A stretch of 64,000 bases of DNA from NCBI GenBank assembly GCA_003697085.1, contig RFFU01000074.1:1-64000 (forward strand), given 5' to 3'. This document shows positions 1-64,000 of this stretch, piece by piece. The translations under genes were made by a program, and so were the position numbers. Origin of the DNA: Candidatus Hydrogenedentota bacterium (lineage in GTDB: Bacteria > UBA8481 > J006). Each line of letters opens with the position of its first letter. Within the stretch, counting starts at the first letter, position 1. Below the pieces are notes generated by a model, which did no database searches, was not told the DNA's origin, and was given only the letters and a program-made list of their open reading frames with translations.

Positions 1-287
1 CCCGTGTCACCGGCCTCATTGACAGCCTTGGCAAAGGTCTCGGCCATCGCTTGCGGATCCGGGTTCTTGGGATCGGGATCGATTTCATATTCCGCAATAG
101 AGAAGAATTGACCGAGTTTGAAGTCCATTGTGTCGGGAAGGATTCCGAAGGTTCCGGCGAGGAGGAGGATGAAGGAGCCGGCGGCTCCCTCAACGGTATC
201 AAGACGAGTGGAGGTGGAGAGGCGAACGACTTCCGGGATGAAGGTCGCGGCGGCGATTCCGGACATAAAATGGGTGAATCCTTTCAT
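1..287 (-). CDS. Membrane protein of the DUF457/YdjM type, C-terminus cut by window edge
   Basis: Partial gene: 95 codons are visible and the reading frame is open to the left edge. The protein begins MKGFTHFMSGIAAATFIPEV, continues with a hydrophobic stretch (AAGSFILLLAGTFGILPD), then an acidic segment. The N-terminal THF-x-GIA pattern recalls the membrane-bound DUF457/YdjM family, annotated as metal-dependent hydrolases although little is proven about their chemistry. The ATG overlaps the TGA of the upstream DUF112-type transporter (TGATG), so the two are probably translationally coupled. The family call rests on the N-terminus only. Confidence 0.55.
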   Translation of the reverse strand, partial: MKGFTHFMSGIAAATFIPEVVRLSTSTRLDTVEGAAGSFILLLAGTFGILPDTMDFKLGQFFSIAEYEIDPDPKNPDPQAMAETFAKAVNEAGDT

Positions 288-1702
288 CAGACGAGCCTCA
301 AGAAACGGGCGATCGCCTCGCCGTACCCGGCCATATTGAGGGCGATGGGAACGAGGAGAACGGCCATGCAGTGTGACCTTCGGCAGTTATAAAAGACGGG
401 GATGCAACCGATACAGGTCGTGACGGCGGCAATGCCGAGTCCGACGAGACCTCCGCCGATGAAATAAACGATGCCGAGAAGCACGATGGTCACGACTCCG
501 TAAAGAAGGTTGAGGTTGACGAAGCGGAGAATCTTAAGCGTAAGATCCGTAAGCGAGATAAGAAGGAGCAGAGAGAGGCTACCGGAGAGAAGGATGGTGA
601 AGATCATGATCGGGTAGTCGCCGTGTTCCGGAGAAAAGACGGGTTTGAGCAAAACGTTGAGGCCTCCGCGCCCCATTCCCCGCGGCGTCAGATCGGTAAG
701 GACGAAGAGAAGAAGAAAGGCGCCGACGTAGTAGAGAACCTTCGTGATTCCACCTCCGATCAGGAAGATTCGCTCCTGCTGGTAATAGATCTCCGGGGTC
801 ACGAGACGTACGACGGTATCGGGTTCCCTTGGTTTCTCGAAGGAGACGGGTTGGAGGTTGCGGTGATTCGTCATATGGCTGGCGAAGACGGCCGCGATCC
901 CCGCCGTGACGGCGGGAAGATAAGCGGCGAGCAAGCCGCCGATGACGCCAGGCAGAGCCGCCGCCCCGAAATCCGACCACCGGGCATTGACGTAGTCGGA
1001 GCGGTATTGTGTCAAAGGAATCTTCATCTTCGAGACGTAGGCCTGGACGATCGAGGGAAAAGCGAAGAAGCCGAGGAAGATCGGCATAATATTTTGGAAA
1101 CTGAATTCGGGCGGCGTCAGGGGTTTGGTGGTGAGGATGAGACCGACGAGAGCGGAGAGAGTGAAGGTGACGAGCCCCGCGAAGACATTCCTCCACGAAT
1201 CTTTGAATTTGGCCCACGGAGTTGGTCCGCGGCCGGCTCCCTTCGGCCATTCGCTCATTACGTAAAAGACCATGACCAGTCCGAGCACCCAGTGGAGGTG
1301 GGGCGCGAGGATGACGGCCACATAGGTCCAAATGAAATAGAAGAAGGGAGTCATCAGAATCAGAAGAAGGCAACCGGCGTAGACGCCCAGCCCGGTCTGG
1401 AGCGTGGCATCGAATCCGCGGCCGTTCTTGAGGAGATCGATGGAGGGAAGCACCGACGCGCCGGCGGATTCATCAGCGGCGGCAAAAAATGTCATGGGGA
1501 TCGTGTTGATGAAGGAATAAGCGACCATCATTGCCATGAAGAACGGCGCGATCGCGTCGTAGGGAACGGAGGAACGGATCTGGAGCCAGAGAACGACGGC
1601 GATCCCGGCGACGTTGTAGATGTGGAGAGACGGGATCAGACAGAAGAGGGCGCCCAGAATGGTCCCCAGAAATGTGTAAAGGATGACGATAAGACCCGTC
1701 AC
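287..1702 (-). CDS. DUF112/TctA-like polytopic membrane transporter
   Basis: 471-residue protein with about ten hydrophobic segments. It opens with MTGLIVILYTFLGTILGAL and has the small-residue motif LIPSLHIYNVAG, which matches the proline/glycine-rich entrance loop of the TctA/DUF112 permease family. Near the C-terminus GCIPVFYNCRRSHCMAVLL resembles the IGxIPVxxGxRRxHxMGVLL signature of the DUF112 branch found mainly in archaea. Substrate unknown; no TctB or TctC partner is visible, which fits the DUF112 branch rather than classical tricarboxylate carriers. The GTG start overlaps the stop of the upstream GYF_2/OB-fold gene (GTGA). Confidence 0.7.
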   Translation of the reverse strand: MTGLIVILYTFLGTILGALFCLIPSLHIYNVAGIAVVLWLQIRSSVPYDAIAPFFMAMMVAYSFINTIPMTFFAAADESAGASVLPSIDLLKNGRGFDATLQTGLGVYAGCLLLILMTPFFYFIWTYVAVILAPHLHWVLGLVMVFYVMSEWPKGAGRGPTPWAKFKDSWRNVFAGLVTFTLSALVGLILTTKPLTPPEFSFQNIMPIFLGFFAFPSIVQAYVSKMKIPLTQYRSDYVNARWSDFGAAALPGVIGGLLAAYLPAVTAGIAAVFASHMTNHRNLQPVSFEKPREPDTVVRLVTPEIYYQQERIFLIGGGITKVLYYVGAFLLLFVLTDLTPRGMGRGGLNVLLKPVFSPEHGDYPIMIFTILLSGSLSLLLLISLTDLTLKILRFVNLNLLYGVVTIVLLGIVYFIGGGLVGLGIAAVTTCIGCIPVFYNCRRSHCMAVLLVPIALNMAGYGEAIARFLRLV

Positions 1703-3162
1703 GGCGTCTGAAACCGGATCACTTCCGGATCGCGGATCTTGAGTTGAAGGCGCCCGCGGTACTCACTGACGAGAAAGGTTCCGGAAACCTTCGTCCCCTT
1801 CTCTACATTTTCGAAGCCGACAAGGCGGGGTTGAAGATCCTTCCAAACCATCACCCGCAATCGTCCCGTCCCGTCGTCGAGCGTCAAGAGAACGTTTTCC
1901 CCCTTCTCATCCACGAAGCGCACCTCGGCTTCGATCGAGACGAGTTTCCCGATGTCTTTCTTGTCCAACTCGGAGAACTTTTTCCTCGGAATCTCGACTG
2001 GTTCCTTGTGTTGTTCCCCGGCTTGGCGTGTCTCCTGATCCGAAGGCGATTTCCTGGAAACCGATTTCGTGCCTCGGTTTTCAGAGGAAGATGCGTGGGG
2101 AATACCGCCGGCCCCCAATATCTTGATCTTGTCGAAATCGACGATCTCCGCTTGGAGACGGCCGCGGTATTCGCCGATCCGCGCCTCGAATTCGAGCGAG
2201 GTTCCCTCGGTCGAGAGGGCATCAGTGATTTTCGGAGGAAGTTTCGACCATGTCCGCTCGCCGATAGCCCTTCCAATGGAGCCCGTTCCGTCTTCAAAGG
2301 TGAGGATGTGGATGTAAGAGCCTCTTCGAGTCTTCTTCTTGATGTATTTTGCGACCGAAACGCGCAGGCGTACGATCTCGCCGAGCATCTCCTTTGAGAG
2401 ATCGCCGATCGCGACGTCGGAAATCTTGAGTTTTTCGAGCAGTTTCAATCTTTCCGGAACGCTGAGGAACATCGAAACTCCGAAGCGTTGGGTTTCGTTG
2501 ATCGTTCCGATTACTTCGACCTTGTCTCCCACGCCGGGAAAATCGTCGCCGAGGATCTTTTCGATCTGTTTGAGTTTATTGAACGCGCTGACGGAAAGGA
2601 TTCCGGTGCCGTCGTCGATGCGGAGGCGAAGCGAGTTTTTATCGGGGTTCTTCTTTATTTCGGTGACACGCCCGACGATTCGTACGAAGGCGCCGTTCAT
2701 CGGTTCGTCGATATCACCGATCGAGACGGTCGCCGGAGATTTCGCTTGAGCGGCGAACCAGAGGGCGAGAACACCGAGTATCGATCCGATGACAGAGATT
2801 TTTTTGATGAGACGGACGCTGATACGGTTCTGAGTGCGTGCTCCACACCGCGGACAAGTAAGAAGCGCTCCGGCGAAGTAGCCACAGATGGGGCAGAGGC
2901 CTTCCTGATCGGCAAGAGGATCGGAGGGCGTATCCGAGGGAGGGGAGGAGGCCGTTGCTTGTTGGAGGGATTTCACCTCCGCGGTAGAAATCGGAACAGA
3001 GGAAAATTCAGATAAGGTATTTGCGGGAGTCCAGTCCGCAAATCCCTCACGGAAGACCGGAATCTCGGGTGGAAGGGCTCCCGAAGAGAAGAAACGTTGC
3101 ATCTCCTCGGTGGTGAAGGGCCCGCGCGTCTCGCCGTTACGGCTGTCGAAGTAATACCACAT
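1699..3162 (-). CDS. GYF_2 - zinc ribbon - membrane - OB-fold protein
   Basis: 487-residue protein of unusual architecture. An N-terminal GYF_2 domain (MWYYFDSRNGETRGPFTTEE, residues 1-50) is followed by a four-cysteine zinc ribbon (CPICGYF...CPRCGA, about residues 88-108), one membrane segment (GSILGVLALWFAAQA) and three OB-fold-like modules. The modules repeat phrases such as VRIVGRVTEI, RLRIDDGTGILSVSAF and LLTLDDGTGRLRVMVW, typical of nucleic-acid-binding OB folds. The frame stays open for 66 codons upstream, but that part translates a repeat block, so the ATG at 3162 is the start. Function unknown. It precedes the DUF112-type gene with a 4-bp overlap. Confidence 0.7.
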   Translation of the reverse strand: MWYYFDSRNGETRGPFTTEEMQRFFSSGALPPEIPVFREGFADWTPANTLSEFSSVPISTAEVKSLQQATASSPPSDTPSDPLADQEGLCPICGYFAGALLTCPRCGARTQNRISVRLIKKISVIGSILGVLALWFAAQAKSPATVSIGDIDEPMNGAFVRIVGRVTEIKKNPDKNSLRLRIDDGTGILSVSAFNKLKQIEKILGDDFPGVGDKVEVIGTINETQRFGVSMFLSVPERLKLLEKLKISDVAIGDLSKEMLGEIVRLRVSVAKYIKKKTRRGSYIHILTFEDGTGSIGRAIGERTWSKLPPKITDALSTEGTSLEFEARIGEYRGRLQAEIVDFDKIKILGAGGIPHASSSENRGTKSVSRKSPSDQETRQAGEQHKEPVEIPRKKFSELDKKDIGKLVSIEAEVRFVDEKGENVLLTLDDGTGRLRVMVWKDLQPRLVGFENVEKGTKVSGTFLVSEYRGRLQLKIRDPEVIRFQTP

Positions 3163-3565
3163 CACTGTCCGGGAAAGTGTAGCAGAAGGAATGTGGTTCC
3201 GCCATTTTTTCGATTGCGCGGGTGCGGACCACGGAGACCGCGGAAGGGGAGGGAACCACGGAAGACACGGAAAAAGAGAAAGGCAAAAGGCAGAAGGAAA
3301 AAGGGAGAGAGTGGGAACCTGTGAGCGCAGGCATCCAGCCTGCAGGAGACTGGTTCGCATCAGGCAGCGAACGTGTGGAGCGCAGACATTCTTGTCTGCG
3401 AAAGGCCGGTTGGGTGTTCCGAAAGCATTCGGCGGGAAGACGAAGAACGGTGAACGAAAAACGATTACTGCGGATTCCCGAAAGACTTCAGAAATTAGGT
3501 GATAAGGATCTCTCCGCCGATTTGAACAACATTTGCGTTGCTGATAAGGAGCCGCACGTTGGTTT
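3163..3565. repeat. Gap with GA-rich tract and palindromic repeats
   Basis: About 400 bases without a credible gene. Positions 3259-3316 form a purine-rich tract (repeated GGAAAAAGAG/GGCAGAAGG words). 3321-3405 hold two imperfect palindromes of the GAGCGCAGGCATCCAGCCTGC and GAGCGCAGACATTCTTGTCTGC type. Both belong to repeat families present in most large gaps of this window. Open frames here merely translate repeats. Confidence 0.75.
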
Positions 3566-4600
3566 TTATTTCGTTTTCGAGGACGCGGCAGGTTGGGAAG
3601 TGGAAGAACTTTCCAATCGGTTGATGATTCGGGCTCCCCTTCGAAGTTCGGCGATAAGCGCCTGGAAACGCGAGGAGGTTTTCTCCTGCTTCACGAGTTG
3701 CTCGATCTTTTCCTTCACTTCCTCGTACGTCGGTGTCACCTCGGCCTGATGCGCTTCCACCAAAATCAGATGATATCCGAATCGCGTCTTGACGGGTTTG
3801 GAGACCTTGCCGACGGGGGTGGAGAACGCGGCATCTTCGAACGGCTTCACCATCCTCCCGCGGGTGAAAAACCCAAGATCGCCGCCGTTCTTGGCGCTGG
3901 GGCCGATGGAATACTGCCGCGCCAGGTCGGCAAAGGGGACTCCTTCCTTCAATTTCTTCTGAATCTCCGCGAGTTTTCCGGCGGCGGAGGAATCGTCGGC
4001 GACGAGGATGTGCCGGGCATGCACGGATTCGGGTCGCGTAAACCGCGATCGGTTCTCGGCGTAAAAGGCCTTCTTTTCCTTCTCCGACACCGTGATGTCG
4101 GAGAAACGTTTCTTGAGATAGTTTTCAATCAGGAGATTCTCCTTGAGTTCCAGTTTCAGGTCTTCGGGCGTGAGTCCCTGCGCTTCCAGTGCTTTCTTCA
4201 TCGCGTCCCTCGTGGGAAAGGACCTCGTAACCCAACGAAAAGCGGAGTCCACATCCTCGGCCGTGACCTTCGTTCCGGCGGCGGTCGCCGCGTCGAGCAG
4301 GAGATACTTGTTGATCAAATGATCGGCGACCCCTTTTTCCACTTGACCGCGAATAGCGCCGAAAGCCTCGTTTCGAGGATTGACATTGGTCAGTCCGGAC
4401 TGCGCCAAAATTTCGCGCATCTTCATATCGGTTCTCCGTTCGAGGTCGCCGCGCTCCACGTTATGGGAATTGATCGTCAAAACGATCTCCCCCGGCGAAG
4501 AGGACTTTCCGGTCTCAGCAAGGACCGCCGGAACAGAGAGACAAAAGACGGAGGCAATCAAAATCAAAGACCGAAGTCTCCGAAAGAATGAGGGATTCAT
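3566..4600 (-). CDS. Secreted PpiC/SurA-type peptidyl-prolyl isomerase
   Basis: 344-residue foldase for exported proteins. Residues 1-28 are a signal peptide (FRRLRSLILIASVFCLSVPAVLA). A SurA-like helical N-terminal region follows (about 35-185), then one parvulin domain at about 193-285 with the usual landmarks HARHILVAD, FADLARQYSIGPSAKNGGDL, FFTRGRMVKPFEDAAF and FGYHLILVE. It should assist outer-membrane or periplasmic protein folding. The ATG at 4600 is preceded by GGAAAGGAAATCTC, a good ribosome-binding site; a 16-codon upstream extension lacks one. It may be cotranscribed with the LacI-like gene upstream, 228 bases away. Confidence 0.88.
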   Translation of the reverse strand: MNPSFFRRLRSLILIASVFCLSVPAVLAETGKSSSPGEIVLTINSHNVERGDLERRTDMKMREILAQSGLTNVNPRNEAFGAIRGQVEKGVADHLINKYLLLDAATAAGTKVTAEDVDSAFRWVTRSFPTRDAMKKALEAQGLTPEDLKLELKENLLIENYLKKRFSDITVSEKEKKAFYAENRSRFTRPESVHARHILVADDSSAAGKLAEIQKKLKEGVPFADLARQYSIGPSAKNGGDLGFFTRGRMVKPFEDAAFSTPVGKVSKPVKTRFGYHLILVEAHQAEVTPTYEEVKEKIEQLVKQEKTSSRFQALIAELRRGARIINRLESSSTSQPAASSKTK

Positions 4601-4740
4601 CGAGATTTCCTTTCCACGGTTTTTTCTCTTCTTTTCAGGGAAGCACAAACCGTGCCGTCCGTCCAGAGAAATAGAGGGGGCCGAGGGAAAATTCAGTCTG
4701 TTCCGTGAGTTTCCGTGGATTTGAGAATGTCTGCATTATT

Positions 4741-4770
4741 CCAGCAGGCAAGATGCCAGCGGTCCCAGGG
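4741..4770. repeat. Single copy of the GCAGGCAAGATGCC palindrome
   Basis: CCAGCAGGCAAGATGCCAGC with flanking GGTCCCAGGG is one inverted copy of the GGGAGCGCAGGCATCTTGCCTGC family seen elsewhere in the window. It lies between ppiC and the LacI-like gene. Confidence 0.7.
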
Positions 4771-4828
4771 GATCGCGCTCTCTTGCGTGAACAATCCGCC
4801 GGAGAGAAGCGGAACGGAGGGAGCGGAA

Positions 4829-5731
4829 TTACGATACGGAAGTTTGTTCGGGGAGGAAACGTTTTTCGGGGGAGCCGAGCCCCAAGACGGATTCCCTGAG
4901 GATCAGTTCCTCGCCCCAGGTTCTGCTTTGAAGCGACTCCGAACCCTCGCGGACGGCGCGAAAAAGCATTTGGATCGCCTCTTCCGCCAGTTCCTCGAAC
5001 GGTTGTCTGACGGACGAAAGTGTCGGCGTGATCCTCGTGCAGAATTCCGAGTCGTCGAATCCGATCACCGCGATCGGATCCGGAATGCCGATGCCCGCTT
5101 CGCGAAGGTAATCGATCCCGCCGAAGGCCTGCCGGTCGCTGGCGAAGATGATTGCTTCAACGTCCGGGGCTTTTTTCAGAAGGCGGCGCGTTGCTTCGCG
5201 AGCCTCGCGTGGATCGTAGTGAAATTCATCCCCCGTGATCAGTTCACCTCCTTCCTCCTCCACGACCCTCCGAATCACCCGGCAGCGGACCCCTCCGGCC
5301 CAGCCTTCTTCCTGGACAGGACCGATGTAACCGATCTTCCTTCGTCCGTGTTCAAAGAGAGCGCGGGTCGCCAATTCCGCTCCGATCTCGTGGTTCACAA
5401 GCAGCGTTCCCGCAGCACGAACAGGCAACGGCCGTTCGATGAAGAGGAGGGGTTTGTTGGCCCGATGAAATCGCTCGACCATTTCATCCTCCGGATCGAG
5501 AAAAGCGCAGAGGACCCCTTCCACACCTCCGTCCGTCAACACCTTCTCGAGAGCGCGGCGTACCTTTTCGTGAAAGCCCTCTTCGCTGTCACGGAAACGA
5601 AAATTGATGACATCGTGATGATGACCGAGAAGGGCTCGTTGAATGCCCTGGCTGATCTCGCGATCGATGTCGCTGCCCGTGATCGCCCAGAGGATGGCGA
5701 TCGCGGGCCGGGCTGTTCCGGTGTCCAGCAT
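4829..5731 (-). CDS. LacI/GntR-type sugar-sensor domain protein lacking a DNA-binding domain
   Basis: 300 residues that align end to end with the effector-binding (Peripla_BP_3) half of LacI-type regulators: RPAIAILWAITGSDIDREIS at the start, ERPLPVRAAGTLLVNHEIGA, RRKIGYIGP, AIIFASDRQAFGGIDYLREA, AVIGFDDSEFCTRITPTLSS and VRQPFEELAEEAIQML. The N-terminal helix-turn-helix and hinge are missing, and only 76 bases separate its start from the divergent gene, so none can be hidden upstream. There is no signal peptide, so it is not a transport binding protein. It may act as a cytoplasmic sensor or heteromer partner, or be a decayed regulator; the frame is intact. Confidence 0.8.
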   Translation of the reverse strand: MLDTGTARPAIAILWAITGSDIDREISQGIQRALLGHHHDVINFRFRDSEEGFHEKVRRALEKVLTDGGVEGVLCAFLDPEDEMVERFHRANKPLLFIERPLPVRAAGTLLVNHEIGAELATRALFEHGRRKIGYIGPVQEEGWAGGVRCRVIRRVVEEEGGELITGDEFHYDPREAREATRRLLKKAPDVEAIIFASDRQAFGGIDYLREAGIGIPDPIAVIGFDDSEFCTRITPTLSSVRQPFEELAEEAIQMLFRAVREGSESLQSRTWGEELILRESVLGLGSPEKRFLPEQTSVS

Positions 5732-5770
5732 AAACCTATTTTGTCGCCTCGCGGAAATGTGTCAATTTCT

Positions 5771-5800
5771 TTGCTTGCTGAAGAGAATTTGGTTTATCCT
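5771..5800 (+). promoter_or_regulatory. Promoter with -10 adjacent to start codon (leaderless type)
   Basis: TTGCTT (5771-5776), 18-base spacer, TATCCT (5795-5800). The predicted transcription start falls at about 5807, one base before the ATG at 5808. No Shine-Dalgarno sequence is present. Confidence 0.5.
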
Positions 5801-5807
5801 TTCTCCC

Positions 5808-6533
5808 ATGCGCTGGTACGTTTATCGAGGGGAGACCGTTTACGGTCCGTACGAGAAGGACCAGTTGGCGGCGTTTCTTACCTCCGACGACCTCGTTCTT
5901 CCGGAAGGGGAGAAGGAATGGGTGCCGGCGGAGGCGATTCCGGAGATCAAAGAAGTTCTCGCCGGATTCGTCTCTCCCCGGCTGGAGTGGTATCTCATTC
6001 CGAAGGGAAAACCTCAACGAGGGCCGTTTACGCGTACGGCGGTCATCAAGATCATTCGCAGAGGAGAAGTGGCCCCGACGGATTCGATCCAGCACGAATC
6101 CTGGCCGGAGGCGGTGCCGTTGGAGAAGACCCGCATTTATCACTTCGCAAAGGATCCGAACCGCGATCCGAATTCTCTTCCGGAAGAGGATTTGGTTGCC
6201 GCTCCGCGAAAGAAGGATGAGGAAACGCCCGCTCCCCCGAAGAAACGGCGTATCAAGTTCGACTTCGAATTGACGCCGGGAATCATCGCCGCGGTCTGTG
6301 TCCTGCTTCTGGGACCGCCCGTTCTCTGGGGAGGATACCAATTTTACTACCGCGGATCGTCTCTCGAAGCCTATCACCAATACGGTACGCCGTCGGGCGA
6401 CTGTACCAAAGACGAAGCGTCGCGGAAACTCTGCGAAAAATCCTCGCCGAAATTGTGCGGTTGCGAAACGAAGGGATCCTGCGGAATGAGCACGTGCGAG
6501 ATGTACGCGAAGATCAGACGCGGTGGTTCCTGA
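5808..6533 (+). CDS. Double GYF_2 domain membrane protein with Cys-rich tail
   Basis: 241-residue protein. Two GYF_2 domains stand in tandem: MRWYVYRGETVYGPYEKDQL (1-50) and LEWYLIPKGKPQRGPFTRTA (about 57-110), each with the W-Y-x(n)-GP[YF] core. A basic linker leads to one membrane segment (GIIAAVCVLLLGPPVLWGGY) and a short tail with seven cysteines (CTKDEASRKLC, KLCGC, SCGMSTC). GYF_2 domains are thought to bind proline-rich peptides in bacteria, but the role is unproven. The ATG at 5808 is chosen because the GYF_2 domain begins there and the -10 box lies directly upstream. It shares its domain type with the gene at 1699-3162. Confidence 0.78.
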   Translation: MRWYVYRGETVYGPYEKDQLAAFLTSDDLVLPEGEKEWVPAEAIPEIKEVLAGFVSPRLEWYLIPKGKPQRGPFTRTAVIKIIRRGEVAPTDSIQHESWPEAVPLEKTRIYHFAKDPNRDPNSLPEEDLVAAPRKKDEETPAPPKKRRIKFDFELTPGIIAAVCVLLLGPPVLWGGYQFYYRGSSLEAYHQYGTPSGDCTKDEASRKLCEKSSPKLCGCETKGSCGMSTCEMYAKIRRGGS

Positions 6534-6596
6534 GGAACAGCGTTTTTCGAATGTAACGATTCCGCCATGGCTCGGAAGCTACTCGCAGATTATATC

Positions 6597-7784
6597 CTAA
6601 ACTTTGTCTCCAACGGAGGGAACGAATGATGTAGAAGTTCCATGATTATTTTTCGAAACTTTTCGACCCAGTACCTCATCATAGATGTTCTCAATTTGTT
6701 TTCCCATCGTTTTCGCCGAAAAACGTTCCGTCACAAAGGCCCGTCCCTTTTCGCCGCGCCGCCGTCGTTCGTCGGGGTCGCGAACGAGTCGCCGGATCGT
6801 CTCGCGCCATGCAACTTCATCGCGCGGAGGAAGCAGCCAGTCCGGATCGGCCACGACGTCCACCATTCCGCCGAGGCGATTGGCCAAGACAGGCACTCCG
6901 GCTGCTTGCGCTTCCAAGAGGACCCGTCCCATTCCTTCGAAGTCCGAAGGGAGAACCGATAGATCCAACGCCGCCGTGATCCGGGGAATGTCGTCTCGAT
7001 GTCCGGTAAAGATGACATTCGGGCCGGCGATTCGGCGGAGATATTCTTCGAGCGGCCCCGTTCCGACAAAGACGAGTTTCAAGTCGGCGCCGAGATCTTG
7101 CTCGAGGACACGCAAAAGAAATTCGTGTCCCTTTCCTTCCCAGAGTTTCGCCACGAGGCCCACGGCGACGGTTTCGGGCGAAAGCCCGAGAGCCTGACGG
7201 CCCGCTTCGCGGTCCGCGTTTCGGAAAGACTCGATCTCGATCCCGGACCAAATGACGCGGAATGTCGTCCGCGGTGCGATTCCGGCTCGTTCCGCCCACG
7301 CCGCCAACGCCGGAGAAATGACGATCGAGGCATCGGCCCAGGGAAAGGCGCGTCTCTCGAGAAAGCGGAAGAGGGCCCGACGGAGAGGCGTTTCCCTGGA
7401 ATGAAAAGCAAATCCGTGAACGGTATGGACGACCTTGAGGCGCGGAAGCTTTCGGGCGGCGAGGCGCCCGAGAAAACCGGCCTTCGAATTGTGGGTATGA
7501 AGGAGTGCGGGGCGAAGAGAATTAAGAAGACGTTTCACCTCGACCAACGCGGCGAGATCGTGATACGGAGACACCTCCGATCGGAAGTGTCGGATAGGAT
7601 GGAACGCGAATCCGCTTTTCTTGACGAGTTCCTCGAGGGGACCTCCGGGGCGGCAGGCCAGCGCGGTGCGGTACCGTTTCGGATCGAGGTACTTCATCGA
7701 GTAGAAGGTATTGAGGCCGCTGCCGGCGATCCAGGGGAGGGTATGGAGATGAAGAACGAGGGGTCGGGAATCCTCCTCCTTCAC
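6597..7784 (-). CDS. Family 4 glycosyltransferase
   Basis: About 395 residues with GT-B fold landmarks: VLHLHTLPWIAGSGLNTFYS and the HTHNSKAGFLGRLAA donor-loop region in the N-terminal half, then VGLVAKLWEGKGHEFLLRVL, LVFVGTGPLEEYLRRIAG, VIFTGHRDDIPRITAALDL and the E-x7-E motif in SDFEGMGRVLLEAQAAGVPV. It should add a sugar to a surface polysaccharide or lipid-linked glycan; donor and acceptor are unknown. The GTG at 7784 overlaps the stop of the upstream GT4 (GTGA); another GTG at 7811 is possible. It ends a run of proS, GT4, GT4. Confidence 0.88.
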   Translation of the reverse strand: MKEEDSRPLVLHLHTLPWIAGSGLNTFYSMKYLDPKRYRTALACRPGGPLEELVKKSGFAFHPIRHFRSEVSPYHDLAALVEVKRLLNSLRPALLHTHNSKAGFLGRLAARKLPRLKVVHTVHGFAFHSRETPLRRALFRFLERRAFPWADASIVISPALAAWAERAGIAPRTTFRVIWSGIEIESFRNADREAGRQALGLSPETVAVGLVAKLWEGKGHEFLLRVLEQDLGADLKLVFVGTGPLEEYLRRIAGPNVIFTGHRDDIPRITAALDLSVLPSDFEGMGRVLLEAQAAGVPVLANRLGGMVDVVADPDWLLPPRDEVAWRETIRRLVRDPDERRRRGEKGRAFVTERFSAKTMGKQIENIYDEVLGRKVSKNNHGTSTSFVPSVGDKV

Positions 7785-8827
7785 GCGAGCGCGTTCCGCA
7801 GGCAATCCCACAGTTCGCGATTCGATTCGAGGGGATCGAATTCCCGGAGAATCTCAGCGGTGTCAATGGGTTCCGGCTTGAATGAAGCAACGGTGTTGCG
7901 CCAGATCCCGGGGTTGTCAGGAGGGAGAAGAATTCCCCGCTCACCCACCACTTCCCGCATCACGGGAATATCGCTTACGATCACGGGCGTGCCGCTGGCC
8001 AGCGCTTCGAGCGGTGGAAGGCCGAAGCCTTCCTCGAAGGCGGGATGAAGCAGGACACGGGCGTGGCGGTAAAGGACGGGAAGATCGTTTTCGGGAAGGA
8101 ACGGTATTACGCGGAACCGTTCCGGCAGGTCGTTCCGTCGGCTACCGACGATGACGATCGGTTCTCCCTTCGTTTCCATGAATGCGGAGAAGATCGTCTT
8201 CAAATTCTTGTGCGGACGGTCGTCGGAGACGACGAGGAGGTAATTTCGGGAGGAGAGACCGTGTCGCTCGAGTACCACCGCGTCGCCGCCTTGCTCTTGC
8301 GGATGAAATTCCCGTCCGACGCAATTTCGCGCCAGAAGGATTCGTTCCGGCTTGACGTTCCATTCCCGGATGAGTTCTTCACGCGTTGTGTGGGAGACGG
8401 TGCAGACCTTCCAGGCTCGTTTTAAACTCCACTTCAAGCGTGTCCGAAAAAGAAGGCGTTTGACGCCGTAACGGGCCGGGATGGTGTCGTGGACCGTGAT
8501 CACAGCGGGAACGCGGATTCCGGGAGGGAACTTGAAGTACGGGGAGAACCAGAGGCGAGCGGATTCCCGTTTGAGGAGGGGGTTGAGATTGATCCCCGTC
8601 CACGGCGGTCGTGGTCCAGGAACGGCGGTGGTTATTCCGGGCAGATGACGTCCGATGCCGAGAGTACGAATTTCGGGAGCAAGTTGGTCACGAACCGAAA
8701 GGACGTTGCGGAGCCAACGGCCGATTCCCGTACCGCGACGCGGTGCCTGCCGGCGCTCGCGCCCGCCCCAGGGGGGCGCGGATACACCGCGCAATTCGCG
8801 CAGGTCAATCGCGCAACAGCGTTGCAA
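7781..8827 (-). CDS. Family 4 glycosyltransferase, mannosyltransferase-like
   Basis: 349 residues. The N-terminus AIDLRELRG...GIGRWLRNVL matches GT4 mannosyl/rhamnosyltransferases that begin IDxRxLRxxxTGIGRY. Further landmarks are VTVHDTIPARYGVKRLLFR, KVCTVSHTTREELIREW, YLLVVSDDRPHKNLKTIFSA and HPAFEEGFGLPPLEALASG with the E-x7-E pair. The start is taken as TTG 8827, preceded by GGGGGATCACA; it lies inside the 3' end of proS (23-base overlap). The frame is open further upstream but that only translates proS out of frame. Confidence 0.85.
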   Translation of the reverse strand: MQRCCAIDLRELRGVSAPPWGGRERRQAPRRGTGIGRWLRNVLSVRDQLAPEIRTLGIGRHLPGITTAVPGPRPPWTGINLNPLLKRESARLWFSPYFKFPPGIRVPAVITVHDTIPARYGVKRLLFRTRLKWSLKRAWKVCTVSHTTREELIREWNVKPERILLARNCVGREFHPQEQGGDAVVLERHGLSSRNYLLVVSDDRPHKNLKTIFSAFMETKGEPIVIVGSRRNDLPERFRVIPFLPENDLPVLYRHARVLLHPAFEEGFGLPPLEALASGTPVIVSDIPVMREVVGERGILLPPDNPGIWRNTVASFKPEPIDTAEILREFDPLESNRELWDCLRNALA

Positions 8828-10502
8828 TGTGATCCCCCAAATTCTCGAACGAAACCTCTTCCACTTCTCCCGTGTCTCTCTTGCGGATTTCCACGATCCC
8901 GTCTTTCGCACGCCGGCCGATCGTGATGCGATAGGGAATTCCGATCAAGTCCGCGTCCTTGAACCGAACGCCGGCGCGCAAGTCACGGTCGTCCCAGAGT
9001 ACCTCCGCCGCAAGAGATTTCAACGTGTTCTCGACCTTCTCTTCCGCTTCCGGTTCCGCGCCAGGTTTGGCCGGAACGACGATGAGAGAAAAGGGAGCCA
9101 CGGAAAGCGGAAAAAGGATGCCGTCCTTGTCGTGATGTTGTTCTACGATCGTGGCCGCCACGCGCCCACTGCCGATACCATAGCACCCCATGATGAAAGG
9201 GTGCTCCTTTCCCGAAGCGTCCTGATAGCAGGCGTTCATCGCAGCGGAATAGCGCGTACCGAGCTTGAAGATGTTTCCGACCTCGATGCCGCGTACGGCC
9301 TCGAGCTGATGGCCGCATTCCACGCAAGCCAACCCGGCATCCGCCGCGGCGATCTCTGCCACCAAATCCGGCTGAAAGTCGCGCGGGCAGTTGACGTTCT
9401 TCAGGTGAAAGCCTTCCCGGTTGGCTCCGGAAACGAGATTCGGGACTTCGACGACGGAGGGATCCGCGACCACGGTGGCCCCTCGGACTCCAATGGGGGA
9501 GGCGTATCCGGGAACGGCGCCGGAAGCGAGAATCTCCTCAGGATGAGCCGGGCGCAGGTTCGGTTCCTTTAACGCCGCCGCCAGAAGCGTTTCATTCACT
9601 TCGTAATCTCCGCGGAGAATTCCGAAGACGAGACCGGTTTTTTTGCCGTGAAAGAAGACGGCTTTGGCGGTGCGGGATTTCGGAACCCCAAGGAACGCGG
9701 CCACCTCCTCGATGGTTTCACAGTTCGGTGTCGCAACCTCCTCGAGCGGAAGACAGTCCTCCGAGGGCGGCGTTTCTCGTCGAAAACGGGCCACTTGGCG
9801 ATTCGCGGAGTAGTTGCACGATGAACACCGGATGACGGTGTCTTCACCGAAGGGACTGGGAGCAATGAATTCGTGCGCGATCTTCCCGCCCATCATTCCG
9901 GGATCCGATTCGACGACGATCGTCTCCAATCCACATCGTTCGAAGATTCTTTCGTAGGTGTCATACATTCGGCGGTAGTATTCCTCGAGCGAATCCTCGG
10001 AGTCATGGAAGGAGTAAGCATCTTTCATCGTAAATTCCCGGACGCGGATGAGACCGCCGCGCGAGCGTGGCTCGTCCCGGAACTTCGTCTGAATCTGATA
10101 GAGCAGCAGAGGCAATTGGCGATAGGATTTGACGTCTCGACGGACGAGATCCACGATCGTTTCTTCATGCGTCATTGCCAGGCACATATCCCGCCCGCCG
10201 CGGTCTCGAAACCGCAACATCTCGGGCCCGACCGCGTCCCAGCGTCCCGATTCCTTCCAGAGTTCAGCGGGCTGAGTCACGGGAAGGGAGACCTCGAGGC
10301 CTCCCGCACGATTCATCTCCTCGCGCAAAATACCTTCGACGCGCGCCACGAGCCGCTGGCCGAGCGGGAGCAGGGAGTAGATTCCGCTTCCCACCGGCCG
10401 GATGAATCCTCCTCGGACGAGAAGGCGGTGCGAGGGCAACTCGGCCTCCGCCGGATCCTCCCGCAGCGTCGGCAAGAAATAACGGCTTAATCGCTGTATC
10501 AT
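8805..10502 (-). CDS. proS: Prolyl-tRNA synthetase, bacterial type with editing insertion
   Basis: 565 residues, the usual length of bacterial-type ProRS. Class II motif 2 is clear (FRDEPRSRGG...REFTMKDAYSF), as is motif 3 (GIGSGRVAATIVEQHHD). A YbaK-like editing insertion sits between them (about residues 225-390, with VPKSRTAKAVFF). The C-terminal anticodon-binding domain begins near LIVVPAK and contains GVRFKDADLIGIPYRITIG. The ATG at 10502 is fixed by a strong ribosome-binding site, GGAGGAGACGGGG. It leads a transcript that continues into two glycosyltransferases, an unrelated function, so the linkage is probably positional. Confidence 0.97.
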   Translation of the reverse strand: MIQRLSRYFLPTLREDPAEAELPSHRLLVRGGFIRPVGSGIYSLLPLGQRLVARVEGILREEMNRAGGLEVSLPVTQPAELWKESGRWDAVGPEMLRFRDRGGRDMCLAMTHEETIVDLVRRDVKSYRQLPLLLYQIQTKFRDEPRSRGGLIRVREFTMKDAYSFHDSEDSLEEYYRRMYDTYERIFERCGLETIVVESDPGMMGGKIAHEFIAPSPFGEDTVIRCSSCNYSANRQVARFRRETPPSEDCLPLEEVATPNCETIEEVAAFLGVPKSRTAKAVFFHGKKTGLVFGILRGDYEVNETLLAAALKEPNLRPAHPEEILASGAVPGYASPIGVRGATVVADPSVVEVPNLVSGANREGFHLKNVNCPRDFQPDLVAEIAAADAGLACVECGHQLEAVRGIEVGNIFKLGTRYSAAMNACYQDASGKEHPFIMGCYGIGSGRVAATIVEQHHDKDGILFPLSVAPFSLIVVPAKPGAEPEAEEKVENTLKSLAAEVLWDDRDLRAGVRFKDADLIGIPYRITIGRRAKDGIVEIRKRDTGEVEEVSFENLGDHIATLLRD

Positions 10503-10717
10503 CCCCGTCTCCTCCGGAAAAGAATCTTTTCTCCCATCGTGTCCTCCGAACCGATGGGAACCACCTGTCGGATGTGTGGGATAACACTTTGGCAAAAATC
10601 TTTGAGCGTCAAGGGCGGATAACGAAATTTTGGAAACGTGCCGATGAAGAGAGAGCAGAGGGGGGGAGGAAAGGGAATGTTTGCACGAAGAGGGTTTTTC
10701 GTTAGGATAGAAGGGGA

Positions 10718-11692
10718 ATGAGTGGACAATGGAACATCCGAATAACGGATCGGCGCGGGAGGGCCAAGATGATGCCGCTGCCCGCGCTTCCGTTCATCAT
10801 CGGGAGAGATGAGAAACTTCCACTCTCGATCGACGATCCGCAAGCCTCGCGAAAGCATTGCGTCATCAAGGAAGGGGGCGAGGATGTTCTCAAGATCGAG
10901 GACCTCCGATCCACGAACGGGACATTCCTCAACGGCAGGAAGATCACGAAGGCGGACATCACGGACGGAGACCGGGTCAAGATCGGCGAAACAATCGTTG
11001 AATTTTCAAAGGCCTCGGAGGTGTCGGTCCATGACGACACGGGGCAGCGGCGGTTGGCGATTCTCAAATCTTTTTCCGTTCCAAAGAAGGCGGCCGGTGC
11101 CGCTGCGGAAGTCTCGCACGACGACAAAGCGGCGGTATTGGAGAGGATCGGCGGAGAAGGGAAGGGCGTCTCCAGCGTCAACCAACAACGCTTGACGCTG
11201 GTCGCCGATATCGCGCGGTTCTTGACGGAGGATCTCGACCGGGACACCATCCTCCAGAGGATCCTCGATGGTTTGTTGAAGGTTTATCCGATCGATCGAG
11301 TCGCGGTTCTTTTGAAGAAGGATGAGATGGGAACCTTGGAACCGGTGCTCTCCCGGCATAAGGAGTCCTTGGCGAAGAGTCTGGTCATTTCGCGTACGAT
11401 CTGCCAACATGTGTACGGAACGGGCCAGGCGATCGTGACCGAGGATGCCGTCGTCGATCCACGCTTTTCCTCCGGTGATTCGATCATCGAACATCGAATC
11501 GGCTCGGTCGTTGCCGCTCCGATCACGGCGCGCGGCGAACTCAAGGGGGTTCTTTACGCTTCGACATCCGAAAGCGCCGCGCATTTCACGGAACAGGACC
11601 TCGGTTTCCTCGCGCTCATCGGAAACCTCGTCGCCCTCACGATCCTTCTCGACGAGGTCAATCTGGATCCGGACAGGACGATCATAGAATGA
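10718..11692 (+). CDS. FHA-GAF domain signalling protein
   Basis: 324 residues. Residues 1-105 form a forkhead-associated domain with its hallmark GR (FIIGRDEKLPLSI), SRKHC-type motif (ASRKHCVIKEGG) and N-G (STNGTFLNGRKI), which binds phosphothreonine peptides. Residues about 150-320 form a GAF domain (RILDGLLKVYPIDRVAVLLK ... VVAAPITARGELKGVLYAST). No catalytic output domain follows. It stands 46 bases before a Ser/Thr kinase and is the likely phospho-dependent partner of that kinase. A TAGGAT box (10703-10708) lies close to the ATG, so the leader may be very short, although AGGATAGAAGGGG could also serve as a ribosome-binding site. Confidence 0.88.
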   Translation: MSGQWNIRITDRRGRAKMMPLPALPFIIGRDEKLPLSIDDPQASRKHCVIKEGGEDVLKIEDLRSTNGTFLNGRKITKADITDGDRVKIGETIVEFSKASEVSVHDDTGQRRLAILKSFSVPKKAAGAAAEVSHDDKAAVLERIGGEGKGVSSVNQQRLTLVADIARFLTEDLDRDTILQRILDGLLKVYPIDRVAVLLKKDEMGTLEPVLSRHKESLAKSLVISRTICQHVYGTGQAIVTEDAVVDPRFSSGDSIIEHRIGSVVAAPITARGELKGVLYASTSESAAHFTEQDLGFLALIGNLVALTILLDEVNLDPDRTIIE

Positions 11693-11738
11693 TCCCGCGA
11701 TACCGCAGCGACGCGCGGAGATAGGGAGAGATTCGGTT

Positions 11739-12776
11739 TTGTTTAATCTCGGGGATAAGATTCGGTATCCTCTGGAATTCACGATCGTGGAGAAGATCGC
11801 CGAAGGGGGGATGGGCGAGGTTTACGAGGCGATTATTCACGGGCCGGAGGGATTCGAGAAACGAGCGGCCTTGAAGTTCGTTCGCTCTGGTCTCATCCGC
11901 TCGGACGAGTCGGAAATGACCTCCGAGGAGCGAACGGTCCTCCAATCGGAATTTCTGCTTCGGCTCGTCAACGAGGCGAAACTTGTCAGCAATCTCATTC
12001 ATACCCACATCGTCCAGATCTATTTTTTGGGCACTCTGGAACGGACAGGGGATTTTCCGGAGGGGTTCATTGCGATGGAATACGTGAATGGAGTGAATCT
12101 GCGCAGTTTCCTCGACCGTCACCTGTTCGACAATATTTTTGTCCCGTTGGATTTGGGAATTTATATTGCATCGCGCGTGGCGCGCGCGCTGGAATACGCG
12201 CACACTCGACGAGACAAGGAGAACCAGCCGTTGGGAATCGTTCATCGCGACGTTTCTCCGACGAACATTCTTCTTTCGACCGAGGGCGTGGTGAAATTGA
12301 GCGATTTCGGAATCGCTCGCGCGCTCTTCTTCCGAACGACGCCCCACGAATATATGGTCGGGAAGAGACGGTATATGGCTCCCGAGCAGCACGATAACGT
12401 CGAGGTCGATTTTCGAGCCGACATCTTCAGTCTCGGCCTTGTTCTCTATGAGATCCTGACGAACCGCCTTCCGGTGCGAGAAGACGGAAAAACGGTTCCC
12501 CCGTCCCATTTTCGCAAGGAGACTCCCCCGGAGGTGGATCGAATCGTCCTCCGGGCAATCGCAACGGAAAAGGATCAGCGTTACGGGGATACCGGAGCAT
12601 TTGCTTCCGACCTTGAACACGCCATCTATGACAAAGGCTATGGACCGACCTTCGTTACTTTGGCGAAATATCTCCACAAGGTCTTTCCTCAGATCGAGGA
12701 CGAGGCTCCGAGAGTGGGAGGGGAGGAGAAGACCGTCGTCTTTCGGACCGACGGAACGCGTTTTTTGGATACGTGA
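11739..12776 (+). CDS. Hanks-type Ser/Thr protein kinase, soluble
   Basis: 345 residues forming one kinase domain: glycine loop IAEGGMGEVYEA (20-31), catalytic Lys46 in AALKFVR, catalytic loop HRDVSPTNILLS (about 168-179), SDFGIARAL and MAPEQHDNVEVDFRADIFSL. The HRDVSPxNIL variant is common in myxobacterial and related kinases. No membrane segment or extracellular sensor is present, so the input is probably intracellular. The start is TTG 11739 with GGGAGAG eight bases upstream. Its stop overlaps the next gene, a phosphatase (GTGA), which forms a kinase/phosphatase pair, although the phosphatase is of the tyrosine type. Confidence 0.92.
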   Translation: MFNLGDKIRYPLEFTIVEKIAEGGMGEVYEAIIHGPEGFEKRAALKFVRSGLIRSDESEMTSEERTVLQSEFLLRLVNEAKLVSNLIHTHIVQIYFLGTLERTGDFPEGFIAMEYVNGVNLRSFLDRHLFDNIFVPLDLGIYIASRVARALEYAHTRRDKENQPLGIVHRDVSPTNILLSTEGVVKLSDFGIARALFFRTTPHEYMVGKRRYMAPEQHDNVEVDFRADIFSLGLVLYEILTNRLPVREDGKTVPPSHFRKETPPEVDRIVLRAIATEKDQRYGDTGAFASDLEHAIYDKGYGPTFVTLAKYLHKVFPQIEDEAPRVGGEEKTVVFRTDGTRFLDT

Positions 12777-13258
12777 GAAAAAAAGTGCCTTCGATTCTCT
12801 TCGTCTGTCTCGGAAATATCTGCCGTTCCCCCGTGGCCGAGGCTGTGATGAAGAAGTTCTATCCTTTCGCGGCAAGAAGGATCGGTTCGGCGGGAACGAG
12901 CGCCTATCACGTCGGGGAAGGGGCCGATGGCCGGATGCTTCAGGCTGCGCGTGCGAAAGGCTACGATCTGAGCCGTCATCGGGCCCGCCAGGTGAAGGAA
13001 GCCGACTTCGCAAAGTACGATCTGTTGCTCGCGATGGATTATGACAATTTCCTCGAACTGAAGACCCTGGCGCGCGACAGCCGTCTCGATGTCACGGCGG
13101 AGATAGAGACGTTTCTCGAGAACGGCAATGTTCCCGATCCGTATTACGGGGGGCCGAGCGGGTTCGTGCGCGTGATCGAGATCATCGAACGGGGCTGTCG
13201 CCGTTGGGGACGCCGACTCGGGTGGGACGATGAAGAACGAAGAATGCGAAAGGATTGA
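12773..13258 (+). CDS. Low-molecular-weight protein-tyrosine phosphatase family
   Basis: 161 residues. The P-loop C12-LGNIC-R18-S matches C(X)5R(S/T) of this family, and the general acid is Asp122 in VPDPYYGGP. Family members dephosphorylate phosphotyrosine, arginine-phosphate or, in some bacteria, sugar-phosphate adducts. The GTG start overlaps the kinase stop, and its 3' end overlaps the fructosamine-kinase homologue by 29 bases. That second link matters: LMW-PTP homologues next to fructosamine-kinase homologues have been implicated in making or removing protein-bound ribulosamine phosphates. A role in protein deglycation is therefore as plausible as kinase antagonism. Confidence 0.92.
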   Translation: MRKKVPSILFVCLGNICRSPVAEAVMKKFYPFAARRIGSAGTSAYHVGEGADGRMLQAARAKGYDLSRHRARQVKEADFAKYDLLLAMDYDNFLELKTLARDSRLDVTAEIETFLENGNVPDPYYGGPSGFVRVIEIIERGCRRWGRRLGWDDEERRMRKD

Positions 13259-14072
13259 ACGACTGACGAAAGATCGGATCGTCTCGATAAGTCCGCTGGG
13301 GGGAGGCGACATCTGTCGCGTTTACAGGCTGAATTTCGAAAGACGGGGTTCGGCGGTCGTCAAGATTTCCGATACGGGCGGGCTCGATGCGGAGGCGGAC
13401 GGTCTGAAGGAACTTCGCCGCCCCGGCGTGATCGATGTTCCGGAGGTATGGGCGTCGGAGAAAGATATTCTTGTGATGGAGGAGATACCGCGGGCTTCGG
13501 AACGCGCGGGATTCTTCGAGGAATTTGGTCGTCGTTTGGCCGCGTTGCATGAGGTAAAGAGTGAGAGGTTCGGTTACCGGAGAGACAACAGAATCGGTCA
13601 TCTTCCGCAGAGGAATACGTCGGAATCTTCCGCGGCGGAATTCTTCCGAAAACACCGGCTCGGATTCCTGGTGGAATATGGTCGGAAGCGCCGAAGGGTG
13701 AGCGGGGAGCTTTTTGCGGCGGTCCAGAAGGTCTGTGATCGACTCGAAGATTGGTTCGCGCCGATCCAGGAGCCGCCGGCTCTTCTCCACGGAGATCTCT
13801 GGTCGGGGAATTTTCTTTCCGGGCCGCGGGGACCGGTTCTGATCGATCCGGCCGTGTATTACGGCCCCCGGGAGGCGGACCTGGCGATGACGCGATTGTT
13901 CGGCGGGTTTCCTCGGCGGTTTTATGATGCCTACGAAGAGGCCGCGCCGCTGCCGGAAGGTTGGTCCGAACGCGTCGATCTCTTCAATCTTTATCATCTG
14001 CTTACCCATACGATCATGTTCGGCGGGGGATACGAACGGCAGGCGCTTGCTGCGGCAAAACGCTATATCTGA
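13230..14072 (+). CDS. Fructosamine/ketosamine-3-kinase family protein
   Basis: 280 residues with the protein-kinase-like fold of this family: SPLGGGDICRVYRLNF nucleotide loop, Lys45 in AVVKISD, MEEIP hinge, HGDLWSGNFLSGPRG catalytic loop (about 188) and LIDPAVYYGPREADLAMTRL metal-binding segment. HGDLWSGN and DPAxYYGxREADLAM are diagnostic. Bacterial members phosphorylate ribulosamines or erythrulosamines on proteins at O-3, which destabilises the adduct and repairs the protein. It overlaps the LMW phosphatase gene by 29 bases, so the two are coupled. Family assignment is firm; substrate is inferred. Confidence 0.93.
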   Translation: MKNEECERIERLTKDRIVSISPLGGGDICRVYRLNFERRGSAVVKISDTGGLDAEADGLKELRRPGVIDVPEVWASEKDILVMEEIPRASERAGFFEEFGRRLAALHEVKSERFGYRRDNRIGHLPQRNTSESSAAEFFRKHRLGFLVEYGRKRRRVSGELFAAVQKVCDRLEDWFAPIQEPPALLHGDLWSGNFLSGPRGPVLIDPAVYYGPREADLAMTRLFGGFPRRFYDAYEEAAPLPEGWSERVDLFNLYHLLTHTIMFGGGYERQALAAAKRYI

Positions 14073-14082
14073 GCCGGGATCG

Positions 14083-14109
14083 GTCGCAGTATCCACGGGA
14101 ATATGCGAC
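14083..14109. terminator. Hairpin between convergent genes
   Basis: GTCGCAGTAT and ATATGCGAC form a 9-bp stem with one bulge and an 8-base loop, 11 bases after the kinase-family stop. No T-run follows directly (a T7 run lies about 20 bases later), so termination is only possible. Confidence 0.35.
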
Positions 14110-14195
14110 GTGCCGAGGGGGAAGAGCAAACATTTTTTTGCGGAAGGTTTTTTCAGAGGTGATATACCTTTGTTGAGTTTTACGATACCATCGCT

Positions 14196-14996
14196 CTAAA
14201 GGTAACGCGCAAGTGTTTCCGCCAAAAAGGAAGGTCTCCCGAAGGGCTCGGCGCAAAGGAATTCGATTTCCGGTTCCTCCTTGCGCATCTCTTCCACCTC
14301 CGCGCGCACCTTTCCGGCGAGGGCGCCGGGGAAGAGGAGAAAGGGAACGGCGATGACGCGTTGGGGAGAGAAGGAAGCCGCCGTTCGAAGAGCCTCGCGC
14401 GTGCGGGGAAACGCCACGTCGATGAATCCCACCTCGACCCTGACAAAACCCGCTCTTTCGGAAAATTCCTTCGCAACTCGTCGAACCTGCGCATTGGCTT
14501 TTTTGTGCCGGGAACCGGCCCCCAAAAAGACGAGCACCGTGTTCTTTCGGGAACTCCGCCGTGTTTTTTTGTTCTTTGATTTTTCTTCCGCTTCCCGGAC
14601 GCGTTGTTCGAGGAGGTCAAAGAAGAATTTCCGCACGCCGATGTGAGGTGTGATTGTAACCTCGAGATCCGGATATCGCCGGGTCGCCGCGGAAACAAAT
14701 TCAGGGATGTCCTCCAGGACGTGTTTCGCCGCGGTCAAGAGCAACGGGAGAAGGACGACCCTTTTCCTCCCTGATTCCGCGAGAGAGACAAGCGCCTCGG
14801 TTACGCCGGGAGGCTCCAGCTCGATGAACGCCGTCTCGACCGGTTTCTCGATGAGACCTTGGAGAACACGGGACACCTCCCGAACCCCCTCGTTGGCGGC
14901 TGGGTGTCGGGAACCGTGGGCTACGAGAAGAAAAACATCCGGATGCCGAGAAACCGAATCGGGCGCGGCGGAGGCCTCATCGTGTTCGCCACGCAC
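14196..14996 (-). CDS. cbiX: CbiX-type sirohydrochlorin chelatase, two-domain
   Basis: 266 residues made of two related CbiX halves. The first (LLVAHGSRHPAANEGVREV ... VVLLPLLLTAAKHVLEDIPE) keeps the AHGSR histidine. The second (VFLGAGSRHKKANAQVRRV ... VIAVPFLLFPGALAGKVRAE) has GAGSR, so the equivalent histidine is lost. CbiX inserts cobalt (or iron or nickel, depending on the lineage) into sirohydrochlorin. It follows a precorrin-2 dehydrogenase homologue by four bases, so iron insertion for siroheme is likely here. The start is GTG 14996; the first 20 residues are weakly conserved and the true start could lie a little downstream. Confidence 0.85.
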   Translation of the reverse strand: MRGEHDEASAAPDSVSRHPDVFLLVAHGSRHPAANEGVREVSRVLQGLIEKPVETAFIELEPPGVTEALVSLAESGRKRVVLLPLLLTAAKHVLEDIPEFVSAATRRYPDLEVTITPHIGVRKFFFDLLEQRVREAEEKSKNKKTRRSSRKNTVLVFLGAGSRHKKANAQVRRVAKEFSERAGFVRVEVGFIDVAFPRTREALRTAASFSPQRVIAVPFLLFPGALAGKVRAEVEEMRKEEPEIEFLCAEPFGRPSFLAETLARYL

Positions 14997-15000
14997 GGGT

Positions 15001-15642
15001 TCAGGCGTCCGACCATGAATCAGAGGTTTTATTTTTCAAATGCTCGTCGAGGAGGAGAAGAAGACGGTCGTCCGCCGTTTCGCGCTCTTCCCAGACCAAG
15101 TCCGCCAACGTCTCAAGCAACGCCCGACGCTCGTCTTTCGAAAGTCGACTTTCCGAAAGAACCGACCGGATCTCCGCGAGTCTTCCCATCGCGGCGCTCA
15201 AGGCCGGCGAAAGAGTGTTGTCCAGGCCTCGACGAAAACGCCGCGCAATCGCGGGACAGGCTCCGCTGGTCGAAACGGAGAGCATCAGGGGCCCTCGCGC
15301 GACGGTTGCGGTGAAGAGAAAAGTACTCCGCTTCGGGTCATCGACGATGTTGACGGGAATACCCCGCTTCCGGGCTTCCTCGCCCACGAAGGCGTTGACT
15401 TCTCGTGAGTCGGTGGCCGCGACGGCGAGGAAGTGTCCGTCGAGATCGGAAGCGCGGAACTCCCTCCGTGAAAACTGGATTTCACCTCTCGGAAGAACGG
15501 CTCGAATTTCGGGAGCGATGACCCGAATTCGTGCTCCGTGCTCCATAAGGACCGCGATCTTTCGAGCCGCGACGCGCCCGGCTCCGACGACCAGAACAGG
15601 GAGAGTGGAGACGCGAAACTGGAGGATGAGAGGGCGAGTCAT
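15001..15642 (-). CDS. sirC: Precorrin-2 dehydrogenase (siroheme synthase N-terminal type)
   Basis: 213 residues, the size of SirC/YlnF/Met8-type enzymes. NAD-binding Rossmann start VLVVGAGRVAARKIAVLMEH, IRVIAPEI, the conserved GIPVNIVDDPKRSTFLFTAT and SVSTSGACPAIARRFRRGLD are diagnostic. It oxidises precorrin-2 to sirohydrochlorin. There is no methyltransferase (CysG C-terminal) domain, so uroporphyrinogen-III methylation must be encoded elsewhere. The neighbouring CbiX homologue supplies the metal-insertion step. Confidence 0.92.
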   Translation of the reverse strand: MTRPLILQFRVSTLPVLVVGAGRVAARKIAVLMEHGARIRVIAPEIRAVLPRGEIQFSRREFRASDLDGHFLAVAATDSREVNAFVGEEARKRGIPVNIVDDPKRSTFLFTATVARGPLMLSVSTSGACPAIARRFRRGLDNTLSPALSAAMGRLAEIRSVLSESRLSKDERRALLETLADLVWEERETADDRLLLLLDEHLKNKTSDSWSDA

Positions 15643-15646
15643 CGAG

Positions 15647-16369
15647 CTACCAGAGATGAGTGATGCGGCCGTCGGAGGAAAAAATCTGTCCCGTGACCGT
15701 TTTGGTTTCGATGATCGCCACCAGAACGCGGACCGTATCGAGAATCGACCCGGGACAATGCATCAGATGCTCGCTTCGGGCGCGTTCGCGGGCCCGCGGG
15801 TCCGATAGCCCCATGTCGGTGTCCATATAAGGCGGCAGGAGAAGATTGATGCGTGCCCGCCCGGCCCATTCGCGGGCAACGGAGCGCACGAGGCCGACGA
15901 GGGCCGCCTTGGCCGCGGCATAGGCCGCTGCTCCAACGGCTCCACAAATCCCCGCGCGGGATCCGATGACGACGACCTGCCCTCCGCTTTCGAAGAGGGA
16001 GGCCTCGACGGCCTGCAATCCGTAAAAAATTCCCGTGACGTTTGTGTTCCAGACCGTGTTCCAATCCTCGAGTGTCGTTGTGGGCGTCAAGCGCCTTGCC
16101 ACGATGCCGGCATTGGCGATGAAGAGGTCGAGCCGTCCGAAACGTTTTCGTAATTCCGCTACCGCCGTCTCCGCCGTTGCCTTCTCTTGGACGTCTCCCG
16201 GCAGAGGGAGACTGTCGGCAAGGTTTGGAGGAGCGGTAGTGCGGTATCCGAGGCCAAGAGCATAACGGCCTTCGAGAGAGCGTGCAATCGCCAAGCCCAA
16301 ACCCCGAGAGGCTCCGGTGATGTAGGCCACGGGAAGCGCCGGCCTGTGCTCTCCAGGACAGCGCATCAT
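15647..16369 (-). CDS. Short-chain dehydrogenase/reductase, FabG-like
   Basis: 240 residues of the classical SDR family: AYITGASRGLGLAIARSLEG (TGxxxGxG cofactor loop), NAG in LDLFIANAGIV, catalytic Ser in VVIGSRAG, Tyr/Lys in YAAAKAALVGL, and a SSDGRITHLW tail like FabG. The N-terminus is slightly extended (MMRCPGEHRPALPV). It lies between an aminotransferase and sirC with gaps of 0 and 4 bases, so it is cotranscribed. FabG-like enzymes reduce 3-oxoacyl chains, but the substrate here cannot be told. Two adjacent ATG codons (16369, 16366) are possible starts. Confidence 0.85.
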   Translation of the reverse strand: MMRCPGEHRPALPVAYITGASRGLGLAIARSLEGRYALGLGYRTTAPPNLADSLPLPGDVQEKATAETAVAELRKRFGRLDLFIANAGIVARRLTPTTTLEDWNTVWNTNVTGIFYGLQAVEASLFESGGQVVVIGSRAGICGAVGAAAYAAAKAALVGLVRSVAREWAGRARINLLLPPYMDTDMGLSDPRARERARSEHLMHCPGSILDTVRVLVAIIETKTVTGQIFSSDGRITHLW

Positions 16370-17296
16370 TCAATTTCCCGCGCCGGTTTCCACGGCCACG
16401 AGCCGGTCGAAGTCGGCCTGGAGAGCCGTGATAAGCGGATGGCGGTGCGGATAGGATCGGCCATCCCATTCCCTTACCCCGATCGGCCCCATTCCGGTGG
16501 AAGCCAGAAAAATGGCGTCCGCGCAGCGTGCTTCTTCCAAAGAGAGACGATGGACGCGAACAGGGCGGAGTTCCTCGATGACTTCCGCCGTGATACTTTT
16601 CAGAACAGCCGCTTCGGGGCGGATGAATTCTTGACCGAAAAGAAAGAATACCGCGGAAGCGGTGCCCTCGGCCACGAATCCTCCGGCATCGAGAAGAAGG
16701 GCTTCGTCGGCATAAGCCTCGAGGCGGGCCAGCGCCATCGCACCCAGAGAGATTGTTTTGACGACCGAGGTGAAGGGAAGCGGTCGCGGAATCGAAGAGG
16801 TCTCCAGTGTCATTCCCCTTTTCCTCCGTTGAGGAATATCCGGAGGTCTTCTCAAAGTTGCGTAAACGGTGCGAGGAGCCGCCGGATTCCAGGAGTAGCC
16901 CGTCCCACCGGCTCCTCGAGAAATCGTGATCCGCATTACGGCCTCCGCGATTTTATTCCTGACGCGCAGCTCATCGAAAATGTGGGGAATCCTTTCCGGA
17001 ATCTCGGAAGCGGGTATTCTCAATTCCTCGAGGCCACTTTCCAGGCGGGCGCGGTGTTGCGGCCACCGGAAGAGCCGGCCGTTGTAAGATCGGATCGTCT
17101 CGAAAAGTCCGTCACCGAGAAGAAATCCTCGATCTTCCGGGGAAATACGGGCCTCTTCGAGAGCAAGGAAATCACCATTGAGATAAACGAATTTTTCGGG
17201 AGGGGTTCCGCGTTTCGGGGAGGGGGGATCGCCCCGGAGAACCTCTTTTTTCGGTGAGGCCGTCGGGGGGGGATTTTTCGGTCGGTTTTCAAACAC
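16370..17296 (-). CDS. Class IV aminotransferase (BCAT / D-Ala transaminase / PabC family)
   Basis: 308 residues. The fold-type IV PLP pattern is clear: FVYLNGDFLALEEARISPED, RGFLLGDGLFETIRSYNGRL, FRWPQHRARLESGLEEL, PLP lysine in SVVKTISLGAMALARLEA, EALLLDAGGFVAEGTASAVF and FLASTGMGPIGV. It could be a branched-chain or D-amino-acid transaminase or a 4-amino-4-deoxychorismate lyase; sequence by eye does not decide. The first 35 residues are proline-rich and unlike the family, and the GTG at 17296 has no good ribosome-binding site, so the true start may be nearer FVYLNG. Confidence 0.82.
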   Translation of the reverse strand: MFENRPKNPPPTASPKKEVLRGDPPSPKRGTPPEKFVYLNGDFLALEEARISPEDRGFLLGDGLFETIRSYNGRLFRWPQHRARLESGLEELRIPASEIPERIPHIFDELRVRNKIAEAVMRITISRGAGGTGYSWNPAAPRTVYATLRRPPDIPQRRKRGMTLETSSIPRPLPFTSVVKTISLGAMALARLEAYADEALLLDAGGFVAEGTASAVFFLFGQEFIRPEAAVLKSITAEVIEELRPVRVHRLSLEEARCADAIFLASTGMGPIGVREWDGRSYPHRHPLITALQADFDRLVAVETGAGN

Positions 17297-17343
17297 GAGA
17301 GGATCGGGTCACGGAGCGACCGGAGGCTCCGATCACGCGCGGG

Positions 17344-17904
17344 TCAAAGCCATTTGATTGAGCAGCCCAAAGGATGGGAGCGGGGTTGGCGAATCGTCCG
17401 GCCGGAAAGCAAATCCTCGATCGCGTCTTCCAGATACCGATGGTGGACCTTCTCCTCCTCCATCTCGTCGTCGAGGCGGCCTGTGTAGACAAGGCCCTGG
17501 TCCGGGGAGAAGAGGAAATACTCCGGTGTGCAGGCGGCACCGAAGGCCCGGGCTGCGGATTGGTCGAGATCGGCTGTGTAGGGATAAGGAAGATCAAGAG
17601 CAGAAGCCTTCTCCTGCATTTTCTCAAGCGAATCCTCCGCGTAGTTTTTGTTCGCCGCGTTGGGATTGACCGCGATCCAGTGAATACCGCGAGGCAAAGT
17701 CTTGCGGGCGAGAGAGACCGTGCGGAGATCGTAAGCCTTCGCATAGGGACAGTGGTTGCACGTGAAGACCACAACGAGTCCACGGGATCCCTTGGCGAGC
17801 GCGGAGGGAAGATACAGTTTTTCTCCCTCCAGCGTCGTAACGGAAACCTCCGGTACCGGTGAGCCGAAGGGAATGATATCGGGGTTCTTTTCGATCAATA
17901 CCAT
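17344..17904 (-). CDS. Thioredoxin-fold protein with CNHC motif
   Basis: 186 residues of the redoxin family whose active-site loop reads FTCNHCPYAKAY. Other family marks are FGSPVPEVSVTTLEGEKLYL, WIAVNPNAANKNYAEDSLEK, ACTPEYFLFSPDQGLVYTGR and the terminal GCSIKWL. The reaction is unknown; a thiol-disulfide or peroxide role is likely. ATG 17904 is the start; the longer open frame upstream only translates the repeat block. It is the likely first gene of the transcript running through the aminotransferase, SDR and siroheme genes. Confidence 0.85.
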   Translation of the reverse strand: MVLIEKNPDIIPFGSPVPEVSVTTLEGEKLYLPSALAKGSRGLVVVFTCNHCPYAKAYDLRTVSLARKTLPRGIHWIAVNPNAANKNYAEDSLEKMQEKASALDLPYPYTADLDQSAARAFGAACTPEYFLFSPDQGLVYTGRLDDEMEEEKVHHRYLEDAIEDLLSGRTIRQPRSHPLGCSIKWL

Positions 17905-17970
17905 AAGGAAAGTATCCCTCGAAGAAGGGGTGAGGTCAAGACGCGCGGTAGAGAATCGAAAAAAAGAGCG

Positions 17971-18208
17971 TGTTCCTGGGAGCGAAGGCGTCTTGCCCGC
18001 AGGAAACGGCGCGCGAATTCTCCAACCCGGGAGCGCGGGCATCTTGCCCGCAAGAAACGGAGCGCAGATTCTCCAACCTGGGAGCGCGGGTATCTTGCCA
18101 GCAAGACACGCGGCGCAGATTATCAACCCGCGGAGAGCAATTCTCTCCATTCACGGCCGAACGTGTCTGTGGTCGGATGGGACGCGGACATTCTGCTTGT
18201 AGGAACGC
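17971..18208. repeat. Tandem GAGCGCGGGCATCTTGCCCGC palindromes
   Basis: The gap 17905-18269 holds four palindrome units in a row: GGAGCGAAGGCGTCTTGCCC, GGGAGCGCGGGCATCTTGCC, GGGAGCGCGGGTATCTTGCC and GACGCGGACATTCTGC. The first three are separated by the linker AAGAAACGG-GCGCA-ATTCTCCAAC. They are the clearest tandem array of this family in the window. They make spurious extended reading frames on the minus strand. Confidence 0.85.
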
Positions 18209-18269
18209 GAGCAGATGAGATTTTCCCCCGACAAGAGAATTCACCTTTCTTTAGGGAAAAGGAAGGTGA

Positions 18270-19088
18270 TTATTGGTCAGAGTCCGATCCGGAAGAGGAC
18301 ACTTTTGCGGCGAGGCATCCAGTGAGAAGAAGCAGCGGCCACGCCAATGGTGAGGCGTAGAGACGTTCGGGAGGCCAGAGCAGAGGCGAAACATCCTGTC
18401 GGGCAATGAAAAAGAGCGGCGAGGATTTCATCAGAAAGATCCACGCGCTGTGAAGGCCGACGGAGCGTCCGAGGCGGCCGGTGGCGACGAGGGGAAGCGC
18501 CAAGGCGATTCCCGTGCAGAAGAGGCCGAAGGCTTCGGGAGGAATCTGTTGGCCGGGGCGGATACGAAGAAAGTGAATCGCGCTGAAGAAAAGGCTCCCG
18601 AGAAGAATGCCGGCGGTGCTTCCACCAGAACGAACGAGGATTCCCGTGAGATACCCTCGCATGAAGAACTCCTCGGAGAAGGCTATGATCAGGGCGGCGA
18701 GAAGATTTTCGAGAAGGCGGAAGGCGAGATCTCCGAGGGTGCGATTGAAACCGAAAAAGGCCGCGCCGAAAAGGATTCGAAGACCAAGGAAGAAAAGAAA
18801 AGGCACCAGACCGAGACGGAATCCGCGGAGGATATCTCCGGTGAGCGCGGAGGAGGGAGCGAGGCCGACCCGGTTCCAGCCCTCGGGAAAGGTGAAAGTG
18901 TAATGAAGGGCGGCCCCGAGAGCCGAGAGAGCCGCGAGGCGGGTAAAGATGCGTTCCGGAGTGAACGTAGGAAAAAGGGGATGAAGAAGCAACGCGAGAA
19001 AAACTGACCCGACCAGAGCGGCGGCGACGCCGGCGAGAAGATGGTGCAATTCGCGACGCCGCATCCTTGTATTGGCGTTTGAATTCAT
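18270..19088 (-). CDS. CPBP family intramembrane metalloprotease
   Basis: 272 residues with about seven membrane helices. The CPBP (Abi/CAAX-like) motifs are in order: SEEFFMRGYLTG (EExxxR type), LFFSAIHFLR and VGLHSAWIFL, supplying the glutamates and histidines of the zinc site within the membrane. Bacterial members range from bacteriocin self-immunity to membrane protein processing; the role here is unknown. The ATG at 19088 is supported by GGGAGGTGGG just upstream; an in-frame extension to 19145 lacks a ribosome-binding site. Confidence 0.87.
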   Translation of the reverse strand: MNSNANTRMRRRELHHLLAGVAAALVGSVFLALLLHPLFPTFTPERIFTRLAALSALGAALHYTFTFPEGWNRVGLAPSSALTGDILRGFRLGLVPFLFFLGLRILFGAAFFGFNRTLGDLAFRLLENLLAALIIAFSEEFFMRGYLTGILVRSGGSTAGILLGSLFFSAIHFLRIRPGQQIPPEAFGLFCTGIALALPLVATGRLGRSVGLHSAWIFLMKSSPLFFIARQDVSPLLWPPERLYASPLAWPLLLLTGCLAAKVSSSGSDSDQ

Positions 19089-19173
19089 CCCACCTCCCGG
19101 TTGTCGGAAAGGAAGGATTCTATCTTTTGCCCGCGTTCCAAACAAGAAAGAGGCATCCTCCCTCCTCCCCCCT

Positions 19174-19210
19174 CCCTCTCCCCCGTGGGGAGAGGGTTGG
19201 GGTGAGGGGA
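19174..19210. repeat. CCCTCTCCCC/GGGGAGAGGG palindrome
   Basis: CCCTCTCCCCCGTGGGGAGAGGG followed by TTGGGGTGAGGGG. A GC-rich hairpin with 10-bp stem in the gap after the EF-hand gene; it lacks a T-run. Similar palindromes are widespread in bacterial genomes. Confidence 0.75.
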
Positions 19211-19220
19211 ATCTCCTCCG

Positions 19221-20279
19221 TCAATGGTTCCTCTTCCATTTTTTCGCGGCTTTCTTCGCCGCCTTCGGGTGATGATACGCCGTCTTCGCCGCCTTCGGAT
19301 GGCTCGTTACAGCCTTCCGATGCTTGTAGGCCTCCTTGGCGGCCTTCGGATGACTTGCGATCGCCTTCCGATGTTTGTAAGCCTTCTTCGCCGCCTCCGG
19401 ATGATTCTTGACAAAGGTCCTATGAGCGTAAATCGCCTTCGCGACCGCGGGATGGGAATTCAGATACTTCTTGTTCTTCCATAACGCCTCCGCGACCTCG
19501 GGATGATCGTACAGGTACTTGCGGTTCTTATATACCTCCTTCGCCACCTCCGGGTGGGCATCGAGCCATTTGCGGTTCTCGTAGAGTTTCTTCGCGATCT
19601 CCGGGTGCTCGTTGAGAAAAACTCGGTTCTTGTAAACCTCCTTGGCGACTTCCGGGTGTTCGTTCAACCACGTCCGATTCTCGTAGAGCCGTTTGGCCAC
19701 CTCCGGATGTTCGTTCAACCATTCCCGGTTCTCGTAGAGTTTCTTTGCCACCTCCGGGTGCTCGTTCAGCCATTTCTTGTTCCGGGCGAGGGCCTTCGCC
19801 ACCTTCGGATGTCGATCCAGATAATACTTGTTCTCGAGGAGTTTCTTCGCCACGGTGGGGTGGTTCTTCAGCCACTTCAGATCGTCGAGATTCGCGTTGG
19901 GATACTTCGCCTTGAGATCGCGCCAGGCGCGTGCTTCAAGCGCTTCCCGGTGTCGGATCTCCCAGCGCCGCTGCGCCTTCGCTTCCTCAAATGAGATTCG
20001 TCCATCGCCGTCCTTGTCGGCGTGCTGGAAGCGCTCCCCGTCACGATAGGATTCAAATTCCAGCATCGCTGCGTCGATCTCATCCTTGTCCAGAAATCCA
20101 TCTCCGTTTAGGTCTGTCTCGTCAAACCGTTCCTTCGAGTAATACTCCTTGTAAACCTCGCCCTCGTCGTCCGCTCTCACTGGAAGCACGGAACCAAGGG
20201 TACAGCCGATCGCCGATGCCAGAATCACCGCCGCCAGCCTTCGCACCGCTTTGCTCTTTCCTCGCTTCTCCCTTGCCAT
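19221..20279 (-). CDS. Secreted EF-hand protein with twelve 17-residue HPEVAK repeats
   Basis: 352 residues. A signal peptide (about 1-36, ending VLPVRA) is followed by two canonical EF-hand loops, DLNGDGFLDKDE (56-67) and DKDGDGRISFEE (88-99), with all calcium-ligand positions kept. Residues 136-339 are twelve tandem 17-residue units of consensus WLNEHPEVAKKLYENRx. The units are most regular in the middle and drift to AIASHPKAAKEAYKHRK at the end, which finishes in a Lys/His-rich tail (AAKKAAKKWKRNH). HP is invariant in all twelve. No named function is recognised; the unit is probably helical. Export plus calcium binding suggests a cell-surface or matrix role. Ribosome-binding site GGAGGGAGAAGA supports the ATG. 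Confidence 0.85.
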   Translation of the reverse strand: MAREKRGKSKAVRRLAAVILASAIGCTLGSVLPVRADDEGEVYKEYYSKERFDETDLNGDGFLDKDEIDAAMLEFESYRDGERFQHADKDGDGRISFEEAKAQRRWEIRHREALEARAWRDLKAKYPNANLDDLKWLKNHPTVAKKLLENKYYLDRHPKVAKALARNKKWLNEHPEVAKKLYENREWLNEHPEVAKRLYENRTWLNEHPEVAKEVYKNRVFLNEHPEIAKKLYENRKWLDAHPEVAKEVYKNRKYLYDHPEVAEALWKNKKYLNSHPAVAKAIYAHRTFVKNHPEAAKKAYKHRKAIASHPKAAKEAYKHRKAVTSHPKAAKTAYHHPKAAKKAAKKWKRNH

Positions 20280-20469
20280 TCTTCTCCCTCCATCTTTCGA
20301 TATTCTTGAGGCTCTTTTCGTCCTCTGTTCCTTTAGAAGCTCTGAGGCGAAAACCGTTTACCTGAAATAACGGTAACTTTTCTTACATAGGGAGCATACA
20401 ACATGTTCCCAAAAGGATTTACCACGAAAAGAAGAGAGGGGAGAAAAGAGAAGAGTGATCGACCTTCGC

Positions 20470-21465
20470 TCAAGAAACACTTTCCGCGGCACGGACTCCT
20501 CCCTTCCGGGAAGCGATGAGAAAGGTGATCAGGTCCCCGAGGGCGCTGACAACGCGCAGAAGGACCGCCAGCGCCAAGGTGGTTCCCTGTCCCAGGGTTT
20601 TTTCATAAAGAAGAAGGAAGACCGTCTCGCGGATTCCCAATCCGGCCGGCGCTCCCGGAACCAGGAAACCGGCCAACCACGCCGCCGCGAACCCCCAAGA
20701 AAAGTCATACCATCTCAGGGGGACGTGGGAACCGGACAAAAGGGCCAACAACAGCGAAGAGATGATGCCGTAAAGCCCGAAAACGATCCAATAGAGAAGG
20801 AAAGCAGAAATCAATCGAAGGGGAGAGCAAAAAGCCCGTCGCGCTAGAAACCATCCGCGAACCCTCGGCAGGAGAGCGGCGAAAACGGCCGCGCCAACGC
20901 CCCCGGCCAGGAAGAGCGGAAGGCCGAATTCCTTGAAGGAAGAAAGAAAGGGAAGGAGTCTGCCCGCGCTGAAGTAACCGGAAAGGATTCCCGCAAGAAT
21001 CAGCGAACCTCCGCTGAGAACGATGATGAATGTCTGCATTCCGATCGCCAGAACGGAAACCTCCCCTGGAATCCGCTTCTTAATCGCGAGGGCCACCTGG
21101 CCGATATGCTGAAAGATGTTGCCGGGGATGTACTTGGCAATCTGACTGATTCCGACGATTTCGTAACATCGTCCAAAAGTGATTGGCGGGGCGCCGGCGG
21201 AATAGAAGAGTGTCGAGACGGTCACGGTCAACGCAACGCATGACGTGGCGAGAAGGACCGCGAGGGAGAAGAAGAGGAGATTGGTTGCGGTGAGGCGGAT
21301 GGAGGGAATTTGATGGAACAAAGTCGCGAAGCGTGTCAGGAAAAAGAGAAGGGAGAGTCCGAATAGGACTCGGCCGACAATGTCGATCGCTCTTCCCGCG
21401 TTCGTCCTCATTTTGTCGGTAGTTTGATCGGTGGAACGAGCGTTGTCAAAGGAAGGGGGAGTCAT
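20470..21465 (-). CDS. Flippase-like / lysylphosphatidylglycerol-synthase TM family protein
   Basis: 331-residue polytopic membrane protein. It has the COG0392/UPF0104 signature: GISQIAKYIPGNIFQHIGQV in the N-terminal half and WLAGFLVPGAPAGLGIRETV near the end. Relatives include MprF-type flippase domains and AglD-like proteins of glycan pathways. Given its neighbours, a role in moving a glycolipid across the membrane is plausible. The ATG at 21465 overlaps the methyltransferase stop (ATGA); the 15 codons further upstream would overlap that gene more deeply and are rejected. Confidence 0.82.
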   Translation of the reverse strand: MTPPSFDNARSTDQTTDKMRTNAGRAIDIVGRVLFGLSLLFFLTRFATLFHQIPSIRLTATNLLFFSLAVLLATSCVALTVTVSTLFYSAGAPPITFGRCYEIVGISQIAKYIPGNIFQHIGQVALAIKKRIPGEVSVLAIGMQTFIIVLSGGSLILAGILSGYFSAGRLLPFLSSFKEFGLPLFLAGGVGAAVFAALLPRVRGWFLARRAFCSPLRLISAFLLYWIVFGLYGIISSLLLALLSGSHVPLRWYDFSWGFAAAWLAGFLVPGAPAGLGIRETVFLLLYEKTLGQGTTLALAVLLRVVSALGDLITFLIASRKGGVRAAESVS

Positions 21466-22220
21466 GTCTTCTTCTTGATCAGGAGCCAGATGTAAGTGGG
21501 GAAGAGGCAATACAGCCGCCGCACTGCGAAAGCGGCCATCTTTTGCTTGAAGGAACCGGGGAGTAGCATATCCGTGGCGGCGAACGTTTCCGGCTCCTCA
21601 ACGATCCTCGGAGTGTAATCGACGACGTCGAAGGCCTTCACAAGTTTTCTCAACCCCCAACAGGTGTAAAGGCGTTCGTGGTATTCATTCCCGCGTCCGG
21701 TGAGCCGTACATAGGCGTTCGCGAGGGGCCGCGGTAATATCGAGAGAAAGGGAAGTCTATTGTCCGGCTCGATGAGAATCAGCCTGTTTCCCGCTCCGAA
21801 ATAACAGACTCCACCCGGTTTAAGGACCCGTTCTATTTCCTTCATCAAGTCCTCGGCGTTCTCGACATGTTCATAGACGTGGTTACAGACAATGACATCG
21901 AAACTCTCGTTCGGAAAATCGGTATGAATTGCATCGCCGATTTGAAAGGAAAGGTTCGGCCCTTCGAATGTCCGCCGGGCAAACTCCACGGCGGCCTCAT
22001 CGAGATCGATTCCCGTTGCCGAGCGGAAATGTCGAGCACAGGCGGAAGTCGCGAACCCGGCCGAGCATCCCATTTCCAGGAGATCAAGATTTCGAGTGTT
22101 CGGGAGAAAATCCAGGAGCACGGAGACAATCTTTTTCGCCTTCCAGAGCCGCTGCCGTTCGTCAAACTGCTCCTGATGAGAGTGGGAATATCCCGTGCGA
22201 TCATCGGAATCAGGGATCAT
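21462..22220 (-). CDS. Class I SAM-dependent methyltransferase
   Basis: 252 residues. SAM-binding motif I is LLEMGCSAGFATSACARHF, followed by TGIDLDEAAVEFARRTF, FDVIVCNHVYEHVENAEDL and LMKEIERVLKPGGVCYFGAG, the standard Methyltransf_11/25 pattern. The C-terminal part (YHERLYTCWGLRKLVKAF) resembles methyltransferases in polysaccharide clusters. Probable acceptor: a sugar or glycolipid. ATG 22220 overlaps the GT4 stop, and its own stop overlaps the flippase-like gene, so three genes are translationally linked. Confidence 0.87.
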   Translation of the reverse strand: MIPDSDDRTGYSHSHQEQFDERQRLWKAKKIVSVLLDFLPNTRNLDLLEMGCSAGFATSACARHFRSATGIDLDEAAVEFARRTFEGPNLSFQIGDAIHTDFPNESFDVIVCNHVYEHVENAEDLMKEIERVLKPGGVCYFGAGNRLILIEPDNRLPFLSILPRPLANAYVRLTGRGNEYHERLYTCWGLRKLVKAFDVVDYTPRIVEEPETFAATDMLLPGSFKQKMAAFAVRRLYCLFPTYIWLLIKKKT

Positions 22221-23491
22221 TCGGAGAAACCATCCGCTGTTTCCGCGGAAAGAAATGCGAGATATTTCCCGACGATCTTTTCCCAACTGTAATGGTTCCG
22301 GACGAAAAGGGTGGCGCGGCGTTGTTGTTCGATAGCGTGGTCGGTGTCGAACGAGAGTATCTCGTTGATTTTTCCGGCCAGTGCCTCGACATCGGCCGGC
22401 GGGAAGTAGTAGGCCCCTTCTCCCTCCTGGACGGCCCCGATGTTTCCTCCGACCTCACTGACCAACGCGATCGTTCCACAGGCCATTGCTTCAAGGGCGA
22501 TCGTGGCGGATCCTTCCGTGTCTCCTCGGCTGTCGATGCAGGAGGGGAGAACAAAAAGGTCGGCGCTTCGCATCCAATCGACGATTTCTTCCTCGGGAAT
22601 GGGACCGGGCATGATGACGTCGTTTTCGAGACATAATCTTCTCTTCAGAGCCTCCAGTTCATTTTGCAAAGGGCCGTCGCCACCGAGAAGGAGACACGCA
22701 TCGGGATGTTCTTTTTTTACCGCCGGCATCGCCTCCAAAAGGTATCGGTGCCCTTTCCTCTCAACCATTCTTCCCGTGAAGAAGAGAACTTTCCTGCCGA
22801 AGATTTTATATCTTTCGAGAAGGGTGAGGTTGGGAGGTCCTGGAGAATAATAAGCCGTATCGATGCCATCCGGGATGATCTTGGGGCGGATGCCCGGCGC
22901 CACTCGTTCGAGGGCGTCGGCCGTGTTTTTGCTGATGGCAACGAGAAGATCGGCGCCCCGAGCGCTCATGCGAACGAAAGGTTTGAGAAAAGTCCAGCGG
23001 CCGGAATCGAGCGGAAAAATCTCGGCTCCATACGCCGTGATGATCAGCGTGCGACCCGTCATTCGTTTGATGAGATAACCGATGAATCCGGGAGGAAACG
23101 CCCAGTGGGCATTGATATAACGGATTCTGTTTTCTTGAACGATTCGATAGGCGGTCCAGAAGAGTCTGAAAAAATAGAACGGAACCTGAAGGAGGCACCA
23201 CGGGTGACGAATGTTTTCGGGGATTCCGGCGCCCGAGGTGAGTGTCTCCCAGCCGGATACGAAATAATGAAATCGGTGGATGTTCACACCGTCGACTTTG
23301 GCGAAGAGTGCCGTACCGGGTTCGGCGTGAGTCACGACATGAACGGCAAATCCGGCGGAAACGAAACTCTTCGCCGCGTGATGGACGAACTTCCCCTTCG
23401 GAAGTCTCTTTGAATCGCGGACAAAGGAAGGATAGGAGGTTGTCAGAATACAGAGGGAGCGTTGGGAGTGCCCGGCGTGGAGAGTCGTCAC
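22217..23491 (-). CDS. Family 4 glycosyltransferase
   Basis: 424 residues with typical GT4 features: LCILTTSYPSFVRDSKRLPK at the N-terminus, INAHWAFPPGFIGYLIKR, LIITAYGAEIFPLDSGRWTF, KIIPDGIDTAYYSPGP, VLFFTGRMVERKGHRYLLEA, ACLLLGGDGPLQNELEAL and DTEGSATIALEAMACGTIAL. The HWAFPPG stretch is typical of GT4 enzymes that build exopolysaccharide or glycolipids. It heads the linked set GT4, methyltransferase, flippase-like. The GTG start overlaps the stop of a small upstream ORF (GTGA). Confidence 0.9.
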   Translation of the reverse strand: MTTLHAGHSQRSLCILTTSYPSFVRDSKRLPKGKFVHHAAKSFVSAGFAVHVVTHAEPGTALFAKVDGVNIHRFHYFVSGWETLTSGAGIPENIRHPWCLLQVPFYFFRLFWTAYRIVQENRIRYINAHWAFPPGFIGYLIKRMTGRTLIITAYGAEIFPLDSGRWTFLKPFVRMSARGADLLVAISKNTADALERVAPGIRPKIIPDGIDTAYYSPGPPNLTLLERYKIFGRKVLFFTGRMVERKGHRYLLEAMPAVKKEHPDACLLLGGDGPLQNELEALKRRLCLENDVIMPGPIPEEEIVDWMRSADLFVLPSCIDSRGDTEGSATIALEAMACGTIALVSEVGGNIGAVQEGEGAYYFPPADVEALAGKINEILSFDTDHAIEQQRRATLFVRNHYSWEKIVGKYLAFLSAETADGFSE

Positions 23492-23670
23492 GAGAATTCC
23501 ACGAAATGAATGGAAACCGAATCAATGGATCGACGGGATTTTCCCAACACGGATTTCCTTCTCATCCTCCCGGCGATGAGGGTAGCAAGCCGCCAGGGGG
23601 CGGGCAACCGATAAAGCGCCGGAAGGAATGCGGCGTAAAGTCGGTCCCTTGTGTCAATCCTGTTCTTCAT
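23488..23670 (-). CDS. Possible small protein coupled to the GT4 gene
   Basis: 60 residues from ATG 23670, starting MKNRIDTRDRLYAAFLPALY, basic in the middle and without a recognised family. In its favour are the exact GTGA overlap with the following GT4 and the moderately hydrophobic segment. Against it, the frame runs back into a repeat block and no clear ribosome-binding site is seen. It could be the remnant of a longer gene. Confidence 0.3.
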   Translation of the reverse strand: MKNRIDTRDRLYAAFLPALYRLPAPWRLATLIAGRMRRKSVLGKSRRSIDSVSIHFVEFS

Positions 23671-23740
23671 TCCATCGAGTCCCCGTCTCATCTTCGCGGA
23701 GCCCTTCGTGGAGGAGGCCGGCCGGGTTCTCTCCCCCGGT

Positions 23741-23942
23741 GTCATTCCGAGCGAGGCGGAGCGAAGCAACGCCGACGAGGAATCCCCCATGAGTGCCATC
23801 CAGCGCATAGCGCGGGGTTCTTACCTGCGGAAATTCGCTTCATAGAGCGGCCAACCCTGGGAACGCAGGCATCCTGCCTGCATGGAAGGGATGGAACGTA
23901 GACTTTTCAGTCCACGCGAGTGAAACGCGGACTCTCCCGTCC
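23741..23942. repeat. GTCATTCCGAGC module and GCAGGCATCCTGCCTGC palindromes
   Basis: 23741-23793 is a GTCATTCCGAGCGAGGCGGA ... GAGGAATCCCCC module. 23856-23942 contains GGGAACGCAGGCATCCTGCC, then GAACGTAGACTTTTCAGTCC and GCGGACTCTCCCGTCC units. Nothing else is seen in the gap between the small ORF and the GT2 gene apart from the promoter. Confidence 0.8.
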
Positions 23943-24013
23943 GGGGAACGACGCGGCAAAGTTCGGCACAAATGCCCCCTCTTTGCCTCGCAACCGCGGA
24001 ACCGCGGGGTTTG

Positions 24014-24042
24014 TTGCGAAAAGAACACCTCCCTCTTATACT
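24014..24042 (+). promoter_or_regulatory. Promoter placing transcription start on the ATG
   Basis: TTGCGA (24014-24019), 17-base spacer, TATACT (24037-24042). Seven bases downstream is 24049, the A of the GT2 start codon. No ribosome-binding site lies before the ATG, so a leaderless mRNA is expected. Confidence 0.6.
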
Positions 24043-24048
24043 TGATTT

Positions 24049-25035
24049 ATGTATCAAAAACAGCGGATCGCGCTGGTTATTCCGGCTCACAACGAAGAGA
24101 AACTCATCGGAGATACGTTGCGGGGGGTTCCGGAACTTGTGGACGATATCTACGTAATTGACGACGGTTCCACGGACGCGACCTCGGAATGCGCAAGGAA
24201 AGTCGGAGACCGCCGGGTCGTGGTCATTCGGAAGGAGAAGAACGAGGGAGTGGGAGCTGCGATCGTTACGGGCTACAAGGTTGCCTTTGAGAGAGGCGCC
24301 GATATCGCCGTCGTGGTTGGTGGCGATAACCAGATGGACCTGGCGGAGATCGAGAATTTTCTTCGACCGATCATCGAGGGAGCGGCGGATTACACGAAAG
24401 GCAATCGGTTTCTCGATCCCTCCGGGACTTTCGAAAGAATGCCGACCGTCCGGCTCTTCGGAAATGCCTTGATTTCGGCGATGTGTAAATTGGCTTCCGG
24501 TTATTTCAAAGTTTATGATGCGGTGGACGGTTACACGGCGCTGTCGAGATATGGATTCGAGCAAGTTCGATGGAAGAAGGTCTGGAAGGGATATGGATAT
24601 CCTTTGGACTTTCTCATTCGTCTCAATACTGCAGGACTTCGGGTAATGGATGTGCCGCGACGCGCAATTTACCTTTCCGGGGTCCGACAATCCCAGATTC
24701 ACGGTTTCTCGTATGCAATTCACGTGTTCCCGATGCTTCTGCGGGGTTTCTTTCGGCGACTGCTTTACAAATATATTCTTCGAGATTTCCATCCGCTCGT
24801 CTTCTTTTATTTGCTGGGGCTCTTCCTGGTTCCGGCGGGATTCGTTTTTGGCCTCTACCTCGTTTGGCAGCAGGCAAGCGGGATCGGCGTCTCCGGCCCC
24901 CGTGCCGTTTTGTGCGCCTTGGCGATCTTGATAGGAGTGCAATCCTTCTTCTTCGCCATCGCTTTCGAAATCCTGCATCAAGAATCCCCCGGAAACCGAC
25001 GCCAAGAAGGTCGTTCGAAGCGACAATCGTTATGA
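24049..25035 (+). CDS. Family 2 glycosyltransferase, dolichol-phosphate-mannose-synthase-like, membrane-anchored
   Basis: 328 residues. GT2 landmarks: IALVIPAHNEEKLIGDTLRG, IYVIDDGSTDATSECARKV, NEGVGAAIVTGYKVAFERGA, VVVGGDNQMDLAEIENFLRP and the AVDGYTALSR acceptor loop. Two C-terminal membrane helices (VFFYLLGLFLVPAGFVFGLY and AVLCALAILIGVQSFFFAIA) anchor it. It probably makes a polyprenyl-phosphate sugar. Its TGA overlaps an ATG (ATGA) that opens a frame reading straight into the following leader-peptide gene, so the three genes 24049-26076 look like one operon. Confidence 0.9.
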   Translation: MYQKQRIALVIPAHNEEKLIGDTLRGVPELVDDIYVIDDGSTDATSECARKVGDRRVVVIRKEKNEGVGAAIVTGYKVAFERGADIAVVVGGDNQMDLAEIENFLRPIIEGAADYTKGNRFLDPSGTFERMPTVRLFGNALISAMCKLASGYFKVYDAVDGYTALSRYGFEQVRWKKVWKGYGYPLDFLIRLNTAGLRVMDVPRRAIYLSGVRQSQIHGFSYAIHVFPMLLRGFFRRLLYKYILRDFHPLVFFYLLGLFLVPAGFVFGLYLVWQQASGIGVSGPRAVLCALAILIGVQSFFFAIAFEILHQESPGNRRQEGRSKRQSL

Positions 25036-25172
25036 GAAAACGTTTTGAGAAAATCTTTCGTAAAAAAAATCACCGACTTCACCCCTTGCGAATCTTTTTC
25101 GATCCGGCTTTATTTTTCGATAGAGAGAAGAAACGATTCTCCGCAATCGGGGAGAAAGGAGAGGTGAAAACG

Positions 25173-25319
25173 ATGGCGGAAAAGGAAGCTGAGAAGGTTG
25201 AGTCGGATTCCGGGAAGGAGCCGGAGAGGAAAGAGGAGGAGGCGCTTTCCGAGGAGGAGATGCGGAAGGTGACGGGGGGACGACTCTTTGGAAATTCGAT
25301 CGCCGGGCGGGTGCTATGA
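25173..25319 (+). CDS. Double-glycine leader peptide precursor, short form
   Basis: 48 residues: an acidic/lysine-rich stretch, then LSEEEMRKVTGG with Gly-Gly at 35-36, then a 12-residue tail RLFGNSIAGRVL. The LSxEEMxxVxGG pattern is that of bacteriocin-type leaders cut after GG by C39 peptidases. The start is ATG 25173, preceded by GGAGAGGTGAAAACG; the GAGGTGA part pairs perfectly with 16S rRNA. The same upstream sequence precedes the next gene, and the two leaders are alike over 36 residues, so they are tandem duplicates. The frame is open back to ATG 25032, giving an alternative 95-residue product. Likely exporter: the C39 ABC system at 34319-36523. Confidence 0.75.
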   Translation: MAEKEAEKVESDSGKEPERKEEEALSEEEMRKVTGGRLFGNSIAGRVL

Positions 25320-25389
25320 CTCGAGTGCTCTTCTTAAATGAGGGCGGAAATGATTCCCCGCAGTCGGGGAGAAAGGAGAGGTGAAAAGG

Positions 25390-26076
25390 ATGGCGGAAAA
25401 GGAAGACGGGAAGGCAAAAGCCGACAAAGAGAAGGAACCGGAAAGAAAACCGGAGGAACCCCTTTCGGAGGAGGAGATGAAGGATGTGGCGGGAGGGTTT
25501 ATTCCCACTCCGGCCACTTTCGGGAATCCCCTTTCGTCCCGGATGGCGTCGAGATTGCGTCGGCGCGGCGCGGTCGGTCCGGTCGATCCCGAGGAGGCGG
25601 TCTCACGCGGTCCGGTCGATCCCGAACAAAGCCGGCGTCCCGACGATCCGAAACACCCGTGGCACCTTTGCTTCGGCCCGGAGACGCTGGTTCCAACGCG
25701 GAAGGGCTATCAGCCTATTTCTGGGATCGCAGTCGGTGACGAGATCGTCAGTGTCACCTTCGACGGAACCTTGTTCGTCGATCGGGTCGAAAAGCTGGAC
25801 GTTCACCACGGGGAGATTTCCGTGATCGAACTTTCGTTGGACGACGACGTGATTCTCGTCACTCCTGACCATAAGGTCTGGTCGGGCGAGAAATGGATCC
25901 GAGCCGCCGACTCGATCTATGTTTCCCGGACGAAGGTGGGAAGAATCGTTCCGGCGGTCTATAACCTTCGAACCACCACGGGAACATACCTGGTCGGATA
26001 CAGCGGACTGCTCGTTTCAGGTGGGCGGGTGGAAGACCTGCATTCCGAGGATCCGGTGGCGGAGGTTGCTCGGTAG
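25390..26076 (+). CDS. Double-glycine leader fused to a Hint (hedgehog/intein) domain
   Basis: 228 residues. Residues 1-36 are a leader ending LSEEEMKDVAGG, paralogous to the preceding gene. Residues 37-93 are a spacer with a basic patch (MASRLRRRG) and a repeated GPVDPE. Residues 94-214 are a Hint domain: nucleophile-position Cys94 in CFGPETLVPTRKGYQPI, block-B motif VTPDHKVWSGEKW with His161, and the C-terminal strand pair VYNLRTTTGTYLVGYSGLLV. The usual final HN is replaced by SG, so Asn cyclisation is not expected; thioester or ester chemistry, as in hedgehog or type B bacterial intein-like domains, would remain. Inferred: secretion by the GG exporter, then self-cleavage before Cys94. Confidence 0.8.
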   Translation: MAEKEDGKAKADKEKEPERKPEEPLSEEEMKDVAGGFIPTPATFGNPLSSRMASRLRRRGAVGPVDPEEAVSRGPVDPEQSRRPDDPKHPWHLCFGPETLVPTRKGYQPISGIAVGDEIVSVTFDGTLFVDRVEKLDVHHGEISVIELSLDDDVILVTPDHKVWSGEKWIRAADSIYVSRTKVGRIVPAVYNLRTTTGTYLVGYSGLLVSGGRVEDLHSEDPVAEVAR

Positions 26077-26109
26077 GAATGTCTTCACCTGACAATTCCT
26101 GAAGTTCCC

Positions 26110-26151
26110 GAAGGAGGGCGTGTTTTCGGAACCGTCCTCCTTTTCTTTTTT
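26110..26151 (+). terminator. Rho-independent terminator after the leader-peptide genes
   Basis: GAAGGAGG pairs with CCTCCTTTTC across an 18-base loop, and the 3' side runs into TTTTCTTTTTT. It lies 34 bases after the Hint gene stop and closes the GT2 - leader - Hint operon. Confidence 0.75.
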
Positions 26152-26300
26152 GCCGTGCTCGCTCGATGTCTCCCAAACGTTTCACGCTTCGATTCGCTCT
26201 TCCCCCTACCGTTCTGTATCTTCCGAGCGTTCCATCGTTTCTTAGTCCGCGCTCCCCCCTTTCCGGCGCGGGACGGCGCGTAAATGGCGGGTGGCGGGTT

Positions 26301-28547
26301 TTACCCTTGTTGGAACGGTTCCCCCGGCGCTGCCTCCGCCATACGCTCGAGAAAATAGACCGCCGGGCCGTCGTAGGGAAGTCGTCGTGCGACCTCGGTG
26401 ATCGATTCCTTGGCACGGGCGACGTCCTTTTCGCGGTAGGCTCGAACGCCCTTCTCCCACGTTTCCATAACCTCCAGGTAACTCTTCGGGAGCCGTGCGG
26501 TTTCATCCACAAGTTCGTAAACATCCAACGCGGCTTTCTGTCCCCGAAGCCGAAAGACTCCGACGGTACGGAAATAGAACCGGTTTGGAGCGCACTTTTC
26601 GACCTCTTGCTTCGTCTCTCCGGACGTCAGGATTGTCGTGCCGAGATCGCGGTTGAGACTTTCGAGCCGCGAGGCGATATTGACCGTCGTGCCGATGACC
26701 GTGTAATCGAAGATCGTTTCGGAACCGAGGTTTCCGGCCACGACTTCGCCTGTATGGATTCCGATTCGAATGCCGAGATTTGGCCACACTCCGCTGGCCC
26801 ACGTCTGGGCCAGCTCCGCCACCGCCCGCCGCTTTTCCAGGGCGCAGGAACAGGCGAGCACGGCGTGCTTCTCCTGGTGAAGAGGGACGTTCCATTCGGC
26901 CATCACCGCGTCGCCGATCATCTTGTCGATCGTTCCGTCGAACGCGACGATCTTCTCGGTCATCCTCGTGAAGTAGGTGTTGAGGAAGCGGACCAGATCT
27001 TCCGACGGCAACTCCATCGCCCACCGACTGAAGTGTTTGATATCCGAAAAGAGGACGGTCGCCGTCGTCTTTCGACCGACGAGTGTCAGCGCCGAGGGGT
27101 CCTTCAGGATCTCCCGCATTACGGAGGGGGCGACGTATTTCTGAAAGGCCAATCGCAGCCTCCGTTTCTCCTCGAACTGGTGATAGGTCCAGTCCGACAG
27201 GAGGAAGATGCTGGAGGCGAGCAAGGGAGCCGCGACCGGAAGAAGAAAGCCTTTGTTCATCAGTACTGCGGCGGCTCCCAGAAGAAGAACGCCACTTCCC
27301 GCCAAGGATGTCACTCCCCAAACCAGATTGCGGCGCATCCCCCACCATGCAAGAAACGCCGTGAGGACCGTAAGCAGCCAACCGAGCCACCTTGGAGGGA
27401 GCCGGAGGGAGGTGGGATCGAGCAGGGTTGCCGTGGCGTTTGCCAAAATCCGAGTGTAAGGAAGGGAAACGCCCAAGGGAGTCCGAATCCTCTTCCGAGC
27501 GGGACCGATCAAAACGATTCGCCCGGAAAAACGGTCCCGCGACAGCCGTTTCGGCGCGTTATCGAAAGCCGCGTCGTGCCACAGGTCGGCGAAGGAAAGC
27601 GGTTCCCCTGGAAAGACCTCGAAACGTCCCGCCCGATCCTTTCGATTCCGTTTCGGGTTTCGGTAATAGTTGACCAGGATGGTTTCGTCCGCATTGGCGG
27701 CGCTTTGCTCCCCGAGATTCCGGAGGAGCGAACATCGTGCGCGCCCGTTTCCAGTAAACCCACCGGAGTTGCCGGAGAGAGAAGCCGTCCAACCGGCGAT
27801 CGCCAACGGCAGAGACGGGAAGAAAACGCCCTTGACCTGGAGCCAGAGTGGGAATCCCATCGTGGGGCGTTCCGGGCGCCGAAAAGCAAGGAAGCCGATC
27901 TCCGTTTTCGGAGTCGATACGCGGGACGAGGGAAAAGAGACGCTCGGAACGGAAAGAATTTTCTTCGGGGGGGTGGAAAAGGAACAGGCGGCCGCGTCGA
28001 GTACGGCGGCTTGTTGCCGGTTTGAATTCGCGAAGCCCGAGTCGATTCGGAGAGGCAGGATGTTGGGGATTCGATCGAGCGCACTTCGAAAGGAGGCATC
28101 CTGTTCTCGGGAGAAGAGGACGGGAAATTCCGCCACGAAGGTTTCGAGTTGGCTCTCTTGTTCGGCGAGGTGTTTTCGGAGCGCGTCACGGAAGATCGTT
28201 GAATTGAGTTTGACGGGAACTTCGTCCAGTACGAAGGGAATGTGGAACGCGACCCCCTGGGCCCCGTTCTCCGCGAGATATTCGACCACCTTCGCAAAAA
28301 CACTTCTCGGCCAAGGAGGTTCTCCCATTTCGGGCTTCAGTCTTCGCAAACTTTCGTCATCGATTTCCACGACCGTGAGGGGCAACTCCGTGGTCGTTTC
28401 CCGGTAATGACGGCGTATCCGAAACGCGATGGTTTCTTCCTCGAGACCCTGAACGAGATAGAACGGGTCCAAGAGGACGAAGAGGACGATCACCGCGAGA
28501 AGAAGGGTGCTCGAGTGAGAGAAGTTCTTGACCGACCTAAGAATCAT
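26301..28547 (-). CDS. CHASE2 domain adenylate/guanylate cyclase
   Basis: 748 residues. An N-terminal helix (STLLLAVIVLFVLLDPFYLV) leads into a large extracytoplasmic CHASE2 region with TVVEIDDESLRRL and PWPRSVFAKVVEYLAENGA. Three membrane helices follow (about 365-450), then a class III cyclase domain from about 490. Catalytic landmarks are FSDIK (metal Asp, about 499), DKMIGDAVMAEWN (purine-contacting Lys and metal Asp, about 544) and DYTVIGTTVNIASRLESLN (about 616). The Lys suggests cAMP, but the pattern does not settle it. A short helical tail follows. The nearby cNMP-binding protein at 32455 is a possible receptor. GGAAGGAAGAACG supports the ATG. Confidence 0.9.
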   Translation of the reverse strand: MILRSVKNFSHSSTLLLAVIVLFVLLDPFYLVQGLEEETIAFRIRRHYRETTTELPLTVVEIDDESLRRLKPEMGEPPWPRSVFAKVVEYLAENGAQGVAFHIPFVLDEVPVKLNSTIFRDALRKHLAEQESQLETFVAEFPVLFSREQDASFRSALDRIPNILPLRIDSGFANSNRQQAAVLDAAACSFSTPPKKILSVPSVSFPSSRVSTPKTEIGFLAFRRPERPTMGFPLWLQVKGVFFPSLPLAIAGWTASLSGNSGGFTGNGRARCSLLRNLGEQSAANADETILVNYYRNPKRNRKDRAGRFEVFPGEPLSFADLWHDAAFDNAPKRLSRDRFSGRIVLIGPARKRIRTPLGVSLPYTRILANATATLLDPTSLRLPPRWLGWLLTVLTAFLAWWGMRRNLVWGVTSLAGSGVLLLGAAAVLMNKGFLLPVAAPLLASSIFLLSDWTYHQFEEKRRLRLAFQKYVAPSVMREILKDPSALTLVGRKTTATVLFSDIKHFSRWAMELPSEDLVRFLNTYFTRMTEKIVAFDGTIDKMIGDAVMAEWNVPLHQEKHAVLACSCALEKRRAVAELAQTWASGVWPNLGIRIGIHTGEVVAGNLGSETIFDYTVIGTTVNIASRLESLNRDLGTTILTSGETKQEVEKCAPNRFYFRTVGVFRLRGQKAALDVYELVDETARLPKSYLEVMETWEKGVRAYREKDVARAKESITEVARRLPYDGPAVYFLERMAEAAPGEPFQQG

Positions 28548-28690
28548 CGTTCTTCCTTCCCGCCCGACTCGCGTTTTCGATCGCGTTCAAGGACGATTTC
28601 GATTCGGTATCCTAAACCACGAAGAAGGCTTTATTGGAGTGGAATTTCGAAGCGGAGGCGCTTCGCGACGATCCGCGAATCGAGCGTCCG

Positions 28691-29115
28691 TGCGTGGAGC
28701 GCGGATTCACCAGTCTGCGGATGGCCGAACCGCTCTGCACAGGTTGGAGAACCTGCGGCCCATCCTTGCAGGCAAGATGCGTGCGCTCCGAGGGAGCGTA
28801 GACTCTCCAGTCTGCGAATTGCTAATTCGCCCTCCGTGGAAGGGGCTGGTTAGCGCTGGTGGGGGATTCCTCGTCGGCGTCGCTTCGCGCCGCCTCTCTC
28901 GGAATGACACAAGGGGGGAGCGAAGCGACACACTGTTGTCATCCCGAGTTCGCCTCAAGGCGAACGACGGATCTCCCCAACGCGGTATTCCGCATTGCGA
29001 ACCGATCGGTGCCTGTGGGGGATTCCTCGGCGCTAATGCGCCTCGGACTGACAGGCCGATCCGGCTCCATGTTCGCCGTGTTACGGAGCGCGGAGACTCC
29101 TGTCTGCGAATTCAG
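28691..29115. repeat. Mixed palindrome and GTCATTCC/GGAATGAC repeat block
   Basis: The 732-base gap between the cyclase and the PLD gene holds no gene. 28691-28822 contain GGAGCGCGGATTCACCAGTC, GCAGGCAAGATGCG and GGAGCGTAGACTCTCCAGTC units. 28857-29115 contain several GGGGGATTCCTCGTCGG ... GGAATGACA modules and a GAGCGCGGAGACTCCTGTC unit. Long open frames here are repeat translations. Confidence 0.8.
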
Positions 29116-29174
29116 CGATCCGTCGCTCGCCGCCGACCGCACCTGTGCATTCCCATTTTTTCTTTCATTCGCTC

Positions 29175-29208
29175 TTGAAAATCAATACCAATTGGATTAA
29201 ACTATAAT
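29175..29208 (+). promoter_or_regulatory. Probable promoter of the PLD gene
   Basis: TTGAAA (29175-29180) with a 17-base spacer to TAAACT (29198-29203), overlapping a perfect TATAAT at 29203-29208. Transcription would begin about 70 bases before the ATG. Confidence 0.45.
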
Positions 29209-29279
29209 GCTCTCCTGTTGGAGATTTCGGAGAAGATCGAATTTGAGGAACCGTGGGAGGCGGGAAGGAGTTCGCGTGT

Positions 29280-30326
29280 ATGAGGTGGTTTTCGCGACGT
29301 CTTTTCTCTCTAGGAATGGCGGTTTCGGCTTTGTTTTTGGTGGCGGGAGCCGGGAATGCTTCCCTCTATTCCTCCAACGGTTTCTATAACGTTACCTTCA
29401 ACAATCCAACAAACACGAAATATATCGACAAGAGAGCCTCGGATTTCATCGACGCGGCTCAGTCGTACTGTTACGTCGCGATCTACGCGCTGAATCGCCA
29501 GAGGATCGTGGACAGCCTGATCGAGCGTCACCAGGCCGGGGTGGACGTTCGCGTGGTGACCGAAGCCGATAACCGTAATCACCCCTCCTACAAGGCCGCT
29601 TATGATCAACTCGAGGCCGCCGGAATCGTCGTCAAAACCGATAACCGGTCCGCTCTGATGCACCACAAGTTCATCGTGGTCGATGATAACGAGGTTCTGA
29701 CGGGATCCTACAATTTTACCGATGAAGGAACGCAACAGAACAAGAACAATCTCTTGGTCATCCACTCCTCGGGCGTCGCTTCGCGTTTCAAGGGAGAGTT
29801 CCTCGAGATGTGGGCGGGGAGGTTCGGCAACGCGAAGGCGGATTTCTCGGGGAGAAACACCGTCAGCGGCGCCACCGTGTACACGAAGTTCGGCCCGAAG
29901 GCGAATCTCCGCGCTTCCCTGCTCTACCATCTCAACACCGCCAACGTTTCCGTCTATTTCAACATCTTCACCTTCACCGACCAGTCGATCGCGGACAAGT
30001 TGGTCGAACTCCACCAGCGCGGTGTTACCGTAAAAGGCACGATGGACGCCTACCAGGCCACCGACCAGTATTCGCAGTATCAGTACCTCGTGGCGAACGG
30101 CCTGCCGATCAAGCGCGATGCATATGCGGGTTTGTTGCACGACAAATTCATCGCCATCGACGCGGGAACCGCCAGCACACCGAAACTGATCACCGGTTCG
30201 GCGAACTGGACGGCCGCGGCCGACGAGGAGAACGACGAGGATATGTTGGTCATCTACGACTACGACACCGTCGGAAGAAGTTACAAGGGAAACGCCGTTT
30301 ACGTCTACAACTACAAGGCCTACTGA
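29280..30326 (+). CDS. Secreted phospholipase-D-like protein, two HKD motifs
   Basis: 348 residues. The first 27 form a signal peptide (RRLFSLGMAVSALFLVAGAGNA). Two PLD halves follow, each with an HKD motif: MHHKFIVVDDNEVLTGSYNF (from about 126) and LLHDKFIAIDAG...ITGSANW (about 285). This is the layout of secreted Nuc-like nucleases, phospholipases and cardiolipin-synthase relatives; the substrate is not evident. The ATG at 29280 has GGAAGGAG seven bases upstream; the frame extends nine codons further, without support. It is the only plus-strand gene between the cyclase and the MntA/HepT pair. Confidence 0.9.
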   Translation: MRWFSRRLFSLGMAVSALFLVAGAGNASLYSSNGFYNVTFNNPTNTKYIDKRASDFIDAAQSYCYVAIYALNRQRIVDSLIERHQAGVDVRVVTEADNRNHPSYKAAYDQLEAAGIVVKTDNRSALMHHKFIVVDDNEVLTGSYNFTDEGTQQNKNNLLVIHSSGVASRFKGEFLEMWAGRFGNAKADFSGRNTVSGATVYTKFGPKANLRASLLYHLNTANVSVYFNIFTFTDQSIADKLVELHQRGVTVKGTMDAYQATDQYSQYQYLVANGLPIKRDAYAGLLHDKFIAIDAGTASTPKLITGSANWTAAADEENDEDMLVIYDYDTVGRSYKGNAVYVYNYKAY

Positions 30327-30424
30327 GTCGACACGACGAACCTGTATCCTGCGCTTTTTTGTGCGTATCGAAGAGGCGGACTCAACCCCCCGGTGGTTCG
30401 GCCGGCGGATTGGAAAACAAAAAC

Positions 30425-30453
30425 TTTGAGCTGGTATCGCATCGCAGTATACT
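30425..30453 (+). promoter_or_regulatory. Promoter of the mntA-hepT pair
   Basis: TTTGAG (30425-30430), 17-base spacer, TATACT (30448-30453). Two perfect inverted repeats follow in the leader (30497-30512 and 30523-30536). Confidence 0.5.
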
Positions 30454-30496
30454 TTTTCTTGAATCACAAGGCAGAGGTGCCCGCGTGAAGGCAAAA

Positions 30497-30536
30497 ACGG
30501 ACGCGTATCCGTTGTAGCGACCGGACGGTGTCGTCC
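30497..30536. promoter_or_regulatory. Two inverted repeats in the mntA leader, possible operator
   Basis: ACGGA-N6-TCCGT at 30497-30512 and GGACG-N4-CGTCC at 30523-30536, both perfect five-base arms, lie between the promoter and the mntA start. Toxin-antitoxin pairs commonly bind such sites in their own leader; here this is inference. They could also form RNA hairpins. Confidence 0.35.
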
Positions 30537-30568
30537 ACCACGGCGTCATCGAACCCGATAAGGATCCT

Positions 30569-30847
30569 GTGGTGCGGGAGATCGTCGGCGAGGCGGCCAA
30601 GGTCGAGGGAATCGCCTGGGTCGTCCTTTTCGGTTCCCGCGGCCGGGGGGATCATAATCGCCGTTCGGATTATGATATCGCAATCTCGGCACCGTTGTTG
30701 TCCAGGCAAGATTGGACGTTCTTCGCCTCCCACCTTCGGGATACGGTCCGAACTCTCTGTTGTCTCGATTTGGTCCGTTGGGAAGATCCCCTCGATCCCG
30801 AATTGAGAAGAGAGATCGAACGAGGAATCCGGGTTTACGCGGCGTGA
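30569..30847 (+). CDS. mntA: MntA-type minimal nucleotidyltransferase antitoxin
   Basis: 92 residues, the normal size of MNT-domain antitoxins. The nucleotidyltransferase signature GSx10DxD is exact: G22-S23 RGRGDHNRRS D34-Y-D36. MntA adds AMP to a tyrosine of its HEPN partner and so neutralises it. The start is GTG 30569 with AAGGA a few bases upstream. Its stop overlaps the GTG of hepT (GTGA), giving the antitoxin-first order expected of the family. Confidence 0.9.
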   Translation: MVREIVGEAAKVEGIAWVVLFGSRGRGDHNRRSDYDIAISAPLLSRQDWTFFASHLRDTVRTLCCLDLVRWEDPLDPELRREIERGIRVYAA

Positions 30848-31248
30848 ATCGCCTTTCGTCCTCGATCGAGAACCTGAAATTGGCCTTCGCCGCGCTCGAA
30901 CGGTTGCTGAAAACCCCCGTCACAGAACCACGCGATCTTTCCGGTATCGTGAAGGATTTCGAGATCGTCTATGAATTGAGTTGGAAGACCTTGAAAAAAT
31001 TCCTCGAAAGCGAGGGCCATTCCCCTCGTTCAGCCAGGGAAGCCTTCCTTTTGGCCTTTCAACTCGGATACCTGGAGGATGATCGGGTCTGGGTCGAGAT
31101 GATCGAAGACCGAAACCTCACGGGACACACTTATAATCAACCTTTTGCAGCCTCTTTGGTGAAGCGGATACGGGAGAAGTATCTCCCCGCTTTGGCGGGA
31201 CTAAGGAATACGATCGTCTCAGAGAGGGAAAACCAGACCAATCGTTGA
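30844..31248 (+). CDS. hepT: HepT-type HEPN toxin
   Basis: 134 residues, all-helical, with the diagnostic RX4HXY motif R90-NLTG-H95-T-Y97, which combines the RNase residues and the tyrosine that MntA AMPylates. The N-terminal part LKLAFAALERLLKTPVTEPR and ELSWKTLKKFLESEGHSP is typical of the HI0074 family, formerly called nucleotidyltransferase substrate-binding proteins. With mntA it forms a complete type VII toxin-antitoxin module with all key residues present. Confidence 0.9.
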   Translation: MNRLSSSIENLKLAFAALERLLKTPVTEPRDLSGIVKDFEIVYELSWKTLKKFLESEGHSPRSAREAFLLAFQLGYLEDDRVWVEMIEDRNLTGHTYNQPFAASLVKRIREKYLPALAGLRNTIVSERENQTNR

Positions 31249-31420
31249 ATCGCGTTACGACTTCCGTCACCCGGCTTCGCAATCTTTCCATAATGACCAG
31301 CGATACCGAGTGATGACGAGAGGGAGAACGAGCGTTTGGATAGGCGGGAGGAATGGGATGCCCGGGCCGCCGCGTTTTCTTGGACGAATCAGCATCTCCC
31401 AAAAAGGAATCGACGAAGTC

Positions 31421-31699
31421 TCAACCCCCGTTCCCGAACCGCTGTGCCACAACCAGAAGGAGTTCTCGAAACCCACCGGGCCGCCGGACAAGCGCAGCCG
31501 GATCGGGCAACGACTTCGGCACTTTCGAACCGTCGGTGAAGCCTTGGAGGTAGAGATCCAGGAAGGAATCGACGAGCGACAATAACTCCTCGAATTGTCC
31601 GGGCCCGAGCCGCGAGGCCAGATCGTTCATCAACGTTTCGTCTTCGAGAATCGCCTCGTGAACCCGCCGGCGAAAATGAGCCGTGTTTCTTACTGCCAT
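31421..31699 (-). CDS. Small hypothetical protein
   Basis: 92 residues, no family recognised. The sequence looks protein-like: an amphipathic helical part (RRRVHEAILEDETLMNDLAS, FEELLSLVDSFLDLYLQGF) followed by a proline-bearing loop and a second helix (FRELLLVVAQRF). No signal peptide or membrane segment. The ribosome-binding site is weak (AGAGAG). It sits alone between hepT and a repeat block, and on the opposite strand. Confidence 0.45.
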   Translation of the reverse strand: MAVRNTAHFRRRVHEAILEDETLMNDLASRLGPGQFEELLSLVDSFLDLYLQGFTDGSKVPKSLPDPAALVRRPGGFRELLLVVAQRFGNGG

Positions 31700-31857
31700 T
31701 CGATGACTCTATTCTCTCTGTTCCAACGATGCAATTCGATATGGCCGCGCGGGAACGAAGAAACGGCGAGGGTTTCGGGGCGCGCGGAGATTTGGAGCCG
31801 ACCGGCCGGTGAAGCGCATAACATCCATTGTGATTTCGTGAAGAGCGGGGCGAACCG

Positions 31858-32200
31858 ACGCCACCCGGCGCCCCCCTGTCCTTCCGAGGAGGCCGAAGGC
31901 CAACGAGGAATCCCCCGCGGGAGCGAAACCGGCCCCCTGGAAGTATGGCGAAAAACGGGCACCGTTTGTCGGATCGTGTCCGTCCACTCCGGCGCGAAAC
32001 CCCGCATGGGATCGGGACGGGCGAAAGGTGACCCTCTGCGAACCCGTTTTTGCAGGCAAGATGCCTGCCTGTCGGCAGGCAGGCCCGCGCTCCCAGGACA
32101 CGCTTCCCATTCCCTTTTCGTTTCCCTTCCCCATTCCCTTTTTTTTGCCCTTGCCTTTGCCCTTGCCCTTCCCGCGTGATACTCCGTGGAGGGGATTCCT
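31858..32200 (-). repeat. Composite repeat: GA-rich tract, palindrome and 130-bp conserved tail
   Basis: Read on the minus strand, the block starts with a purine-rich tract (GGGAAGGGCAAGGGCAAAGG), then AAGCGTGTCCTGGGAGCGCG, a GCCTGCC/GGCAGGC palindrome, and about 130 bases that match 45965-46100 closely (shared words GTCACCTTTCGCC/GTTACCTTTCGGCC and CCCGTTTTTCGCCAT). It fills much of the 31700-32436 gap; nothing else is seen there except the upstream sites of the exporter operon. Confidence 0.8.
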
Positions 32201-32402
32201 CAATCGCCTTACGGCGATTTTCGGAATGATAAAAGACGCTGTCCTTCCGGGGATGCCGCAGTCCCGGTGAGGCATCCTCGATGAGGAGGGGCTGCCGACG
32301 GCTCGCTTCTCGTCCCCACCTGTCTTTGGGTCTGCGCCCCCGGCAGGAGACAGCCGGATGCCCCTCTGGATGGCTCACTATGTCCCCGTGTACTTCTGAA
32401 AC

Positions 32403-32423
32403 TGTCAAAATGGAAGAATGACA
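32403..32423. promoter_or_regulatory. Inverted repeat TGTCA-N11-TGACA upstream of the exporter operon
   Basis: Perfect five-base arms, centred 26 bases upstream of the -10 box TATGAT (32436-32441), where the -35 element would lie. No good -35 hexamer is present, so the operon may need an activator bound here, or this may be a repressor site. Confidence 0.4.
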
Positions 32424-32435
32424 CCTTTTTCTTTG

Positions 32436-32441
32436 TATGAT
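32436..32441 (+). promoter_or_regulatory. -10 box of the exporter operon
   Basis: TATGAT. The predicted transcription start at about 32448 leaves a seven-base leader before ATG 32455 and makes the upstream in-frame ATG at 32437 untranslatable, because it lies inside the -10 box. Confidence 0.45.
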
Positions 32442-32454
32442 AGGTTGGGAAACG

Positions 32455-33057
32455 ATGCGAAAGGTCCTTTTCATTCTCGGGCTCCTGACGGATCAGGATG
32501 TTGAACGCCTCGGGAGGCTGGGGTCCATCGAGAAGATTTCAGCGGGAGCGACGTTGATAGAAGCGGGGCGTCATCCCGACAAGGTCTATTTCATACTCAG
32601 CGGTATTTTTCGTGTTACGCGGAACGCTGCCGTCGGTACGGAGGGGGCGAGCGAGGGGGCGGTGGGTTCGAAAAACGTCGTGGCGGAACTGCGCGCGGGT
32701 GAAGTATTGGGGGAGATGTCGTTCGTTCAAGATGCGCCGCCGACGGAGACGGTCACGGCGGTCGGGGAGGGTGAGGTCTTGGCGATACCCCGCGAGGACC
32801 TCCGCGCCGTTCTCGAATCGGATCCCGCTTTCGCCTCGCGTTTTTATCAAGCCATCGCCGCTTTTCTTGCGGATCGCCTGCGCGGAACGATGAACCGGCT
32901 CTATGGGAGGCCGACGGAAACGGCGGGAGCGGGAGACGATGACTCGGAGAGAGGAACGATTCTCGAAGAGGACGAGTTGGATCCCCGCGTTCTTGATCGT
33001 GTTTCGCGTGCCGGAGAACGATTCGACCGATTGCTCAAGAAGTTCCGCGGGAGATAA
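32455..33057 (+). CDS. Cyclic-nucleotide-binding protein of NHLM export operon
   Basis: 200 residues with one cNMP-binding (Crp-like) beta-roll: GATLIEAGRHPDKVYFILSG, AGEVLGEMSFVQDAPPTETV and GEGEVLAIPREDLRAVL. There is no helix-turn-helix, so it is not a Crp-type transcription factor; the C-terminal third is acidic, then helical. The opening MRKVLFILGLLTDQDVERLG matches cNMP proteins that accompany NHLM microcin exporters, which also supports ATG 32455. It precedes the HlyD gene by five bases. Likely role: a cytoplasmic switch on the transporter. The arginine expected in the phosphate-binding cassette is not obvious, so ligand binding is uncertain. Confidence 0.82.
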   Translation: MRKVLFILGLLTDQDVERLGRLGSIEKISAGATLIEAGRHPDKVYFILSGIFRVTRNAAVGTEGASEGAVGSKNVVAELRAGEVLGEMSFVQDAPPTETVTAVGEGEVLAIPREDLRAVLESDPAFASRFYQAIAAFLADRLRGTMNRLYGRPTETAGAGDDDSERGTILEEDELDPRVLDRVSRAGERFDRLLKKFRGR

Positions 33058-33062
33058 GACGT

Positions 33063-34307
33063 ATGGTCGAATATCGCAAGGCGGCGCTCGATAAACTTGC
33101 TTCCCCCGAGCAACTCGACCGTCTCATTACGGTCACCGGTTCCCGTAGTTGGCTCGCTCTGGGCTCCATCTGTTTTCTTCTTCTCCTGATCCTCGTTTGG
33201 AGTGTCGTCGGGCGGATCCCCGTCACCGTCTCGGGACGCGGAATCCTGATCCGGGAGGGGGGGTTGGTTGAGATCGAGAGTCTGGGGACGGGATTAATTT
33301 CGGAGCTCCTGGTGGAGGAAGGGGATCACGTGGAGCCGGGCCAGCTGGTCGCTCGGATCCGACAACCGACGCTCGTAACGGAGATCGAACAAGCGCGGGA
33401 TCGGGTGCAGGAGCTCGAGGTGCAGCGGGAACGGACTTCGAAGCTAGAGTCGGAACGTGTCCGGCTGGGGGCCGCCGCGCTCGACCAACAGGAGGCGGAA
33501 TTGCGAGGAACGATCCGCACCTCTCGGGAACGTGTTGCGTGGTTGGAGAAGCGGGTGGAGGCCTATCGCGATGCTGTTCGCGAGGGGCTGATCACGGAGG
33601 AGGAGTTGCGGCGGGTGATGAAGGAACGGGCGAGCGAGCGGGAGGTGATCGCGCGGGCCGAATCCCGTCTCAAGAAGATCGCGTCGGATCGCCAAGCGCT
33701 GGAGACCGAGCGGGAGCGAAATCTTCTTGCGATCGACAAACAGCTCAGCGACGCCCGGCGGACGCTGGCGGCTTTGGAGTCGCGGCTTCGCGAGGAAGGG
33801 CAGGTGTTTTCTCCGCACCGGGGCCGGGTCGTGGAGATCAAGGTCGAGCAAGGAGCGATTGTGACGAGGAACGCGGCCCTGATGAGTCTCGAGGCGGAAA
33901 CGGGCCCGCTGGTCGCCGAGGTTTTCATTCCGGTCGAGGCGAAGAAGATACGCCGTGGGATGGCGGCGCGGATCGCTCCCGCCACGGTGAAAAAGGAAGA
34001 GTACGGGATGATTGTCGGGCGCGTGGACGGTGTCTCGGCGCTTCCCGCCACGCGGGAAGGGATGATGCATCTTTTGAAGAACGAATTGTTGGTCAAAGAA
34101 CTGGCTTCGCGCGGCGCCCCCTTCCGTGTCACGTTGTCGCTCGAGGAGGATTCGGCGAGTTTCAGCGGTTTCCGATGGACCTCCTCGCGCGGGCCGAGAG
34201 TGCGGATCGAAAGCGGGATGCTCTGCGAGGGACGGATCGTCGTGGAGAAGAAGGCGCCGATCCGCTTTCTTATTCCGGCGCTCAAGTCCTTCTTCGGCAT
34301 AACGTAA
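33063..34307 (+). CDS. HlyD-family adaptor of NHLM bacteriocin export system
   Basis: 414 residues. A short cytoplasmic N-terminus and one membrane anchor (30-50, WLALGSICFLLLLILVWSVVG) lead to a lipoyl-like beta segment (VTVSGRGILIREGGLVEIES, LISELLVEEGDHVEPGQLVA), a long coiled coil (about 108-240) and the second lipoyl half plus beta-barrel (VFSPHRGRVVEIKVEQG). NHLM HlyD proteins connect the peptidase transporter to the outer envelope. Its stop precedes the C39 ABC gene by 11 bases. Confidence 0.92.
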   Translation: MVEYRKAALDKLASPEQLDRLITVTGSRSWLALGSICFLLLLILVWSVVGRIPVTVSGRGILIREGGLVEIESLGTGLISELLVEEGDHVEPGQLVARIRQPTLVTEIEQARDRVQELEVQRERTSKLESERVRLGAAALDQQEAELRGTIRTSRERVAWLEKRVEAYRDAVREGLITEEELRRVMKERASEREVIARAESRLKKIASDRQALETERERNLLAIDKQLSDARRTLAALESRLREEGQVFSPHRGRVVEIKVEQGAIVTRNAALMSLEAETGPLVAEVFIPVEAKKIRRGMAARIAPATVKKEEYGMIVGRVDGVSALPATREGMMHLLKNELLVKELASRGAPFRVTLSLEEDSASFSGFRWTSSRGPRVRIESGMLCEGRIVVEKKAPIRFLIPALKSFFGIT

Positions 34308-34318
34308 CTCGGAGAACG

Positions 34319-36523
34319 ATGGCTGTCGCCGCCGCGGAAGGTATCAAACCGTCTTCGGGAAAACCGCGGTTCCGTCGTGTCCGAACGCCGACGGTTCTTC
34401 AGATGGAGGCGGTGGAGTGCGGCGCGGCATCGCTGGCGATTATTCTCGAGTATTACGGCCGCGTGGTTCCGCTCGAGGAACTTCGCGTCGCATGCGGGGT
34501 GACGCGGGACGGAAGCAACGCCTTTCATTTGATCTCGGCTGCGCGGGAGTACGGATTCGAAGCCCACGGATACCGAAAGGACATTCCCCACCTCTACAAC
34601 ATCAAACCGCCCTTCATCATCTTCTGGAACTTCAACCATTTTTTGGTCGTCGAGGGATTGGCCAAGGATCGCGTTTTTCTCAACGATCCCGCGATGGGAC
34701 CGCGCGTCGTTCCGATGGACGAATTCAACGAGTCCTACACCGGCGTTGTTCTGACCTTTGAACCGACGCCGCGCTTCAGGAGAGGGGGACGCCGTCCGAG
34801 CCTGTCAGCGGCGGTCTGGAACCGCGTACGCCACTCTTCCGAAGGCATCGCCTACGCCGCTGTGGCGGCCGTCGCGCTCGTCGGCCCCGGATTGGCGGTT
34901 CCCGCCTTTTCGCGGATCTTCATCGATGACATTCTCATCGGCGGAATGCACGACTGGATCCGTCCCGTCCTGCTCGGTTTGGCGATCACTGGGTTTTTTC
35001 GCGTCTTTCTTACCTTTCTCCAGTCCCATTCTCTTCTTCGGCTCGAAACGAAACTTTCGATCACCCAGACCGGTCGCTTTTTGCACCATATCCTTCATCT
35101 TCCCGTCTCGTTCTACCAGCAGCGTTACGGCGGAGAAATCAGCAACCGAGTCGGTTTCAATTCGGACATCGCCCGCATCCTTTCGAACCGTCTCGCCGGA
35201 ACGATCCTGGACCTTTTCATGACTGTCTTTTATGGAACGGTTCTCTTTCTGCTTTCTCCGGTGTTGATGCTGATTGCGGTTCTGGGAGTGGCCGCGAATG
35301 CCGTTACGGCTCGGACGATGCATCGGACCCTGACCGACGAGAACCTCCGTCTTCAGCAAGAGGCCGGAGCGACTTTGTCCGCGGCGATGTCCGGCGTGGC
35401 CTCGATCGAGACGCTGAAGGCGACGGGGAGCGAATCGGACTTCTTCGCGAACTGGGCGGGGCATCACGCGAAATACACGGTGACGATGCAAAACCTGAGT
35501 CTCAAAAGTGCTCTCTATTCCTCCCTCTCGACCCTCGTGAATTCCCTTTCGGACGTGGCGATTCTGGGAGCCGGGGCCCTTCTGATTATGAACGGCCGCA
35601 TCACGATGGGAACCTTTGTCGCCTTTCACGCGCTCTCCGCCTCCTTTGCGGGTCCGGTGACGCGGATCATCAATCTCGCGACGGTGATTCAAGCCTTGCG
35701 CGCGCGCCTTGTCCGTCTCGACGACGTGCTCAATCACAAACACGCGCCGGACCTGCGGGTCGCGGAATCGACGCCGGTCGTTGCAGAAGAGGAAGAGAAA
35801 CTTTCGGGACATCTCGAGATCCGCAATCTCACCTTCGGCTATTCGCGTTTCGATCCGCCGTTGATCGAGAATTTTTCGATGACGATCGCTCCGGGCGGGC
35901 GCGTGGCTTTGGTGGGGGCATCGGGATGCGGGAAATCGACATTGGCGAAACTGATCACCGGATTGTACGAGCCGTGGGAGGGTGAGATTTATTTCGACGG
36001 ACGTCCGCGAAAGGCGATCCCGCGTTCCGTGCTTACGAGCTCCGTTGCGATGGTGGATCAAGAGATTTCACTCTTTTCCGGAACCATTCGCGAGAACATT
36101 ACACTTTGGGACGAGACGATTCCGGATATCGAAGTGGTGCGGGCGGCCAAGGATGCGGCGATTCACTCCGAGATCACAGCGCGCGCGGGGGGATATGACG
36201 CGGAGTTGGAGGAGGGAGGAGCGAATCTTTCCGGCGGTCAACGCCAGAGGCTGGAGATCGCCCGGGCGCTCGTGACGAATCCTCGCCTGCTGATTCTGGA
36301 CGAGGCGACCAGCGCTCTCGATCCCGTGACCGAGAAGGAGATCGATCGCAATCTGCGGGTGCGCGGTTGTACCTGCGTGATCGTCGCCCATCGGCTTTCG
36401 ACGATTCGCGACGCGGACGAGATCATCGTCCTTGAACGCGGCCGGGTGGTTCAAAGGGGGACGCACGAGGAATTGATCGCCGATCCGGACGCGCCGTATG
36501 CGCGATTGGTAAAGGCTCAATGA
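34319..36523 (+). CDS. NHLM-type peptidase-containing ABC transporter (C39 - TMD - NBD)
   Basis: 734 residues. The N-terminal C39 peptidase has its triad Cys34 (MEAVECGAASLAIIL), His107 (FWNFNHFLVVEG) and Asp123 (NDPAMGPR); it cuts leaders after Gly-Gly. Six membrane helices follow (about 165-460), then an ATPase with Walker A GASGCGKST (about 532), Q-loop VDQEISLFSGT, signature LSGGQRQRLEIARAL (about 636), Walker B LLILDEATSALD and switch IVAHRLS. All catalytic residues are present, so it should be active. ATG 34319 follows GGAGAACG. Its stop overlaps the next gene (ATGA). The two GG-leader genes at 25173-26076 are the only candidate substrates seen here. Confidence 0.95.
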   Translation: MAVAAAEGIKPSSGKPRFRRVRTPTVLQMEAVECGAASLAIILEYYGRVVPLEELRVACGVTRDGSNAFHLISAAREYGFEAHGYRKDIPHLYNIKPPFIIFWNFNHFLVVEGLAKDRVFLNDPAMGPRVVPMDEFNESYTGVVLTFEPTPRFRRGGRRPSLSAAVWNRVRHSSEGIAYAAVAAVALVGPGLAVPAFSRIFIDDILIGGMHDWIRPVLLGLAITGFFRVFLTFLQSHSLLRLETKLSITQTGRFLHHILHLPVSFYQQRYGGEISNRVGFNSDIARILSNRLAGTILDLFMTVFYGTVLFLLSPVLMLIAVLGVAANAVTARTMHRTLTDENLRLQQEAGATLSAAMSGVASIETLKATGSESDFFANWAGHHAKYTVTMQNLSLKSALYSSLSTLVNSLSDVAILGAGALLIMNGRITMGTFVAFHALSASFAGPVTRIINLATVIQALRARLVRLDDVLNHKHAPDLRVAESTPVVAEEEEKLSGHLEIRNLTFGYSRFDPPLIENFSMTIAPGGRVALVGASGCGKSTLAKLITGLYEPWEGEIYFDGRPRKAIPRSVLTSSVAMVDQEISLFSGTIRENITLWDETIPDIEVVRAAKDAAIHSEITARAGGYDAELEEGGANLSGGQRQRLEIARALVTNPRLLILDEATSALDPVTEKEIDRNLRVRGCTCVIVAHRLSTIRDADEIIVLERGRVVQRGTHEELIADPDAPYARLVKAQ

Positions 36524-39438
36524 CGGCGCGCGATCTGCTCGCGTCTCTCGCTCGGCTCGGTCCAGAACGGGATGTGAGCGGGAAGGAGACGTTCTACGTT
36601 CAGGGAGCCGAACGCGCGTGGGTCCTGACGAAAGGCGTTGTCGATGTCTTCGCGGTTATGCTCGAGGACGAGCGGCCCATCGGCCCGCGACATTACCTCT
36701 TCAGCGCCTCGCCGGGAATCATTCTCTTCGGTGTCGATCTTCTCCGCTACCACAAGCGTTGTGCTCTGTTGGCGGTCGGAGTTCCGGGAACGCGTGTTGT
36801 TTCCTTCGGCATCGCGGATTTGGTCGAGACGGCCCGGCGAAGTGGAACGCTGGAGGCGCTGGCGAGGCAGATTGAGGATTTTTCTGGAAAGGTAGGGGCG
36901 CTCTTCACCGCTCGTGAGCGGCCACCGTTCGATGAATTTCTCGCCGTGGGAGAGGAACGAGAGGTTCCGGCGGGTCGTGTTCTCGGAACGGAGCGCGGAA
37001 TTACTTGGGTCCACGTGATCGGGGGGAAGGTCCGGCTCTGTGGTTTCGAGGATCTCGTCGTGGAGGCCGACGGCACCGCCGTTCCTCTCGCCCCGGGGCT
37101 TTGGCTCGAAACACTTATTGCGTCACATCTCGAGGTGATCGACAGCCGCGCGTTGCTTGAACGCGATCCGCGCCTGAAGGCGTTGGGAAATTTGCAAGCC
37201 GTATATGTCCGATGGATCGAGGACCGCATCGCGGCGAAGCGGGCCGAGGAGCGGGAACGAATTTCCCGGAGGCGTGAGCGGGATCAGGCGATTCTTGCCA
37301 AGGCTCTGGAGGATCTTAGCAGTGTTCTTGTCGGAAAAGGGCGCGCCGTGCCGGAGCACGATCGTCCTCTGTTGGCCGCCTTGAATCGGATCGGCGCCGC
37401 GCTCGATTTGGATTTTCACCTTCCTTCGGAGTGGGAGTTGAGCCGGTACGGCGCCGCGCCTCTCGAGGCCATCTGCCGCCGTTCGCGGATCCGCCACCGG
37501 CGGGTGGCCCTTTACGGAGATTGGTATCGCCGGGACAACGGGCCGTTATTGGTCTTTCGAGACAAGGAGCACGGGGCAACGCCCGTAGCCGCGGTTCCTC
37601 TTTCGGAGTCGCAGTACGAATACTTTGACCCTGTCACGGGAGCGACGGGGATTCTGACGCGGGATGTTGCCGCCACGCTCGATCCCTTCGGCGTGATGTT
37701 TTATCCTCCGCTTCCCGCAAAACCGCTTCACGTCTTTCAACTACTCAGACACGGAAGCCGGTTCGTTTCGAAGGACCTCCGGCGGGTGTTGGGGTTGAGT
37801 TTGGCGGCCGGCGCGCTTTCGCTGGCGTTGCCGTGGGCGACAGGGCTCCTTTTCAGCGACGTGATTCCTTCTTCCGAGCGACCGCTTCTTCTGCAGGTTG
37901 TTTTAGCGCTGTTGATCGCTTCTTCCGTCCAGACGCTCTTCCATTTCGTTCGCACGATTGCGCTGACGCGGATGCGGGCACGGTGGGGCGAGACGGTTCA
38001 GGCGGCGCTGTGGGACCGGATCGCTTCCTTGCCTCCGCGATTCTTCCGCCGCTTCACCGTCGGGGATCTCGTGGATCGCGCCGAGGTCGTGGATCACCTG
38101 CGCGAGGAACTCAGCGGCGCCGGGCTGACGGCCATCATCGGCGGGTTGATGTCGCTGATGCAATTTATTTTGATGTTCTACTATAGCCGGGTTCTCGCTC
38201 TGGGAGCCTTGGGAATCACGGCGCTCTTTGCTCTCGTGACCGGAGGCCTTGCCGTGGGAATGCTGCGGTACGAGAGGGAGATGCAGAGGATCGCGGGGCG
38301 CCTCTCGGGTTTTCTTTACCAGGTGATCACCGGCATTGCCAAGATTCGGGTGGCGGGGGCCGAGGAACGGGCGTTTGCGGAATGGGCGCGACGGTTCCGC
38401 CGCGAACGCCTTCTCCGCTTCCGGGCCGGCTCCTACCAGAACATCATTCTCACCGTCAATGCCGGGCTGCCGATCCTTTCGACGATTCTCGTCTTTCTCC
38501 TTGTGCGTTATGCCGCGTTGCTCCCGGAGGGAGCCTGGATCAGTGTCGGGGATTTCATTGCCTTCAACGCCGCGATGACCGTCTTCCTCAACTCCGCGCT
38601 TTCGCTTACCGACACGGCGGTCAACCTTCTCAACCTCGTCCCGATGTTCGAACGCGTCGAGCCGATTCTTGTGACGGAGCCGGAAGCGCGGGAGGATCGG
38701 CCGGATCCGGGGCGCATCACCGGTTCTGTCGAGATGAGTCACGTTTCGTTTCGGTATCATCCCGACGGGCCGCTTGTTCTCGACGATGTTTCGTGGTCGG
38801 CGGCGCCCGGGGAGTTCGTTGCGTTGGTCGGGCCGTCCGGGGGAGGCAAATCGACGATCATCCGGTTGTTGCTGGGATTCGAAATCCCGGAGACGGGAAA
38901 CATCTATTTCGATGGGAGGGATGTATCGGCGGTGGACGTCACGGCGTTGCGGCGTCAGATCGGAGTCGTTCTCCAGAACAGCCGGCTCCGCCCCGGCTCG
39001 ATCTTCGACAATATCGTCGGTTCCTCGAATCTTACCCTCGATGATGCCTGGCGTGTGGCCGAGCAGGCGGGTTTGAAGGAGGATATCGAGGCGATGCCGA
39101 TGGGAATGCACACGAACATTTCCGAGGGAGGGACGACGTTTTCGGGGGGGCAGCGACAACGAATTCTGATCGCCCGCGCGCTGATTCATCAACCGCGAAT
39201 CCTGATCTTCGACGAAGCGACGAGTGCCCTGGACAACACGACGCAGAAAGTCGTCTCCGACAGTCTCGACCGTCTCAATGCAACGCGGATCGTGATCGCC
39301 CATCGCCTTTCGACGATCCGAAATGCCGACAGAATCTATGTAATCGAGAAGGGAAGGATTGTACAACGGGGAAACTACGAGGAATTGATGACGGAGGGAG
39401 GTCTATTCACCGACCTCGCGCGCCGTCAACTCGCTTAG
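36520..39438 (+). CDS. NHLM-type ABC transporter permease/ATPase, second subunit
   Basis: 972 residues, the size of the second NHLM microcin ABC protein. An unusually long N-terminal region (about 1-400) comes first; its start (YVQGAERAWVLTKGVVDVFA, FSASPGIILFGVD) looks like a cNMP-binding or cupin-like beta-roll and replaces the C39 peptidase. The transmembrane domain follows (about 410-700), then an ATPase with Walker A GPSGGGKST (about 770), signature FSGGQRQRILIARALI (about 873), Walker B ILIFDEATSALD and VIAHRLS. It probably pairs with the C39 protein as a heterodimer or acts at a later step. ATG 36520 overlaps the previous stop. Confidence 0.93.
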   Translation: MTARDLLASLARLGPERDVSGKETFYVQGAERAWVLTKGVVDVFAVMLEDERPIGPRHYLFSASPGIILFGVDLLRYHKRCALLAVGVPGTRVVSFGIADLVETARRSGTLEALARQIEDFSGKVGALFTARERPPFDEFLAVGEEREVPAGRVLGTERGITWVHVIGGKVRLCGFEDLVVEADGTAVPLAPGLWLETLIASHLEVIDSRALLERDPRLKALGNLQAVYVRWIEDRIAAKRAEERERISRRRERDQAILAKALEDLSSVLVGKGRAVPEHDRPLLAALNRIGAALDLDFHLPSEWELSRYGAAPLEAICRRSRIRHRRVALYGDWYRRDNGPLLVFRDKEHGATPVAAVPLSESQYEYFDPVTGATGILTRDVAATLDPFGVMFYPPLPAKPLHVFQLLRHGSRFVSKDLRRVLGLSLAAGALSLALPWATGLLFSDVIPSSERPLLLQVVLALLIASSVQTLFHFVRTIALTRMRARWGETVQAALWDRIASLPPRFFRRFTVGDLVDRAEVVDHLREELSGAGLTAIIGGLMSLMQFILMFYYSRVLALGALGITALFALVTGGLAVGMLRYEREMQRIAGRLSGFLYQVITGIAKIRVAGAEERAFAEWARRFRRERLLRFRAGSYQNIILTVNAGLPILSTILVFLLVRYAALLPEGAWISVGDFIAFNAAMTVFLNSALSLTDTAVNLLNLVPMFERVEPILVTEPEAREDRPDPGRITGSVEMSHVSFRYHPDGPLVLDDVSWSAAPGEFVALVGPSGGGKSTIIRLLLGFEIPETGNIYFDGRDVSAVDVTALRRQIGVVLQNSRLRPGSIFDNIVGSSNLTLDDAWRVAEQAGLKEDIEAMPMGMHTNISEGGTTFSGGQRQRILIARALIHQPRILIFDEATSALDNTTQKVVSDSLDRLNATRIVIAHRLSTIRNADRIYVIEKGRIVQRGNYEELMTEGGLFTDLARRQLA

Positions 39439-39529
39439 CGAGGCAGGGCTGGACAAATCCATGACGACACGACAGCGAGGCACCAAAGGTGAATCTCCGC
39501 CCCTTCGTTTCCTTTTTCTCTCCCGCTGA

Positions 39530-39535
39530 TACAAT
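39530..39535 (+). promoter_or_regulatory. -10 box adjacent to the FkbM gene start
   Basis: TACAAT, with the predicted transcription start at 39542, one base before ATG 39543. No Shine-Dalgarno site; the -35 is weak (TTCGTT, 20 bases upstream). Confidence 0.4.
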
Positions 39536-39542
39536 TTCCCCG

Positions 39543-40928
39543 ATGGAACGGTTTTCGGATAAGAGCTTCTCGGATCGTGATGTCTCCGAACAACGGCGGC
39601 CGCGGATTCTCGTGGTTCGCTCCTGCGCGGCGACGCTCCTACCCGCAATCGATTCTCTCCGTAATGAATTTCCAGATGCGGCTGTCGATCTTCTGGTGAG
39701 CCGCGGATTTCGAGACGCGGCGGGGAACGAAGCCGCGAACGGCCGCGTAATCGAGGTTGATCGGGACGGACCGTTTCGTCGAGCCAGTCTGCGTGCCGCC
39801 ACGCGACGAACGTTTCGCAAGACGAATTATATCGCCGTCGTGACCCTCTATCCTCCGGAAACCACCGCACCGGCCGCGAATCTCGAGTCCCTCGTCCGAT
39901 CGCTTCGCGTCCACCGCCACCTTCGGCTTCGCCGAAAGGGAAACAGCGTCGAACCTCTTCCCGAGACACCGGCGATTCGAGCAAGAACGAGGCAAGGGCG
40001 AGGCTCCGGCCGATGGCGTTCGAGTGCATTCGTTGAACTCGCCTCCCCGGCGCGTTCCCCGCATTCCTTCTCGCGTCGGCTTCGATCCTTTTACGCCACG
40101 CTCTTCAATAAACCCGCCTTCCTCCCATGGAACCGTTTTCTCTTCCGGCTCGGACTGGCCGGTTTGGGCGTCGACCATTGCGGAGACGAGAAGAACAGCG
40201 GGGAAGCCTGGTTCGTCCGCAACATCCTGCGCCGTATCGGAAAAAAGGCCACGGTCGTCGATGTGGGAGCCGGTATCGGTCGTTACGCACGCTTGGTCCG
40301 ACGGAATGCTTCCGATGCACGTATCCTCTGCCTCGAACCCCACCCCGCCACCTTTCGCGTTCTTTCGGCCGCCGCCGCCGAAATAGGAGCGGAGGCTTTC
40401 GCCGTCGGCGCAGCGGAGACGGATCGTTCAGCGCCGCTTTTCGATTTTGTTCCGACCGGCTCGTCCCGAGCATCGCTCTTTCCGGAGACGCTCCTCTCCG
40501 GCTCCCGTCTTGATCAGTCACGTCCCGCGGAGGGGGATTCCGGTGAAGAATCCCTCTGGCACTCCGACGTTCCCCTCGTCAGCCTCGACTCTTGGCTCCC
40601 CGCGCAGGAGGTCTCCCAGATTCATCTTCTTAAAATAGATACCGAAGGTTCTGAACGTCTCGTCCTCGAAGGGGCACGCCGTTTTCTTTCGGAGGGAAGG
40701 GTGGATGTCATTCAGTTCGAATTCAACGAGATGAATCTTGCCTCTCGGACGTTCTTGGCGGACATTCGAACGCTTCTCCCCGGATTTCAACTCTATCGGA
40801 TTCTCTCCACCGGCCTCCTTCCGCTCGATTCCCTCGCTCCCTTCGAGCGAGAGATATTCGCGTATCAGAATATCGCCGCGATCCGATCCGCTCTGTCGTC
40901 GCCGGATGGCATCTTCAACTCACTGTGA
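39543..40928 (+). CDS. FkbM-family methyltransferase with extra N-terminal domain
   Basis: 461 residues. Residues about 215-440 are an FkbM methyltransferase: VVDVGAGIGRYARLVRR (SAM motif I, about 237), ARILCLEPHPATFRVLSA, VPLVSLDSWL, IHLLKIDTEGSERLVLEGA and IQFEFNEMN. FkbM enzymes O-methylate sugars. Residues about 20-190 are a separate unit (RRPRILVVRSCAATLLPAID, AVDLLVSRGFRDAA, YIAVVTLYPPETTAP) that recalls the N-terminal half of a heptosyltransferase-like Rossmann fold. Its stop overlaps, tail to tail by nine bases, the stop of the GT4 gene on the other strand. Confidence 0.85.
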   Translation: MERFSDKSFSDRDVSEQRRPRILVVRSCAATLLPAIDSLRNEFPDAAVDLLVSRGFRDAAGNEAANGRVIEVDRDGPFRRASLRAATRRTFRKTNYIAVVTLYPPETTAPAANLESLVRSLRVHRHLRLRRKGNSVEPLPETPAIRARTRQGRGSGRWRSSAFVELASPARSPHSFSRRLRSFYATLFNKPAFLPWNRFLFRLGLAGLGVDHCGDEKNSGEAWFVRNILRRIGKKATVVDVGAGIGRYARLVRRNASDARILCLEPHPATFRVLSAAAAEIGAEAFAVGAAETDRSAPLFDFVPTGSSRASLFPETLLSGSRLDQSRPAEGDSGEESLWHSDVPLVSLDSWLPAQEVSQIHLLKIDTEGSERLVLEGARRFLSEGRVDVIQFEFNEMNLASRTFLADIRTLLPGFQLYRILSTGLLPLDSLAPFEREIFAYQNIAAIRSALSSPDGIFNSL

Positions 40929-42650
40929 TTTCGGATTCATCCAGGGAGGGAAGAGTGCGTCGCGGAAGACCCGCAGAAACTCTTTTGCCGTCAAAAGGGC
41001 GATACGCTCTCCCGTTCCATCACGGCATTCGGTCCTTCGGGAATGCCGTTCAAGGAAATTCCGTAGGCGGAGGTAGGACGCGTCGGCGGGATCGTTGACG
41101 GGAAGAACCGCCAGGTCGAACCTCTCTTGAACCAGTTTCTCGAGAACCTCGACACGGTAATTTTCGAGATTCGGATAAAAGATCGTCTTTTCCAAACGCG
41201 CCTCCTCCGGCGGCGGATAATTGCGGTGGCAGACGAGAGTGAACGAAGCCTGGGGCCATTCTCGACGGAGAGCATCCCAAACTCTCTTCATAACCTCCCG
41301 TCTTGCGGACTGCAAAATGAGAATCGACCGCGGCTGATTCGGCGATACCTCTCTCTCTTTTTCCCGGGAAATGTCTTCTCCTCTCGATGCCTCTCCCCCC
41401 CGTTCGCCTTCCTCCGGCCGTGCTTCGTCTTCCCGGCGCGTTTCGCATTTCGTTCCTCCCCTCCTTTTTCGAAGTGGCGTCGCTTGTTCCGCGAATTCTG
41501 CGAACAACTCCTCGTACCGCCGCGCGACGGCTTCCGAATCGTCCCAGATTTCACGGCGAACGCGTTTCGCCCTTGCGCCTCTCTCCAATTCCTCGCGCCG
41601 GCGTTCGTTCTTCAATAGGTGCGTCAGGGTTTTCCGTAAAGCGGCACGGCTTCCGGCGGGGAGAAGCACGCCGTTCACTCCTTCCTCGATCACCTCTTTC
41701 ACAAGTCCCACGGAAAAGGCCACCGCCGGGATCCCGGCGTCGAGCGCTTCGAGGAGCGTCAACGGGAGGCCTTCCGAGCAGGAGAGCACGAGGATGAGGT
41801 CGATGAGACCGGTGCGTTCGCGGACGGTGGGCAGTGAGCCCGTGAAGAGAATCCTCTCCGCCCAAGAGGTCCCGTCGAGCATCTTCCGCATTCTCTCTTC
41901 CGTTTCCGGGTCGACGCGGGGACCTATGAAGGCGACGCGAACGCTCCGTCCATCGTCCGTTTCGGTCGGCAGTCCAGGAAGAACCGCGGCCAAGTGATGA
42001 ACCCCCTTGTGGGCATTAACAGCGCCGACCATTCCCAAGACGTATTCGTCCTTTTCCAGACCGTATTCTTTTCGAAGCGCCTCGTCTCGCCCGCCGGGAG
42101 GGCCGAAACGCGGATAGGGGAGGCGAAAGAAGGGACGATGGCGGGCGGGAAGCGAAAGCAAAGCGGGAGACGGCCCGGCGAACGCGTCGGGAGGGGCGGT
42201 TTCATCGAGCCAGCGGCGGTAAGGGGGAGGAGCGAACGATTCCTGGACGAACTGAAGGGCGGTCGCACCGAGGTTGCGGGCCAGCACGTTGCCGTAGCGG
42301 ATGGCCCCGGTCGTCGAGACGACAAGGTCCGGTGGTTCCTCGGCGAGCCGTTCTCCGAGGCGTTCGATGTTCTTCCAGCCCGCGCGAACGGCGGCGACCA
42401 CTCTCCGAAACCGAACATTGATCGGAAAAGCGCCGTCGTGAAGAAGATGGATCTTTCCGACAAACGGACGCAATTCCTCGACAGCCGGCCCCGCGGGAAG
42501 GGCCGCGTCGATCAGTAGACCGGTCTCCTTGACTCTTCCCGCGAGATACTCCAGCACGGGGAGCATCAGGCGGTAGGAGCCGCCGAGCCCGGAGCCGGAA
42601 TGAAAAAGGAGCAGAACGCGCCGGCGGATGATTTCGTCTCGGAGCGTCAC
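40920..42650 (-). CDS. Family 4 glycosyltransferase with C-terminal extra domain
   Basis: 576 residues. Residues 1-385 form a GT4 enzyme: VLLLFHSGSGLGGSYRLMLP, VLGMVGAVNAHKGVHHLAAV, ILFTGSLPTVRERTGLIDLI and LSCSEGLPLTLLEALDAGIP. A highly charged linker (about 395-445, rich in RR/EE) joins a second unit (about 447-570: SILILQSARREVMKRVWDAL, ASFTLVCHRNY, FDLAVLPVNDPADAS) that resembles the N-terminal unit of the FkbM neighbour. The GTG start overlaps the upstream GT2 stop (GTGA). Confidence 0.85.
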   Translation of the reverse strand: MTLRDEIIRRRVLLLFHSGSGLGGSYRLMLPVLEYLAGRVKETGLLIDAALPAGPAVEELRPFVGKIHLLHDGAFPINVRFRRVVAAVRAGWKNIERLGERLAEEPPDLVVSTTGAIRYGNVLARNLGATALQFVQESFAPPPYRRWLDETAPPDAFAGPSPALLSLPARHRPFFRLPYPRFGPPGGRDEALRKEYGLEKDEYVLGMVGAVNAHKGVHHLAAVLPGLPTETDDGRSVRVAFIGPRVDPETEERMRKMLDGTSWAERILFTGSLPTVRERTGLIDLILVLSCSEGLPLTLLEALDAGIPAVAFSVGLVKEVIEEGVNGVLLPAGSRAALRKTLTHLLKNERRREELERGARAKRVRREIWDDSEAVARRYEELFAEFAEQATPLRKRRGGTKCETRREDEARPEEGERGGEASRGEDISREKEREVSPNQPRSILILQSARREVMKRVWDALRREWPQASFTLVCHRNYPPPEEARLEKTIFYPNLENYRVEVLEKLVQERFDLAVLPVNDPADASYLRLRNFLERHSRRTECRDGTGERIALLTAKEFLRVFRDALFPPWMNPKSQ

Positions 42651-44173
42651 GAAAGCGCCGTTCGGAGAACGCGAACCATTTCCGGGGGTTTCGTCGAGCC
42701 CGCCGGGTGAAGACGCCGGTGAATTCCACCGAGAAGAAGATTCGTTCGCACGAAGGGAATTGCGCTTCGCGGTCCATGGCGTTCGAGGTAGCGCAGTCGT
42801 CCCCGCGCCAACCGCTCCCAGACAATCCAGGAGTTTTCGGTGCTTCCTCTTCCGTAGTGAACGACCGGTCCCACCGGAAGATAACCGATACGGTATCCGG
42901 CCTTGCGCATCCGGCGGCAGAGGTCGGGATCGTCAAAGTACATCCGGAAGGTTTCATCGATTCCACCGGTTCGTTCGAGTGCCTCGCGGCGCAAGGCGAC
43001 GAAGGCGAAGGAGACCGAGGCGAGATTCCGATGCTCGCTTTCATATTCACGCGGATCTCGAATCAATAGTCTGTTGTGCCAACGCCGATAACGCGGCGTT
43101 CTTCCAAGCCATGCATCCACGAGCCCCTGTTCCAAAAGCGTCTTCCAACCATAATCGTCGCGAACAAGGTTGAAATACGGACGTCCGGAGCCATCCTCCA
43201 TCCGACACGTCACCGCTCCGAGACCTCGATGCTTCTCCAGAAATCCAATCAGCGGTTCGAACGGGTCGATGGGAAACGAGAGATCACTGTTGCAAAGAAA
43301 CAATATCTCCGCGCGACTCGCTTCCAATCCGTCATTCACGCTCGCCGCATATCCCCGATTCCGTTCGTGAGCGATGAGACGAATTTCCGGATATCTTTCC
43401 CTCACGAACTCGGCGCTTCCGTCGGTCGAAGCGTCATCGACGACGGTAACGGGAATCGCGATGCGCAGGCGGCTCAGGCTTCGAAGAATTTCGGCAAGAT
43501 ACTCGCGGGTGTTGTAGTTGGTAACGATAATTTCCGCAGGATCTTCCTTTGTCAGCGAAGACGTTTTTCGAGCGGAGCCGATCTTCCAATCGTCTCCTGC
43601 TTTCGCGGCGCCGTCCGGTCGCATCTTCCTCCGTGAGGGGATCGTTCGGATTCGCGGCGGTTCGAATCGAATGAGAGAGAGAATCGTGCCGAACGAGGCC
43701 GCAGCGAAAACGGGAGGGAGAAGGAGAGCCTCAATCAGCCCGGTAAAGAGAGACCGTATCAGGGTTCTTCTTCGCGCCCGCCGACACTCTTTCGGCGACA
43801 ACATTCGAATATCCCCGCGCGAAAGACACGCGTGAACCGAGGACGCCCCGAGGGAATAAAGCCGGCCGGCAAGCCGTAACAGAGCCGCGGATTCATCGAT
43901 TCCGGCGATGACGACGCGATCGAAAACGTGCGGCTTTACCTCGAACTTCCCGGAATCAGGAAGGAGGTTTTGGTCGAAGGAACGTTGAAGAACGAGCGAC
44001 TCCCCGTTCGGTCTCTTCCGGAAGGAAAAACCGTTCCGTTCCGCCAAAGCCGCCTCCTCGGATCGAATCATACAGATCCGCGTCGAAGACTCCTGACCGG
44101 GGATCGAAAAGGGCGTCTCCAACGCGCGCCGAACCTCGTCGGACCACCTCAATACAAGCCAGAGCTCCTTCAT
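42647..44173 (-). CDS. Family 2 glycosyltransferase (rhamnosyltransferase-like) with extra N-terminal domain
   Basis: 508 residues. From about 213 it is a GT2 enzyme of the WcaE/rhamnosyltransferase type: EIIVTNYNTREYLAEILRSL, ITVVDDASTDGSAEFVRERY, NRGYAASVNDGLEASRAEIL, LCNSDLSFPIDPFEPLIGFL and GGIDETFRMYFDDPDLCRRM. Residues 1-190 are a separate unit (ELWLVLRWSDEVRRALETPF, FDRVVIAGIDESAALLRLAG) ending in a hydrophobic stretch (LFTGLIEALLLPPVFAAASF). ATG 44173 marks the start; upstream the frame is open but antisense to the OmpA gene. The extra unit may correspond to those of its two neighbours. Confidence 0.85.
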   Translation of the reverse strand: MKELWLVLRWSDEVRRALETPFSIPGQESSTRICMIRSEEAALAERNGFSFRKRPNGESLVLQRSFDQNLLPDSGKFEVKPHVFDRVVIAGIDESAALLRLAGRLYSLGASSVHACLSRGDIRMLSPKECRRARRRTLIRSLFTGLIEALLLPPVFAAASFGTILSLIRFEPPRIRTIPSRRKMRPDGAAKAGDDWKIGSARKTSSLTKEDPAEIIVTNYNTREYLAEILRSLSRLRIAIPVTVVDDASTDGSAEFVRERYPEIRLIAHERNRGYAASVNDGLEASRAEILFLCNSDLSFPIDPFEPLIGFLEKHRGLGAVTCRMEDGSGRPYFNLVRDDYGWKTLLEQGLVDAWLGRTPRYRRWHNRLLIRDPREYESEHRNLASVSFAFVALRREALERTGGIDETFRMYFDDPDLCRRMRKAGYRIGYLPVGPVVHYGRGSTENSWIVWERLARGRLRYLERHGPRSAIPFVRTNLLLGGIHRRLHPAGSTKPPEMVRVLRTALS

Positions 44174-44235
44174 AGAGCCATCATACGCCCCCCGATTCTT
44201 TTCCACAACCGCGGCCGCAACGACGTTTCTCTCCC

Positions 44236-44265
44236 TTACCAAGAGCGGTCTCCGTGTTGTATAAT
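44236..44265 (+). promoter_or_regulatory. Promoter of the OmpA-type gene
   Basis: TTACCA (44236-44241), 18-base spacer, perfect TATAAT (44260-44265). Predicted start at about 44272; translation begins at GTG 44273 or ATG 44276, with no ribosome-binding site, so a leaderless mRNA is likely. Confidence 0.6.
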
Positions 44266-44275
44266 TCCCCCCGTG

Positions 44276-45730
44276 ATGAGAGCACGGATTTTCACGATAC
44301 GGGCATTCTTGCTTTTGGTTCTTGCGATCGCATCCGGTTGTGCTCAGGCGGACGTGGTGATTGCGAAGGCGGAACAGACGATCGAGAAGGCGCGGGAAGT
44401 GCGCGCCGAGGAATTTGCTCCCGACTATTACCGCCAAGCGGTCGACCGGCTCGCGGAAGCGAAGCGCTATCAGCAGAGCAACAACGCGGCGGCGCTCGAG
44501 AACGCCGAGAAGGCGCTCGATGCCGCCCAACGGGCCTACGAACTCGCCGCCGTCCACTTCGAACTGGCTCAAACCCGCGAAGAGCTCGAACGAACGAAGG
44601 AGGAGGCGCGGAAGAAACTCGACGCGTTGACAAAAGAACTGTTGAAATTACGCGCTGACCGGGACCGGCTCGAGGCGGCGGCGCGCCAAGCCGAAAAAGA
44701 ACGCGACGCGCTCCGCGCCGATCTCGAGAAACAATCGCGTCTTCTGGCTGATCTGAAGTCGGAGAAAGAATCTCTCGGCCGAGAACTCGATTCTCTCAAC
44801 AACCAGATCGCGACGTTGAGTGAGGCGCGGGAGAAACTTCAGTCCGACAGAGAATCCCTGCGGAAGGAATTGGAGAAACGCACGAAGGAATTGGAGGAAT
44901 TGGCGGCGCGAGGCGATTCTTTGGCGAAGCAGGTTGCGGAACTGGCCGCTCACCGCGCCAGTCTTGAAAAGGCGCTGGCGGAAAAGGATCGCGAGGTCTC
45001 GAAGATGAAGGCGGCGGCGGATTCTCTCCGAAAGGAGATTGCGACGCGGGAAGAGGCGTTGGCGAAGGAGAGAAGAGCGCTCGAAGACCTCCAAAAACAG
45101 CGCGAGGAGGCCGAGGGTCTTCTCGAAAGCCTCCGAAAACAGAGCGAAGAGGAGCGCGCGGCGCTGGAGAAGCAACTCCGGGAATTCGAAACGGCGAAGA
45201 AACGATCCGAAGAAGCCTTGCTTGCGGCGAAACAGGAATTGAAGCGGCACGAAGAGGAGTTGGCGAAGGCGAAGAAAGAGAACGAGAAATTGATGCGCGA
45301 CCTCAGCGGCCTGCAGAATGAACAGGTTCGTCTTCGTGAGGAGTCGGATCGCATAACGCTCACCTTCGTGGATAAGATTCTCTTCGAGTCCGGGAAGGCG
45401 GAGATTCAGCCCGAAGGGAAGGAGGCGCTGAAGAAGGTCGCCGAGATTTTGAAGCAGTATCCCGACCGGATCGTGCAGGTTGCCGGTCATACCGATACGG
45501 TGCCGATCACAAGTGCGCGCTTCCCGAGCAACTGGGATCTCTCCGTGGCGCGAGCCGTGACCGTCCTGCGGTTTCTCTTGGAGAGTGAGCCGGATCTGAA
45601 TCCGCGCCGGTTCATCGCCGCCGGGTTCGGCGAGTATCGGCCCGTGGCGACGAATCAAACGGAGGCCGGACGAAGAGAGAACCGCCGCGTCGAGATCGTC
45701 ATTCTGAAGGGGAAGTTCGTCATCGAGTAG
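44276..45730 (+). CDS. OmpA-family lipoprotein with long coiled coil
   Basis: 484 residues. A lipoprotein signal ends at IASGC (Cys22). A helical DUF4398-like section (about 25-100, YYRQAVDRLAEAKRYQQSNN) runs into a long coiled coil rich in Lys/Glu/Leu heptads to about 355. The C-terminal OmpA domain (about 360-480) has FESGKAEIQPEGKEALKKVA, AGHTDTVPI, NWDLSVARAVTVLRFL, GFGEYRPVATNQTEAGRREN and RRVEIVILK, which bind peptidoglycan. It should tether outer membrane to cell wall across a wide periplasm. It is the best evidence in the window for a Gram-negative envelope. Confidence 0.9.
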   Translation: MRARIFTIRAFLLLVLAIASGCAQADVVIAKAEQTIEKAREVRAEEFAPDYYRQAVDRLAEAKRYQQSNNAAALENAEKALDAAQRAYELAAVHFELAQTREELERTKEEARKKLDALTKELLKLRADRDRLEAAARQAEKERDALRADLEKQSRLLADLKSEKESLGRELDSLNNQIATLSEAREKLQSDRESLRKELEKRTKELEELAARGDSLAKQVAELAAHRASLEKALAEKDREVSKMKAAADSLRKEIATREEALAKERRALEDLQKQREEAEGLLESLRKQSEEERAALEKQLREFETAKKRSEEALLAAKQELKRHEEELAKAKKENEKLMRDLSGLQNEQVRLREESDRITLTFVDKILFESGKAEIQPEGKEALKKVAEILKQYPDRIVQVAGHTDTVPITSARFPSNWDLSVARAVTVLRFLLESEPDLNPRRFIAAGFGEYRPVATNQTEAGRRENRRVEIVILKGKFVIE

Positions 45731-45927
45731 AGGGCGGGGGGGCGATGGATTCTCCTGATTTATCTTTGTTCCGAGGCTTCTCATCGGAACGGCGGAGACA
45801 GGCGAAATCCGTTGCGTTTGGTTGCGGAGCCGAGGTGGAGGAACGACGAGCCTAGTAGAGAAGGGGAACAGCCGAAGAGGATTACGGGTGCAAGGCAAAT
45901 TTTGGGCAAGGTCAAATTTAGCCAAAC

Positions 45928-46102
45928 AGGTATTCCTGGGAGCGCAGGCCCGCCTGCTGGCAGGCAGGCATCTTGCCTCTGCAATGACGGACTCGGAGAA
46001 GGTTACCTTTCGGCCGCCCCGATCCTATGCAGGGGGTTCGCCTAGGGAGTGGTCTGATACGATTCGGCGAAAGCTTCCCGTTTTTCGCCATGCACCTGAG
46101 AA
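45928..46102 (+). repeat. Composite repeat: palindrome plus conserved 130-bp tail
   Basis: GGGAGCGCAGGCCCGCCTGC / GGCAGGCAGGCATCTTGCC followed by about 130 bases that match the minus-strand copy at 31858-32090. The two copies agree as DNA but differ by indels that shift any reading frame, so the tail is not coding. The rest of the gap 45731-46158 shows nothing else. Confidence 0.8.
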
Positions 46103-46158
46103 TTACAAAGAGAAAGAGATAGAATATTCGGGGAAGTTCTTGTAATCTCGGCTCGAGC

Positions 46159-46233
46159 GGCGGCGTAGCTCAGAGGTAGAGCAGAGGTCTCATAAGCCTC
46201 GTGTCGGCGGTTCGATTCCGCCCGCCGCTACCA
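46159..46233 (+). tRNA. tRNA-Met (CAT), elongator
   Basis: Full cloverleaf: acceptor GGCGGCG/CGCCGCT (G1-T72 wobble), T8-A9, D-arm GCTC/GAGC, anticodon stem GAGGT/GCCTC with loop CTCATAA (CAT), T-arm GGCGG-TTCGATT-CCGCC, discriminator A, and encoded CCA at 46231-46233. The paired first base and absence of three stacked G-C pairs in the anticodon stem exclude an initiator. A CAT tRNA-Ile2 (lysidine) cannot be wholly excluded. Confidence 0.93.
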
Positions 46234-46298
46234 AGGCGGTGACGGTGCCTCTTCTTCTGCGGGAGGGAAGCGGTTTTGGACGAAGGCGGGGGTGGCCT

Positions 46299-46967
46299 AT
46301 GAAAATCAATCGTGTTTATACGCGCGCGGGCGATGACGGAACAACGGCGTTGTTGGGTGGAGGACGGGTTCCGAAGGACTCGGTGCGCGTCGAGGCTTAC
46401 GGAACACTTGATGAACTCCAATCGATTCTCGGGCTTTTGCGCGCTGAACTGCGCGGAATCGTCGAATCCGGCGGGCAAGACAGTGCTTTCGCCACCGGTG
46501 TCCTCAATGACCTCCACGCTCTCCAGAACGACCTTTTCGATATCGGCCGGAGGCTTTCGATTTTCGGCGGCAATTCCGAGGCCGGCGCCGAACCGTTCGA
46601 CGAGAAACGAGTGCGGTTCTTGGAGTACCGCATCGACGAGGGCACGGCGGATTTGCCCGAGTTGCGTTCGTTCATACTCTCCGGAGGAGGTCGGTTCTCG
46701 GCGCTGGCTCATTTCGCGAGAACGGTCTCACGGCGCGCCGAGCGGATCGTCGTGGCGCTTGCGCGTTCCGAGCCCGTCTCGAGCGTCACACTTGCCTATC
46801 TCAATCGCCTTTCCGATTATCTCTTCGTCCTGGCACGGCGTCTGGCCGCCCATTTCGGCGAAAGCGAACCGTTGTGGGAAACACCGCTGAAGAAGGAATC
46901 TCAACAAGAAGATACCTCGCCGCCCCCGCAAGTCGAAGGAGAAGGGGGAACGCCGGCTGGGAAATGA
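46299..46967 (+). CDS. pduO: ATP:cob(I)alamin adenosyltransferase, PduO type
   Basis: 222 residues. The PduO/MMAB signatures are present: INRVYTRAGDDGTTALLGGG, RVEAYGTLDELQSILGLLRA, RRLSIFGG, FILSGGGRFSALAHFARTVS (usually FILPGG) and RTVSRRAERIVVAL plus LNRLSDYLFVLARRLA. It transfers the adenosyl group from ATP to cob(I)alamin, making coenzyme B12. The C-terminal 25 residues are low-complexity. ATG 46299 is the start (GGGGGTGG upstream); an earlier in-frame start lies too close to the tRNA. It is sandwiched between two tRNA-Met genes. Confidence 0.93.
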   Translation: MKINRVYTRAGDDGTTALLGGGRVPKDSVRVEAYGTLDELQSILGLLRAELRGIVESGGQDSAFATGVLNDLHALQNDLFDIGRRLSIFGGNSEAGAEPFDEKRVRFLEYRIDEGTADLPELRSFILSGGGRFSALAHFARTVSRRAERIVVALARSEPVSSVTLAYLNRLSDYLFVLARRLAAHFGESEPLWETPLKKESQQEDTSPPPQVEGEGGTPAGK

Positions 46968-46969
46968 CG

Positions 46970-47043
46970 TAGCGGGGGGAGGATTTGAACCTCCGACCTC
47001 TGGGTTATGAGCCCAGCGAGCTACCAGACTGCTCTACCCCGCG
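46970..47043 (-). tRNA. tRNA-fMet (CAT), initiator
   Basis: Acceptor CGCGGGG/CCCCGCT with the first pair mismatched (C1 against T72), D-arm GAGC-AGTCTGGTA-GCTC, anticodon stem CTGGG/CCCAG with loop CTCATAA, T-arm GGAGG-TTCAAAT-CCTCC. The 1:72 mismatch and three G-C pairs next to the anticodon loop mark an initiator. CCA is not encoded (the next bases are CGT), unlike the elongator tRNA nearby. Confidence 0.95.
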
Positions 47044-47154
47044 TCGCTGAAGGGTATCCTATTCACGTTTCTCGAAATTTCAAGACGAATTTTTGGACGA
47101 GTTGGGAATGCACATCTACAGTACGAGACACCTGGAGGGGCCGCTGCCGCGTTG

Positions 47155-47612
47155 TGTCCTTCCGACGCGCGTCTTCGATGTCAATCCGAGGCACGCATCT
47201 TCTGTCATTCCGATGCGCGTCTCTTCTATCATTCCGGGGCGCGTCTTTTCTGTCATTCCGAGGCGCTTTGGCGCCGAGGAATCCCCTTCCCGTGGTATCC
47301 CGCGTTTTGTCATTCCGAGCGCCAGCGAGGAATCCCCTCGGCGCGGTATCCCGCGGGAAGGGCAAGGGCAAAAGCAAGGCCAAGAATAAGGGAATGGGGA
47401 AGGGAAAGGAAAAAGGGAATGGGAAGCGTGTCCTGGTAGCGCAGGCAATCTGCTTGCAAGGATGGGGCGCAGGTTCTCCAACCTGCAGGGCCGATCGGCA
47501 CTCGTGGGGGATTCCTCGTCGGGCTTCGCCCTCCTCGGAATGACAAGTATGGTGTCGGATTGCGCCTGCCTGCCGGCAGGGCCTCCTCAGAATGACACGC
47601 CTGGGGGGCGGG
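47155..47612 (+). repeat. Large composite repeat block
   Basis: The 811-base gap 47044-47854 is mostly repeats. Five degenerate GTCATTCCGA(G/T)GCGC modules come first (47155-47340), then GCGCGGTATCCCGCGGGAAG, a GA-rich tract (47355-47425), GGAAGCGTGTCCTGGTAGCG, palindromes GCAGGCAATCTGCTTGC and GCGCAGGTTCTCCAACCTGC (47435-47490), and GGGGGATTCCTCGTCGG ... GGAATGACA modules. 47613-47854 show no gene or recognised signal. Confidence 0.8.
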
Positions 47613-47854
47613 ATCGGCCAAACGCAGACTGGAGAGTCCGCGCTCTATAACTCGGCGAAAATCGAGTGTAGGTTATCCAGCTCCATTGGGAGCGAACGTT
47701 TTCTTGACAGTACCGCCGTTCGACGTGGATCGGGAACGATTCTTGCTACCATCATCGCCGGTCGATTTTGAATCGCCCGATCGCCGCTGTCTGATTTCCC
47801 GAAACGGCTTTCGGACGTCGCTGAAAATGACTCTCTACGCACGGTGACTGTCAG

Positions 47855-48919
47855 ATGGGCGTTTTTGAGATGCAAGAAAATGTCATAACGGCACGGCGGA
47901 TTCTTTGCGGCCGTTCTTCCTTTTCAATCCCTTTCCATTCCTTTCTAGCGGTTTTCGCGGCCGCACTTGTTTTCGCGTCACCGGCGCCGGCGACAACAGC
48001 CGCCGCGGACTCGGCCCCCGTGAATCGATCTTTTCCGCCGCCGCGTTCCTCCACTCCGTCCGTCCCCGCGCTCGTCACGCCCACGCCTCTTCGACGGCCA
48101 CTCCCGCCCGACGCGGACTTCCAGGATCAGATCCGCCTCGGCGTCGAGACCTCCCGCGACAGCCTCCCCTTAGGGGATTCGGTTTCAGTCACGATCACAA
48201 TTGCCACGCGGGGAACCCCGATCATTTTCGATCCGATCGACCATCTTCCCACCCGCGGCCTCCGCCTCATCGGCTCCCGCCACGAGGTTCTCTCGGAAGG
48301 GGCGGAAACCGCTTCTCTCCGCGTCACCCGCTTCCGTTTTCTCTTCCGCGCCTCCGAACTCGGAATGGCGTATCTCGAACCGATTCGATTCCGCTATCGT
48401 GTTTCCTCGGATACTGCGGAACGGATTCTCTTTTCTCCCCAGATCGGATTTCTGGTGATACGCGGTGCGGAGGTGAATCAAACCCATCGCGGTCTCTTTA
48501 TCGTTGGGGGGATAACGTTACTGATTCTGTTCTTGCTGGGGGGAGCGCTTTTCGTTTTGCGTCGCCGGTCCGGGACGGTCGAAAAGGAAGAAGCCGAAGA
48601 GGAGCGGGAGGAAATCATCGCGGAGATGGTGTCCGCCGTAGACGGGGTGGATGTCGAGGACCCGGCGGCGGCGGGGGAGCTCTACCGACTGGCGCGCGAG
48701 TTTGTCCGGCGTTACGATCCGGACGCGCCGTCGTTTCCAACGGCGAAGAATCTTTGTCACTATCTTGCCGAGCGGCATCCCGGTGTCGATGCCGACTTTC
48801 TGCCGCGCCTCGAGGAGCGTCGTTTCGCCAAGAGCATTACGCGGGACGACCTCGTCGTGGAAAAGATGCGGGTCAAGAATTTCATTCGATCTTTCAGAAA
48901 GAGGAGGAAGAGTCAATGA
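47855..48919 (+). CDS. First gene of the Bat-type operon: secreted/membrane protein of unknown function
   Basis: 354 residues. A signal peptide (FLAVFAAALVFASPAPA) and Pro/Ser-rich stretch lead to a beta-sandwich-like extracytoplasmic part (DSLPLGDSVSVTITIATRGT), one membrane helix (LFIVGGITLLILFLLGGALF) and a cytoplasmic helical domain (AAAGELYRLAREFVRRYDPD, KNLCHYLAERH). The layout matches BatD-like proteins in miniature, and also the gene at 50829. Its stop overlaps moxR (ATGA), so it belongs to this operon. Start uncertain: ATG 47855 or 47870. Confidence 0.75.
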   Translation: MGVFEMQENVITARRILCGRSSFSIPFHSFLAVFAAALVFASPAPATTAAADSAPVNRSFPPPRSSTPSVPALVTPTPLRRPLPPDADFQDQIRLGVETSRDSLPLGDSVSVTITIATRGTPIIFDPIDHLPTRGLRLIGSRHEVLSEGAETASLRVTRFRFLFRASELGMAYLEPIRFRYRVSSDTAERILFSPQIGFLVIRGAEVNQTHRGLFIVGGITLLILFLLGGALFVLRRRSGTVEKEEAEEEREEIIAEMVSAVDGVDVEDPAAAGELYRLAREFVRRYDPDAPSFPTAKNLCHYLAERHPGVDADFLPRLEERRFAKSITRDDLVVEKMRVKNFIRSFRKRRKSQ

Positions 48920-49905
48920 ACCCGGAGATTGAAGCGATCCAGAAACGGATCACGGAGACGAGCGGTTTCGTGGAGCCCTTCTTCGAGAGGGCGGGGACGG
49001 TCGTGATCGGACAGAAGAACCTTCTGCGGTCGATCCTGATGACGATTTTGGCGCGGGGGCACATCTTGATCGAGGGCTTGCCGGGCCTGGCGAAGACGCT
49101 GGCCGCGCGCACGACTGCGGCTCTAATCGAGGGGACCTACTCGCGGATCCAGTTCACGCCGGACCTGCTTCCTTCGGACATCACGGGAACGACGATCTAC
49201 AATCAGAACACGGGGAAGTTCGAATCGCGAAAAGGCCCTATCTTCGCGAACATCGTCCTGGCGGACGAGATCAACCGCGCACCGGCGAAGGTCCAATCGG
49301 CGCTTCTGGAGGCGATGCAGGAGCGCCAGGTGACGATCGGCGAAACCTCGTATCCCTTGCCCGATCCGTTTCTCGTTTTGGCGACGGAGAATCCGATCGA
49401 GCAGGAGGGAACGTATCCGTTGCCGGAGGCTCAAATCGACCGATTCCTCTTTAAGATCGATGTTACGTATCCGTCGCGCGAGGAAGAGGAAGAGATTCTC
49501 AAGCGAATGAGCGCGGCGGCGCCGGCGTTGCCGGAGCCGGTGATCACGCAGGAAGGGTTGGCGCGCGCCGTCGAGGCGTACGAAGGCATCTATGTGGACG
49601 AGAAACTCTACGGCTATGTCGCGCGGTTGCTCGAGGCGACCCGCACTCCCGGAAAGGCGGGATTGTCGGATCTGGAGGCGATGATCCAATACGGCGCCTC
49701 GCCCCGGTCCGGAATCTTCCTCGTTCGGGCCGCCAAAGCCAACGCCTTCCTGAACCACCGCGGCTACACGACCCCGGAGGATGTTCGTGAGGTCGCACGG
49801 ACGGTGTTGAGCCACCGGATCATTCCGACGTATGAGGCGGAGGCGGAGAATATCTCGCGCGAAGAGATCATCCTGAAGATACTCGATACCGTCGAAGCGC
49901 CCTGA
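48916..49905 (+). CDS. moxR: MoxR-type AAA+ ATPase
   Basis: 329 residues. The MoxR hallmarks are GHILIEGLPGLAKTLAAR (variant Walker A), RIQFTPDLLPSDITGT, ANIVLADEINRAPAKVQSAL (Walker B), LLEAMQERQVTIG, FLVLATENPIEQEGTYPLPE and IDRFLFKIDV. The C-terminal AAA lid contains GASPRSGIFLVRAAKANAFL. MoxR ATPases work with VWA-domain proteins as chaperones, and the VWA partners lie downstream. The ATG overlaps the previous stop and has GGAGGAAGAGTC as ribosome-binding site. Confidence 0.96.
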   Translation: MNPEIEAIQKRITETSGFVEPFFERAGTVVIGQKNLLRSILMTILARGHILIEGLPGLAKTLAARTTAALIEGTYSRIQFTPDLLPSDITGTTIYNQNTGKFESRKGPIFANIVLADEINRAPAKVQSALLEAMQERQVTIGETSYPLPDPFLVLATENPIEQEGTYPLPEAQIDRFLFKIDVTYPSREEEEEILKRMSAAAPALPEPVITQEGLARAVEAYEGIYVDEKLYGYVARLLEATRTPGKAGLSDLEAMIQYGASPRSGIFLVRAAKANAFLNHRGYTTPEDVREVARTVLSHRIIPTYEAEAENISREEIILKILDTVEAP

Positions 49906-49918
49906 GGAGGTCCCGCGC

Positions 49919-50821
49919 GTGATCGACAAACGCCTTCTGGCTTATCTCCGGCGGCTGGAGTTGGAGAGCCGTTCCCGACTGACCGGCCTCTTCAGCGGGC
50001 GCTACCGGAGCGTCTTTCGCGGCCAAGGAATCGAGATGGCCGATCTGCGTGAGTACATACCCGGCGATGACATCAAGGCGATTCACTGGAAGGTCACGGC
50101 TCGGACCGGAACCCCGCACGTGAAACTCTTCGAGGAGGAGCGGGAGTTGGAGATGATGATCGTCGTGGATGTTTCCGGGTCGCAATCCTTCGGCTCGAAG
50201 CGCAACACGAAGACGGCGACGGCGGCGGAAGCGGCGGCCTTCCTCGCTCTGGCGGCCGGATTCAACAACGATCGGGCCGGACTCGTTCTCTTTTCAGAAA
50301 CGATCGAGCACTTCGTTCCAGCCCGCCGCGGGCGTAATCACGCCCTCCGTCTCGCTCGCGATATTCTCGAGCAGCGTTCCGGTCGCCGGGCGACCGATCT
50401 CGATCGCGCGATCCGCTTTACGGATCGTATTATGAAGAAGCGCGGGATGGTCTTTCTCATCTCCGATTTCCTCGACGAGGGCTACGAACGGGCCTTGAGC
50501 CGGCTCTGCGGTCGGCACGACGTCACCGCTTTGGTGGTCCTCGATCCCCGGGAATGCGCCTTGCCCGACGCCGGCGTGGTTCTTCTTGAGGACGCGGAGA
50601 CGGGAGGGATTCTCGAGGTCGAGACCGGCTCGGAAGAGATTCGTGAATCCTTCGCTACAGCGGCACGAAAGCGGAAACGCGACCTCGAGGTGCAACTGCG
50701 CGGGATCGGCGCCGATGTCGTCTTCCTCTCGACCGATCGCCTCTGTTACCCGGAACTGGTCGCGTTCTTCAACCGCCGCGCGGTCCGGTCGCGGCGCCGT
50801 GAGCGAAGCCGCATTCGGTGA
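49919..50821 (+). CDS. DUF58 protein (VWA-like), MoxR partner
   Basis: 300 residues with the DUF58 core FRGQGIEMADLREYIPGDD and IKAIHWKVTARTGTPHVKLF, then a VWA-like half (MMIVVDVSGSQSFGS with a DxSxS MIDAS, AGLVLFSETIEHFVPARRG, MVFLISDFLDEGYE). DUF58 proteins almost always accompany MoxR. GTG 49919 follows GAGGAGG, a strong ribosome-binding site; the gap to moxR is 13 bases. Confidence 0.93.
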   Translation: MIDKRLLAYLRRLELESRSRLTGLFSGRYRSVFRGQGIEMADLREYIPGDDIKAIHWKVTARTGTPHVKLFEEERELEMMIVVDVSGSQSFGSKRNTKTATAAEAAAFLALAAGFNNDRAGLVLFSETIEHFVPARRGRNHALRLARDILEQRSGRRATDLDRAIRFTDRIMKKRGMVFLISDFLDEGYERALSRLCGRHDVTALVVLDPRECALPDAGVVLLEDAETGGILEVETGSEEIRESFATAARKRKRDLEVQLRGIGADVVFLSTDRLCYPELVAFFNRRAVRSRRRERSRIR

Positions 50822-50828
50822 TCCGGCT

Positions 50829-51848
50829 ATGAATGTCCCTCCGCGTTCCCGCAAAACGCGAAACGGGAGGCGAGACAGCGCCTGCAGGTGTACAGTAGGC
50901 TCTTGTCCGCCGGTAAGGATCTTCTTCCTCCTCCTTCTCTTCCTCGCGCCGTATCCTCCCGCCGGTGCGGCTCCCTCGTTCCGGCCGAAGTTCGTTTCCT
51001 CGGAACTCGATCGCCTCGCCGTCCGCATCGGTGATACCGTCACGCTGACCTTGACGGCACGCTTCGACACGGGTTTCACCGTCCTGAAGCCGCCCGAAAT
51101 CCGAACCGGTCCGCTCGAATTGCGCCGGTGGAACCTCGATACGTCGCCGACCTCGCTGACTCTTTCCGTCACCTTTCAAGCCTTCACGCCCGATACGATC
51201 CTCGTTCCTCCCGCCTCCCTTTCGGTCCGGCACGCCGATACGATGATCGCAATCCGGTCGGAAACATTTCCCCTCTTCGTTTCCCTCGGACTTGCCCCGG
51301 GTGACTCGGCTCTCCGCGATATTATTGGACCGATCGCGCCGTCACCGCCCTTCTGGAAGCGCCGGGGGCTTCTCCTCCTCCTCCCGGTGCTCCTTTTCCT
51401 TGTGCTCATCCTCGCTCTGGTGTGGAAGGCCGTGCGCCGCCGGAGACGAACGCCGGCGGGAACCAAACGACGGACACCGTTCGAGGAGTTCGACGACCGG
51501 ATGCGGATGATCAAGCGGCTTCTGGCGAGGGACGCCCCGGACATCAAAGAAATCCACTTTGTTCTTACGGAGGCCTTCAAGGAATACCTCGCCGTGGCGG
51601 AGGGGATCGACGTGTTGGGTTTGAGTACGCGGGAAACACTCGAGCATCCCGGACTCCGGGCTTGGCCGGAATCGTTGTATCGAAAGACGGCCGAGGTTCT
51701 TCGAGCAGCCGACCTCGTGAAATTCGCCAAAGCCGCTTCGACGCGCGAGGAGACGTGGAGCCGAGCGCAAATGCTGCGCGAGGTCGTGGAAGAGCTCGAG
51801 GCGGCGCGCAAGCGAGATGAGGCGGAGACAGGAGGAACGCACCGATGA
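50829..51848 (+). CDS. Membrane protein of the Bat operon, BatD/DUF4381-like
   Basis: 339 residues: signal peptide (RIFFLLLLFLAPYPPAGAAP), extracytoplasmic beta-sandwich (LAVRIGDTVTLTLTARFDTG), one membrane helix (GLLLLLPVLLFLVLILALVW), basic linker, and a cytoplasmic helical domain (FDDRMRMIKRLLARDAPDIK, EGIDVLGLSTRETLEHPGL). Together with the gene at 47855 it shares this plan, suggesting they are distant paralogues within the operon. Its stop overlaps batA (ATGA). Confidence 0.78.
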   Translation: MNVPPRSRKTRNGRRDSACRCTVGSCPPVRIFFLLLLFLAPYPPAGAAPSFRPKFVSSELDRLAVRIGDTVTLTLTARFDTGFTVLKPPEIRTGPLELRRWNLDTSPTSLTLSVTFQAFTPDTILVPPASLSVRHADTMIAIRSETFPLFVSLGLAPGDSALRDIIGPIAPSPPFWKRRGLLLLLPVLLFLVLILALVWKAVRRRRRTPAGTKRRTPFEEFDDRMRMIKRLLARDAPDIKEIHFVLTEAFKEYLAVAEGIDVLGLSTRETLEHPGLRAWPESLYRKTAEVLRAADLVKFAKAASTREETWSRAQMLREVVEELEAARKRDEAETGGTHR

Positions 51849-52837
51849 CGTGGCTGGCTCCCCAATACTTCTGGCTCCTTCTGCTTCTGCCGTTTCCTTT
51901 TCTTGTGCAAAGGAAGCGCCGGGAGGCGGCGGTGCTCTTCTCTTCGTTCCGTTTGCTTCCCCCATCGATTCGACGGAGGCGCCGGCGGCTCCGTCACATT
52001 CTTCCGCCGGTCCTGCGTTTCTTCGTTCTTCTTCTCGGGATCGTGGCGCTGGCGCGGCCGGTCAAGATCAAGCGGAACGTTACGGAGACGGTCGAGGGGA
52101 TCGACATCGTGCTCGTGATGGATGTTTCGAGTTCGATGAGCGCGCGGGACCTGGGGCGCCGGACACGCCTGGAAACCGCCAAAGAGGTCATCAAGGAGTT
52201 CATCGGGAAACGTCCGAACGACCGGATCGGTCTAGTCGTCTTTTCCGGGCGCGCGTTCACGCAGGCTCCGCTCACGCTCGACCACGATCTTGTCGCCACG
52301 CTCGTCGATTCTCTCAAGATTGGAATGATCGAAGACGGGACGGCGATCGGGACGGCGCTGGGAACAGCCGTCAGCCGCTTGCGGACCTCGAAGGCCCGCT
52401 CGAAGGTCGTGATCCTCTTGACCGACGGCGATAATAACGCCGGTGTTCTCGATCCGCTTACCGCGGCGGAACTGGCCCGGCAGTTCTCGGTTAAGGTTTA
52501 TACCATCGGCCTCGGGTCCGAATCCGGATACCGCTTCACGCAACGCGATCCAGCCACGGGACGCCTTTTTACCGGTCTCTACCGCTTCAATCCTCGACTC
52601 CTCCGCCGGATTGCGCAAATCACGACGGGAAGTGAAGCCGCCTATTTCAACGCCACCAGTGAAGAGGAATTGCGACAGATCTACGACACAATCGATGCAC
52701 TCGAGAAAACGGCGATCGAGGTCAAGCGTTTCGAGAAGCGGGACGAATACTTCGCTCCGTTTCTCTTCGCGGCCGTCCTGCTGCTCACTCTCGAGATCGT
52801 TCTCACCGCCACGGTGTTCCGGAGGGTGCCGTTATGA
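51845..52837 (+). CDS. batA: BatA-type VWA membrane protein
   Basis: 330 residues. An N-terminal membrane helix and a second one (PPVLRFFVLLLGIVALARPV) precede a VWA domain with MIDAS DVSSSMSA, TRLETAKEVIKEFIGKRPND, LVVFSGRAFTQAPLTLD and VVILLTDGDNNAGVLDPLTA; a C-terminal helix closes (FLFAAVLLLTLEIVLTATVF). In Bacteroides and other bacteria Bat proteins form membrane complexes linked to oxygen or stress tolerance. The gene overlaps both neighbours by 4 bp. Confidence 0.92.
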   Translation: MTWLAPQYFWLLLLLPFPFLVQRKRREAAVLFSSFRLLPPSIRRRRRRLRHILPPVLRFFVLLLGIVALARPVKIKRNVTETVEGIDIVLVMDVSSSMSARDLGRRTRLETAKEVIKEFIGKRPNDRIGLVVFSGRAFTQAPLTLDHDLVATLVDSLKIGMIEDGTAIGTALGTAVSRLRTSKARSKVVILLTDGDNNAGVLDPLTAAELARQFSVKVYTIGLGSESGYRFTQRDPATGRLFTGLYRFNPRLLRRIAQITTGSEAAYFNATSEEELRQIYDTIDALEKTAIEVKRFEKRDEYFAPFLFAAVLLLTLEIVLTATVFRRVPL

Positions 52838-53823
52838 CGCTGGCCCAACCGCACGTCTTGATTCTGCTGGCGGTTTTGCCGGTCCTGGTTCTGCTTTATC
52901 TTGCCGCGGATCGGGCGTTTCAGGCGCGATTGCACCGCTTTCTCTCCCGCCGCCTCTCTTCGCGGATGACGCGGTGTTTCTCGCTGGGGCGGCTCCGGTT
53001 CAAGCGCATCCTTCTCTTGGCTGCGTTGGCATTGTTGATCCTCGCGGCCGCCCGCCCGCAAGCCGGTGAGGCGATCCGTATGGTCCGCAAACGCGGAATG
53101 AACATCGTCTTCGTGCTCGACACCTCGCGCAGTATGGCGACACCGGATGTCGCGCCGAATCGATACGCTCGGGCGATGCATGACATCGAAAAGATACTCG
53201 AACACCTTGGCACCGATCGTGTCGGGCTGGTGACGTTTGCCGGCGAGGCCTTCCCGCAGTGTCCACTGACAACCGACTACGCCGCCTTTCGAATCCTGGC
53301 GCGCGCGGCACACCTCGGCTCGATCCCGCTGCCGGGAACCAATATCGAGAAGGCCGTCGCGAAGGCGCTGGAAACACTGGAGGCCGGGTCGAAGGGCAAG
53401 GGCAAGGGAGCCGTCGTGCTCTTCACCGACGGCGAGAACCACCAGGGCGATCTCGATGCCGCGATCGCGGCGGCGAAAAAGAAGAGCATCCCGGTCTTTA
53501 CGATCGGATTCGGTTCGCCCGCCGGCTCCCCCGTTCCCGATCCTCGCGGGGGCTTCAAAAAAGACCGCGAAGGGAATATTGTCGTCAGTCGGCTCGATGC
53601 CGAGACCCTGCGCCGTCTGGCTTCGGGAACCCGCGGTCGCTTCTTCCTCGCCGACGCTCGCGGCACCGAGGTCGATGCGGTTCTGCGGGCGCTGGAGGGA
53701 TTCGAGCGGGAAGAGGTGCTCAGCCGCGAGGTGAGTTCCCGCGCGGAACGGTATCAGTGGCCGTTGGCCGGAGCCTTGATCCTTTTGGCCTGTGAATTCT
53801 GTCTGGGAGTGAGACGCCGATGA
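52834..53823 (+). CDS. batB: BatB-type VWA membrane protein
   Basis: 329 residues, a paralogue of the preceding gene with the same order: N-terminal helices (HVLILLAVLPVLVLLYLAAD, ILLLAALALLILAAARPQAG), VWA with MIDAS DTSRSMATP, LVTFAGEAFPQCPLTTDYAA, GAVVLFTDGENHQGDLDAAI, and a C-terminal helix (WPLAGALILLACEFCLGVRR). The APNRYARAMHDIEKILEHLG stretch is typical of BatB. It overlaps both neighbours (ATGA). Confidence 0.92.
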   Translation: MTLAQPHVLILLAVLPVLVLLYLAADRAFQARLHRFLSRRLSSRMTRCFSLGRLRFKRILLLAALALLILAAARPQAGEAIRMVRKRGMNIVFVLDTSRSMATPDVAPNRYARAMHDIEKILEHLGTDRVGLVTFAGEAFPQCPLTTDYAAFRILARAAHLGSIPLPGTNIEKAVAKALETLEAGSKGKGKGAVVLFTDGENHQGDLDAAIAAAKKKSIPVFTIGFGSPAGSPVPDPRGGFKKDREGNIVVSRLDAETLRRLASGTRGRFFLADARGTEVDAVLRALEGFEREEVLSREVSSRAERYQWPLAGALILLACEFCLGVRRR

Positions 53824-54560
53824 GAGAGTCTTTCTCGAAAAGGACGCGATTGGGTAGGATACGCCTTTACCTGCCGACACCGGCCTCGCTCGCCGGAATG
53901 GTCGCTTCGCTTCTTCTTCTCTTCTCCTTCTCCGCCGCGGCGGCCGCCGCTGATCCCTTCGCCGAAGGGTACCGATTTCAAAAGGAACACCGTTACGAGG
54001 AGGCCCTCCGCCGCTACGCGGCCGTCCCCGCGGACGCACCGGAGCACGGGGCGGCGCTCTTCAACAGCGGCGTGGCGGCTTACACCGCGGGGTGGTACGA
54101 CACCGCAGCACGCTTCTTCACCGCCTGCCGGAACCTCGTCGATACCTTCTCCGTTTCCTACAACCTCGGGAACTCCCTCTACCGGGAGGGAAAATTCAAG
54201 GAGGCGGTCGAGGCGTACAAGCAAGCCCTGCGCACGCGTCCGGGCGAGGAGCGGGCGGCTCACAACCTCGCGCTCGCTTTGGAACACCTCCGGGGAAAGT
54301 CCGGCGCGGATACCGGTGCGCGGAACGATACCGGAGCGGGAAACTCCAAGCAGCCGTCTCCGCGGGCCGATTCCTCGGCGCGCCGGAATCCGTCGCCGCG
54401 GGCGGCGCAGAATCCGCCGGCGTCACCGAAGCAGCAGGGGCTCGACCGTGACCAGGCGCAACAGATCCTCGATGCGCTCGACGACGCGGACAAAAAGACA
54501 CGCGAGAAACTCGCCCCCATCGCGGTTCCTCGTGCTCCATACGTGGAGAAGGACTGGTGA
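53820..54560 (+). CDS. batC: BatC-type TPR protein
   Basis: 246 residues. A signal-like hydrophobic segment (LAGMVASLLLLFSFSAAAAA) precedes TPR repeats (YRFQKEHRYEEALRRYAAVP, ALFNSGVAAYTAGWYDTAAR, VSYNLGNSLYREGKFKEAVE, YKQALRTRPGEERAAHNLAL). The C-terminal half is Ala/Pro/Ser-rich and disordered and ends DDADKKTREKLAPIAVPRAP. Batch position between BatB and BatD fits BatC. Overlaps both neighbours. Confidence 0.88.
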   Translation: MRESFSKRTRLGRIRLYLPTPASLAGMVASLLLLFSFSAAAAAADPFAEGYRFQKEHRYEEALRRYAAVPADAPEHGAALFNSGVAAYTAGWYDTAARFFTACRNLVDTFSVSYNLGNSLYREGKFKEAVEAYKQALRTRPGEERAAHNLALALEHLRGKSGADTGARNDTGAGNSKQPSPRADSSARRNPSPRAAQNPPASPKQQGLDRDQAQQILDALDDADKKTREKLAPIAVPRAPYVEKDW

Positions 54561-56488
54561 GGCGCGGCGCCGAGAGTCGCGGGCCTCTACCCCTTATTGC
54601 AATGGCGACCGCTGTCGTGCTGATAATGGGCTTGCTCCCCGGTGCGCTGCGCGCCGACGCCGGAGTTCGCCTCACGGCCAACGTCTCAAGCACTCACGTC
54701 CGTGTCGGCGAGCCCTTTCGCTACACCGTCACCGTCTTTTCCTCCTCCGGAAGTGTACCGCAACCGCAACTCGGTGCTCTGACCGGCGTCGACGTCGTCG
54801 GTCGCTCGACCTCCCAGTCCTTCTCCTTCGTCAACGGATCCCTCTCGGCCTCCTCCTCGACACATTACACACTCGTGGCCCGCAGACCTGGAACGCTGAC
54901 GATTCCGCCCGCAACCATCACCGTAGGCGGAACACTCATCCAATCGAATCCCGTGACCGTCACGGTCGATACGGCCGCGCCGACGCCGCCGTCACCGTCC
55001 GGATCGGGGGCGGCGCAGGCTCCTCCCGCTTCTGGTGCGAATCCGCCGGCTCACCGATCTTCGGCCTCCCGCCCCGATATCTGGCTCGAACTCGAGCCCG
55101 AAAAACGCACGGTCTTCGTCGGCGAGGCGCTTCCGGTCAATATCCGGCTCTATTCCAACACGGCGCTTGCGGGGTATGGATTGGAGCCGATGACACCGAG
55201 CGGTTTCTGGATCGAGGAAGCAGAGTTGCCGAAGAAGCCGGAGGTCGAGCAGAAGACGGTCCGGGGACAGCGCGTCTATTCCGTTCTCGTCCGCCGGCTC
55301 ATCCTCTTCCCCACCAAGCCGGGGAGACTGACCATCCCCTCGCAGAAGGGAACGATCCAATACTACGTGCGGAAGCGGCAGAGGGATCCGTTCGAGGAGT
55401 TCTTCCGGCATCCGTTCTTCAACGATCCCTTCTTCCGCGATCCCTTCTTCGACCGGAGCGTGCTCGTCGTGGAGGAAACCGAGGCACGATCGAAGCCGCT
55501 GGCGATCACGGTGAAGTCTCTGCCGCGATCGAGGTTCCGCCGCAACCACGTTCCCGTCGGACGGTTTACCATCGCGGCGCGGCTGAAGAAACGAACCCTC
55601 GCCGTGAACGAAGGAACGACTTTGACGGTCACGATTCAGGGGCGGGGAACACTTCAAGGTTCGAATATCGATACGCCTCCGGAGGTGCCGGGCTGTAACG
55701 TCTTTCCGTCACAGACCCGGCGCTCCTTCGAGGCCGATCGGAACTCCTATCGCGGAACACTGGTTGCCGAATACGCCGTCGTGGGACTGGCCGAAGGCCG
55801 GTACACCGTTCCCCCGATTCCTTTCACCTTCTTCGATCCGGAACGGAAACGATATGTCACGATCTCTTCGGAGAGCCTCCCTTTTGTCGTCGAAGGAACG
55901 GCCTCGGCGGCGCCGATACCCGGCGTGACCGCGCAAGGACCAGCGACTCCCGTCAACCGCATCACGGGGGAACAGAAGGATCTGATCGATATCCATACGG
56001 AATACCGACCGCGCCGGCGACGGCGGCCCCTGAGCTCGACGCAGAAAATCCTGCTGAATCTTCTGCCGTGGACTCTGGTTCTTCTGAGTGCACTCGACCG
56101 GCGGCGGCGGATCCTTTTGCGCGACCCCGCCTACGCCGCTCGTGTCCGCGCGCCGGCCCGCGTTCGAGCGGCACTCAGTGATGCGGTGAAAGCACTATCG
56201 AGCCCGGAGGTGTCCGAATTTTATCGCCTTCTCTACCTTGCTATCGCCGAGGAGATCGCCGCGAAGTTCAGTGTTCCCGCCCCGTCGGTTCAGCCGGAGC
56301 GCGTCTCGGCGATCCTCCAGGGGGCGGTTCCGGAGGAAAAAATCCGTACCATCCGCGATTTCCTCGAGATCTGCCATCGACGGCGGTACTCCCCGGAAAC
56401 GCCGGAGCGTGCGGAGAAGAAACGCGACTTGGAGACGGCTCGGAACCTCGTCAAGACGCTGGGGCGGATCAAGGTGAGGAACCGATGA
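54557..56488 (+). CDS. batD: BatD-type membrane protein
   Basis: 643 residues. After a signal peptide come several beta-sandwich modules: VRLTANVSSTHVRVGEPFRY, VVGRSTSQSFSFVNGSLSAS, RRPGTLTIPPATITVGGTLI and KRTVFVGEALPVNIRLYSNT, all typical of BatD (oxygen tolerance protein). A Phe/Arg-rich low-complexity stretch at about 275-300 (FEEFFRHPFFNDPFFRDPFF) is unusual. One membrane helix (ILLNLLPWTLVLLSAL) near 500 is followed by a cytoplasmic helical domain. GTG start overlaps batC (GTGA). Confidence 0.9.
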   Translation: MRRGAESRGPLPLIAMATAVVLIMGLLPGALRADAGVRLTANVSSTHVRVGEPFRYTVTVFSSSGSVPQPQLGALTGVDVVGRSTSQSFSFVNGSLSASSSTHYTLVARRPGTLTIPPATITVGGTLIQSNPVTVTVDTAAPTPPSPSGSGAAQAPPASGANPPAHRSSASRPDIWLELEPEKRTVFVGEALPVNIRLYSNTALAGYGLEPMTPSGFWIEEAELPKKPEVEQKTVRGQRVYSVLVRRLILFPTKPGRLTIPSQKGTIQYYVRKRQRDPFEEFFRHPFFNDPFFRDPFFDRSVLVVEETEARSKPLAITVKSLPRSRFRRNHVPVGRFTIAARLKKRTLAVNEGTTLTVTIQGRGTLQGSNIDTPPEVPGCNVFPSQTRRSFEADRNSYRGTLVAEYAVVGLAEGRYTVPPIPFTFFDPERKRYVTISSESLPFVVEGTASAAPIPGVTAQGPATPVNRITGEQKDLIDIHTEYRPRRRRRPLSSTQKILLNLLPWTLVLLSALDRRRRILLRDPAYAARVRAPARVRAALSDAVKALSSPEVSEFYRLLYLAIAEEIAAKFSVPAPSVQPERVSAILQGAVPEEKIRTIRDFLEICHRRRYSPETPERAEKKRDLETARNLVKTLGRIKVRNR

Positions 56489-57396
56489 AGCGATTCGTCG
56501 TTGGACTCCTTCTGGCCCTGTTGGCGGGAGGGATCGTCTTGACGAGCACGGCGGCGGAAGACACGACGTCTGTATCTCGACAAGGGCCGGCGAAAGAGGC
56601 GGCGGTCGGTCCGGAAGTTCTCTTCCGGAAGGCGAATGCCTTGTACAAAGAAGGCGATTATGCCGGCGCCGCCGAACTCTACCGGCGCGTGGTGGAGGCC
56701 GATCCCGGCAACCCGGTCGCTCTCTTCAATCTCGGCAATACCGCCTACCGCCTCGGACATCTCGGCCGCGCCGTCGTCGCGTATCGAAAAGCCCTTCTGG
56801 TCGATCCCGATTTCACGGATGCAAGAAAGAATCTCGCCTTTGTCCGGAAACGGAGAACCGACAAGATCGAAATTCCCACGCCTTCACTGATCGCAAAACT
56901 CCTCGCTCGCGCCCAGACAAACGCAGGAACGGGTCTTTTGATCACGAACGGACTCTTCGCCTTAGTGCTGGCGCTTCTCTTCCGCTTCTCTCCCTTGCCC
57001 GGTGATGCCGAACCGGAATCGGGAGCGGTCGAGGGCGAGGAATCCGAGGAGAGCGGCGAAGGGAGGCGAAGTCGGCGCGGTCGAGCACTGCGATTCGCGG
57101 CGATCTTTTTGGGCGTGCTGTTTCTGGGGAATCTCCTTCTTGTCGTTGCAAGCGGAACGCGGAAGGAGCGCGCGGAGGCGGTGGTGGTCGCAAAAGAAGT
57201 GCCGGTCTATGCGGAGCCGAAAGAGACGGCGCCGGTATTGACGGTCCATGACGGGCTGGAAGTCGTGATCCGGCGTTCGAGCGGCAGTTATGTCGAGATC
57301 GGGATCGCGGACGCGCCGCTGGGCTGGGTCCGGAGCGCCGTTCTCTATGTCCTTCCGAAGAGGGAGCGGAACTTTGATCAGCGTGCCGCAGGTTGA
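56485..57396 (+). CDS. batE: BatE-type TPR/SH3 protein
   Basis: 303 residues: signal peptide (VVGLLLALLAGGIVLTSTAA), TPR repeats (LFRKANALYKEGDYAGAAEL, VALFNLGNTAYRLGHLGRAV, VAYRKALLVDPDFTDARKNL), two membrane helices (GLLITNGLFALVLALLFRFS, LRFAAIFLGVLFLGNLLLVV) and a bacterial SH3 domain (VYAEPKETAPVLTVHDGLEV, GSYVEIGIADAPLGWVRSAV). This is the BatE architecture. It is the last gene of the run; no terminator is seen directly downstream. Confidence 0.9.
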   Translation: MKRFVVGLLLALLAGGIVLTSTAAEDTTSVSRQGPAKEAAVGPEVLFRKANALYKEGDYAGAAELYRRVVEADPGNPVALFNLGNTAYRLGHLGRAVVAYRKALLVDPDFTDARKNLAFVRKRRTDKIEIPTPSLIAKLLARAQTNAGTGLLITNGLFALVLALLFRFSPLPGDAEPESGAVEGEESEESGEGRRSRRGRALRFAAIFLGVLFLGNLLLVVASGTRKERAEAVVVAKEVPVYAEPKETAPVLTVHDGLEVVIRRSSGSYVEIGIADAPLGWVRSAVLYVLPKRERNFDQRAAG

Positions 57397-57435
57397 GGGC
57401 CAGGCCTGTCTGCTCTGAGTGCCCGCCAATAGCGC

Positions 57436-57905
57436 AATTCCTGGGAGCGCAGGCATCATGCCTGCAAGAATGGGGCGCGGGTTCTCCAACCTGCGGGGCT
57501 GATCGCCGTCTGCGTTGTCATTCCGAGCGCCAGCGAGGAATCCCCTTCGCGCGGTATCCCGAGGGAAGGGCAAGGGCAAAGGCAAGGGCAAGAAAAAGGG
57601 AATGGGGAAGGGGAACGAAAAAGGAGACAGGAAGCGCTTCCTGGGAACGCACGCCTGCCTGCAGGAAGTCCCGCAAGGAGCGCCATTCCCGGTAGCGCAG
57701 GCATCTTGCCTGTAAGAATGGGGCGCAGGGTCTCCAAGCTGCGGGGCGCATCGATACCACCGTTGTCATTACTGAGCCCCTCGCATTCGCTCGGGACAGG
57801 CTCCGCGAGGAATTCCCCCAGGTGGTTCCCGTCGCGGGGGCCGATGGGCGCTCGTGGGGGATTCCTCGTCGGCCTCCGGCTGCCTCGGAATGACACCACG
57901 GGTGG
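57436..57905 (+). repeat. Composite repeat block after the Bat operon
   Basis: Order of modules: GGGAGCGCAGGCATCATGCC, GCGCGGGTTCTCCAACCTGC, GTCATTCCGAGCGCCAGCGA, GCGCGGTATCCCGAGGGAAG, GA-rich tract (57560-57635), GGAAGCGCTTCCTGGGAACG, GCCTGCCTGCAGG, GGTAGCGCAGGCATCTTGCC, and GGGGGATTCCTCGTCGG ... GGAATGACA (57830-57895). The order is nearly that of the block at 47155-47612. Confidence 0.85.
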
Positions 57906-58017
57906 GCGGACCGGCCGAACGCTCCTCACCCCTACCTGTTCTGCACCTCACGTCCTCCTTTGTCGGCCCGCTCCCGGTGGCTCACCTGATCCGACCTAAG
58001 ATGTGAACTTAATCACC

Positions 58018-58047
58018 TTGCCCCATGAGTTCCCGAGGCCGGATAAT
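58018..58047 (+). promoter_or_regulatory. Possible promoter of an orphan transcript
   Basis: TTGCCC (58018-58023), 18-base spacer, GATAAT (58042-58047). No gene follows, but a strong hairpin lies about 85 bases downstream. Confidence 0.35.
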
Positions 58048-58053
58048 TTAATT

Positions 58054-58163
58054 GAATTTCGGAGGAAGTGGTTTTCGGGATTCCGATGGATTCCGCGCAG
58101 TTTTCTATATAACTCGTTCCACTCCGCTCATGCGGGGCCCGACCCTCGGGCCCCGCGCTTTTC
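58054..58163 (+). ncRNA. Candidate small RNA, about 110 nt
   Basis: A stretch between a plausible promoter and a terminator-like hairpin, with no credible ORF and no repeat unit. No known RNA family is recognised (it is not an obvious SRP, 6S or tmRNA fragment). Existence as a transcript is inference. Confidence 0.25.
58132..58163 (+). terminator. Strong GC hairpin followed by T-rich stretch
   Basis: GCGGGGCCCGA pairs perfectly with TCGGGCCCCGC across a CCC loop (58132-58156), followed by GCTTTTCTC. It is far from any upstream stop codon (736 bases after batE). Confidence 0.55.
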
Positions 58164-58280
58164 TCTGGTTCTCTGCACTTTCCCCTCTCTCTTCTTCGTG
58201 CTTCGATCGGGAAGGAAGCATGGGAGACATCAGAACGCAAGACATCAGAACGCAGAAACCGTGGCGCGAGTGGAAACACC

Positions 58281-58310
58281 GCCCCGGGAGCGCAGGCATT
58301 CTGCCTGTAT
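58281..58310. repeat. Single GAGCGCAGGCATTCTGCCTGT palindrome
   Basis: GCCCCGGGAGCGCAGGCATT with CTGCCTGTAT, one isolated copy of the common palindrome. Nothing else is seen between 58164 and 58426. Confidence 0.75.
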
Positions 58311-58426
58311 CCCCGACACGCCGCTGGGCCGAGGGAATCCCGAGTCGAGGGATCGGATAGAATCTGCCAAGCCGTTGCGTTCCCTTGGGGGAAAAGCCTT
58401 GAGGAAGTATTAAAAGCAGACCATTC

Positions 58427-58816
58427 TCAGGGTTCGAGCAGTTGTAGTTCCCGGAAGTACTTCCGGAAGAACCCGCGATCACGCGTGCAGAGCCGGTCGG
58501 CATGGTGGAGGGCGTGGGCTCCAATCATGAAGTCCGAAAGAATTCGCGTTCTCTTTCCCCCGGAGCGAAGGTGACGCGTCCAAAGCGCACCAGCCCTGGC
58601 GAGCGCGTCCGGTGACGAAGCGACGAAGGTCACACCCAGGCGCGCGAGAATCTCGTCGACCTCTTGTCGGGATCTCACCGCGCATAACTCCGAGTAGACA
58701 ACCTCCCCGAGGACCAGGCCGCCCTCCGCGTGGGCTCGCCGAACCGCCTCTCTCGATGCGACGTTCGAGGCCGTCACGATGTCGATGAGGATGTTTGTGT
58801 CGAGGGCAGTGATCAA
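58427..58816 (-). CDS. vapC: PIN-domain toxin, VapC type
   Basis: 129 residues. The PIN acidic residues are at their places: Asp6 (TALDTNILIDIV), Glu43 (VVYSELCAV), Asp95 (RILSDFMIGAHAL) and Asp113 (LCTRDRGFFRKYF). The family cleaves tRNA or other RNA in a metal-dependent way. The start is TTG 58816, which overlaps the vapB stop (TTGA); a longer frame would run through vapB. The pair lies in a repeat-rich gap, a common setting for toxin-antitoxin modules. Confidence 0.92.
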   Translation of the reverse strand: MITALDTNILIDIVTASNVASREAVRRAHAEGGLVLGEVVYSELCAVRSRQEVDEILARLGVTFVASSPDALARAGALWTRHLRSGGKRTRILSDFMIGAHALHHADRLCTRDRGFFRKYFRELQLLEP

Positions 58817-59049
58817 CGTCCGCGGATCGCCTCGATGAACTCGTCCGTAGACATCTTCCCCGGTAGCCCCTTTTCCGCCCACGCTCCCCAGACGTGATCA
58901 ACAGGATCCAGGTCGCCTTTTACCAACACCAGACGCCCCTTCTCCTCGCGAAACGTGATGCTCGTGCCGGGCCGGAGACCGAAGCGATCCCTGAGCGGCT
59001 TCGGGATTACTACCTGCCCCTTGGTGTTGACCTGATATGTCTTACTCAT
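58813..59049 (-). CDS. vapB: AbrB/MazE-fold antitoxin, VapB type
   Basis: 78 residues. The SpoVT/AbrB swapped-hairpin fold occupies the N-terminal half: YQVNTKGQVVIPKPLRDRFG and RPGTSITFREEKGRLVLVKG. The C-terminal tail (STDEFIEAIRGR) should plug the VapC active site. ATG 59049 is used; a TTG at 59052 directly precedes it. The -10 box at 59058-59063 puts transcription start at about 59051, so the mRNA has almost no leader. Confidence 0.93.
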   Translation of the reverse strand: MSKTYQVNTKGQVVIPKPLRDRFGLRPGTSITFREEKGRLVLVKGDLDPVDHVWGAWAEKGLPGKMSTDEFIEAIRGR

Positions 59050-59057
59050 CAAGTAAT

Positions 59058-59087
59058 ATCATACTACATAAAAAGTAATCACGTCAA
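59058..59087 (-). promoter_or_regulatory. Promoter of vapBC
   Basis: Minus strand: TTGACG (59087-59082), 18-base spacer, TATGAT (59063-59058). The closest match to a sigma-70 consensus in the window; the predicted start lies two bases before ATG 59049. Confidence 0.7.
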
Positions 59088-59145
59088 TAGGGGAAGCAGA
59101 TCACAAATCTCCTCTGCGGATTCGAAAATCCGTGCTCCGCTGAGG

Positions 59146-59192
59146 ATAAGATGCCTGCCTGCCGGCGGACAGGCCTGCGCTCCCGGGAAGGC
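59146..59192. repeat. GCCTGCCTGCCGG palindrome copy
   Basis: AAGATGCCTGCCTGCCGGCG followed by GACAGGCCTGCGCTCCCGGG, an inverted copy of the common palindrome family in the vapB-glgP gap. Confidence 0.75.
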
Positions 59193-59222
59193 ATGTCTAC
59201 CGATGATTTAAAAATTTTCCGT

Positions 59223-59251
59223 TTGATGCGCCGTTGGCTTTCGTGTATCAA
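59223..59251 (+). promoter_or_regulatory. Possible glgP promoter
   Basis: TTGATG (59223-59228), 17-base spacer, TATCAA (59246-59251), about 100 bases before the glgP start. Confidence 0.4.
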
Positions 59252-59355
59252 TTTTTGGATTTTCCCTGGCATCGATGTGGATTTTTCGTGGTGAGGCATG
59301 GCTCACTGATGACCGTGGGGAAGGAACAAAACCGATTCAGCAGGAGAGGAATTCG

Positions 59356-61902
59356 ATGAAGATTTTGCCGATTACCGTTCTACCCAACCTTCCGGACCGC
59401 CTCAAGCCGCTTCAAGAAATGGCGGAGAATATCTGGTTCTCGTGGCATCCGGAACTGCTCCTTCTCTTCCGCCAGATGAGCCAGGAACTCTGGCAGTTGA
59501 CGGGGCACAATCCGGTCAAGATTCTCGCCGAATTGGATCAAGATCGGATCGAGGAATTGCTCTCGGACGAAGGTTTTCTCGACGGCATGGATTCCGTCTA
59601 CAAGAAGTTCCAGCGATATATGAAGGAGCAGGCCTCCTACGATTTTCATCTCGAGGAGCCCGCTGATTACACGATCGCCTACTTTTCGACCGAATATGGT
59701 TTGACGGAGTGTCTGCCGATCTACTCCGGAGGTTTGGGAGTCCTCTCCGGCGACCATCTCAAGTCCGCCAGCGATATCCGCATTCCGCTTGTGGCCGTCG
59801 GGCTTCTCTACCAAGAAGGCTATTTCAAGCAACGGCTCAACTCTCAAGGGTGGCAGGAGGAACAATATCCGGACAATGATTTCTACGTCCTCCCGTCATC
59901 ACCGGTTCTCGATGCCAACGGTGAGCCGGAAACGATCGAGATTCTTGTTGGAGAACGATCGGTCAAGGTTCATATTTGGCGGGTCAAGGTCGGCCGCGTC
60001 GACCTTTATCTCCTCGACACGAACCTCGCGGAGAACCACCCGGACGACCGCAAGATCACGGGACAGCTCTACGGCGGAGACCGGGAGATGCGCCTGAAAC
60101 AGGAGATCGTGCTGGGGATCGGCGGCGTGCGGGCTCTCCACCATCTCGATATTCATCCGGCCGTTTACCATATGAACGAGGGGCACAGCGCTTTCGCCAC
60201 GCTCGAACGCGCCAATATCCTGATGAAGAAAGGCCTCTCCTTCACCGCAGCGAAGAATTACATCCGGGCGACAAGCGTTTTCACGACGCATACTCCGGTC
60301 CCGGCGGGCAACGACTACTTCGCGCCCGATCTGATGATTCGTTACTTTCGGAAGTACTGCGAGGAGATCGGGATCGACCTCGCGCAACTCCTTTCCTTGG
60401 GCCGAATCAATCCCGAGGACAAGAACGAGTACTTCTGTATGACAGTCTTTGCTTTGAGATTAAGTCTGTGGTGCAACGGCGTAAGCAAGATCCACGCTCG
60501 CGTCTCCAAGAATATGTGGAAGGGGATCTGGCCGGACGTACCTTTCGACGAGATCCCCATCAAGCCGCTCACGAACGGCGTGCATATCCCCTCCTGGATC
60601 TCTTACGAGATCGGCCTGCTTTACGATCGGTACCTCGGCCCGCGTTGGAGTGAGGATCCGGACAATCAGAAGGTGTGGGAGAAATCGCTGACGATTCCGG
60701 ACACGGAGTTATGGCGGACGCACGAGCGGCGGAGGGAACGGCTGGTCTCCTTCGCCCGGCGGCGATTGGCGTGGCAGCGGATGCGGCGCGGCGCGGCGCC
60801 CTCGGCCGTGGAAGAATCCCGAACGGTCCTTCATCCCGAAGCGCTCACGATCGGCTTCGCGCGCCGCTTTGCCACCTACAAACGGGCCATTCTCATCTTC
60901 CGCGATCCCGAGCGTCTGGCGCGGATTCTCAACGATCCCGAACGTCCCGTTCAAATCATCTTTGCGGGGAAGGCGCATCCCGCGGACGAACGAGGAAAGG
61001 AGTTCATCCAGCAGATCATTCGTTACAGCGAGGATCCTCGTTTCCGGAACCGCGTGGTCTTCCTCGAGGATTACGATATGAACGTCGCTCGGTATCTCGT
61101 CCAGGGAGCCGATGTCTGGCTCAACAATCCCCGGCGCCCCTTGGAGGCTTGCGGGACGAGCGGGATGAAGGCCGCGGCGAACGGCGCCATCAATCTCAGT
61201 GTCCTCGACGGTTGGTGGGCAGAAGGGTATTCCCCCGACAACGGTTGGGCCATCGGCCGAGGGGAGGAGTATCAGGACGAGGATTACGCCGACGAGGTGG
61301 AAGCGCGGGCCATCTACGATCTTCTCGAAAAGGAGGTTATTCCCACCTTCTACCAACTCAGCGAAGATGGATTACCACACGCCTGGATCGCCCGGATGAA
61401 GAATGGTCTCAAGAACGTCTGTCCCTTCTTCAACACCCACCGAATGGTTGAGGATTATATGGAGATGTTCTACAACCCGGCGGCGCTTCTGGGCAAGCGG
61501 CTCCGCCAGAACGATTATCAGGACCTCAATGCGATGACCGAGTGGCTCGATCGAGTCCGTTCCGTTTGGCCGAATGTCGTCGTGCGCGAAATCCACGTCT
61601 CGCCGGAGAAAGAGGTTTCAGTCTATTCCGAACTGACGGTGGAGGCGGTCGTGGACGCCGCCGGTCTCGCTCCGGCCGAGATCGATGTCCAGGCCTACTA
61701 CGGTCGGCTCAATACCGCCGGGGAGTTCGAGGAGAGTTGGAAGGATTCGTTGGAATTTGTCGAGGAACGTGACGGGGCGCTGCTCTTTCGTGGAACGGTG
61801 AAGTGCCGGAGGACCGGTCGCGGAGGCGTCACGGTTCGCGTTCTTCCGAAACACGAACTGCTCCTCAACCCGCTCCATCTCAACCTCGTCCGCTGGGCGT
61901 AA
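59356..61902 (+). CDS. glgP: Alpha-glucan (glycogen/maltodextrin) phosphorylase
   Basis: 848 residues, the length of the Thermotoga/actinobacterial-type alpha-glucan phosphorylase with an N-terminal DUF3417 part (LQEMAENIWFSWHPELLLLF). Catalytic landmarks: YFSTEYGLTECLPIYSGGLG, LGIGGVRALHHLDIHPAVYH, FTTHTPVPAGNDYF, KPLTNGVHIPSWI, IGFARRFATYKRAILIF, and the PLP lysine in ACGTSGMKAAANGAINLSVL (about 604). It releases glucose-1-phosphate from storage glucan using phosphate. ATG 59356 is supported by GGAGAGGA; the 27 codons of open frame upstream are not. No other glycogen gene is in the window. Confidence 0.96.
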   Translation: MKILPITVLPNLPDRLKPLQEMAENIWFSWHPELLLLFRQMSQELWQLTGHNPVKILAELDQDRIEELLSDEGFLDGMDSVYKKFQRYMKEQASYDFHLEEPADYTIAYFSTEYGLTECLPIYSGGLGVLSGDHLKSASDIRIPLVAVGLLYQEGYFKQRLNSQGWQEEQYPDNDFYVLPSSPVLDANGEPETIEILVGERSVKVHIWRVKVGRVDLYLLDTNLAENHPDDRKITGQLYGGDREMRLKQEIVLGIGGVRALHHLDIHPAVYHMNEGHSAFATLERANILMKKGLSFTAAKNYIRATSVFTTHTPVPAGNDYFAPDLMIRYFRKYCEEIGIDLAQLLSLGRINPEDKNEYFCMTVFALRLSLWCNGVSKIHARVSKNMWKGIWPDVPFDEIPIKPLTNGVHIPSWISYEIGLLYDRYLGPRWSEDPDNQKVWEKSLTIPDTELWRTHERRRERLVSFARRRLAWQRMRRGAAPSAVEESRTVLHPEALTIGFARRFATYKRAILIFRDPERLARILNDPERPVQIIFAGKAHPADERGKEFIQQIIRYSEDPRFRNRVVFLEDYDMNVARYLVQGADVWLNNPRRPLEACGTSGMKAAANGAINLSVLDGWWAEGYSPDNGWAIGRGEEYQDEDYADEVEARAIYDLLEKEVIPTFYQLSEDGLPHAWIARMKNGLKNVCPFFNTHRMVEDYMEMFYNPAALLGKRLRQNDYQDLNAMTEWLDRVRSVWPNVVVREIHVSPEKEVSVYSELTVEAVVDAAGLAPAEIDVQAYYGRLNTAGEFEESWKDSLEFVEERDGALLFRGTVKCRRTGRGGVTVRVLPKHELLLNPLHLNLVRWA

Positions 61903-62050
61903 ACCGCTCCTCGCTCGTTGAAGAGTACCACGGGAATTCGTGTGAGTCCGCCGGAGGTGCAAGAAACAGCAACTTGGTGATGGAAAATCCGGCGTCCCCG
62001 CCGTTTCCTCGGCCCCCCGGGTCCTCAAGTTCAGGAAAGAGTTTCCGGTC

Positions 62051-62356
62051 TTATTTCAGAAATCCGCGGACTTTCTGCTCCACGATCTTCGCCTTGATGG
62101 ACATTGCGCTCTCTTCCGGAAGCGCCTCGACGTGATAACTGTCTCCCAATTCCCGTACGGAGGTCACTTTCAAACCGGTCCGGATCTTCGGTGTCTGAAT
62201 CACCAATTGAAAGCGGCTTCCCAGCGCGACGGGATCAAGCGTATAGATTTCCAAATACCCCTTTTCGCTCACGTGAACCAGCTTGCACGGGATCGAATCG
62301 GCATTTTCGTTCACGAGCACCCCGCTGATTTCGAGAGATTGCGTCATTTCACCCAT
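62051..62356 (-). CDS. Small PilZ-like domain protein
   Basis: 101 residues with a beta-barrel-like pattern: VLVNENADSIPCKLVHVSEK, GYLEIYTLDPVALGSRFQLV, IRTGLKVTSVRELGDSYHVE. This recalls PilZ domains (ISxxGxxL, then GxxVxL), but the RxxxR and DxSxxG c-di-GMP motifs are missing, so if PilZ-like it probably does not bind c-di-GMP. Starts at ATG 62356 or 62347. It is divergent from tadA over a 22-base gap. Confidence 0.55.
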   Translation of the reverse strand: MGEMTQSLEISGVLVNENADSIPCKLVHVSEKGYLEIYTLDPVALGSRFQLVIQTPKIRTGLKVTSVRELGDSYHVEALPEESAMSIKAKIVEQKVRGFLK

Positions 62357-62360
62357 ATCA

Positions 62361-62367
62361 TATTATA
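62361..62367. promoter_or_regulatory. Bidirectional -10 element between the PilZ-like gene and tadA
   Basis: TATTAT (62361-62366) on the plus strand overlaps a perfect TATAAT on the minus strand (62367-62362). Predicted starts are at about 62373 (toward tadA, ATG 62379) and 62355 (at the minus-strand ATG 62356). One AT-rich core may serve both genes. Confidence 0.5.
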
Positions 62368-62378
62368 TCTCGGCTGTT

Positions 62379-62903
62379 ATGAACAGAGACTTTACCGATG
62401 AAGACGTCCACTGGCTCGAAGAGGCCTTGAGACTCGCGGAAGAGGCGGCCGCGGCGGGAGAAGTCCCGGTGGGAGCCGTTGTCGTGGAGGACTCGGAAAT
62501 GATTGGAAGCGCCCGGAACCGGATGATCGAGGGGAACGACCCGACGGCTCACGCCGAGGTGTTGGCTCTTCGTCAAGCGGCGCGCCGTCGCCGGAATTAT
62601 CGGCTTCCCAACACGACCCTCTACACCACCCTCGAGCCGTGTCTTCTCTGCGCAGGAGCCATCGTGCAGGCCCGCTGCCGCCGCGTCGTCTTCGGAGCCT
62701 TCGATCCGAAAGCCGGAGCGTGCGGCTCCGCGCTTTCGGTTCTGCCTCATCCGGCACTCAATCACCGGCCGGAGGTCCGGGGAGGTCTTTTGGCCGATCG
62801 CTGCGGAATTCTCCTCTCCACGTTCTTCGCCCTTCGTAGAAATCCGAAAGGTTCGATAAGGGCACCGGCATCCGCCGCCTCCGACAGTGTCGTTCAGCGC
62901 TGA
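62379..62903 (+). CDS. tadA: tRNA-specific adenosine deaminase
   Basis: 174 residues. The cytidine/adenosine deaminase zinc site is intact: His58 and Glu60 in PTAHAEVLALRQA, Cys88 and Cys91 in LEPCLLCAGAIVQARCRRVV. TadA converts A34 of tRNA-Arg(ACG) to inosine. GEVPVGAVVV and YDPKAGACGS-like FDPKAGACGSALSV are typical. The C-terminal 20 residues are divergent. The frame is open upstream but the -10 element and the family start favour ATG 62379. It precedes der by nine bases. Confidence 0.95.
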   Translation: MNRDFTDEDVHWLEEALRLAEEAAAAGEVPVGAVVVEDSEMIGSARNRMIEGNDPTAHAEVLALRQAARRRRNYRLPNTTLYTTLEPCLLCAGAIVQARCRRVVFGAFDPKAGACGSALSVLPHPALNHRPEVRGGLLADRCGILLSTFFALRRNPKGSIRAPASAASDSVVQR

Positions 62904-62912
62904 AGAAGAGCG

Positions 62913-64000
62913 ATGAAGACCGTTGCAATCGTCGGGAGGCCGAACGTGGGAAAATCCCGGCTCTTCAACCGGTTGATCGGCCGGCGATACGCGATCGTCG
63001 AGGGCACCCCGGGCATCACGAGAGATCGAATAGAAAAAGTAGGCGAGTGGAGGGGAAGAAGAATTCGGTGGATCGATACGGGCGGCATCGGTTCCGATGA
63101 CGATCTTTCTTCCCTCGTCGCCTTTCAGGTTCGTGTGGCGATCGAAGCCGCCGATCTGATCATCTTCGTCGTGGATGGAGCGGAGGGGCTTCTCCCGCTC
63201 GACGAGGAAATCGCCGATTCCCTTCGGGGGCGCAAGCCGGTGATCCTTGCCGTCAATAAAATCGACCATCCGAAGCGGGAGTCGCTTGTTTCGGAATTCT
63301 TCTCTCTGGGATTCGAGGAGAGCTTCGCTGTTTCGGCGGAACACGGCCGCGGCGTCGGCGATCTCCTCGACTCCGTCGTCGAACGGCTCGGTTCCGAGGA
63401 AGAGGGAGAGTCGGATGAGGAAGGCGGCGTTCGCGTCTCGATCGTCGGGAGGCCCAATGTTGGGAAATCAAGCCTGCTGAACGCCTTTCTTGAGACGGAA
63501 CGCGTCATCGTTTCGGAGATTCCCGGTACAACCCGCGATACGGTTGAGGAAACGATCGATCTTCCTCAAGGACGAATCACGTTCGTGGATACCGCGGGAA
63601 TACGGAGGAAGCGCCGGAAATACGACCTTCTCGAAAGTATAATGGTCTCCCGAACGCGCAACGCCGTCAGTGCCAGTGACGCCGCGATCGTGGTCGCGGA
63701 CGCCGTGGAGGGAATCACGGAACAAGACGTCAAAATCGTTCAGGCCGTCTTCGCACTCGGCCGTTGCGCCGTGCTCGCGCTGAATAAATGGGACGCCGTT
63801 TCGGAAAAAGATTTCGACGCAGTTTTGAAAGGCTTTCGCGCAAAATATCCGACCGATGCTCACCTCCCCGTTATCAGTGTCTCCGCTCTCCGCCGCCTCC
63901 GCCTCCGCCGGCTCCTCTCGACGGTTCTCGATACGGTCGAACGGAGTCGATTTCGGTTTCGGACTTCGGAACTGAACAGGCTCCTCGGTCCGGTGGCCGC
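62913..64000 (+). CDS. der: Ribosome-biogenesis GTPase Der (EngA), C-terminus beyond window
   Basis: 362 codons are visible, open at the right edge. Two GTPase domains in tandem: VAIVGRPNVGKSRLFNRLIG (from residue 4) with TPGITRD, DTGG and NKID; then VSIVGRPNVGKSSLLNAFLE (from about 175) with IPGTTRDTVE, DTAGIRRK and NKWD. The double-GTPase plan is unique to Der, which is needed for 50S subunit assembly. The KH-like C-terminal domain begins near RRLLSTVLDTVERSRFRFRT and is cut. Oddity: the first P-loop reads GKSR where GKST is usual. Confidence 0.96.
   Translation, partial: MKTVAIVGRPNVGKSRLFNRLIGRRYAIVEGTPGITRDRIEKVGEWRGRRIRWIDTGGIGSDDDLSSLVAFQVRVAIEAADLIIFVVDGAEGLLPLDEEIADSLRGRKPVILAVNKIDHPKRESLVSEFFSLGFEESFAVSAEHGRGVGDLLDSVVERLGSEEEGESDEEGGVRVSIVGRPNVGKSSLLNAFLETERVIVSEIPGTTRDTVEETIDLPQGRITFVDTAGIRRKRRKYDLLESIMVSRTRNAVSASDAAIVVADAVEGITEQDVKIVQAVFALGRCAVLALNKWDAVSEKDFDAVLKGFRAKYPTDAHLPVISVSALRRLRLRRLLSTVLDTVERSRFRFRTSELNRLLGPVA

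Follow-up and report, generated by a model that had tools for sequence, protein, structure and literature searches.

Known systems of peptide export and Hint processing

The protein families TIGR03794, TIGR03796 and TIGR03797 were described as the export partners of peptides with a double-glycine (GG) leader, and in these NHLM/NHLP systems the leaders have their origin in nitrile hydratase or Nif11 (Haft et al., 2010; PMC2887384). In the hedgehog protein, the Cys, Thr and His of the Hint domain carry the N-S acyl shift and, as revealed by mutation, are needed for N-terminal cleavage, and D303 controls the transfer to cholesterol as the general base for the acceptor (PMC9163320). Hint domains are also found in the bacterial intein-like (BIL) domains of type A and in PT-HINT, both of which end in His-Asn and lie inside large proteins or before a downstream module.

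Here, a GG-leader/Hint protein is described from a bacterium of a poorly sampled lineage; it joins two known kinds and is a singleton so far. The window, to which all coordinates refer unless a contig is named, is the whole analysed stretch of 64,000 nucleotides. The original prediction had described a secreted self-processing protein, in which export releases a spacer joined to a Hint domain that then cleaves or transfers this spacer. That interpretation is partly supported. The observation as a whole, comprising the open reading frame (ORF), the leader and the Hint domain, is confirmed, and the present analysis added a leader paralogue (25173-25319), a terminator-like hairpin (26110-26143) and the NHLM identity of the exporter.

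Gene structure and flanking regions

The gene at 25390-26076 (+ strand), which was recognized by its ORF, motif, custom profile and fold, encodes 228 aa arranged as leader (residues 1-36), spacer (37-93) and Hint domain (94-228). The frame is intact, and the ATG at 25390 is preceded by a AGGAGAGGTG-type ribosome site that was judged good; a GTG three codons upstream is a mechanical alternative start. The G+C content by codon position (0.67/0.45/0.68) is that of coding DNA and is similar in the neighbouring genes. The 5' region at 25330-25389 (+) is common to this gene and its paralogue (47 of 60 bases are identical to 25113-25172) and contains the ribosome site as well as a small hairpin. This hairpin is not clearly stronger than expected by chance, as 22 of 200 shuffles fold equally well, and any role for it would be putative. 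Downstream, a terminator-like hairpin and T run are present at 26110-26151 (+; -19.9 kcal/mol, z -2.45), with the hairpin proper at 26110-26143; the automatic scan did not report a terminator there.

The GG leader, its paralogue and the spacer

The leader (25390-25497, +), for which a C39 cut after Gly36 is predicted from the GG motif, is acidic and ends with LSEEEMKDVAGG at residues 25-36. It follows the class II bacteriocin-type pattern, with L-12, M/L-7, V-4, G-2 and G-1 ending a short acidic leader. The strict GG motif occurs twice in the six frames of the window, both times in adjacent + strand genes, and in none of 30 randomized windows. The second occurrence belongs to a paralogous peptide gene of 48 aa (25173-25319, +), located 70 bp upstream of the Hint gene and consisting of the leader MAEKEAEKVESDSGKEPERKEEEALSEEEMRKVTGG and the 12-aa core RLFGNSIAGRVL. 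The two leaders are 67% identical (E=2e-8 in a search of their own genome), begin with MAEKE and share the pattern ...EPERK.EE.LSEEEM..V.GG. Their differences at codon positions 1, 2 and 3 number 8, 7 and 15, so that half of the total (15/30) fall at the third position, as expected if both genes are translated and constrained. Since the leader is duplicated in a neighbouring gene, it is regarded as genuine, in agreement with the predicted bacteriocin-type leader, and this duplication together with the empty randomized windows rules against a chance occurrence of the motif.

The leaders in this genome (26-40 aa) are shorter than those of the described NHLM/NHLP systems and fall outside the nitrile-hydratase and Nif11 leader families. 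The nitrile-hydratase-type model TIGR03793 gave zero matches at E<=1, and TIGR01847 scored 13.2 bits on the paralogue, below its cut-off of 15.7. A further GG-leader gene with a strong ribosome site and the 10-aa core SGVAGLIFYP was detected at C67:8492-8644 (L068), and a weaker candidate, MSQEQQQENKDAKTLSAENLKKVQGG followed by a 34-aa core, at about 3480-3568 on the minus strand of C23 (L078); their leaders are related to those described here, and both lie on contigs other than that of the exporter. Two cyanobacterial ORFs near NHLM exporters (L131:6185-6652 and L159:4426-4677, both on the minus strand) show head-to-tail repeats of GG motif and peptide (EDGGYRRQNPEGVGPTEGLLSDADLSTVSGG...), and from their sequences they are possibly polyproteins with several GG cutting sites.

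The spacer (25498-25668, +), delimited by sequence inspection, comprises residues 37-93 and has the 57-residue length that had been proposed. Its first 25 residues are basic (net +5), its later part is acidic and proline-containing with repeated GPVDPE, and the peptide Phe37-Leu93 as a whole has a pI of 10.5. The cores that follow the two leaders differ (RLFGNSIAGRVL in the paralogue and FIPTPATFGNPLSSRMASRLRRR... in the Hint protein). The FGNP...R at the spacer start nevertheless recalls the core of the paralogue (TFGNPLSSRM/LFGNSIAGRV), and this resemblance suggests a peptide product; the FGN and Arg pattern apparently common to both cores is suggestive only.

The Hint domain

The predicted Hint domain (residues 94-228; 25669-26073, +) contains C94, D137, T158 and H161, closes with the block-F-like strands VYNLRTTTGTYLVGYSGLLVSGG (residues 190-212; 25957-26025, +), which lack the His-Asn of inteins, and ends in the short tail RVEDLHSEDPVAEVAR. 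Model searches, which had been proposed as a check on the original prediction, gave a divided answer. None of the curated Pfam/NCBIfam Hint models matched over its cut-off: Pfam Hint_2 reached 18.7 bits (E=0.0023; cut-off 28.4) and TIGR01445 15.2 bits (cut-off 24.5), and the intein N-terminus (E=0.033) and hedgehog Hint (E=0.21) models were marginal. The model cut-off is a detection limit rather than a property of the fold. A custom profile, built from ten Hint sequences of other genomes that were picked with Pfam Hint_2 and with this protein excluded, picked the domain out of 2580 sequences with 33.3 bits (E=4.9e-9); when the domain was shuffled 2000 times, the highest score was 10.6 bits. 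One of the ten members (L013) had also turned up when this protein was used as the query. A PT-HINT-like profile matched the domain at 26 bits. Phage tblastn matches (E 0.004-0.3) lie in helicase, portal and polymerase genes; the ones read out proved to be Hint domains, and most of these align starting at C94. The domain is only 20-30% identical to its relatives.

An AlphaFold model (pLDDT 65, pTM 0.51), whose input alignment contained 28 rows of viral inteins, has the horseshoe β-fold of Hint domains with the N and C termini together; since these rows are inteins and may have helped the fold, the model and the sequence alignment are not independent of each other. Block F had zero alignment rows and still aligned structurally, and the single-sequence model (pLDDT 44) was unusable. 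The top fold matches were exclusively BIL, intein and hedgehog structures (Foldseek E 1e-4, BIL ranked first), with VIA Z values of 11.4 for the gp41-1 intein, 10.7 for hedgehog (1at0) and 10.5 for BIL (2lwy), and the superpositions were within 2.2-3.0 A over about 110 residues. Against 1at0, the model shows 26% identity and C94 falls on C258. As judged by the custom profile and the modelled fold, homology to Hint domains is firm, and the comparison with shuffles together with the fold matches rules against chance similarity.

Other genomes encode predicted lipoproteins whose C-terminal Hint domain lacks the terminal His-Asn (L279, L280 and L281, present as several copies in G189, and L244 and L245). 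In both cases a predicted secreted protein ends in a non-splicing Hint domain, with a Sec/lipobox signal there and a GG leader here, and such lipoproteins show that a Hint tail at the end of a secreted protein has precedents. On this likeness it could be proposed that the GG leader is a mere export signal, taking the place of the lipoprotein signal of other bacteria, that the spacer is a linker, and that the role of the Hint domain is to process the protein or to anchor it, no bioactive peptide being released. Membership of the lipoprotein-Hint subclass was rejected, however: an earlier apparent match was circular, as the query contained this protein, and the profile without it scores 8.1 bits on the domain, compared with 9.3 for a shuffle. 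Considering also the likeness of the spacer start to the neighbouring core, which speaks for a peptide product, we regard such a role as unlikely.

Tandem multi-Hint proteins of 730-860 aa were also found, in which each Hint domain ends in HNKG and the Cys of the next domain follows directly (L191/L200 at G396:C124, L202/L204/L205 at G396:C150, L193/L201/L203 at G395:C131).

Catalytic residues and permitted chemistry

C94 and the motif TPDH (residues 158-161, with T158 and H161) are invariant in an alignment with six other Hint domains, so that the catalytic first Cys/Ser and the block-B TxxH are both present, and the predicted Cys94 and His161 held. C94, T158 and H161 correspond to the hedgehog residues required for N-terminal cleavage. 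The closing strand that had been noted corresponds to block F, which ends in VSGGRVED, Ser-Gly-Gly standing in place of the terminal His-Asn of inteins, and the block-F His is missing from the domain. With both features lost, neither Asn cyclization nor splicing can occur, as had been argued from the missing Asn, and N-terminal cleavage is the sole option. An intein in a host protein (class 1, with terminal His-Asn and a Cys, Ser or Thr at +1) was rejected, as there is no terminal Asn and no C-extein, and a BIL domain of type A, which has His-Asn but no +1 nucleophile, was rejected because the domain lacks His-Asn. As in BIL and PT-HINT (2lwy), the Hint domain is part of a bacterial protein destined for secretion and, here by prediction, cleaves instead of splicing; unlike in those proteins, the Hint domain is the end of this protein.

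The hedgehog C-terminal Hint domain (1at0) resembles this domain in its fold, first Cys and TxxH, with D137 as a possible counterpart of D303, and it likewise lacks the terminal Asn, leaving only N-terminal cleavage. The present protein differs in being bacterial, in its predicted GG-leader export and in carrying a short peptide instead of the hedgehog signalling domain. Neither a sterol-recognition region nor another acceptor-binding domain was found after the Hint domain in the protein, and the hedgehog comparison, which stands for the N-cleavage residues, is for that reason an analogy and not a family relationship.

Hint domains may lose their activity yet retain the fold, and this one could be a decayed or structural passenger without catalysis, fused accidentally after the leader duplication. 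The singleton status, the loss of the block-F His and terminal His-Asn and the scores of the curated models below cut-off fit such a passenger; the intact frame and coding composition do not, nor does the survival of exactly the three N-cleavage residues in a domain so divergent from its relatives, and we consider decay quite improbable. Hint cleavage before C94 is plausible from the residues retained.

The domain might otherwise act as a ligase, in which a specific nucleophile attacks the thioester, for example an amine or alcohol of the cell surface, a lipid, or Phe37 once it has become the N-terminus. The product would be a peptide that is either anchored or closed head to tail into a circle. 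The loss of His-Asn leaves no possible splicing partner, the C39 cut would expose an N-terminus within the molecule that carries the thioester, and phmmer pairs D137 with D303, which in hedgehog serves the acceptor as general base. Other bacterial Hint domains do not conserve D137, however, only 16 residues follow block F, leaving the enzyme without an acceptor domain, and Phe37 is a poorer nucleophile than Cys. Ligation is a minority reading, and a dedicated ligase seems rather unlikely to us.

The exporter cluster and neighbouring genes

The exporter cluster, all on the + strand, is headed by a cyclic-nucleotide-binding protein (32437-33057; PF00027, E=4e-18), followed by an NHLM HlyD-type adaptor (33063-34307; TIGR03794, 348 bits, cut-off 156), an NHLM C39 peptidase/ABC exporter (34319-36523; TIGR03796, 1027 bits, cut-off 853) and a second NHLM ABC exporter subunit without peptidase (36520-39438; TIGR03797, 876 bits, cut-off 709). 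With three models over cut-off and contiguous genes, 33063-39438 represents a complete NHLM/NHLP cassette. The C39 triad (C34, H107, D123) is intact and invariant in the alignment, and the gene is the only TIGR03796 match in the whole genome that includes the peptidase part. The intact C39 exporter that had been noted about 8 kb downstream was thus recovered, on the same strand as the Hint gene and in a separate gene cluster, and was reassigned from a generic bacteriocin exporter to an NHLM/NHLP cassette. As in the described NHLM/NHLP systems, a complete three-gene exporter with C39 peptidase and GG-leader peptides occur in one genome; the Hint-bearing cargo sets this system apart, being present at 0 of 80 other NHLM loci. 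Export of the Hint protein is likely.

The cluster lies 6.4-7 kb from the Hint gene, behind unrelated genes. These include a CHASE2-adenylate/guanylate cyclase (26301-28547, -), a phospholipase-D-like protein with a signal-like N-terminus (29253-30326) and a nucleotidyltransferase/substrate-binding pair of the MNT-HEPN kind (30569-31248). Cyclic-nucleotide control of export is possible, given the cyclase and the cyclic-nucleotide-binding protein nearby. An FkbM-type methyltransferase gene (39489-40928) begins 51 bp past the exporter; its product could act on the peptides or go with the glycosyltransferase genes beyond. No modification enzyme was found among the neighbours examined, and anti-phage defence models gave zero matches.

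Search for relatives

Homologues keeping both leader and Hint domain, the search for which had been suggested as a further check, did not appear in 386 diverse genomes (tblastn/HMM), in two phyla represented by 39 and 301 genomes, for which short ORFs were looked at as well, in GTDB or viral contigs (close relatives only), or in plasmids or phages. The 1.8 Mb surrounding NHLM and related exporters, a set including 80 NHLM loci from named genomes, yielded no Hint domain. The one same-order genome examined (86% complete) lacks both the protein and any strong match to TIGR03796. The open-access papers searched held nothing linking Hint domains to GG leaders or NHLP, in line with the earlier remark that this architecture was not known as a characterised system. 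The singleton status is the main weakness of the case.

Proposed maturation and its meaning

The evidence is firm for the gene, its leader, the Hint fold and the exporter; we infer that this protein is exported and cut twice, in which order and where this happens, and what becomes of the thioester. From its sequence, the protein has about an even chance of being the precursor of a small secreted peptide whose two ends are processed by C39 and Hint. The GG leader would deliver the precursor to the NHLM exporter, and the C39 domain would remove residues 1-36, cutting after GG36. Before or after this cut, the Hint domain would form a thioester at Leu93-Cys94 via the N-S acyl shift, and the 57-residue Phe37-Leu93 would be freed by hydrolysis or passed to an external nucleophile. 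Against processing at both ends stand the single gene, with no homologue showing that the parts are kept together, the size of the mature protein (192 aa, 21 kDa), a large one among substrates of C39 exporters, the distance to the exporter cluster with unrelated genes between, the Leu before the Cys, where hedgehog has Gly, and the capacity of Hint folds to outlive their activity.

The most far-reaching version, a bacterial counterpart of hedgehog processing in which export is coupled to ligation of the peptide, either onto a surface molecule or onto its N-terminus to close a circle, is very improbable in our estimate; C39 would free the N-terminus while Hint holds the C-terminus as a thioester. 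To our knowledge, the cut made by peptide exporters is confined to the N-terminal end of the substrate. A substrate that brings along a C-terminal domain for cleaving or ligating would, if processing at both ends is true, represent a new way of maturing exported peptides, would unite C39 and Hint chemistries in one 228-residue protein and would provide a compact natural source of peptide thioesters.
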